A DNA stretch of 30,143 bases from a virus. Below, one piece after another: positions 1 through 30,143 of this stretch. Made by a program: the position numbers and the translations under genes. A model generated the notes under the pieces. The model was not told the origin of the DNA. It was given only the letters and a program-made list of their open reading frames with translations, and did no database searches. The stretch is taken from positions 1 to 30,143 of IMG/VR virus record IMGVR_UViG_3300025102_000010; one strand, given 5' to 3'. Numbering within the stretch: position 1 is the first letter of the stretch; each line of letters begins with the position of its first letter.

Positions 1-127
1 CCGACACGGGCAGCGAGTCGCCTTTGTCCGCACCGGCAACCCTTTCGTGGACAATGCCCGAAACGGCCCGCGGCTTTCGAGCTGCGATTGCGCTGCGCGT
101 TCCGACTGGACCCGACGGCACGGTCGG
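1..127. repeat. Terminal redundancy, left copy (same as 30017-30143)
   Basis: The first 127 bases are identical to the last 127 bases of the window. A tail gene begun at 29305 continues in the same frame through this sequence to its stop at 1454. This shows the window is one full turn of a circular map of 30,016 bp. The length of 127 equals a common largest k-mer of de Bruijn assemblers, so the repeat is best read as assembly overlap and not as a biological direct terminal repeat. This is inference from the length and the open frame. Confidence 0.95.
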
Positions 128-1454
128 TCGCGTGCTCTACCGGTCGCGTAACTATTCCGACGACTACGTGTACCAGGCCGACAATCGGCTTTTCGAAGTC
201 GGCCGGATTTACAACAACGCCGACGACTTGTACTTCGACGCCGTGCGCACGTCTTCGCTCATTGTGCCCGCACCGACGGTACCGACTGTCGGGCTGCCGG
301 CACCGCGAGCTCGGTTCTCGGCTTTCTGGGCTGGCGTGTTGTGGCTCGACGGCGGGCTCGAAGACGCCGATACTTTGTATTACAGTCGACCAGGTCGTAT
401 CGAAGAGTTTGCCGCCGATGGCTTCTTGCGCCTCGGCGGGCAAACGGCTGGTGGGATTACTGCGATTTTCCCGCATTACGCGGCGCTCGTCGTGTTCCGC
501 GAAAACGCCGTCGACGTCGTCACGGGCAACGCTGCCGAAGGCTTCCAGAGTTCGACGATTGCGACCGGCGTGACGTGCCGAGCTCCGCATAGCGTGACGG
601 CTGTACCCGGTCTCGGGCTCGTCTTTCTCGCGCTCGACGGCGTGTATGCAATCGTCGGCGGTTTGCAGGGCGGCGCAACCTTCGACGTCGTCAAGCTCAC
701 GGCCGCGCAACGCGAGCTGATCGACAGAATCACACCGGACCTTCACCCGAAAGCCGTCGGTGTCTTCAGCCCGAAGAGCCGAGAGTACCACGTGTACGCA
801 CCTGCCGACGGGCAAGACCGGCCCTCTTTAGGGCTCGTGCTACATGTCGACTTGCTCGAAACAAGCCTCAGCCCATGGTCAACCCGTACCGGCTTTCCGG
901 TCGGCGCGATCGCAACCATGTACGACGGTACGGTCGTCTTTGGGCATCACACCGGAGTCGAAGCCGGTGCCGGTAGCGAGGCGGGCGTATTCCTGATTAC
1001 GCAACGTCGCGCCATGGGCGGAACGGTCGGCGGCGACAACGCTTTCACGTACGGCGCCCCGCCGACAAGCGTGTACCGTTCCACGTGGAACGACTTCAGC
1101 GACGCGCAGCAAAACAAACAGATTTTGTACGTCACCGTATGGGTACTGACGACCGGTCAACCGACGGTCACAGTCAAGCACTTGAAGGACTTCTCGCTGC
1201 AAGCGGTTGAAGAGCGCTCGTACTTGGCGCAACCGCCCGACGCTGCGAACTTGCCGACCTTCGACACCGCAACGCTCGGCACGCCGACCGCCTATCGCAG
1301 GGCGCGACTCGTCCCGCTTCGCGTGTCGGTTGCACAGATGTCGTGTTCGTGGTTCGCTTTCGAGATGTCGACAACTGACGACCTTGTGCTTGTCGGCTAC
1401 GAGGTTGAGTACCAGTTCGGCAAGACACGCGTCATCGCGGGCAAGAGGGCATAA
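1..1454 (+). CDS. Tail nozzle / tail tubular protein B-like, 3' part (gene joined to 29305-30143)
   Basis: This is the C-terminal 484 or so residues of a 721-residue protein whose ATG is at 29305 on the other side of the circular join. The first complete codon in the window is at base 3; the TTG at 24 is only an internal codon. The protein is long, beta-rich and made of short Gly/Thr/Val/Tyr-rich strands, without signal peptide or membrane helix. It sits directly after a tail-adaptor-like gene. That order (portal, scaffold, capsid, adaptor, nozzle) and the size match the podoviral tail tubular protein B/nozzle, which closes the tail tube below the adaptor ring. No catalytic motif is visible. 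The stop overlaps the next ATG by one base (TAATG), so translation is coupled. The function is inferred from position, length and composition; a tail beta-propeller protein of another type is possible. Confidence 0.6.
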   Translation, partial: DTGSESPLSAPATLSWTMPETARGFRAAIALRVPTGPDGTVGRVLYRSRNYSDDYVYQADNRLFEVGRIYNNADDLYFDAVRTSSLIVPAPTVPTVGLPAPRARFSAFWAGVLWLDGGLEDADTLYYSRPGRIEEFAADGFLRLGGQTAGGITAIFPHYAALVVFRENAVDVVTGNAAEGFQSSTIATGVTCRAPHSVTAVPGLGLVFLALDGVYAIVGGLQGGATFDVVKLTAAQRELIDRITPDLHPKAVGVFSPKSREYHVYAPADGQDRPSLGLVLHVDLLETSLSPWSTRTGFPVGAIATMYDGTVVFGHHTGVEAGAGSEAGVFLITQRRAMGGTVGGDNAFTYGAPPTSVYRSTWNDFSDAQQNKQILYVTVWVLTTGQPTVTVKHLKDFSLQAVEERSYLAQPPDAANLPTFDTATLGTPTAYRRARLVPLRVSVAQMSCSWFAFEMSTTDDLVLVGYEVEYQFGKTRVIAGKRA

Positions 1455-2110
1455 TGAAACACTGGACACAACGCGAGACGAGGACGGGCGGTAGCGTCAC
1501 ACCCGACAGTATCCAACGCGAGATGACGAGCTCGCAGTCGAGTATCACCGCGCTTGACCGCTCGCAGCTTCCCGCGGCTTGCATCGACGCAACGCGCTTG
1601 AAGGACTACGCGCTACACCGCGTGTATCAAGAAATCCCATGGGGTACGCAAGGGCAACAGACCGTCGTCACCGACACCTCTGCGCCGCTCAACAACTTCA
1701 GCGCCATTACATACCAGCTCTACAATGGAGGTTGGACGACCGTCGCGACGACTACGTTGACGGCCTTCAAGGGCGGTAGCCTTATGGCTGAATGGAGCGG
1801 CAACGCGTACGTATACCCGGCTTCGACCGGGCCAGCGCTCGCTAACGTCGAATACGTGCCGCGATATGTCCGGCTGCGATTGCTTGTCGCCGGCCGTGTG
1901 TTTGTCGAGTGTCTCGGGCCGGCTTCGCACGAAGCGTTCCGCGTCTTCGGCACCGGCATTTTCGAGCAAGGCGACCTGCCGGTCGAAGCACAGATTCGAT
2001 TGACCGACGCGACCTATGACGACATCTTGCGAGAAGTCACAACCAACGACCCTATCTGCCAAGCGCACGTGTATAGCATGCGGTTCTTGGGTATTGGAAG
2101 GTGGCGCTAA
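1454..2110 (+). CDS. Tail-associated virion protein (218 aa), unknown
   Basis: The ATG overlaps the previous stop (TAATG), and the reading frame is uninterrupted for 218 residues. The N-terminal 45 residues are polar (Thr/Ser/Gln/Arg) and the rest alternates short hydrophobic and polar strands, as in beta-sandwich virion proteins. There is no membrane segment, signal peptide or recognised motif. It lies between the nozzle gene and two further beta-rich proteins, in the place where podoviruses keep nozzle-attached appendage or fibre-adaptor proteins. I do not recognise the family. A role in the tail tip or as an appendage adaptor is inferred only from the neighbourhood. Confidence 0.6.
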   Translation: MKHWTQRETRTGGSVTPDSIQREMTSSQSSITALDRSQLPAACIDATRLKDYALHRVYQEIPWGTQGQQTVVTDTSAPLNNFSAITYQLYNGGWTTVATTTLTAFKGGSLMAEWSGNAYVYPASTGPALANVEYVPRYVRLRLLVAGRVFVECLGPASHEAFRVFGTGIFEQGDLPVEAQIRLTDATYDDILREVTTNDPICQAHVYSMRFLGIGRWR

Positions 2111-3009
2111 TGTCTCGAATCAACCGCGCACGGATTGTCGACGGTGACGATACCAGCGCCGCAAGCCTCAACGACCGTTTCGATGACTTCTCGCAAGCAA
2201 ACGCCGTCGACCAGTTCAACCTGAGAGACGCCGCGGTAGACCTTCCTCAGCTCGGGACGGGCTTTCAAGCGCCGTTTATGCAGTCCGATAACCTCGGAAA
2301 GTCTGACCTCTTGCACGCGGCGCCTGTGTCTTTCAGCGCGCAAGGCTCGACGCCGTACAGTACGCCGCACGTGCTGCAAGACGGGTCGGCCAACGTCACG
2401 ATCGCGACGTATACGGGCGGGTTGACCGTCACGCCGAGCGACGTGTTCCGCATCTACTGGTCGCTGTCAGTGCGAGCTGACATTCAGAACACGCCCTACC
2501 GGCAAGGAATGCAGTTCAACACGATTGCCGGCACGGGCGGCGGCGGTAACTTCGACGTATCGACGAGTGCGGGTTGTTTCGTCGCGTGGCTGCAATGGGA
2601 CATCACCGACGCGGGTTTAACGCACTGGACAGAGGTACCCGGTCAAGGCGACTTCAAGACGGCTATCGGCTCGTATCACGGTAATGCCTTGTTGAACTGT
2701 CAGGCGACGACCGTGATACCGCTCTGGTCCGTCTATATGCGAAACGTCAACAACGGCGACTCGTCAAGCGGCACGACCGAAGAGGCTACCGCGGCCGGAT
2801 GGCGCGGCGTCTCGGGCGCTTGGCACTATGTGCCCGGCAGTAATGTGACGGTCTACGGGCTGCGCATTGTGGCGCTCGGCGTCATGCACCCGCGTCGCGC
2901 CAGTGCGGGCACGTCGAACGCGCTCGTGCTCGACGTTGCACCGGCTTCGAACGTCGACCTCGAATACACGGGCGGTCGCCTTGTGACCTTCGTCAACCGG
3001 GTGAAATAA
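2110..3009 (+). CDS. Virion protein, probable tail appendage (299 aa)
   Basis: I place the start at ATG 2110, which overlaps the previous stop TAA and follows a purine-rich GGAAGGTGG ribosome site; an in-frame GTG at 2101 is less likely. The N-terminus (about residues 1-65) is polar and helix-prone. The rest is rich in Gly, Ser, Thr, Tyr and Trp, as in beta-structured appendage proteins, with a Gly run near residues 138-142 that looks like a flexible loop. The next gene has a similar plan: a polar start, then a beta-rich body ending in hydrophobic strands. The two may be distant relatives or subunits of the same appendage. No enzymatic motif is seen. A tail fibre or spike role is inference. 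Confidence 0.6.
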   Translation: MSRINRARIVDGDDTSAASLNDRFDDFSQANAVDQFNLRDAAVDLPQLGTGFQAPFMQSDNLGKSDLLHAAPVSFSAQGSTPYSTPHVLQDGSANVTIATYTGGLTVTPSDVFRIYWSLSVRADIQNTPYRQGMQFNTIAGTGGGGNFDVSTSAGCFVAWLQWDITDAGLTHWTEVPGQGDFKTAIGSYHGNALLNCQATTVIPLWSVYMRNVNNGDSSSGTTEEATAAGWRGVSGAWHYVPGSNVTVYGLRIVALGVMHPRRASAGTSNALVLDVAPASNVDLEYTGGRLVTFVNRVK

Positions 3010-3731
3010 TGGCCTACGTCAAGCCCAACACCTTCTCGGACGGCACGACGCTCCTTGCAGCGGAAGTGCAAGGCAACGTCGACGCCTTGCGCATCTATTT
3101 GCACGAAGGCATTGTGCAGGCGGACTTGTTGAACTCGCAATGGGTCGACACTCGGCACGTGCAACCGCCAAGATTCGACCCGTTGACAGGGCTTCAGCAC
3201 GGCGTCACGGGTCAGCAGGGCGGGCAATGGTCGGGCGCTTTTGTCAATCTGCAGTTTTCGACGTCCTACGTGACCGGCAACGGCTTCGGGTCGTCTGCCG
3301 GAGACTGGCGCCGTTTGCCAAACACGACCTTCGACATTGACGTACGCCGCAACGCGAAAATTCTCATGCACTGGTCGGTCGAGATGGAAGGCGGGCCGGA
3401 TGACGTACCCGCCGTTTCAGGCCGTACGCCGGCGATTGCCGACCGATATTCGTATGTTTGTCCGTACGTCGGCACGATGGACCTTGCCGGCCGCAACAAC
3501 TTCGACCCGCAAGAAATCAAGAACAACGCGAACGGCTTTCGCAGTAGTCCGCCGTACGGGCCAGATCGGCCGTATTCAGCGTGCAACGGCTACGGGCGGC
3601 GTACGGGTGTGAAGGCTCGCACGCTCACTGCAGGCGCCGACGTGACGCCGATCGGGCTGTGCACCTGGTCGCAGATTGACCGCTCGGCCGTCATCAACTG
3701 GTCCATCGCACTTGAAGTCTGGTATCTATAG
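3009..3731 (+). CDS. Virion protein, probable tail appendage (240 aa)
   Basis: ATG 3009 overlaps the stop of the previous gene (TAATG). The N-terminal third is distinctive: a short phrase DGTTLLAAEVQGNVDALR, then WVDTRHVQPP at about residues 46-55. This region looks like a helical attachment or trimerisation segment. The C-terminal two thirds is beta-rich and ends in a hydrophobic strand (NWSIALEVWYL). I recall similar DGT..L.A..V.GN.DALR openings in proteins of uncultured aquatic phages, but cannot confirm this without a search. There is no signal peptide or membrane helix. Position between the tail proteins and the ejection-type proteins suggests a virion component; the exact role is unknown. 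Confidence 0.6.
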   Translation: MAYVKPNTFSDGTTLLAAEVQGNVDALRIYLHEGIVQADLLNSQWVDTRHVQPPRFDPLTGLQHGVTGQQGGQWSGAFVNLQFSTSYVTGNGFGSSAGDWRRLPNTTFDIDVRRNAKILMHWSVEMEGGPDDVPAVSGRTPAIADRYSYVCPYVGTMDLAGRNNFDPQEIKNNANGFRSSPPYGPDRPYSACNGYGRRTGVKARTLTAGADVTPIGLCTWSQIDRSAVINWSIALEVWYL

Positions 3732-3739
3732 GGGGTTGC

Positions 3740-4378
3740 ATGGCACTCGGAACCGCAGCGCTAATCATGGGCGGTCTGTCGACCGCGGCAAACATCGGCA
3801 CCGGCATCGGCACGGCAGTCGGCGCACGCAAGGAGAAGGAACGGCTCGAAGACGAGCTCGCCCGTATCCGTCGCAACCGTGGGCTTTCGGCGTCGCAGCG
3901 TGCAAGGCTCGAAGCTGCCGGGCAATCCGCGCAGATCGGAGTCGAACGCGCAACGCAAGCGTCGCAGGCCGAACAGCTCGCAGCGCAAGCGGCAACGGGC
4001 GGCAGCGTTTCGGGCCGTGACATCTTCTTGCGAGAGCAAGCAACGCAACAAGCGCGACAGGGTGCCGCAATCGCAAGCGGGCAACAAGTGCTCGAAGCCG
4101 ACCTCGCAGCACGTGCCGAGCAAGCTAACCAGATGGCACAGATTCGAGCCGGCATCGGTGCGGCCGAGCAACAACGCGTCGCCGGCATTACGCAAGCTCT
4201 GACGGGCGGTCTTGCGGGTGGCGCAGCGCTTGCGGGCGAAGCCGTGCGACAAGAAGACATCGCCAACGCGCAGCAGTTCGACTTGAAGAAGCTCGAAGCG
4301 GAGCTCGGCGCATTGACTCAGATTGAACTACAAAAGGCAGCTCTCGGCGGCGCACCTTCCCCACTTCCCTATCGGTGA
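3740..4378 (+). CDS. Internal virion (ejection) protein, T7 gp14-like in size and place
   Basis: ATG 3740 follows a GGGGG ribosome site after a short gap. The first 30 residues are Gly/Ala/Ile-rich (GLSTAANIGTGIGTAVGA) and could insert into a membrane or pack as an amphipathic helix. Residues 30-150 are an Ala/Gln/Glu/Arg-rich coiled-coil-like helix, followed by a second Gly/Ala-rich patch (ALTGGLAGGAALAG). Length of 212 residues, composition and position at the head of a set of three increasingly large Ala/Glu/Gln-rich proteins match the podoviral ejection-protein set (T7 gp14, gp15, gp16), which is stored in the capsid and forms the DNA conduit across the host envelope. This is assignment by context and composition; there is no sequence motif to prove it. 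Confidence 0.55.
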   Translation: MALGTAALIMGGLSTAANIGTGIGTAVGARKEKERLEDELARIRRNRGLSASQRARLEAAGQSAQIGVERATQASQAEQLAAQAATGGSVSGRDIFLREQATQQARQGAAIASGQQVLEADLAARAEQANQMAQIRAGIGAAEQQRVAGITQALTGGLAGGAALAGEAVRQEDIANAQQFDLKKLEAELGALTQIELQKAALGGAPSPLPYR

Positions 4379-4382
4379 CGTA

Positions 4383-6164
4383 ATGCCCGCAAAATACGAA
4401 GAATACCTCGACAGCTACAGCGCAGCGCTACGAACGCGGAAAGCGTACGACGCCATTATGCGCGACGTGCTTGACGAGCGGCAACAACTCGCAGCGCTAC
4501 AGCAGCTCATCGCGAGCGAACGCAACACGCTTGCACAGCTCGAAGGCACGCTCGTCGCGCAAAACACCGAGCAAGGGGTAGCGGGCGAGATTCTAAAGGC
4601 TCGACTCGGCACGCAACAAGCCGACGCGCAACGGGCGGCGTCAGCACGTGCGGCCGGTGCCGCTGCGACTGCAGTACCGCGCGCGCTTGTCGACCTTGCA
4701 AACGAGCTCGGCTTCGACGACGAGAGCCGCGAAGGCTTGACCGCAGGAAACGCAAACCGGATTGCGCAGCGTGCGACGCAGCTCCTTGCAGACCGTACGC
4801 GGCCGATGACAGAGCAAGCCGCACGCGCAGCGGTCGCCTATGTGCAAGCGTTGCCCGGTGTTCCGGCGCAAGCGTTGCGACAAGTCGAAAGCGCACGCGA
4901 TAGCGTGCCGGACCGACCGACCCGCGGACCTGGTCAACGTCGCCTGTCGCCCGAAGAGGCTGCGCAGAGAGCCGGAGAAGAGCAAGCGCTCGAAGCGGTG
5001 TACCATTCGTCGCCGCTCGGCTATGTCGGCGCGTTCGACGGCGAAGCGATTGCAGACCGACGGCGCACAACGACAGTCGAAGGCACGAGCTTCGAAACCG
5101 AAGATGACGCCTTCGTTGCGTATCTCGGTCTACTTGAAGACGGCGTCGCGACTGCCGAAGAGCTCGCAGCCTTCACCGACGCCACGGGCGAACAGGCCGA
5201 AGCCGACTTCAAGCTTGCCCGTCGGGTTTACGCCGAAGCGAAAGCACAGGGCGCATACCAGAATCGACAGCGCAAGTACTTCGACCCATCGTGGTTGAGT
5301 CAGTCGGCACGGGTTGCCGGGCTCGAAGCGGAGCTCGTAGCAACAACGCCGGAAACGCGACGCACGGCAACGCAGGAGACTGCGCGGCGACTGCTACAGC
5401 AACAAGGCATTGACCCCGACGACAAATACCTGCAGTTTCGCGGCACGCCGAAGTACGACTATTACAACGCGGCCGACCGCGTCTTCGGGTCAGTCGACGA
5501 AATCATTGCAGCGACGGGCGGTGAGAAAAGTATCGCCAAGCTCCTACAGCAATACGAGACGTCCGGCGTTGACTGGACTGTCGAGCAACTTGCCGCGCAG
5601 CTCGGTAAGACCATGGCCGGTGACGAGCTCGTAGACGCAATGGGCTTTGCGCTTGCACTCGACAGACAGACCCGCGAAGGCGTCAAGCCGGTCGACCGCA
5701 AAGCGCTGCAAGACGAAGAGCGTGCGCGGATCGAAGCGGCAGAAGAGGCAAGCAAGGCAGCGGCAGCAGCAGCCGAGCAACGCTTGCAAGCGGCACGGCA
5801 AGAGAAAAGCGAAGCCGAGCGGCGCGTGTTTGCCGATGTTACGAAGCGCTCGGCGCGAGCTGTGCAAGACGATTTACCTACAAGTTACGCGCGATTGCGT
5901 GCGCAAGGTTTGACGCAAGAAGAAGCCCGCGCACGGCTGCAAACAGAAGCCGAAGTCGAAGCCTACGCGCTTGGCGGGCCCTTGCCAACCAACCCAGAGC
6001 TTGCAGATGAGATTATGGCTACTGAGCCGGCCGAAGCTGGCGAGGAGATAGAGCTAACCGGCGACGTTATCTCTACAGAAGAAGCGGTCGACTTGAACGA
6101 AGTGCCGTTCGAAGACTTGACCGACGAGGAACTTCTTGAGATTGCAAACGGGAAGGGACCGTGA
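4383..6164 (+). CDS. Internal virion (ejection) protein, T7 gp15-like in place (593 aa)
   Basis: The start is ATG 4383, 8 bases after a GGTGA ribosome site; an in-frame TTG at 4323 would overlap the previous gene heavily and is rejected. The protein is almost entirely predicted helix: long runs rich in Ala, Glu, Gln, Arg and Leu, with an Ala/Glu/Arg stretch around residues 440-500 typical of coiled coil, and an acidic tail (EEVDLNEVPFEDLTDEELLE). No signal peptide, membrane helix or catalytic site is seen. It lies between the gp14-like and the 1447-residue genes and its stop overlaps the next GTG by four bases. Inferred to be the second ejection protein, forming the periplasmic tube; a generic internal head protein is the alternative. 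Confidence 0.55.
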   Translation: MPAKYEEYLDSYSAALRTRKAYDAIMRDVLDERQQLAALQQLIASERNTLAQLEGTLVAQNTEQGVAGEILKARLGTQQADAQRAASARAAGAAATAVPRALVDLANELGFDDESREGLTAGNANRIAQRATQLLADRTRPMTEQAARAAVAYVQALPGVPAQALRQVESARDSVPDRPTRGPGQRRLSPEEAAQRAGEEQALEAVYHSSPLGYVGAFDGEAIADRRRTTTVEGTSFETEDDAFVAYLGLLEDGVATAEELAAFTDATGEQAEADFKLARRVYAEAKAQGAYQNRQRKYFDPSWLSQSARVAGLEAELVATTPETRRTATQETARRLLQQQGIDPDDKYLQFRGTPKYDYYNAADRVFGSVDEIIAATGGEKSIAKLLQQYETSGVDWTVEQLAAQLGKTMAGDELVDAMGFALALDRQTREGVKPVDRKALQDEERARIEAAEEASKAAAAAAEQRLQAARQEKSEAERRVFADVTKRSARAVQDDLPTSYARLRAQGLTQEEARARLQTEAEVEAYALGGPLPTNPELADEIMATEPAEAGEEIELTGDVISTEEAVDLNEVPFEDLTDEELLEIANGKGP

Positions 6165-9100
6165 CGCCCGAACAGCTCGCAGCACGTGCCGAGCTCGCAC
6201 GCCGAGAGCTTGCCCGCCGGCAAGCGGCAGCGGCAGAACAACCGCTCACACTGTTTACGGGCGAGCTGACTCTCGACGAGGAGGACGCGACGCCAGGTGC
6301 GCCGCTTGCGCCGGTTGAACCTGTACCGACCCGCTTGCCCGTCACCGAAGCGCCGACAATGCCGGCACAGTTTGAGCCTGTCGAGGACACGCAGCGTCGA
6401 CTCGAAGAGCTTGTAGACCAGCGCGTGCAAGACGCTCTCGACCGGCGTGACGAGCTGCTAAAGCCCGAACAGGTCGACGCGTTCGTTGCACGCGAAGAGG
6501 CACGGGCCGAGCGCGACATTGCCGAACAACGCGAACAGATGCTCATTGCGGGACAAGACGAGCCCGTAGCACCGACGACCTTCTTTCCGCCCGGTCGACC
6601 CACGCGCATGGTTGACGGGCGGCAACGTGTCGGTGCCGAAGGTGACTTCGAAGGCTTCTTGTCGCAGGACGTCGAGCGCCTGTATCGAGACCCCGACACG
6701 GGCAAGCTACGACCTGCTACCGGCTTCGAGGAGCTCGTCGAAACGTTTGCCGCGCAACCGATAATGACAGAGGCCGAAGCCCGTCGAGCCGACGAGGCTG
6801 TGCAAGAACAACGGGACGCAATCCGATTCCGTATGCAGGCCGGCGAGCAAATCAGCCCGGCCGAAGCGCAGCTCGTCGACCCGTCGATGTCCGTGTCTCG
6901 CAGTGCAAAGGCCGTGCTCGACTACGCCATGAAGAGCGAAGCCGAGACGGGCGGCGTGTACGAGTCCATGCTTGCGGCAACGCTGCGCGCTACTCCGGCG
7001 TTCCTTTCGGCGTTGTTGCGCGAAGGCTACTTCACGGGCTTTGGCTACGATGTCGACGCAGACGGCAACCCGGTCGACAAGTCCGATATCGGCTACCAGA
7101 TAGCGCAAGCGCGCGACTTCGTCGGACTGCCGCCCGTTATGACGCGCTTCGGCACGTCGCGACTTGCAACCCCGATACCGTTGCCGGGCGTTGCCCGCTA
7201 TGCCGAGCGTCAGCAAGGCGTCGAAGCAACCGACCCCGACGCACGTAGACAACGGGCCGACGCCGACCTTGACCTGCTGCGACGCATTGCGCGCGACGTG
7301 ACAAACGACCGCACGCTTGGCGACGAGTTTGCCGACTCGCCCGAATATCGCAAGGCTGCTTTCGACGTGTACGGCACCGAAAGCGCCGCATTCTGGCTCG
7401 GTACGGGTGGCGAGATTGCCATTCCGGCCGGACCAGGCACAGCGGCGCGCGGAGCTGCAAAGCTCGTCAAGGGCTTCGCCGGCATCACGGGCAAGTCACC
7501 GAAGGCAGCACGGCTTGCTGAAGCGCTCATCTCGAAGGCAGAGGCGAGCTCGGCAACGCGTCAAGAGCGGTCGATGCTCAACGTAGCGGCCGACCTTGCT
7601 GCCGTCGTCACGAAAGGCAAGGCAAGCGACGGGCGTATCGTGCGGCACGTAGCCGACCAAATGGTCGACGCGGCAGGCGACTTCTCGAAGGCAGACAAGT
7701 CGAAGATGATACGGGCCGTCAAGCCGACGAGCAACACGAGCGAACAGATTACGCGCGACATGGCGCGGGCTATCGACCGGTCGCCAACCGACGACGCCTT
7801 CGAGCGCTTGCGGGTCGAGATCGATCTACGCACACCCGACGACATGGTGCTCGTATCTGAAGCGATTGCGGTACCGCGTGCACTCGCAGTGCAGACAGAG
7901 CGCGTCATGTCCGACGCCGTGCTGCGCTTGCAGCGTGCCGAGACGCCCGATCAACAAGCGCTCATTCTTTCCGTCTACGGGATGGAAAGCTACGCCGACC
8001 GCGTGCGCCGTGCCGGCGGCATTGCGAACCTTGACCCGCGACTGCAGAACGTCATGCGCGAACAAGTCAAGAAGGTCGCGGCGCTTCGCTTCGTGCCGAA
8101 GATTGCGAAGGCAGCCCGCAAGACCGACCAGGTGACAGAGTTTCAGGTGTACGTCAATCGACTCGCAGAGATTACGCCGAGCATTTACAAGGGCGCCTAC
8201 GGGCCGCTCGTGCGACGCCTTGCCGCTACCCCTCTCGGTAGCCGGTCGTACAACCTCGCAGTGCCTACAGTCAGCGTGTTGCGCACGCAGAAGGCTTTGA
8301 AGGCGGCCGGTGCCGCTGCAAGTCGACAGCTCAACCGCGCGCTACAGAGCGCAGCCAAGAACAGCAACACAGCCGACGAAGCGCTTGACAAGGTAGCCGC
8401 GGCAGAGCTTGCCGATGTGCCCGCCGAGACGCTCTATCGGCGCATGGTTGCCGAAATGTATGGCCCCGACAAGGTCGACGACCTGGTCACGGCGTTGCGG
8501 CAAGAGCAGCTCGTCGAAGGGACGCCGCTATTTACCGGGCCGGTGACGGTGCAAAAGCTGCGACAGATTGACGAAATCGGAATCGCTCGCGGCATCATCT
8601 CGCCAAAAGGGCCGGCGCCCGAATACAGCCGAAGCCTGCTTCGTGCTGTGCTCGAGGAGGGTGTTCGCAAACGAATCGCGCTTGGCGGCAAGGAGTTCGA
8701 AGCGGCTTTGTCTGCGCCCCTCGGACGCGTCACGAAGATCGAAGACACGCCAGGCGGCTTCTTTCGCGTGCCTGACAAGTTCGACCCCCGTGCCGGCGCA
8801 CCGGGTTCGATGGTCCGGTATTACCGGATGGCCGACCAGAAGTACGAAGCAAAGCTCGCAAAGTCGGTCGACGAGTTCGTCGAAGTCATCGGCGGCGAAG
8901 CCGGCACCGGTCGTTTCGGTTGGGGTCCGTGGCTATCGACGCAGACAAATCGACTGGGTCGCAATCTGCGGGACGCCGAGTATGCCATGCACTATGGGTA
9001 TTACTTGCCGAACCTGCCGTATCTGTCGGGCCGTATGCTTGCGCTGCCTATTGTGAGCATCGCCACCATCGGAGCCGAGAACACCATGCGAGCCGTCGCC

Positions 9101-10504
9101 CGTGCCGCGGGTCGAACTGTGCGACAGGGTGCGAACTTGTTCCCCGGCGGCCGTCGTTTGGGCATGGGTCTATCTGACCCGCAGGGTGTGTACTATACAC
9201 CGAAGGTGCTCGACGACCTTCTCGAAGTGCACGGCGGTCTCGGTAAGACAGCCATTCAAGAGGCACGGGCGGGTCGACTTGCGCGCGACATTATGCGAGA
9301 CGTCGAGCGGGTAGCTTCGCCACGCATGAAGCGGCTAATGATGGACGCAAGCGCCCGGCCGGACGTGCGTAACTTCTACCAGCGCACGGCCGAAGCGATT
9401 GAGCTCTCGTATCGGCGCAGCGTCTTCGAGGCCGGCATTGCAAACGGGCTGCTACCGTCCGACGCGGCGCAGCTCGCGCGCAAAAGTCTGCTCAACCTGT
9501 CAGAAGTGCCGTCGGCAATCACAAACCGTCTCGGCTACCTCTTCGCAGACGCGGGCGAGTTCTACATGCTCGCAATCGAGTTTGCCAAGCTCGCGACGCG
9601 CAACCCCGAAAAGCTCACCAGAATAGCAAAGGCAACGCGAGCAAAGCAAAAGGCGCAAGACCCGTACGGTCTCGAAGGCGACCGGTCGCTAAAGACTCTG
9701 GGCGTGTTTCCGGCCGGTCGAGAAGGTCAAGAGATCGATGTCTACGGGCCGGCTTCGCCCCACTTGCGACCGATTGAGCAAACTCTCAACGGCATACGCT
9801 CGGCCGATATTTTTGTCTCTCGATTGCTCGAAGCTTGGAAGCTGTTCGGGTCGAGCGACATGCCCGGTGCGCTCGACACAGGACTCGAAGCGCCAGGCGA
9901 GCTCGTGCGGTACGGTGCGTCGGCGTTGTTTCCGAAGGTGCTCGACGCGTTCGAACAGCAGCTCGGCTCGGAAATCGGACCGGCAGGCCCTGAAGGCGTC
10001 GACCTGTCAGAAATAAGCGACGAAGATTTCTTCTGGGCTTCGCTCATTGCGGCCGACTACGCCGACCCGCGGCACGAAGGCGTCTTCTTGTCGACGACCG
10101 ACTTCCTTGACGCTGAGGTCGTCATGCCGCCCGAAGAGCTCAGTGTGCCGGGCGAGCCTGACTTGTGGTCGGTGCAACCCGAAGGCGGCACGCCGTTCCT
10201 TGCCATGGGTAAAACGCGCGACGGCATCGACCGCTACAAGGTCTACAAGCCGACCGAAAGAGGGCTGCGCAACCTTCGCACGATTCGAGCGCTGCCGATC
10301 GGCGCAATCGAACAGACCTTCGGTATCGGCGCGTCCTACCTTGGAAGCCGCGACAACGTCGACGTCGAAGCAATCTTTCCAACGGGTGCACCGGCTACGA
10401 TCGGTCGCGTGCTCGGCGGACGAGCTGAGCCCGTACAGACCGACACGCAACGCCGGGCGGCAATGACCGAAGATATCCGTGCTGTACGAGAGGATGTGCA
10501 ATAG
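6161..10504 (+). CDS. Giant internal virion (ejection) protein, T7 gp16-like in size (1447 aa)
   Basis: The start is GTG 6161 in a GTGA overlap with the upstream stop, preceded by GGAAGGGA. The gene fills about 14% of the genome. Residues 1-250 are low-complexity Ala/Glu/Arg/Gln helix. Residues 250-420 contain hydrophobic patches. The middle (about 440-830) is again helical, and residues near 940-975 (YYLPNLPYLSGRMLALPIV) form a long hydrophobic helix. The C-terminus is acidic. I looked for a lysozyme-like transglycosylase (E-S...GxMQ) or peptidase centre, found in several gp16-type proteins, and saw none. Size and last place in the ejection cluster suggest the largest internal core protein. 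A large polyvalent-type phage protein carrying unknown enzymatic domains is the alternative. Confidence 0.55.
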   Translation: MTPEQLAARAELARRELARRQAAAAEQPLTLFTGELTLDEEDATPGAPLAPVEPVPTRLPVTEAPTMPAQFEPVEDTQRRLEELVDQRVQDALDRRDELLKPEQVDAFVAREEARAERDIAEQREQMLIAGQDEPVAPTTFFPPGRPTRMVDGRQRVGAEGDFEGFLSQDVERLYRDPDTGKLRPATGFEELVETFAAQPIMTEAEARRADEAVQEQRDAIRFRMQAGEQISPAEAQLVDPSMSVSRSAKAVLDYAMKSEAETGGVYESMLAATLRATPAFLSALLREGYFTGFGYDVDADGNPVDKSDIGYQIAQARDFVGLPPVMTRFGTSRLATPIPLPGVARYAERQQGVEATDPDARRQRADADLDLLRRIARDVTNDRTLGDEFADSPEYRKAAFDVYGTESAAFWLGTGGEIAIPAGPGTAARGAAKLVKGFAGITGKSPKAARLAEALISKAEASSATRQERSMLNVAADLAAVVTKGKASDGRIVRHVADQMVDAAGDFSKADKSKMIRAVKPTSNTSEQITRDMARAIDRSPTDDAFERLRVEIDLRTPDDMVLVSEAIAVPRALAVQTERVMSDAVLRLQRAETPDQQALILSVYGMESYADRVRRAGGIANLDPRLQNVMREQVKKVAALRFVPKIAKAARKTDQVTEFQVYVNRLAEITPSIYKGAYGPLVRRLAATPLGSRSYNLAVPTVSVLRTQKALKAAGAAASRQLNRALQSAAKNSNTADEALDKVAAAELADVPAETLYRRMVAEMYGPDKVDDLVTALRQEQLVEGTPLFTGPVTVQKLRQIDEIGIARGIISPKGPAPEYSRSLLRAVLEEGVRKRIALGGKEFEAALSAPLGRVTKIEDTPGGFFRVPDKFDPRAGAPGSMVRYYRMADQKYEAKLAKSVDEFVEVIGGEAGTGRFGWGPWLSTQTNRLGRNLRDAEYAMHYGYYLPNLPYLSGRMLALPIVSIATIGAENTMRAVARAAGRTVRQGANLFPGGRRLGMGLSDPQGVYYTPKVLDDLLEVHGGLGKTAIQEARAGRLARDIMRDVERVASPRMKRLMMDASARPDVRNFYQRTAEAIELSYRRSVFEAGIANGLLPSDAAQLARKSLLNLSEVPSAITNRLGYLFADAGEFYMLAIEFAKLATRNPEKLTRIAKATRAKQKAQDPYGLEGDRSLKTLGVFPAGREGQEIDVYGPASPHLRPIEQTLNGIRSADIFVSRLLEAWKLFGSSDMPGALDTGLEAPGELVRYGASALFPKVLDAFEQQLGSEIGPAGPEGVDLSEISDEDFFWASLIAADYADPRHEGVFLSTTDFLDAEVVMPPEELSVPGEPDLWSVQPEGGTPFLAMGKTRDGIDRYKVYKPTERGLRNLRTIRALPIGAIEQTFGIGASYLGSRDNVDVEAIFPTGAPATIGRVLGGRAEPVQTDTQRRAAMTEDIRAVREDVQ

Positions 10505-10548
10505 AATGCAAACGTCAACCAGGTCGTCGACCACGAAGAGGTGAGCCT

Positions 10549-10986
10549 ATGCCGACACGCATTACGAACTTTATTCACGACAGCGTGCAAGCGCCCGACA
10601 GTGCACCGGCACTCGGCACGAACTTCGACACAGCTGACGTGCACGCGCACGACATGACAGGCCTACTACCTGCCTTCAAGGGCGCCGGGCTCTATCACGG
10701 GATGGTCGACGGCATCTTCGTGAAGCTGACGAAGACAAGCGGGTCGCCCACAAAGGTGACCATTCGGCTCTGTCTCGACGCAGCGGGTGACGAGGTCGTC
10801 GTGCCGGATACCGAAGCGACGCTCGTAACCGGGATTTCAACGGCGGCGACGATGAGCGCGACGTTTAGCGTCGGCCTCCCGATTGTGCAGCAGTTCACGG
10901 CGACGCAACGGTTCCTGTACCTCTTCGCGAAGCTCGACGCAGGCGCCGCCGATTTCGTGCAGTCCGTCATCACTTGGCGCGAGTAA
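10549..10986 (+). CDS. Small virion-like protein (145 aa), unknown
   Basis: ATG 10549 follows a strong GAGGTGAG ribosome site after a 44-base gap, the first break after the ejection cluster. The 145-residue protein is beta-strand-like (VTIRLCLDAAGDEVVV, RFLYLFAKLDA) with no membrane segment, repeat or recognised motif. It precedes a Gly-rich fibre-like protein with three bases between them, so the two are probably made together. A role as a small tail or capsid accessory protein is inferred from position only. Confidence 0.55.
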   Translation: MPTRITNFIHDSVQAPDSAPALGTNFDTADVHAHDMTGLLPAFKGAGLYHGMVDGIFVKLTKTSGSPTKVTIRLCLDAAGDEVVVPDTEATLVTGISTAATMSATFSVGLPIVQQFTATQRFLYLFAKLDAGAADFVQSVITWRE

Positions 10987-10989
10987 GCC

Positions 10990-11799
10990 ATGCCGATCGC
11001 ACCATGCTTCGACCCTACGACCGGCGCTTCGGGCGGTGCGTCTTCGGGCGGCGGCGGCGGACCGACGGGCGGGTCATACGTCACGCTTAAAGACCTGGAC
11101 CTTACTGACCTAAGCACGGTTAGCGCCATCACGAGCGGCACGAGCTCACTTGCTTTCGCGTCTTCGGGCGACAGTCTTAGCGTTACCGTGACGCGCTTCT
11201 CGGGTGCGAACGGCGACGTGACGCCCACGAACGGTAGCGGAATCCTGATGGACGGCGGCAGCGGTAGCGGCACCGTCACGATTTCGATGGATATTGACGC
11301 GCTGCTTTCGTCCTACACGCGGCAAGATGTGAGCTCGCACGTCTACGCGGTGCACCTTGTCGTCACGAGCGTCGTCTATCCGAACGCCGGTAATAGCGAC
11401 ATTTTCACCGGATTGAACAAGGGCAACAATACCACGCACAATGGCGGAGAAGCCCGCGGCTATTTCATCACCGACGACGGCGGAAACGGCGACGAAGAGA
11501 CCCGCGTGCGCAGCAACACGAGCAACAGCTCTGTACTGTCTACGACTGCGATCAAGACAAGCCGCGTGTTTACCTACATTCTTCTCGGCGGCGCTATCGT
11601 CGAAGTGATGGACACCAGCGGCACGACTCCGCCGACGCCTGTACCGGGCGGAGCGTCAACCATTACTGTCGGCGGCGACGCGGTCGGCTTGAATGACACG
11701 ACCCCGATTTACCAGGGCGACGGCTTGCGCTGCTACTTCGGGGCCGGCGACAGAACCACGGCAACGCTAACTCGTCTCCTTGTGCAGAGGTTCGAATGA
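10990..11799 (+). CDS. Gly/Ser-rich fibre-like virion protein (269 aa)
   Basis: ATG 10990 lies three bases after the previous stop. Residues 11-28 are a flexible linker of Gly, Ser, Ala and Pro (GASGGASSGGGGGPTGG). The rest is Thr/Ser/Gly/Asp-rich with alternating strands and looks like a beta-sandwich or jelly-roll head (about residues 30-269, LEU/VAL strands ending TLTRLLVQRFE). This build, a hinge followed by a beta domain, is common in receptor-binding and tail-fibre proteins and may place it at the outer surface. No catalytic residues or chaperone domain are seen. The stop overlaps the next ATG (ATGA). Function is inference. Confidence 0.55.
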   Translation: MPIAPCFDPTTGASGGASSGGGGGPTGGSYVTLKDLDLTDLSTVSAITSGTSSLAFASSGDSLSVTVTRFSGANGDVTPTNGSGILMDGGSGSGTVTISMDIDALLSSYTRQDVSSHVYAVHLVVTSVVYPNAGNSDIFTGLNKGNNTTHNGGEARGYFITDDGGNGDEETRVRSNTSNSSVLSTTAIKTSRVFTYILLGGAIVEVMDTSGTTPPTPVPGGASTITVGGDAVGLNDTTPIYQGDGLRCYFGAGDRTTATLTRLLVQRFE

Positions 11800-12080
11800 G
11801 TCAATCGATCAAGCTCGTCGAAGTGGCATACGACGACCAGGGCGGCACGCTCGCACACGTCGAAGTGTGGGGGCCGACTGCTACCGCTACTATGCAGACC
11901 GTCGCGGCAGCGGGCGACGAGGTCGCCTTCGTCACCATGGCGGAAAGCGTCGCGACTGTGGCAACCATACGGGCCGAAATCAAGGCCCGAATCGACGCCG
12001 GGTCGAGCTCGCCCGTACTAAAGTCACATCTCGACGCGCTCGGCATTACTGCAGCCGTGGCGCAATGGGCTGCGCTCTGA
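11796..12080 (+). CDS. Small protein (94 aa), unknown; tail-fibre/lysis junction
   Basis: The ATGA overlap with the upstream stop gives the start. The protein begins with a short beta-like segment (IKLVEVAYDDQGGTLAHVEVWGP) and ends in two helices rich in Ala. There is no membrane segment and no recognised domain. Its own stop overlaps the start of the holin-like gene (TGATG), so it is translationally coupled on both sides. It may be a fibre-associated partner of the preceding Gly-rich protein or part of the lysis group; the sequence does not decide. Confidence 0.6.
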   Translation: MSQSIKLVEVAYDDQGGTLAHVEVWGPTATATMQTVAAAGDEVAFVTMAESVATVATIRAEIKARIDAGSSSPVLKSHLDALGITAAVAQWAAL

Positions 12081-12370
12081 TGGACGAGACGACGCTCTTG
12101 ACTTTGGCGACCGGCCCGACGAGCTCGCTATTGCTCCTCCTTACGATCGGGCTGGCGCTTTGGCGATTCCTGCAGAATGTGGTCATCCCGGCGTGCACAA
12201 GATGGGTTGACAGCCATTTAGCGCAGGTTGATAGGCTTATAGACGAGCACGGACAAGACCGCGAAGCGTGGCTCTCTTCGATGAGAGATTGCCGCGAACA
12301 GTCCGACCGAATCGAACGCAAGGTCGGCGGGCTGTACGGCCGTATCGAAGCGCTTGCGAAGGATGCGTAG
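12080..12370 (+). CDS. Holin-like single-span membrane protein (96 aa)
   Basis: ATG 12080 overlaps the upstream stop TGA; an in-frame ATG at 12065 is possible but would overlap more. Residues about 15-32 are a strong transmembrane helix (SLLLLLTIGLALWRFL), after a short N-terminus with two acidic residues. The remaining 60 residues are charged and helical (QVDRLIDEHGQDREAW, then SDRIERKVGGLYGRIEAL), likely a cytoplasmic coiled coil. Small size, single span, charged tail and place two genes before an M15 peptidase are typical of phage holins that release the endolysin. Some phage membrane proteins of this plan are not holins; no lysis test is implied. Confidence 0.6.
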   Translation: MDETTLLTLATGPTSSLLLLLTIGLALWRFLQNVVIPACTRWVDSHLAQVDRLIDEHGQDREAWLSSMRDCREQSDRIERKVGGLYGRIEALAKDA

Positions 12371-12372
12371 AC

Positions 12373-12630
12373 GTGGGCGTCCGACGCATAAGGAAAGGCG
12401 AGCCCGGGCACGGGCGGCAAAAGTTCGTCGCGACAGGCGAGCACGACGGAAAGCCCTACACCGTGCGCTTCGGGGACGCGAACATGTCAATCAAGCGCGA
12501 CGACCCGAAGCGGCGAAAGAACTTTCGCAAGCGCCACGGTTGCAGCAATCCAGGGCCACCGAACAAGGCGAAGTACTGGAGCTGCAAGCTCTGGTCGGAC
12601 AAACCGGTATCGGACATCGTGAAGGGGTAG
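12373..12630 (+). CDS. Small basic protein with conserved phage YWSCKLW ending motif (85 aa)
   Basis: I chose GTG 12373, 10 bases after GAAGGA and right behind the holin stop; upstream in-frame codons lie within the holin gene. The protein is strongly basic. It contains a characteristic phrase: a FGDANMSIKRDDPKRRKNFR segment, then RHGCSNPG and KAKYWSCKLW, with two cysteines about 20 residues apart. From memory, short proteins with RH.C....K..YWSC..W occur in many tailed phages, often near lysis or head genes, without a firm function. The two Cys and the basic patch could bind metal or nucleic acid, which is inference. It lies two bases before the endolysin gene. Confidence 0.65.
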   Translation: MGVRRIRKGEPGHGRQKFVATGEHDGKPYTVRFGDANMSIKRDDPKRRKNFRKRHGCSNPGPPNKAKYWSCKLWSDKPVSDIVKG

Positions 12631-12632
12631 GC

Positions 12633-13058
12633 ATGGCAAGCGGATACCAGTGGGGCTCTCGAAGCTTGCAGCGTCTCAACAGCTGCGACCCGCGTATCGT
12701 CGAGCTGATGACGACAGCGCTACACGACGACCGTTGCCCGTTTGACTTGACGGTCATTGAAGGACACCGAAGCAACGAGCGCCAAGCCGAGCTGTACGCG
12801 AAGGGGCGCACGACGCCTGGTCCGAAGGTGACGAACGCCAAGCCCGGCCAGAGCCGGCACAATAGCTTCCCGTCCGAAGCCGTCGACGTCGGGCCGTGTG
12901 ACGCTCGCGGGAACGTGTTGTGGGATGACAAAGGCAAGTTCGACGCCCTTGCCGCACACGTCGAGCGCATTGCCGACGAGCTCGCGATACCGATTGTGTG
13001 GGGCGGCACCTTCTCGTTCTACGACGGTGCGCACTACGAGCTGCCGCGGGGGTCGTAA
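12633..13058 (+). CDS. Endolysin, M15-family peptidase (L-Ala-D-Glu / D-Ala-D-Ala type)
   Basis: ATG 12633 follows AAGGGG. The 141-residue protein has the zinc-peptidase plan of the M15 (VanY/Ply) family: a substrate loop IEGHRSNERQAELYAKG at about 42-58, then SRHNSFPSEAVDVGP with the presumed zinc ligands His76 and Asp85, and DGAHYELP with His134 near the C-terminus. Length equals a single catalytic domain with no wall-binding repeat and no signal peptide, so it should act in the periplasm after release through the holin pore, cutting peptidoglycan stem peptides. It is two genes downstream of the holin-like gene. The exact bond cut cannot be read from sequence. The family assignment is secure. 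Confidence 0.88.
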   Translation: MASGYQWGSRSLQRLNSCDPRIVELMTTALHDDRCPFDLTVIEGHRSNERQAELYAKGRTTPGPKVTNAKPGQSRHNSFPSEAVDVGPCDARGNVLWDDKGKFDALAAHVERIADELAIPIVWGGTFSFYDGAHYELPRGS

Positions 13059-13405
13059 TGGCTGACGACGCATGTACCCGCAAAATCAAAAAGCAGTATA
13101 AGAAGTGGCCGAGCGCACGCGCGTCGCAGGCCGTTGCGAAGTGCAGAAAGTCGAAGGGACAACAACGCAAAGGCAAGGCAGGTACTTCGCTTCGTCGGTG
13201 GGCGCGCGAGAAGTGGGTCGACAAGGCTACCGGCAAGCCGTGCGGACACTCTGGCGACAACAAGAAACAATACTGCAGACCCTCGAAGGTCGTGTCGAAG
13301 GACAAGACGCCGTCGACCAGGCCTTCGAAGAAACAAGTACAAGACGCGTTGTTCCGCAAGCGTGCCGGCAAGCGTGCGAAGTCCACACCGAAGCCCAAGA
13401 GGTGA
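13058..13405 (+). CDS. Small Lys/Arg-rich cysteine protein, DUF5872-like (115 aa)
   Basis: ATG 13058 overlaps the endolysin stop (TAATG). The protein is very basic. A core phrase has the order WPSARASQAVAKCRK, then LRRWAREKWVDKATGKPCG, then QYCRPSKVVSKDKTP. I recall this W.SA.AS..A..C and W.D..TGKPCG...CRPSK pattern from small proteins of phages and large DNA viruses (DUF5872); I could not check it here. The cysteines near residues 6, 29, 68 and 78 could bind zinc. The basic Lys/Arg tail (KRAGKRAKSTPKPKR) would favour DNA contact, for instance as a DNA-associated virion protein. Function is unknown. Confidence 0.65.
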   Translation: MADDACTRKIKKQYKKWPSARASQAVAKCRKSKGQQRKGKAGTSLRRWAREKWVDKATGKPCGHSGDNKKQYCRPSKVVSKDKTPSTRPSKKQVQDALFRKRAGKRAKSTPKPKR

Positions 13406-13407
13406 CT

Positions 13408-13635
13408 ATGAGCAACGAACAGAAGCGAGAAGGTATGCGCCGACTCGGCAAGGCGCTCGTCGTCGGCAACCGCGACGCAATCGTCAAGGTGCTTGACCGC
13501 GTAATCGAACCCCGTAATCCTTTGTGGGAACGTATCAGCGACATCGCGATTGGCTACGTCGTCGACGCGATACTTGCCGGGCGCGAAGACGTGGTCGAAG
13601 GCGCAAAAGAAGCACTCGACCAGATTGAGGGGTAG
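13408..13635 (+). CDS. Small helical protein (75 aa), unknown
   Basis: ATG 13408 lies two bases after the previous stop, with AGAGGTGA as ribosome site. The protein is helical with an even charge, roughly two helices (RRLGKALVVGNRDAIVKVLD, then ISDIAIGYVVDAILAGRE) and an acidic end. There is no membrane segment that would convincingly span, although the IAIGYVVDAILA stretch is hydrophobic. It sits between two basic small genes at the end of the late unit. I do not recognise it. Confidence 0.55.
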   Translation: MSNEQKREGMRRLGKALVVGNRDAIVKVLDRVIEPRNPLWERISDIAIGYVVDAILAGREDVVEGAKEALDQIEG

Positions 13636-13639
13636 AGCA

Positions 13640-13804
13640 ATGCCATTGAAACCAGGCAAGTCTAAGAAGGCAATCAGCAGCAATATCGCGAAGCTTGTGA
13701 AGGAAGGCAAGCCGAAGCGGCAAGCCGCGGCGATTGCATTCTCGAAGGCCAAGAAGCAAAAGACCGGCCCGAAGGCCGGCCGAAAGAAATCGTCGGGCTA
13801 CTAA
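13640..13804 (+). CDS. Small basic phage protein of the MPLK.GKSKK..S.NI type (54 aa)
   Basis: ATG 13640 follows GAGGGG. The 54-residue protein is basic. Its start, KPGKSKKAISSNIAKLVKEG, then GKPKRQAAAIAFSKAKK, matches from memory a very common small phage protein (reported as DUF6496 or similar) whose role is not established. It is the last gene of the rightward unit. Its stop TAA overlaps by four bases the stop of the opposing SSB gene (13801-13804). The terminator of the leftward unit lies inside its coding sequence, so the C-terminal GPKAGRKK region encodes a GC hairpin as well as protein. Confidence 0.75.
   Translation: MPLKPGKSKKAISSNIAKLVKEGKPKRQAAAIAFSKAKKQKTGPKAGRKKSSGY
13751..13779 (-). 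terminator. Rho-independent terminator of the leftward replication operon
   Basis: Read on the minus strand, after the SSB stop at 13801, a six-pair stem CCGGCC/GGCCGG (13779-13774 with 13769-13764) closes a TTCG loop, the extra-stable C(UUCG)G type. It is followed at once by a T-rich run TCTTTTGCTTCTT (13763-13751). This is the classical intrinsic-terminator layout. On the plus strand the loop is CGAA and no T-run follows, so the terminator acts on the leftward transcript only. Confidence 0.75.
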
Positions 13805-14199
13805 AACGGGAGGTCTTTCATGTCTCCCGACATGGCGTGCCGTTGTCTGCCGCTGCTACTCGAAGCCGCGGGCGCTTCGTTGTCGCTCTTGTTGCCGACA
13901 AAATCCCACGAGCTCGCGTCTACTTCCGCGCTGAAGCCGGCAGAGCCGTCGCGCTTGTCGTACTGGCGAATGCGTGCCGGGCCGGAGACCGAGACCCACG
14001 AGCCTTTCCGCAGATAGTTCGCGGCAGCTTCGGCGCGTTTGCCCCAAAGTGTAGCCGTCCACCACGTGGTGGTCTTGTTGTCTCCGAAGCCGGTGTCAAC
14101 CGGTAGCGTCAGGCTGCATACGCTCTTTCCGTTTGACGTTGTGCGCAGCTCGGGGTCTCGCGCCAGTCGCGCGACGAGTGTTAGGTTTGCTGTTCCCAT
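13801..14199 (-). CDS. ssb: Single-stranded DNA-binding protein
   Basis: The ribosome site GGAGGG suits ATG 14199 (5 bases away) better than the ATG at 14202, which overlaps the exonuclease stop; either gives 132-133 residues. The sequence is a recognisable OB-fold SSB: start GTANLTLVARLARDPELRT, then WWTATLWGKRAEAAANYLRKG and VSVSGPARIRQYDKRDG. These are followed by a flexible Ser/Ala linker and the C-terminal tip MKDLPF, which resembles the acidic DDDIPF tip that recruits replication and repair partners. It should coat single-stranded DNA during replication and annealing together with the ERF protein and the exonuclease upstream in the same operon. Last gene of the leftward unit. Confidence 0.9.
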   Translation of the reverse strand: MGTANLTLVARLARDPELRTTSNGKSVCSLTLPVDTGFGDNKTTTWWTATLWGKRAEAAANYLRKGSWVSVSGPARIRQYDKRDGSAGFSAEVDASSWDFVGNKSDNEAPAASSSSGRQRHAMSGDMKDLPF

Positions 14200-14999
14200 C
14201 ATGCCCTCCAAGTAAGGTCAAGCTCGGCGTGCGGATTGCGGCCGGGCCAGTGATTGTCTTCGACACAGATACGGTGCAAGCGTGCAAGCGTGTCGTGCTC
14301 TTGCATCGCCTCTTCAAGTGTCTCGTCGGACAGCTCGAAAACAGTGACGTCGAACGGCGCGACGCTCTCGACGGCAATGATACGCCAGTCGAGTGCGACG
14401 TTGCCGAACTGTACGCCGAAGAGGTCAGCGAGGCCGTACAGGTAATGCGCAGCCTGCAGGGCGTAGCCGTACATGCGCGCGTCACGCTTGAAGCTGTACG
14501 GGTTCGTCGACTTCGTGGTCTTCAGGTCGCAGCCCATGAGGCCATTCGGAACCAGGCGCGCAAGGTCGACCTTCATGCGGCACGGGCCGAGCTCTTCGTG
14601 TTCCCAGAAGTGCATATGCTCGACGAGCGTGCGCGGGTCGGCCATGAGCTCCGATACCCAAGAGTGCGCCAGTACATTACTCGCGGCGCGGTGCGCATTG
14701 CTTAGGTCCAGGTCGGTAACCAGTTCGAGCCCGCGCTCTTCGGCGTCAGCTTTCGCGACCTTGTATGCCTTCAGTCTTTTGTTGGTCTCCGTCGTTACTT
14801 CGTACCGTTGCCCGAACTGGTCGGGCTCCAACACGAGACAGTGCACGAGAGACCCGAACGACATCGAAGTCGACGGCGACTTCGGGTTGTCGCAGGCGTT
14901 GCGGAAGTGTGCCGGCGAGTCGCGCAGGTGCTTCAAGCGCGAATAGTTCATTGCCGGGTGCGCGTGGTACTCGGCGTCGGTCATGTGATTCAAGTTCAT
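14199..14999 (-). CDS. PD-(D/E)XK exonuclease (RecE/YqaJ-like; recombination exonuclease)
   Basis: ATG 14999 overlaps the upstream stop (ATGA) and has AAAGGGCAA upstream; earlier in-frame codons lie in the RuvC-like gene. The 266-residue protein opens with YHAHPAMNYSRLKHLRDSP, the typical lead of phage RecE/VIII-like nucleases. The nuclease core then follows in order: GSLVH (His53), Glu133 in FWEHEELG, Asp145 in RMKVDLARL, the D-x-K pair Asp158-Lys160 in GCDLKTTKS, and Gln182 in YALQAAHY. Such enzymes chew one strand of duplex ends to give substrate for an annealing protein. The ERF annealer, SSB and a RuvC-like nuclease in the same operon support that role. All key residues appear present. 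Confidence 0.85.
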   Translation of the reverse strand: MNLNHMTDAEYHAHPAMNYSRLKHLRDSPAHFRNACDNPKSPSTSMSFGSLVHCLVLEPDQFGQRYEVTTETNKRLKAYKVAKADAEERGLELVTDLDLSNAHRAASNVLAHSWVSELMADPRTLVEHMHFWEHEELGPCRMKVDLARLVPNGLMGCDLKTTKSTNPYSFKRDARMYGYALQAAHYLYGLADLFGVQFGNVALDWRIIAVESVAPFDVTVFELSDETLEEAMQEHDTLARLHRICVEDNHWPGRNPHAELDLTWRA

Positions 15000-15505
15000 G
15001 GTTCGTTGCCCTTTGTTTGAAAGTTCAGCCAAGCAAGTACGAGGCCGAGCGCTTGCCAGGAGTGAGAGGAAAGGCCGTACAGCGGCCCCGGTGACGCCTT
15101 GCGCCCGACTGCAGGAGGGCCGCCGGGTGTCTCATGGTCGGCAATGCACGCAGCCCGCACGCGGGCATCTGACGAGCCCTTGCCGGACAATACGCCGAGA
15201 TGTCGCAGCACTTCGCGACGCGTCATCGTGCACACGACGTAGCCGTGAAGGCTTAGGCCTTCGGACATTGCGCCGGCTTCCCATGCAGTATCGAGCATGT
15301 GGCCGACAACGCCCGAACCGATTGCGCCCATTGCCGCCGGCCGTTCCATTACGACGCGCAACCGTTCCCAACTGTGTTCGAGCGCGACGGCTTCGACCTG
15401 GTCTTGTGTCGCGGCCTTGTCCGACCAGACAACCCGACGCTCGACGCTGTCGTACACGACTGCGCCATGCGTCACCGGGCCGGGGTCAATGCCAAGCACA
15501 ATCAC
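14996..15505 (-). CDS. RuvC/RNase H-fold Holliday junction resolvase-like protein
   Basis: GTG 15505 overlaps the upstream stop (GTGA), with GGTGG as ribosome site. The 169-residue protein begins with a beta strand carrying the first RNase H-fold acid (VLGIDPGPVTHG, Asp7), then VMERPAAMG with Glu54. The C-terminal SSHSWQALGLVLAW has His148, where classic RuvC has H..DA. Gln151 stands at the usual Asp position, a variation I recall from small phage RuvC-like proteins. The segment LGVLSGKGSSDARVRAA corresponds to the family's G-K-x loop. It probably cuts branched recombination or replication intermediates before packaging. The catalytic set is incomplete by the classic rule, so activity is not certain. 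Confidence 0.75.
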   Translation of the reverse strand: MIVLGIDPGPVTHGAVVYDSVERRVVWSDKAATQDQVEAVALEHSWERLRVVMERPAAMGAIGSGVVGHMLDTAWEAGAMSEGLSLHGYVVCTMTRREVLRHLGVLSGKGSSDARVRAACIADHETPGGPPAVGRKASPGPLYGLSSHSWQALGLVLAWLNFQTKGNEP

Positions 15506-15990
15506 AGCGCCACCTTCGAGAGCTGCAGCTCGTTCGCGATGTTCTGCAGCTCGTGCTCTACCTGTCGCATCTTCTGGTTGTACTCGCTCGCGGCCGTGCT
15601 GATTTCGTCGAGCGCTCGGTTGATGCTCCTCGCGACGCCGTTTGCAAAGTTCGCGGTCAAGTGTTTCTGCGCTCCGATACGCCGCTTCACGTCGAGCGCG
15701 TGCTTTGCGAGCTCGCCTGGTTCCATGGGTGGCGGTGGCGGTGGCGGCGGGTCGTCGAAGATGCTTGGACCGTCGGGCGCCCGTTCGATTGCATACCAGC
15801 GTCGGCCGCGGCATTCTGCAACGCCCGAACGCCGCACGTAGTCACGGATTCCCCAGTAAAACGCGGTACCTGACGCGGTGTCGACGTGTGCGGGCGCAAA
15901 AGCATCGATCAAGTCGCGCAGCTTCGAGCCGGGATTGTCGGAAAGAAACCGGTAGAGCTCGTCGGGCGATGGCAAGCCGGGCGCGGTCAT
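15502..15990 (-). CDS. Unknown protein: winged-helix-like N-part, polyproline linker, coiled coil (162 aa)
   Basis: ATG 15990 overlaps the upstream stop (ATGA). Three parts are visible. Residues 1-70 have the length and pattern of a small helix-turn-helix/winged-helix unit (LPSPDELYRFLSDNPGSKL, then FYWGIRDYVRRSGVAE and a strand RRWYAIE). Residues 81-88 are eight consecutive prolines encoded by a GGTGGC-type repeat. Residues 90-162 form a charged helix likely to coil (SINRALDEISTAASEYNQKM). It lies between the annealing protein and the resolvase. It could bridge DNA and another recombination protein, for example as a loader or regulator; this is inference. I do not recognise the family. Confidence 0.55.
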   Translation of the reverse strand: MTAPGLPSPDELYRFLSDNPGSKLRDLIDAFAPAHVDTASGTAFYWGIRDYVRRSGVAECRGRRWYAIERAPDGPSIFDDPPPPPPPPMEPGELAKHALDVKRRIGAQKHLTANFANGVARSINRALDEISTAASEYNQKMRQVEHELQNIANELQLSKVAL

Positions 15991-16604
15991 TGCTCACCCC
16001 CGACGGCCGCACGGATGACATCGCCGCCCTTGTTCTGATCGAGCCAGGCGTACACGTTTGCCTTCTGCTCGTCGGTCATGTCTCCGAGCAAGGGCTTACC
16101 GGCGCCCGCGGCCCACGTGTTGAAGTCGGCAGCGGTAAGGCCGGACGACTGCAGCTGCCGAGCAATGCGGGTTGACCACGGCGGCGCATCGACGGGCGGC
16201 TTGCGACGTGCGGCGGCGTTGCCGTCATCGTCTTCGACCGAAATGCCGAGCAGGCTTTGTGCAGCGTACCGTCGAAGGTAGGTGACGGCCGAGCCGAACG
16301 ACTGGATATCGACCTTCCGGCCGATCGGCGCGCGGGTGACGGTCTCATAGACGCCGCCGCCACTATGGGCAATCGACGTCGTCAGCACGACGCACGCGGT
16401 ATCTGGGTCGTAGTCGGGCGACTGCGAGAAGGCGATACCGTTGCGGTTGAGCGCCGGGATGACCACATGCAGCACGGCCGGCAGGCTCGCGTACTTGCTG
16501 CGGTAGTGCGGGTTGGTTGAGTCCTTGAAGACCGCGCCCATTTCGCTCTGTGCCTTGACGAGTGCGGCTTGTAGCTGCACCTGCATTTTGTCTTTCGTGT
16601 CCAT
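15987..16604 (-). CDS. erf: ERF-family single-strand annealing recombinase
   Basis: ATG 16604 is preceded by the AAGGGCAAAC ribosome site shared by several genes here; upstream in-frame sequence lies in the primase-helicase gene. The 205-residue protein carries the ERF hallmark: N-terminal helix AQSEMGAVFKDSTNPHYRSK and KYASLPAVLHVVIPALN, then the signature FGSAVTYLRRYAAQSLLGI followed by the acidic DDDGNAA (about 103-131). ERF proteins anneal complementary single strands and help circularise or recombine phage DNA. The C-terminal third looks like a separate small helical unit. The exonuclease and SSB downstream complete a Red-like pathway. Confidence 0.9.
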   Translation of the reverse strand: MDTKDKMQVQLQAALVKAQSEMGAVFKDSTNPHYRSKYASLPAVLHVVIPALNRNGIAFSQSPDYDPDTACVVLTTSIAHSGGGVYETVTRAPIGRKVDIQSFGSAVTYLRRYAAQSLLGISVEDDDGNAAARRKPPVDAPPWSTRIARQLQSSGLTAADFNTWAAGAGKPLLGDMTDEQKANVYAWLDQNKGGDVIRAAVGGEQ

Positions 16605-16630
16605 TGTTTGCCCTTGTTGTGGTGTGTGGG

Positions 16631-18898
16631 TCAGGCTTGCGACCAGACCTCTCGGAGTACGCGCCCCTTTGGAGCCCGCGAAAGTGTGTCGATGCTGTCG
16701 AGACCGTTGCCGATGTGCGCTTGCGTCTCGTCCTTCAGGTAGTAGGTTACGCCGTTGCTTCGCATCTTCACAAAGCCCGCCCGTTGCAGCGCTGCCGACA
16801 AGGTGATTCCTCTGCCTTGTGGGTTGACGTCCTTCCCGATTGCCGCGGCGAACTCGCCACACGTGAACCGGTTGTGAGCTCCGCCGCCGTTGTTTGTGTA
16901 CGCAGTCATTGCGCACTGCGTGTACCAGTCCAGGTAACGGTACGCGGCATTCGATTGACGCCTCAAACTGTCCTCTTGCGCAGTGAGCCACCATTGCTCG
17001 CCAGCGCGGTAGAGCTCGCGGGCTTCTGCGAAGAGCTGCGCGCGGTGCTTGTCAATGTACGCGAGGTCGAAGACCTTGTTTGCGCACGGCACAACCCAGT
17101 ACCGACGGTCCCCGGTCTTGTCTCGCAAGAAGTCGCGCTCGTTGGTTGAAGCTACGATGACAGTGTGCCGGCGGTACGTGCGGACCTTGCGCCCGAACGG
17201 CGGTCGCAGTCTGTCGACGGCTGAAGCAATGAAGGCCTTTCGGGTCTCCTGGTCGGCGTTTCCGGCAGAACTAAGCTCCGAGTCCTCGTACAGCCAAGCC
17301 GCGTACAGCTGCAACATCGAATCCTTGTCCTTCAAGTTCAGGCGGGTATCGCTGAAGAGCTCGCCCGCGAAGCCGTCGAAGGCGACGAGCGACCGAAAGA
17401 AGCGCGACTTGCCGATACCTTGTCGGCCTTGCAGCGTCAGCACGGTGTCGACCTTGCAGCCGGGCTCGTACAGCCGAGCGCACAGGGAGACAAGGAAGCG
17501 TCGAGCATAGGCACGAAAGACGGGCCGGTCTTCGCAACCAAGCACGTCGACGAAGAGCGAGTCGAGCCGGTGCCGGCCGTCCCATTGCAGCCCGTCGATA
17601 TAGTCAATGACGGGGTTTCGGCTTGTCTGTCGCGCGACGTATTCGACTACGCCGTACAGCTTTTCGCGACCGATACGCCAGTACCAGCCGTACGCCCCTT
17701 CCATGTGCGCCAGTATTTCAATCCAGGTCGTATCGTCGACCGCTTCGCCGCCGTTCATTTCGCGCTCTGCGAAAGAGTCATACCAAAAGTCGAAGGTCGT
17801 GTCGTGGCCGAGCATCGCGACGAGGTTGCTAACCGTGTTCGCAATGTCACCTCGTTCGCCCTTGCGCTTCGGCGGCTTGCGTACGAGGTCGGCAAGGCCC
17901 GAAGCCGCGGGCGCTTTGTAGGTGTTCCAATAGGTGCACGCGCCCGGTGCGCTGTAGTACCTGGTCCGCCCGTCGGGCTCGCGGGCGAAGAAACCCGACC
18001 CGATGCTATTGCCGCCGAAGGGACAAACGACCTTCAAGCGTTCGCCAAGGCCTAAGCCTTCGACGATTGCTTGCCACGTCCGGCCGTCGGGCTGTCGTTG
18101 CATTCTGAAGTCGACTTCGACCTTGCGCGACTGCCGCGGCTTGCGGACCTTCGGCGCGATGTCTACCGGGTCGACGTCGGCAGCTTCGTCGACCGATAGC
18201 GACAAGTCATCCTGAAGTCGAACCAGGTCGGCACGGGTCAGTACGGTATCGGCAGCGTGCAAGACTTCGACGTCGTAGTGTCGGCCGCTTGCTTTGCGAT
18301 TCGTCGAGCCGGGCAAGCGGCACAGTCTCGCACCGACGTCGTGCGTGCGGTCGAAGGCGGATGTGTACGAAGTCAGCGCGGGTTGCATCCCGTTCGCGAG
18401 CTCCGCGACTTGCATATTGACCGAGTCGACCACGGCCGAATGGGCTGCGCGCAGTGCGACCTTCTCGGTACCGAGCTCGGCGTCGACTGCGAAGTGCACA
18501 TGAAAGCCCCACCCCGACATGATGACGAGCGACGGCGGTGCGCCGATGACCGCTTCGAGCACGGGCACGAAGTCGCGCAGCATGAGGTCGAGCAACGCTT
18601 GCCGGGCGGTATCGTCAAGCCGATACATTCGGCGCTTGCGGTCCTGTGCACGGGCTTCGAGTACACGACCGCGGGACATGCGCACGGCATCATAGAGGCC
18701 GAGTAAGTCCAGGTCGAAGAACAGCGACGTGACCCGCTCGCACTGGTCGAACGTTCGACCGCGTCCTTTCGCGTCGACGGTGCCGGTGCGAAACAACCCC
18801 GTCGATATGTAGTCGCCCCCTGTCAAGGTCTGCCGCACGTACTGCAGGCCTTCGGGCGGGTCGGGCCATACCCGACGCACGCGTGCGTCAATGCTCAT
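16631..18898 (-). CDS. Primase-helicase: AEP-like primase plus VirE/VapE-type ATPase
   Basis: ATG 18898 is preferred to the TTG two codons upstream. The 755-residue protein has two enzyme parts. The N-terminal primase-like part shows the archaeo-eukaryotic primase pattern: FFDLD (about 60-64), GWGFHVHF (130-136) and GARLCRLPGSTNRK (190-202). A central segment CPFGGNSIGSGFF follows. The C-terminal part is a VirE/VapE-type P-loop ATPase: family lead NPVIDYIDGLQWDG (428-441), Walker A GRQGIGKSR (491-499), acidic Walker B LYEDSELS (536-543), sensor-like VIVASTNERDFL (580-591) and arginine-finger region GDRRYW (596-601). It likely makes primers and unwinds DNA. No DNA polymerase is encoded, so it should load the host enzyme. 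Confidence 0.85.
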   Translation of the reverse strand: MSIDARVRRVWPDPPEGLQYVRQTLTGGDYISTGLFRTGTVDAKGRGRTFDQCERVTSLFFDLDLLGLYDAVRMSRGRVLEARAQDRKRRMYRLDDTARQALLDLMLRDFVPVLEAVIGAPPSLVIMSGWGFHVHFAVDAELGTEKVALRAAHSAVVDSVNMQVAELANGMQPALTSYTSAFDRTHDVGARLCRLPGSTNRKASGRHYDVEVLHAADTVLTRADLVRLQDDLSLSVDEAADVDPVDIAPKVRKPRQSRKVEVDFRMQRQPDGRTWQAIVEGLGLGERLKVVCPFGGNSIGSGFFAREPDGRTRYYSAPGACTYWNTYKAPAASGLADLVRKPPKRKGERGDIANTVSNLVAMLGHDTTFDFWYDSFAEREMNGGEAVDDTTWIEILAHMEGAYGWYWRIGREKLYGVVEYVARQTSRNPVIDYIDGLQWDGRHRLDSLFVDVLGCEDRPVFRAYARRFLVSLCARLYEPGCKVDTVLTLQGRQGIGKSRFFRSLVAFDGFAGELFSDTRLNLKDKDSMLQLYAAWLYEDSELSSAGNADQETRKAFIASAVDRLRPPFGRKVRTYRRHTVIVASTNERDFLRDKTGDRRYWVVPCANKVFDLAYIDKHRAQLFAEARELYRAGEQWWLTAQEDSLRRQSNAAYRYLDWYTQCAMTAYTNNGGGAHNRFTCGEFAAAIGKDVNPQGRGITLSAALQRAGFVKMRSNGVTYYLKDETQAHIGNGLDSIDTLSRAPKGRVLREVWSQA

Positions 18899-18915
18899 TG
18901 TCAATCCGAAGAAAT

Positions 18916-18974
18916 GCCCGACGGGTCACAGTTCCAACCGTGTCGGGTGTGAAAGTGTGGACGACCCGCCGGGC
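18916..18974 (-). promoter_or_regulatory. Long GC stem-loop ahead of the primase-helicase gene (possible attenuator)
   Basis: In the gap between the 68-residue gene and the primase-helicase, two 12-base arms (18916-18927 and 18963-18974) pair with one mismatch and enclose a 35-base loop that could form a weaker inner hairpin. On the leftward transcript the stem is followed by ATTTCTT (18915-18909) and the gene starts 18 bases after the stem. The loop is long for an intrinsic terminator, so an attenuator, an RNA-structure control of primase translation or a protein-binding site are all possible. The structure is visible; its role is inference. Confidence 0.5.
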
Positions 18975-18979
18975 GGTAA

Positions 18980-19186
18980 TCAAGTTCGCGTCAACGGTAC
19001 GCCGTCCTCGAGCGTCGCGTTGATTGCTTCGATGAGTCCGTCGGCTTGTTGACGCCGTCGCAGGTCGTCTTGAACGAGCGGGTGAACGACCTTGTGCAAG
19101 TACTCGGTCGTCGTCAGCTTTGCGCGAGCGGCAGCGAGTCGGACGTCGCGGCCGAACTCTTCAGAGAAGATGGGTCGGAGCTGCAT
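18980..19186 (-). CDS. Small protein (68 aa), possibly ribbon-helix-helix DNA-binding
   Basis: ATG 19186 follows GAAGGA at a normal distance, and that ribosome site overlaps the end of the upstream gene. The 68-residue sequence has the length and pattern of a ribbon-helix-helix regulator (FGRDVRLAAARAKLTTTEYLHKVVHPLV), a short strand followed by two helices, with an alpha-helical tail. Such proteins bind operators as dimers, and candidate operator-like repeats lie in the nearby intergenic region. This is a weak match seen by eye. A structural or replication accessory protein is equally possible. Confidence 0.5.
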   Translation of the reverse strand: MQLRPIFSEEFGRDVRLAAARAKLTTTEYLHKVVHPLVQDDLRRRQQADGLIEAINATLEDGVPLTRT

Positions 19187-19187
19187 A

Positions 19188-19457
19188 TCAAATATCCTTC
19201 AGTCGGAGCTTTGCAGCGTCCGACAGTCGTTTGAGTCGTGACAGGTCGTCAACCGTGTTCGACACGATGGAGTCGATAATCGGCTGCAAGGCGTCTTCGA
19301 TCAACGCCGGGAGCTGTATGCGCGGGGCTTCGTGGTCAATGTTCCGTACGGCCTTCATGCCGAGCGTTATCGCCCATTCAAGCTGATTGATCTGGCGCCA
19401 GAGTTCCTCGTGGCTCTGTACGATCTGATCGACGATAAATTCTTCGGTGTTCTTCAT
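19188..19457 (-). CDS. Small helical protein (89 aa), unknown
   Basis: ATG 19457 has the recurrent CAAGGGCAAAG ribosome site. The protein is helical and mildly acidic (SHEELWRQINQLEWAITLGM, then DALQPIIDSIVSN), with leucine/isoleucine spacing that could make a coiled-coil dimer, and a basic end. No domain is recognised. It lies in the early cluster between two other small proteins. Early-gene host-takeover or anti-defence roles are common for such genes but nothing in the sequence shows one. Confidence 0.5.
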   Translation of the reverse strand: MKNTEEFIVDQIVQSHEELWRQINQLEWAITLGMKAVRNIDHEAPRIQLPALIEDALQPIIDSIVSNTVDDLSRLKRLSDAAKLRLKDI

Positions 19458-19474
19458 GCTTTGCCCTTGTTGGT

Positions 19475-19747
19475 TTAGTGAAGCGCGAGCGCTTCGGTGC
19501 GTAGCTGCCGCAGCTCGTCGGGCGAACATGCCAAACGGGCGACGGCGTATGCAGTCGGGCACGTCCAGCGGAACACCGGGCGGCCCTTCACACGAAGCCA
19601 CAGAATGCGGCCGGTGTTTCGGTTGAGTAGCTGAACGAAGCCCGCGAGCTCGCACGGGTCGACGGCGTATTGCCGAGCGCTTGCACGACCGACCAGGCCG
19701 ACGAGCTTGCGCCGGAAGTCATCGGCTCGGCAGTGCGCATCGGTCAT
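19475..19747 (-). CDS. Small basic protein (90 aa), unknown
   Basis: The likely start is ATG 19747, overlapping the stop of a 24-residue membrane peptide (ATGA); an upstream in-frame GTG-type extension overlaps that peptide and is rejected. The protein is Arg-rich at the N-terminus (DDFRRKLVGLVGRASARQY), with a beta hairpin-like middle (TGRILWLRVKGRPVFRWTCP) and a helical end (SPDELRQLRTEALALH). It has four cysteines, not in an obvious zinc pattern. I do not recognise it. It is the second gene of the leftward early operon. Confidence 0.5.
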   Translation of the reverse strand: MTDAHCRADDFRRKLVGLVGRASARQYAVDPCELAGFVQLLNRNTGRILWLRVKGRPVFRWTCPTAYAVARLACSPDELRQLRTEALALH

Positions 19748-19818
19748 AGGAACATCGCCAGGTAGATACAGGCGAAGATGATGATGGCGCCGAGTGCGTC
19801 TTCGGTGTGCGTGTTCAT
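19744..19818 (-). CDS. 24-residue single-span membrane microprotein, first leftward gene
   Basis: A short frame begins at ATG 19818 behind one of the best ribosome sites in the window (AAAGGAG, 6 bases before the ATG). It encodes MNTHTEDALGAIIIFACIYL and ends AMFL, followed by a stop that overlaps the next ATG (ATGA). Residues 9-24 form a hydrophobic helix, so the product would be a tiny inner-membrane peptide with an acidic N-terminus. The strong ribosome site and ATGA coupling argue for real translation. It could also be a leader that sets translation of the following gene. Confidence 0.6.
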   Translation of the reverse strand: MNTHTEDALGAIIIFACIYLAMFL

Positions 19819-19949
19819 TGCTTGCTCCTTTGTACATTCGTACTGTAATCCATTGTGGCGGGATGGTGTGGTGTCAAGTGTGTCATAGTTCGGTCACAGT
19901 TGTGTCATTGGTGAGAACCCCCATCCCCGCGGCATTTACGGTACCTGTA

Positions 19950-20164
19950 GTCGAGAACGCGCTATCCATCACACGGTCACTGTGAAAGCAACGTGATACT
20001 GGTTACTCTCAACGAGACAGTGCAAGCCCCTCTGACAGTTTCAAATACTCAGTGGGTAAATTCTAACTTCATTCAACACGGTTTTAGGTTGCACTGCCTC
20101 GTTGAAAAGGTGCACCATTGCGGTATAATGACAGTGCACGTGTGATGGATAGCGCGTTCTCGAC
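19950..20164. repeat. Nested inverted repeats on one axis (base 20057)
   Basis: The outer arms 19950-19983 and 20131-20164 are reverse complements at 32 of 34 positions, including 26 in a row (19950-19975 with 20139-20164). The inner arms 20007-20025 and 20089-20107 match at 17 of 19. Both pairs are centred on 20057, so the whole 215-bp segment is a decayed palindrome with an AT-rich unpaired centre. This is direct from the sequence. It indicates an ancient inverted duplication kept under selection at the arms. Confidence 0.95.
20102..20129 (+). promoter_or_regulatory. Sigma70-like promoter for the rightward unit
   Basis: TTGAAA (20102-20107), a 16-base spacer and a perfect TATAAT (20124-20129) point rightward to a start near 20136, about 48 bases before ATG 20184. 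The -35 element lies in the inner inverted-repeat arm. The mirror position on the left has TTGAGA but no TATAAT-like partner, so the promoter is one-sided at present. Confidence 0.75.
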
Positions 20165-20183
20165 GATTCAACCGGGATTGACC

Positions 20184-20420
20184 ATGGCCGAGCTCGAAAC
20201 AATGACCCCTGACACGATCGAACTTGCGCTTGCGAAGCTCGCACCCGACGCGCTCGGGCTACTTGAAGGCGTGCTGCGCGGGACGAAGCGGCCGAACAAG
20301 GCGCAGCTCGACGCAGCTTGGCGCGTGCTCGACGTCGCACGGGCACGCCAGGTCGTGTCGTTGGAAGCGCCCGAGATAGAAGAGCTGCGCAACGTGCTAC
20401 AACTCGTAGCGGATAGCTAA
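20184..20420 (+). CDS. Small terminase-like protein (78 aa)
   Basis: I start at ATG 20184, six bases after GGGA. ATG 20145 is in frame and would add MDSAFSTIQPGLT, but it lies only about nine bases after the predicted transcript start and inside the repeat arm; the TTG at 20118 lies upstream of that start. The protein is helical (DTIELALAKLAPDALGLLEG, then NKAQLDAAWRVLDVARARQ), like the short DNA-recognition subunits that partner large terminases. It is first in the packaging-head unit, with the large terminase two genes on. Too short and divergent for certainty; a small regulator is the alternative. Confidence 0.5.
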   Translation: MAELETMTPDTIELALAKLAPDALGLLEGVLRGTKRPNKAQLDAAWRVLDVARARQVVSLEAPEIEELRNVLQLVADS

Positions 20421-20437
20421 ACCACGGAGGGCAAGCC

Positions 20438-21265
20438 GTGCTGACTTTTGTTGAACTTTGCGCCGGGACGGCGGCCGTATCGCTTCGGCTCCACCACCCG
20501 CGGGCTCGTCCTCCGGTGTCTCGTATGGGCGCGAAGACCGGATATGCAAACGTCATTCTGCGTTGTTTAGGATTGCGACCGGGTCAAGGTGCCGACCGTT
20601 ACGTGTGGTGCGAGCCAGACGCGGGGGTCCGACTGCTTTTGCACGCAATGACATCGAGAGAGATTGCGACGAAAGCGGCCGCTATCATAGAGTCTTGGAA
20701 GGACGAAGAACCTAAGTCCTTGTGGCAACGGTTAAGGGCAGAAGGGCCGGCGGTGTGTCCGCCTGTCGACCCGCGGGAGGTGGCCCGGTTCGTTTTGTGC
20801 GGCGTCTGGTCATATCGTCAAAGCGAAGTGGAAAGCGGTTTTGTGGGACCGAGTCAACGGCGACAAGACACCACGGCCACGGCCACGGCCACGGCCCGTA
20901 TAGCCCTTGACCTACCCGCCACCATCACCGACGACGCACGGGCGGTGGACCCGCCGCAGCTCCCGGCCGGGACGGTCTGCTACATGGACCCTCCATACCT
21001 TGGAACGACTGGATACCGTCACGACCTCGGACGCGGGGCGGTCCTGGAGCTCGCCCGGAAGTGGGAAGCGGCCGGAGCGGTGGTCTGTATCTCGGAAGCG
21101 GAGCCGATTGGGGCGCTTGTTCACGAAGGCTGGCACGCGGTCGAGATTACAGGCGAGCGCGTCGGACAAAAGCGCACATTTAGCAAACAGCAACGCGAGT
21201 GGCTTACAATGTCGCGCCCGCCCGCGTGGAAGCCTTCGATACAGGGCAAGCTGTTCGCATGCTGA
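20438..21265 (+). CDS. N6-adenine DNA methyltransferase (DPPY, Dam/D12-like)
   Basis: GTG 20438 follows GGAGGG. The 275-residue enzyme has the S-adenosylmethionine motif FVELCAGTAAVSLRL at 4-18, a SRMGAKTGYA segment at 28-37 that resembles the Dam-family GGK loop, and the catalytic DPPY at 184-187 (YMDPPYLGTTGY). The order SAM motif first, DPPY second, suits D12-class N6-adenine methyltransferases. No restriction partner is present, so it probably protects phage DNA or marks it for packaging or regulation. Composition differs by eye from its neighbours and a CCACGG repeat lies inside. The stop overlaps the large-terminase start. Confidence 0.85.
   Translation: MLTFVELCAGTAAVSLRLHHPRARPPVSRMGAKTGYANVILRCLGLRPGQGADRYVWCEPDAGVRLLLHAMTSREIATKAAAIIESWKDEEPKSLWQRLRAEGPAVCPPVDPREVARFVLCGVWSYRQSEVESGFVGPSQRRQDTTATATATARIALDLPATITDDARAVDPPQLPAGTVCYMDPPYLGTTGYRHDLGRGAVLELARKWEAAGAVVCISEAEPIGALVHEGWHAVEITGERVGQKRTFSKQQREWLTMSRPPAWKPSIQGKLFAC
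20871..20894. repeat. Four tandem copies of CCACGG inside the methyltransferase gene
   Basis: Bases 20871-20894 are four exact CCACGG units, coding an alternating Thr/Ala stretch around residues 145-152, between the SAM motif and the DPPY motif. A six-base unit keeps the frame when copies are gained or lost, so it can change linker length but not switch the gene off. Confidence 0.95.
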
Positions 21266-22809
21266 CCTTCGTTCCCAACAGCGTACCGGCCGAACTCCGA
21301 GACGACGTTGCCGAACTCGTCGGGCGGCCGTCGACCTTCTGTCGTGTGCACCGCGTCCAGCACAAGGACAGCAAAGCCGAGATACCCTTCGACCCGTTGC
21401 CTATGCAGCGCAAGATATTCGACGCGGTCGAAGCCGGGCACAATCGAATCCTCGTCATTAAGGCACGCCAGGTCGCAGCGACGACGGCGTGCAAGTTCGT
21501 CCTTCACCAGAAGTGGACGGCAACCGAGACCGAGAGCATGCACGCGCTTGTCTCGCTTCGGGCTGAGAGTGCGACGGCCCTACTCGATGACCACCGCCGA
21601 TGGTTGCGACACCCGCCGGCCGTGTTGCAACGCGAGCTCGACACGAGAGCAAAGGGCGAGCTGCGCTTCGCTGACACCGGGGCAAGCCTCAAAGCCTTTA
21701 CGTCTCGCAGCCAGACCGGACTGCGCAGCTTCGCGCCCGTGGCCGTGCTGCTATCCGAGTTCGCCTTCGCGCCTGACCAAGACGAGCTCTTAGCGCAAGC
21801 GCTCGCGGCAGTCGGTGACGGACTGCTAATGATAGAGAGCACCGCAAACAACCCCGGCGATACCTTCTCGCGGCTCATCGCAGGCGCACCCGAGAACGGC
21901 TTCCACGTGTTGACGCACTGGTGGCACGAACACCCGGCGTACTCCGACACCGTTGCCGATGACTTCGAAGTAAACGAAGACGAGGTCGACCAGGTCAAGC
22001 GCTACGGGTTGACGCCCGGTCAAGTCTCATGGAGGCGTCGATACAAAGCGCAGCTCGGGCCGTACAAGTTTAAGCGCGAATACCCCGCGACGCTTGACGA
22101 CTGCTTCTTGAATCGTGAAGGCGGCTGGTTCGACGACGCCTTGCTGCAAGACGTGCACGTCATCGACCATACTGCGGTCGGCGTCTCGGGCGGTCGAGAG
22201 ATAGAAGGGCCGCACCCGCACGACCGATACGTCATCGGGGTCGATGTCGGCGGCGGCGTCGGCGGCGACTATTCGGCGCTGTGCGTCATCTCGGTCGCAA
22301 CCCGACAACCCGTGTTCGCCCAGAGGGACAACCGGGCAACCCCGTCGAAGTGGGCGCATACGGTCATCCAGGTCGCGACGCGGTACAACAACGCGCTCGT
22401 GCTTGCCGAGAGCAACAACCACGGGCACGCGTTGCTTCTCGAAATGAACACGTGCGGATACCGTCAGCAATGGCGGAGCCCGCAAGGCAAGCCGTGGACG
22501 ACGACCCTACAGTCGAAGCTCGAAGCCTTCGACACACTGCGCGAAGCAATGCAACAAGTCCAGGTCATGGACCGCGCAACCTGGATAGAGCTCCGAGCGC
22601 TGACAGTACCGCCGGGCAAGGTTGCACCCGAAGCGCCGAAGGGCGCACACGATGACGCCGCCATAGCGATAGCGCTTGCATATCGGTGCTTGCGCGACAT
22701 ACCATCCACGTGGCGCACACTCGCGTTACAGAGCCAGCGTACCCGTATGGATGACCTAATAGCCCGAAGCCGCGCGCGGCGTTTGCGGGCGAGCTCGCTA
22801 CCCTTTTGA
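21259..22809 (+). CDS. terL: Terminase large subunit (packaging ATPase-nuclease)
   Basis: ATG 21259 overlaps the methyltransferase stop (ATGCTGA) and has AGGGCAAG upstream; the GTG at 21199 lies well inside the upstream gene. The 516-residue protein has a terminase ATPase with a variant Walker A KARQVAATT (68-76), Walker B VLLSEF (163-168) and coupling motif ESTANN (193-198). The C-terminal nuclease has Asp329 in IGVDVGGG, Glu384 in VLAESNNHG and Asp465-Asp466 in GAHDDAAIA. It pumps DNA into the prohead through the portal and cuts it. The Walker A lacks the usual GKT lysine position, as in other K.RQ-type terminases. The family call is secure. Confidence 0.92.
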   Translation: MLTFVPNSVPAELRDDVAELVGRPSTFCRVHRVQHKDSKAEIPFDPLPMQRKIFDAVEAGHNRILVIKARQVAATTACKFVLHQKWTATETESMHALVSLRAESATALLDDHRRWLRHPPAVLQRELDTRAKGELRFADTGASLKAFTSRSQTGLRSFAPVAVLLSEFAFAPDQDELLAQALAAVGDGLLMIESTANNPGDTFSRLIAGAPENGFHVLTHWWHEHPAYSDTVADDFEVNEDEVDQVKRYGLTPGQVSWRRRYKAQLGPYKFKREYPATLDDCFLNREGGWFDDALLQDVHVIDHTAVGVSGGREIEGPHPHDRYVIGVDVGGGVGGDYSALCVISVATRQPVFAQRDNRATPSKWAHTVIQVATRYNNALVLAESNNHGHALLLEMNTCGYRQQWRSPQGKPWTTTLQSKLEAFDTLREAMQQVQVMDRATWIELRALTVPPGKVAPEAPKGAHDDAAIAIALAYRCLRDIPSTWRTLALQSQRTRMDDLIARSRARRLRASSLPF

Positions 22810-22815
22810 GGTCTC

Positions 22816-24501
22816 ATGTTGACACCGGAGCACGCACAAGAAATCGTCGACGCCCATGACGACTACTGGAACGACAAGCGCCCGCGTATGCGCGAGCTGC
22901 GCAGTATGTACTTTACGCGGTTCTGGTCCGACCGAGAGTATGACGCGAACGACGGTATCTTGCGAACCGAAGTGCCGAAGGCGTACGCCGTCGTTGAGAG
23001 CTACCTCGGCAGCCTGTACGCGCGGAACCCGGCCGTTTTCGTACAGCCGGACCTAAGAGACAGAGGCAACCCCGAAGTCGCTGCCGCGACTGCGAACCAG
23101 TACCTCTTGAACGTGCGCAACGTCGTCGAAGACGCGACACGGCTTGCGCTCATCTACCCTTGCGCCTTCGTCAAGCTCGCACCGGTAGAGTCGGTCGACC
23201 CGCTAAAACGCGTGGCTTCGTCGGCGCTCGAACCGTGGCAAGTCATCGTCGACGACACTTCGGGCTCTTGGGAACATCAGCGGTATGTCGGGCATAGCTA
23301 CCTGCTGCCGCTCGACGAAGCTGCCGCACGCTTCGACAAGGCGCCCGAAGACTTTACGCCGCGGGCGTATTCGCGTTGGATTGACACGCGGCGCACGACA
23401 TCGCCAGGCGACAACAACGACGACACTGAGCTCGGCAAGTGGGTACGCGTTGTCGAGCTGTACGACCTGGTCGACGACGCACTGCTCGTCTGGTCGCCCG
23501 ACTACGAGAGCGGCGCCGAGTTCGTCTTCGAAGGCGTCACGGTACAAGTCGGAGCGCTTGACCCCGACGTCACCGAAGGCGAAGAGGTACCCGACCCAGA
23601 CTTCGAGCACGAGAAGACCGGCATCCCGTACAAGAGCGCGTCAGGTCGTCCCGTCGTGCCGATTGTGCCGCTGTACTTCAGTCGTGACCCCGGCGTGCCG
23701 TTGCGCGGGTACAGCCTTGTCGACCGGTCCTACGACCAGTTCCGCGAGCTCAACGTCATGCGTACCTATCAGGCGCAGGGCGTGCGCCGCATGGCGCGGC
23801 AGTGGCTCATGCGTGCGGGCTTCATGGACGAGAGCGCAATCGCAAAGCTCGCAGCGGGCAAGGACGGCGAGGTCATCGAAGTCGACGTCCAGCCCGGCAT
23901 GCCGCTCGAAGGGAACATAATCTCGGCACCGCAAGCGCCCATTCCGGCCGACATTACGCTGTACGCGCAGACGGTCGAGAACGACATTCGCGAGGCCGGC
24001 CTACTCGCCCCGTTTACCCGTGGCGAGGTGTCCCGAACGACCGCCACAGAGGCGAACCTCCTCCAGTCGTACACGTCCAGTGAGCTGGGTCGAATGGCTA
24101 GACAACGCGATAGCGTAATTACTTCTATCGCACGCACTTATAACATTATGCTCTCGGTCATCCTGGGCGACGAAGCCGAACCGCTCGCACTACCCAACCC
24201 GGTAGGCCCGACCATGCTTTCGGCCGACGACTTGACGGGCGACTTCAAGTACTGGGCAGTCGACGCGGGCTCGACCCCGGCTGGCGACATGGCGAAGCGA
24301 CAAAGCCTTGTCGAGCTCGCGCCGTTGTTGCTGCAGCTCGGCACGCAGGGCGCGTCTCTTTTGTCTGAAGTCGTGCGCACCTTTCAGCTTCCCGAAGAGC
24401 TTGGCGAGGTCGCACTGCAACCCGCCGAACCTATCGCACCCGAAGCACCCGGCGCGCAAGCGCTTGAAGGTGCGCCGCCCCCTCTTGCTATTGTGGAGTA
24501 G
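22816..24501 (+). CDS. Portal protein (podovirus-type head-tail connector)
   Basis: ATG 22816 lies just after the terminase stop with GAGGT as ribosome site. The 561-residue protein starts IVDAHDDYWNDKRPRMRELR and has an AYAVVESYLGSLYARNP segment. A later SRTTATEANLLQSYTS followed by LGRMARQRDS is the TATEA phrase common to phage portals near the tunnel helix. The C-terminus is Ala/Pro/Glu-rich. Length suits short-tailed phages. Twelve copies would form the vertex through which DNA enters and leaves. Position right after the terminase and before scaffold and capsid agrees. Confidence 0.88.
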   Translation: MLTPEHAQEIVDAHDDYWNDKRPRMRELRSMYFTRFWSDREYDANDGILRTEVPKAYAVVESYLGSLYARNPAVFVQPDLRDRGNPEVAAATANQYLLNVRNVVEDATRLALIYPCAFVKLAPVESVDPLKRVASSALEPWQVIVDDTSGSWEHQRYVGHSYLLPLDEAAARFDKAPEDFTPRAYSRWIDTRRTTSPGDNNDDTELGKWVRVVELYDLVDDALLVWSPDYESGAEFVFEGVTVQVGALDPDVTEGEEVPDPDFEHEKTGIPYKSASGRPVVPIVPLYFSRDPGVPLRGYSLVDRSYDQFRELNVMRTYQAQGVRRMARQWLMRAGFMDESAIAKLAAGKDGEVIEVDVQPGMPLEGNIISAPQAPIPADITLYAQTVENDIREAGLLAPFTRGEVSRTTATEANLLQSYTSSELGRMARQRDSVITSIARTYNIMLSVILGDEAEPLALPNPVGPTMLSADDLTGDFKYWAVDAGSTPAGDMAKRQSLVELAPLLLQLGTQGASLLSEVVRTFQLPEELGEVALQPAEPIAPEAPGAQALEGAPPPLAIVE

Positions 24502-24503
24502 CT

Positions 24504-25010
24504 ATGCCTTTCGACCCCGGCCCTTCCGTTCCCGATATGGCGCTTGCCGATGCTGCCGCCGATTCCGACGCGCTCATGGGCGATGCTCTAATGGGCATCA
24601 TTCCGCCGCCGATGAAGCCGTACAACGGCAAGGTCGTCGACGCGCTCGCCAAGGCTTTGGCCGAAGTGCTCGCACTGTTCGACATGGCTGTCGAGCCCGA
24701 AACGTACACGGGACCAGTCGAAGCGCTCGACCCCGACCTTGTGCGCTTCCTCGCAATGGTCTCGACCGCTGCAGAGGACTACGGGCAACCGCTGCCGATT
24801 CGGCTCGAAGAGATGCGCGACGAAGCATCGCTCACCCGTACGACTGCAGCCTTGACGCAGCTCGCAAACGATGTCGACTTTGCAGCGTTCCTCGAAGCGC
24901 CCGACGAGCCGATGACCGAGACGCAGGTTGAGGTCGAAGTGACTGCGCCAGGCGTCGACGTCATCGAAGAAGAAGAAGAGTTCGACTTCTCGCAACGTAT
25001 GCGGCGGTAA
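24504..25010 (+). CDS. Acidic protein between portal and scaffold (168 aa), unknown
   Basis: ATG 24504 follows the portal stop after two bases, with a GTGGAG ribosome site at the portal gene's end. Residues 1-40 are Ala/Asp/Met/Pro-rich, and 45-135 look helical (DALAKALAEVLALFDMAV, then DPDLVRFLAMVSTAAEDYG). The tail is strongly acidic with a run of five glutamates (VIEEEEEFDF) and ends in basic RMRR. It has no recognised motif. Position suggests a head-assembly or head-internal protein. I do not recognise it. Confidence 0.55.
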   Translation: MPFDPGPSVPDMALADAAADSDALMGDALMGIIPPPMKPYNGKVVDALAKALAEVLALFDMAVEPETYTGPVEALDPDLVRFLAMVSTAAEDYGQPLPIRLEEMRDEASLTRTTAALTQLANDVDFAAFLEAPDEPMTETQVEVEVTAPGVDVIEEEEEFDFSQRMRR

Positions 25011-25013
25011 CTC

Positions 25014-25493
25014 ATGCCCATTAAATCGCTCGCCATGCGCATCAAGGAAGCTTTTGGCTTCCGGCAACGTGCGTCGACGATCATCCCGACAACACGCAAA
25101 CAGGCGTATTATCGGACGATCGAAGGTATTGGCGAGTCGGGCAACCTTGCGCAAGCAATCACCCGCCGGCAGCCCGTGTCGTTCTACTACGAGGACAAGT
25201 GGCAACCGACGGGCACGCCAGGTCGGGCGGGCATCCGCGTCGGCAACCCGCACGCATTGTGGAAGGGTAGCAACGGCACGACTTACCTACACCTGTACGT
25301 AGACCCTCGAAGCGCCACGGCTACCGGCATGCTGCCGGGCTGGCGTACCTTCATCGTTTCCCGTATCAAAGGCACGTCTACCCTTGAACTCGGAGAAACG
25401 TTCTTCGGCACCCCGATACAGTTCCGTCTTGGGCCGGGCTACAACCCCGGTTGGTACGGAACGCAGGGGACGCCGCTTTATCTCGCAAAGTAG
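25014..25493 (+). CDS. WYL-like fold protein in the head operon (159 aa)
   Basis: ATG 25014 lies three bases after the previous stop. The N-terminal 40 residues are basic (AMRIKEAFGFRQR). The rest resembles by eye the WYL domain of regulators: a QPVSFYYEDKW strand, GIRVGNPHALWKGSNGTTYL like the R..P.ALg.....YL core, then LPGWRTFIVSRI like the GWR.F.l.RI end of the domain. WYL domains usually bind ligands or nucleic acids in transcription and defence regulators. It could instead be an unrelated beta-barrel head protein that looks alike. Function is unknown. Confidence 0.55.
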   Translation: MPIKSLAMRIKEAFGFRQRASTIIPTTRKQAYYRTIEGIGESGNLAQAITRRQPVSFYYEDKWQPTGTPGRAGIRVGNPHALWKGSNGTTYLHLYVDPRSATATGMLPGWRTFIVSRIKGTSTLELGETFFGTPIQFRLGPGYNPGWYGTQGTPLYLAK

Positions 25494-25511
25494 ACAACCA
25501 GGGCAAACACA

Positions 25512-26267
25512 ATGAACGAAGCACCCGAAGCCGTTGCGGTCGAAGCCGTCGCACCCGAAGCACCCGAAGCCGTCGACCAGGTCGAAGCGCCAGAGGTCGA
25601 AGCATCTGAAGCACCCGAATCCGCCGAAGGCCGGCCGGCTCTGTCATGGGATGAAGCCGTGCGTCGCGTGCCGCCCGATATTGCGAACCTCATGCGGTCC
25701 ATGCAGGGCGACTACACACGAAAGACGCAGGAGCTCGCAGCGCAACGGAAAGACGTACTGCGAGAGCGCGAAGCCCTGCAGCGCGGCGCGTCGAAGATTC
25801 AAGCACCCGAAGAGCTTGGCGAGTTCGACCCGTTCAACGAGGCAAGCGTCTCGGCGCGTATCGAGGCGGAGGTTGCACGTCGTCTGCAAGACGTGCTCGC
25901 ACCGATGCAACAAGAATACGAGCTCATGGCGGCAGAGGACGCCTATCAAGGCTTCTTGTCGAACCATCCCGACTTCGAGTCTGACAGCACGCTACGGGCT
26001 GAAGTGCAACAAGCGCTCGAAGCGTCGCCCTCTCTCGACCTGGAGACCGCGTACTATGCAGTGCAAGGTCGACGAGCTCGCACACAGGCAAGCGAGTCGA
26101 AGGTGCGCACGCAAGCCGAACGGGCTGCGCGTCGGGAAGCTGCGCACCGCGGTACCGGCATTCCGCGCAAGGGGCTGCGACCACGCAAGCCGCCCGCTCG
26201 CGACCTGAAGAAGATGGACCATGCGCAGATACTTGCACTCGCAAAAGAGCTTGCCACGGGGCGATAG
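25512..26267 (+). CDS. Capsid scaffolding protein
   Basis: ATG 25512 follows CAGGGCAAAC. The 251-residue protein has the usual scaffold plan. Residues 1-45 are an acidic Ala/Glu/Pro/Val repeat (APEAVAVEAVAPEAPEAV). The middle 60-210 is charged helix with coiled-coil spacing (GDYTRKTQELAAQRKDVLRE, then ARIEAEVARRLQDVLA). The C-terminus is basic with RKGLRPRKPPARDLKKMDH, the part that in scaffolds binds the coat protein. It lies right before the major capsid gene. It should guide coat assembly and leave the prohead before or during packaging. Confidence 0.85.
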   Translation: MNEAPEAVAVEAVAPEAPEAVDQVEAPEVEASEAPESAEGRPALSWDEAVRRVPPDIANLMRSMQGDYTRKTQELAAQRKDVLREREALQRGASKIQAPEELGEFDPFNEASVSARIEAEVARRLQDVLAPMQQEYELMAAEDAYQGFLSNHPDFESDSTLRAEVQQALEASPSLDLETAYYAVQGRRARTQASESKVRTQAERAARREAAHRGTGIPRKGLRPRKPPARDLKKMDHAQILALAKELATGR

Positions 26268-26278
26268 CCTGCGATAAG
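26251..26278 (+). promoter_or_regulatory. Possible promoter ahead of the major capsid gene
   Basis: TTGCCA (26251-26256), a 16-base spacer and GATAAG (26273-26278) fit a sigma70-like promoter, five of six and four of six to consensus. It overlaps the end of the scaffold gene and would start transcription near 26285, giving a leader of about 100 bases before GTG 26384. The rest of the gap 26268-26383 shows no gene or strong hairpin. Low certainty. Confidence 0.35.
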
Positions 26279-26383
26279 GTCTCGACACTGCGGACCACAC
26301 CGGCAACGGAAGTCTGCGAAGCTCGGCAGTCCGTTCGGATGACGCCCTAACTATCGTCAAACCTACGCACTTCGGAGGCCTTC

Positions 26384-27403
26384 GTGGCTCCCCCTACTTC
26401 AGTACTTAGTACTACTCTGCAGCTCCTGCGCGATAAGCTTGTTGATAATAGCTATTTGGCGCATCCATTGTTTCGCGCTATCGAGCAAAGCGGCAATCTT
26501 ATCCGCGTAAGCGGTGGTAGCCGGGTCGAGCAGCCCGTAATCTTCGGTGAGCATAGCAGCCTAACCGAACTCACAAACGGCTTCGAACCGGTCTCTATGG
26601 CCGTTACCGACCCGTTTAACGTAGCCAAATACGAGTATAGTAACTTTACCCAGCCTGTTATCCTAAGCGCCGTAGAGGAGCTGGCTAACAAGGGTGAAAC
26701 TGCTGTAGTCAACATTTTGGAAGCGAAGATGAATAACGTTATGCTTGGGCTTCGTAAAGCCGTAAGCAAGCGCGTGTTCACCGGCGGTTCTACCCTGTCG
26801 ACCCTTCAGACTCTCAACGGCATGGGTACCGCCACCGCTGCCGCCGAGACTACGGGCTGGCTTGAAGGCGTCGCAACCGGCAGTCAGACCAACACGGTCG
26901 GCGGTCTCTCGAAGACTACGTATCGGTCTGAAAACTGGTTTAACGAAATCAAGGACGCCGGCGGTACCCTGTCGCTCGAAGACCTTGACGAGCTCTTCAT
27001 CAACTGCCAGATTCGCAACCCGGCCGGCACCTTCCCCGACTTGCTCTTCATGTCGCCAAAATGTTTCGCCGCCTTTCAGGCGTTGCAGCAGTCCTCGGTC
27101 AACTACGTCTCCGCTGCCGATCGCGAAAGCCTCGACAAGGACATGGTTGCAATGTGGCGCGGCGCGAAAATCTATGTAGAGCCAAACCTTGGCTTTAACA
27201 ACGCCGCTGGCGATGCTGTCTCCGCTTATGCGCTAAGCAGCTCACAGTTCCAACTCTACGCAGACACCGACGCGTTCTTCACTGTCTCCGATATGCTTCC
27301 CGTACCAGGGACCGCAACGAAGGCTGCGCAGGTCATCTCTCGTATCCAGCTCGTCACCGGGCACCTTGCCAGTCATGGCGTACTCTTGAAGGCGGAGAGC
27401 TGA
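26384..27403 (+). CDS. Major capsid protein (HK97-fold type)
   Basis: GTG 26384 lies after a strong GGAGG ribosome site. The 339-residue protein starts with a helical arm, continues with VEQPVIFGEHSSLTELTNG, SNFTQPVILSAVEELANKGE and FPDLLFMSPKCFAAFQAL, and ends with strands near the C-terminus (RIQLVTGHLASHGVLLKAES). These are typical of HK97-like coat proteins of podoviruses, in length and in the gene order scaffold-capsid-decoration. The first 130 or so codons are visibly richer in A/T and in AGC, GTA, CTA and CTT codons than all neighbours, while the second half mostly returns to the genome norm. No protease gene is seen. Confidence 0.88.
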   Translation: MAPPTSVLSTTLQLLRDKLVDNSYLAHPLFRAIEQSGNLIRVSGGSRVEQPVIFGEHSSLTELTNGFEPVSMAVTDPFNVAKYEYSNFTQPVILSAVEELANKGETAVVNILEAKMNNVMLGLRKAVSKRVFTGGSTLSTLQTLNGMGTATAAAETTGWLEGVATGSQTNTVGGLSKTTYRSENWFNEIKDAGGTLSLEDLDELFINCQIRNPAGTFPDLLFMSPKCFAAFQALQQSSVNYVSAADRESLDKDMVAMWRGAKIYVEPNLGFNNAAGDAVSAYALSSSQFQLYADTDAFFTVSDMLPVPGTATKAAQVISRIQLVTGHLASHGVLLKAES

Positions 27404-27404
27404 T

Positions 27405-27884
27405 ATGGCTACCTCTACACTCGTTCAGTTCCTTGGCGATGGCGTCACCACACCCACGGGTATCGGTGCCGACTCTTCGAACCGACGCCAGGTCGAGACC
27501 TTCATCGCAGGCGGCGCGATTGCCTCCGGCGACTGGGTTTCTCTTGACGTCTCGAAGACCGGCGCCGACAAAGCGCTGTACGTCATCGAAGCACCTGCGA
27601 CCGCAAGCGACGCACGTTGCATCGGTGTCGCGCTTGCTGCCGCTGCCGCGGGCGAACAGATTCGCGTCTGTATCGCGGGCTACGTGGCATCGGCAAACGT
27701 TGTGACCGGCACGGGCGTCGGTCAAGCACTGACCCCGAACGGTACCGCCGGGCGCACCGGTCCTGCAGAGTACGTCGGTAACGGTTCGGGCGCTGCGTCT
27801 ATTCGCATCCCGACTGTCTGCGGCACTTGCTTGACTCTCGCGGCAGACAACAAAGCCGAAGTCATGGTCAAGAAGCAGTTCTAA
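27405..27884 (+). CDS. Capsid decoration-like protein (159 aa)
   Basis: ATG 27405 lies one base after the capsid stop. The protein is Ala/Gly/Val/Thr-rich beta with repeated short strands (AGGAIASGDWVSLDVSKTG, then CIGVALAAAAAGEQIRVCI and AGYVASANVVTGTGVG), the look of head-decoration or capsid-stabilising proteins (DUF2190-like in pattern). Position directly after the coat gene agrees. There is no membrane segment; several cysteines are present. A minor coat or cement protein is the likely role. It is the last gene before a terminator. Confidence 0.65.
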   Translation: MATSTLVQFLGDGVTTPTGIGADSSNRRQVETFIAGGAIASGDWVSLDVSKTGADKALYVIEAPATASDARCIGVALAAAAAGEQIRVCIAGYVASANVVTGTGVGQALTPNGTAGRTGPAEYVGNGSGAASIRIPTVCGTCLTLAADNKAEVMVKKQF

Positions 27885-27897
27885 GGCTTCGGCCTTC

Positions 27898-27937
27898 GGA
27901 CGGTCGGCGTACTTGCCCGCGTCGGCCGTCCATCTTT
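27898..27937 (+). terminator. Rightward terminator after the capsid/decoration genes
   Basis: A 12-pair stem (27898-27909 with 27920-27931, two G-T pairs) closes a 10-base loop and is followed by ATCTTT. It sits in the 75-base gap after the decoration gene. The T-run is short, so partial termination is likely. Its place recalls T7 T-phi, which lies just after the capsid gene and limits transcription of tail genes. Confidence 0.65.
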
Positions 27938-27959
27938 CCACGGGCAAAATAGGTGACGT

Positions 27960-29297
27960 ATGAACCTTGCCGATTTGCGCGCGTTCATGGGCAATCTGCT
28001 CGACTACGACCCCACAAACGTCACCTACACCAACCAGCTAACGGACCTTCTGAACGATGCGCAGACGCGTATCCTGACAGATAGGCCCTGGTCCTTCTCG
28101 ATTGTCGAAGAGGATGTCGAGACACGCACCGACGTCGCGGTATCGCTCGCGTGCGTCAACGGCAGCTCTCAGGCAACCGGTACAGGCTTCCCGCTCTCGG
28201 CGTCGGCCGTCCGGCCGGGCTCGACCTTCGACGGCGCTACAGTGCGCATTGACGGGCGCGAGTACGAGATTGCGTACGTCGTCAACGCTACGACCTTGCA
28301 CTTTACTACGCAGTTCGTCGGCGCTTCGGCAACCTACGCGACAAGCGTGCGGCAGCGCCAGGTCTACATGCCGTCCGATACGATGACTGTCGAGAGCGTG
28401 CTCGATATGACCGACGCGCTACCGCGGTCGCAAGCGCAGCTCTCGAAGTGGACGCGCGACGACGTGCAACTCGACCCCGATCAGCTCGGCACGCCGACCG
28501 CCTTTATGCCTTCGCAGTCTCGGCGCGTGCGAGCTCCTCGTGCCGTTACAGGCGTGTCGATTGCTTCGCCAGGTGCCGGCCGTGGCGTGCGTACGCTTCA
28601 GGTCTACATGGTCAACGTGCGTGCACCCGGCACGTCCAGCCCGGTAGAATACCCGGCGCAGTTCTCGGGCGGCTTCGAGTCGGCGCTTTCGCCGCCGTCG
28701 ACCTTCGTGTTGTCTGACACGCAAGAGCTATCGCTCGTGCCTGAGACGTTGAACAACCGAACCGGGCTGTATCGCCGGTACTACTTTACGTGTACCGATC
28801 AAGGCATTGACGCACCCGTGCGCCTTGCCGACAACTCTTCGAAGGTCGATACGGTCAGTCCGGCCGGCACCGTGACGCTCTCACCCGATACGCGCTTGTC
28901 TGTCCTGCAATCGCAGGCCTTCGGGGAGGCGTCCGTGCGCTACCGCTCAACCGGCGGCGTGTATCGAGCCTTCGAACTCTACCCACACCCAAGCAACAAC
29001 GCGCGAATGCGTCTTCGTCGACTCATGGCGCCGCAAGACATGAAAGAAGACCATGACGTGCCGCTCGTGCCGCAAGCGTACGCACAAGTCATCGCCTATG
29101 CAGCGATGGAGCAGCTCTGCTTGAAGCACGACAACGCAGCGCTTGCGCAAGTCTACGCCCGCAAGAAGGTCGCACTCTATCAAGCGATGGAAGCGCGATA
29201 CCTGAAGGGCGTACCGCGTCGCATCATTAAGGGTGAGGCGTACACGAACGCGCGTTTCTACCCCAACCCCTTCGGGCCGTTGACCTTCACGCCATAG
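27960..29297 (+). CDS. Tail adaptor / head completion protein, tail tubular protein A-like
   Basis: ATG 27960 follows GGTGA. The 445-residue protein opens LADLRAFMGNLLDYDP, then LTDLLNDAQTRILTDRPWSF, the N-terminal helix pair that I recall from podovirus tail-adaptor (gp11-type) proteins. The rest is a long beta-rich insertion, larger than T7 gp11. A helical end (PQAYAQVIAYAAMEQLCLKH, then VYARKKVALYQAMEARYLKG) would pack against the portal. Twelve copies should connect portal to nozzle. Next gene starts after seven bases. Confidence 0.7.
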   Translation: MNLADLRAFMGNLLDYDPTNVTYTNQLTDLLNDAQTRILTDRPWSFSIVEEDVETRTDVAVSLACVNGSSQATGTGFPLSASAVRPGSTFDGATVRIDGREYEIAYVVNATTLHFTTQFVGASATYATSVRQRQVYMPSDTMTVESVLDMTDALPRSQAQLSKWTRDDVQLDPDQLGTPTAFMPSQSRRVRAPRAVTGVSIASPGAGRGVRTLQVYMVNVRAPGTSSPVEYPAQFSGGFESALSPPSTFVLSDTQELSLVPETLNNRTGLYRRYYFTCTDQGIDAPVRLADNSSKVDTVSPAGTVTLSPDTRLSVLQSQAFGEASVRYRSTGGVYRAFELYPHPSNNARMRLRRLMAPQDMKEDHDVPLVPQAYAQVIAYAAMEQLCLKHDNAALAQVYARKKVALYQAMEARYLKGVPRRIIKGEAYTNARFYPNPFGPLTFTP

Positions 29298-29304
29298 GGG
29301 AAAC

Positions 29305-30143
29305 ATGCGCGGAACGACACTACAGACCCCGACTGCAGGCGGCATCGAGACACGCGTGCCGGGCAACCCGCAGAATGCGCAAGTGCTCGACAACTGGACA
29401 ATCGATCCGTCGACGGGCGGGTGGTCCTCTCGGGTTGGATACGAGCGCTTCCGACCGCAGACGAGCGCGGGCTTCCAGCCGTTCGACTCGACCGGGCCGA
29501 TCACATCGCTGCACGTTGCGCAACACTTGGCGCAAGGCGCACGGCAGCTCGTCATGTTCGAAGCCGACGGCGCGCTACAGATGGTGTACGACATCGCAGG
29601 CACACCCGTACGCCGCACGCTGCAGTCGGGCCGACATACGCCGACCGCTACCGAGGCCGGCAGCTGGTATACGGACGTAGGCGACCGAACCATCGTCACA
29701 AACGGCGTCGACCGTCCCGTGATTGTGCGCCCGTGGCCGCTCGGAAACGCGACCGAGGCAAGCAACACTGCGAGCTCGTGCGTGCGTGCGCTCGGCTTCG
29801 CGGGTGCACCGTCGCCGGTTGAGGCAATGCGGAATGAACCGATGGACCCCGGCACGCAATCGCAGCGCACGGCTTCGGGCGGTCGCACGTCGTTGTGGTG
29901 CTCTTTCTCGGCGCAAGTGCCGGGCGAGACCGCGGGCGTATGGGGTCTCGGCTTCCCGCGCGGCGTAGCCAACAACGACGAGCAAAGCGTCTTCGACTGG
30001 TCGATTTCGTACTTGACCGACACGGGCAGCGAGTCGCCTTTGTCCGCACCGGCAACCCTTTCGTGGACAATGCCCGAAACGGCCCGCGGCTTTCGAGCTG
30101 CGATTGCGCTGCGCGTTCCGACTGGACCCGACGGCACGGTCGG
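29305..30143 (+). CDS. Tail nozzle / tail tubular protein B-like, 5' part (continues at base 1)
   Basis: ATG 29305 follows AGGGGAAAC. The frame has no stop before the window end and continues, after removing the 127-base repeat, at base 1 to the stop at 1454; total 721 residues. The N-terminal part begins LQTPTAGGIETRVPGNPQNA and LDNWTIDPSTGGWSSRVGYE. It is followed by beta strands, as in tail nozzle proteins, which often begin with a short G-I-x-x-R-x-P segment. It follows the adaptor gene. No catalytic or membrane feature is seen. Confidence 0.65.
   Translation, partial: MRGTTLQTPTAGGIETRVPGNPQNAQVLDNWTIDPSTGGWSSRVGYERFRPQTSAGFQPFDSTGPITSLHVAQHLAQGARQLVMFEADGALQMVYDIAGTPVRRTLQSGRHTPTATEAGSWYTDVGDRTIVTNGVDRPVIVRPWPLGNATEASNTASSCVRALGFAGAPSPVEAMRNEPMDPGTQSQRTASGGRTSLWCSFSAQVPGETAGVWGLGFPRGVANNDEQSVFDWSISYLTDTGSESPLSAPATLSWTMPETARGFRAAIALRVPTGPDGTV
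30017..30143. repeat. Terminal redundancy, right copy (same as 1-127)
   Basis: These bases are identical to 1-127. They repeat the sequence once at the end of the contig and should be removed when the circular map is drawn. Both copies code the same segment of the nozzle gene. Confidence 0.95.

Follow-up and report, generated by a model that had tools for sequence, protein, structure and literature searches.

The window analysed here is the complete record IMGVR_UViG_3300025102_000010, a stretch of 30,143 nt from an uncultured bacterial virus, a member of a probably virulent phage group. The record carries an exact end repeat of 127 bp (positions 1-127 equal 30017-30143), and it is therefore probably a circular assembly with a true length of 30016 bp, in which the end repeat is a k-mer overlap. 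Its genes are arranged in two blocks that diverge from a mirror-symmetric region around position 20057. The leftward block encodes a VapE-type helicase/primase, an Erf-like annealing protein, a RuvC-like protein, an exonuclease and an SSB, and the rightward block encodes a methyltransferase-like protein, a terminase, a portal and a major head protein, so that the replication genes lie on one side and the packaging and structural genes on the other. A rightward-block protein (4323-6164, plus strand) gave a weak KfrA_N match (E 0.0005, below Pfam's cut-off) and lies in a stretch of strong AT skew. Perfect palindromes of 14 bp are found at 1078, 14059 and 18746 (GTTCCACGTGGAAC, CCACCACGTGGTGG and GTCGAACGTTCGAC). 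The Rfam and tRNA searches returned no useful match.

The rightward unit begins with a gene at 20184-20420 (plus strand), whose likely true start was inferred from relatives and whose product can be called terminase-small-subunit-like by its position only. The longer form, 20145-20420, has no family match. The position directly upstream of the packaging genes would suit a cos or pac site at which the terminase starts packaging. The nearest terminases with an annotation are remote (at most 27% identity) and mostly T4-like, a group known to package by the headful mechanism, and the search of the genome contig collection returned no terminase relatives. As the small terminase is only putative and the conserved elements described below are centred on a promoter, we consider a packaging site highly improbable.

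Symmetry of the intergenic region and its conservation

The outer arms of the mirror region lie at 19950-19983 (plus strand; conserved in the 12 genomes) and 20131-20164 (minus strand), the right one covering the predicted transcript start and untranslated leader of the rightward unit. The inner arms lie at 20007-20025 (plus strand) and 20089-20107 (minus strand), the latter including the -35 hexamer TTGAAA. An earlier note on this DNA had described 32 matches in 34 for the outer arms, 26 of them in a row, and 17 in 19 for the inner arms, with a common axis at 20057 and a low-GC stretch of about 147 bp between the outer arms. The recount returned the same numbers, and the GC content of the 147 bp is 44%, compared with 62% for the window. 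When every possible axis in the window was scanned, the axis at 20057 ranked first with 62 of about 110 pairs (mean 28.9, z 6.7), and the next-best axis had 49 pairs. Folding the mirror region as single-stranded DNA gave a z of -9.85, and none of 200 shuffles was as good.

The comparison covered 12 genomes, namely the window and 11 other metagenome contigs from IMG/VR; the contig L016 covers only the right end of the mirror region. The search for the same palindrome in related phages, which the earlier note had proposed, found that each of the 11 other contigs reaches its highest symmetry at this axis, with 58-66 pairs, and the mirror plan has the same place, the same parts and the same spacing in all 12 genomes. 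An assembly error or chimera was rejected, because 11 other contigs carry the same plan. Transposon ends were also rejected, by reasoning, as one site and one spacing occur in all genomes. The possibility, likewise raised earlier, that phages with the same gene order lack the symmetry does not hold for the close relatives, since the site-spanning contigs with TerL at least 86% identical keep it, but it does hold for a sister clade with TerL about 74-76% identical, in two contigs of which (L022 and L023) the same divergent layout is resolved. The sequences therefore indicate that the mirror symmetry is a trait of one clade. In the sister clade (L022 2080-2314, L023 and L019) the intergenic region is organised differently and contains a 16-bp palindrome, TAGCTAGTACTAGCTA; the leader motif GTGAGAACCCC...CATTCTCG is all that the two groups have in common there.

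The conservation within the region is uneven, and this supported the earlier idea of an inverted duplication now conserved only in parts. Outside the core, the alignment is free of indels over the whole interval that starts with the 11-bp repeats at 19881 and closes with the right arm. Among divergent genomes the left gap is 44% identical and the core (20026-20088) 42% identical, both being nearly indel-free, and the length of the core varies by a single base over the 12 genomes. Such free sequence with nearly fixed length is expected for protein sites that are phased on the DNA. The conserved parts were thought to be the -35 region, the expected transcript start and a start-codon region; the first two agreed with our alignment, but the third did not. 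Several relatives (L006, L007 and L008) lack the ATG at 20145 or have it out of frame, and the ATG at 20184 fits the relatives better. A coding start within the right arm was thus rejected, and the conserved right arm around 20145 is most likely an untranslated leader.

Promoter, half-sites and leader repeats

The right half contains a rightward sigma-70 promoter motif, TTGAAA-16-TATAAT, at 20102-20129 (plus strand). The TATAAT is found in all 12 genomes, whereas the TTGAAA occurs in only four and the -35 is poor in the other 8 of 12. In the window, L004, L005 and L006 the right promoter is near consensus. An invariant -10 with a variable -35 suggests that the right promoter is regulated. The left half lacks a -10, and a leftward sigma-70 promoter consistent across the 12 genomes was not found.

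The alignment also revealed four half-sites. The first, GTCACTGT in the window and GCACTG in most relatives, lies at 19976-19983 (plus strand). The second, at 20017-20024, reads TGCACTGT on the minus strand, and a conserved AGCCCC follows it on the plus strand. The third, TGCACTGC, borders the right promoter on its upstream side (20090-20097, plus strand), and the fourth, TGCACTGT on the minus strand, lies at the predicted transcript start (20131-20138). Their conserved forms, at 19976, 20017, 20090 and 20131, are TGCACTGT, ACAGTGCA, TGCACTGY and ACAGTGCA. The half-sites alternate in orientation with a spacing of 41-73-41 bp in the window, which is near whole helical turns, and two of them bracket the -10, one near -43 and the other at the transcript start. 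The window holds four occurrences of TGCACTGT versus 0.72 expected, two in the mirror region and two in coding DNA.

The most conserved block of the leftward leader is a set of three direct repeats that recur every 11 bp, TGTCATAGTTC GGTCACAGTTG TGTCATTGGTG, at 19881-19913 on the plus strand. Read on that strand, these GTCAY repeats may resemble a PhoB (Pho) box of the host. No -10 was found at the usual distance after this stretch.

The main rival to the regulatory reading developed below is a replication origin, in which inverted initiator sites would flank an AT-richer unwinding core with divergent promoters around it. This is consistent with the composition of the core (41% GC versus 62% for the window, and A-rich on one strand in several relatives), with a core length that stays fixed while its sequence drifts, with the VapE-type helicase encoded next door, with the adjoining 11-bp repeats and with the precedent of Ceduovirus, whose origin lies between divergent early and late blocks (PMC7150918). 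However, the AT content of the core is only 53-62%, and the conserved elements are centred on the promoter. The GC-skew check suggested in the earlier note went against an origin, as the cumulative maximum falls near the site (21165) and the minimum at 2500, the reverse of the usual origin, with weak values. The expectation that an origin or an early/late switch lies here agrees with the separation of the replication and packaging/structural blocks, but an origin gained no positive evidence, and we regard it as rather unlikely.

A lineage-variable patch in the outer arms

Many columns of the arms do not vary at all, whether between genomes or between the two arms. A 5-bp patch, present as a left copy at 19971-19975 (plus strand) and a right copy at 20139-20143 (minus strand), varies between lineages, and each copy tends to match the other copy of the same genome. 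The match within genomes had a mean of 4.14 of 5, compared with 1.60 between genomes (permutation p = 0.0008; seven representatives, relatedness not corrected for). Under the same permutation the within-genome excess was not significant in the outer, inner and gap segments (p 0.15, 0.13 and 0.77). In pair counts, 44 cells had changed on both sides versus 18.7 in shuffles, and 24 of the 44 lie in the patch. The patch shows two-sided changes only, with no one-sided change and no one-sided G-U. Its copies mismatch in L006, L007, L012, L013 and L017.

Pairing across the arms, as an RNA hairpin or a cruciform, is disfavoured because it predicts G-U intermediates and compensatory changes in the rest of the arms; the other variable columns are uncompensated, and the patch has no one-sided G-U changes. 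A local leader hairpin was rejected, as it showed no covariation. The explanations that remain are coevolution with a protein, homology for strand exchange and short conversion events. A patch that drifts between lineages and matches within a genome is a natural experiment on the coevolution of paired operators, or of recombination sites.

Recombination between the inverted repeats, or template switching, might be what keeps the arms alike, and not function. The left arm of L018 differs from its close relatives L007 and L012 at several positions, mostly toward its own right arm, and L004 carries a matching change in both arms compared with the window and L005; the phage also encodes Erf-like, exonuclease and RuvC-like proteins. 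On the other hand, the patch is the only segment with a significant within-genome excess, and the conserved parts also match across genomes, so we think this explanation unlikely.

The patch could also be the strand-exchange region of a site-specific recombination pair, which has to be the same in both partner sites; its conserved flanks would bind a recombinase, and recombination would flip the promoter. The within-genome match described above is the signature expected of such an overlap region. However, all 12 contigs carry the TATAAT on the right, the sequences flanking the patch do not form an inverted repeat with one another, the patch mismatches in five contigs, and no integrase or invertase was found among the proteins searched, although a host enzyme might serve. 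We hold such a pair to be highly unlikely. Frequent promoter inversion is unlikely, because a single orientation is found in the 12 contigs and no recombinase among the proteins searched. It is also very unlikely that the mirror elements act as strand-exchange partner sites, for promoter inversion or for copy-number amplification as in the yeast 2-micron plasmid, with the patch serving, within the control region of a virulent phage, as a homology code private to each lineage.

Candidate DNA-binding proteins

A 68-aa early protein encoded at 18980-19186 (minus strand) is a candidate binder of the half-sites. Its AlphaFold model (mean pLDDT 79.7) has an extended N-terminus and two helices. The Foldseek matches in the PDB were mostly ribbon-helix-helix (RHH) proteins, all with E of at least 1.3 and none significant alone, and Pfam gave no match to an RHH family, whose fold is beta-alpha-alpha as in Arc and ParG. 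Contigs that extend far enough to include its position carry the gene, and all nine loci found belong to the same phage group. The presumed DNA-contacting segment LRP is invariant, and therefore this protein does not explain the lineage-specific patch.

A second early protein (15502-15990, minus strand) is predicted to form a winged-helix-like domain together with a long helix or coiled coil. It was rejected as the binder because L009 keeps the mirror region and has no detectable homologue. The stretch of L009 where the homologue is missing (10956-13100) contains two RuvC-like reading frames.

A possible early/late control region

The best explanation, which we consider evenly balanced between support and doubt, is that the mirror region is a divergent early/late control region in which a phage protein pairs two elements and controls the right promoter. 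The control unit would consist of two inverted copies of a bipartite element of about 80 bp at fixed spacing. The right copy would be built around the sigma-70-type promoter of the packaging/structural unit, with its good -10 and variable -35, and the left copy, having the same presumed protein-binding elements without a promoter, would be the auxiliary operator of the pair. We infer that a DNA-binding protein encoded in the leftward (replication) unit, with the RHH-like 68-aa protein as the most likely one, may bind the four half-sites, which lie near one helical face. The bound protein would bend or loop the core, and this could set the activity of the right promoter and feed back on the leftward unit. 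The direction and timing of this regulation, like the start sites, are predictions.

The position of the region, which separates the VapE-type helicase, Erf-like and exonuclease genes from the terminase, portal and capsid genes, was counted in favour of such a switch, as were the symmetry and spacing kept in the 12 genomes, the half-sites around the -10, the excess of TGCACTGT, the RHH-like gene in the contigs that reach it and the phi29 precedent. Counted against it were the near-consensus right promoter of the window and L004-L006, which fits a late promoter poorly, the lack of a consistent leftward promoter and the weak RHH matches. The phage collection searched contained no DNA relative of the mirror region, and the proposed switch would give this uncultured phage group a defined and testable architecture.

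Comparison with known systems

The earlier note knew of no phage control region with such a plan, but two precedents were found, in the phi29 A2c-A2b-A3 region (PMC3100819) and in the c2 phage origin (PMC7150918). In lactococcal Ceduovirus (c2/bIL67/923), the origin is located in a non-coding region between the divergent early and late blocks (PMC7150918). Both systems have a non-coding stretch with repeats and promoters between such blocks. They differ in that the ori-type sequences are unrelated and the origin function was shown there, whereas the window has a mirror plan and a hypothetical origin at most.

The T4 middle promoters, which depend on MotA, have a conserved -10, a weak or variable -35 and an activator box upstream. 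The right promoter is similar in its conserved -10, its weak or variable -35 and the presumed protein-binding site upstream of it. The sequence and position of the box differ, however, and the MotA sites are single and unpaired.

In phi29, protein p4 recognises four imperfect inverted repeats spread across the early and late promoters, and it activates the late promoter A3, which has a poor -35 (PMC3100819). The p4 sites follow the pattern 5'-CTTTTT-15 bp-AAAATG-3' (PMC3100819), from which the conserved half-sites here, TGCACTGT/ACAGTGCA, differ. The host and the phage also differ, no relative of p4 or p6 came to light, and in the window two whole elements of about 80 bp mirror each other, one of them without a promoter. 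Both regions have several inverted sites, which extend over about 120-200 bp between the early and the late promoter (predicted ones in the window), and a small early phage protein as the regulator, which in the window is a candidate only. The poor -35 of A3 has a counterpart in 8 of the 12 genomes, the other four having TTGAAA. By this analogy, phi29 may be the closest working model for the function of the mirror region.
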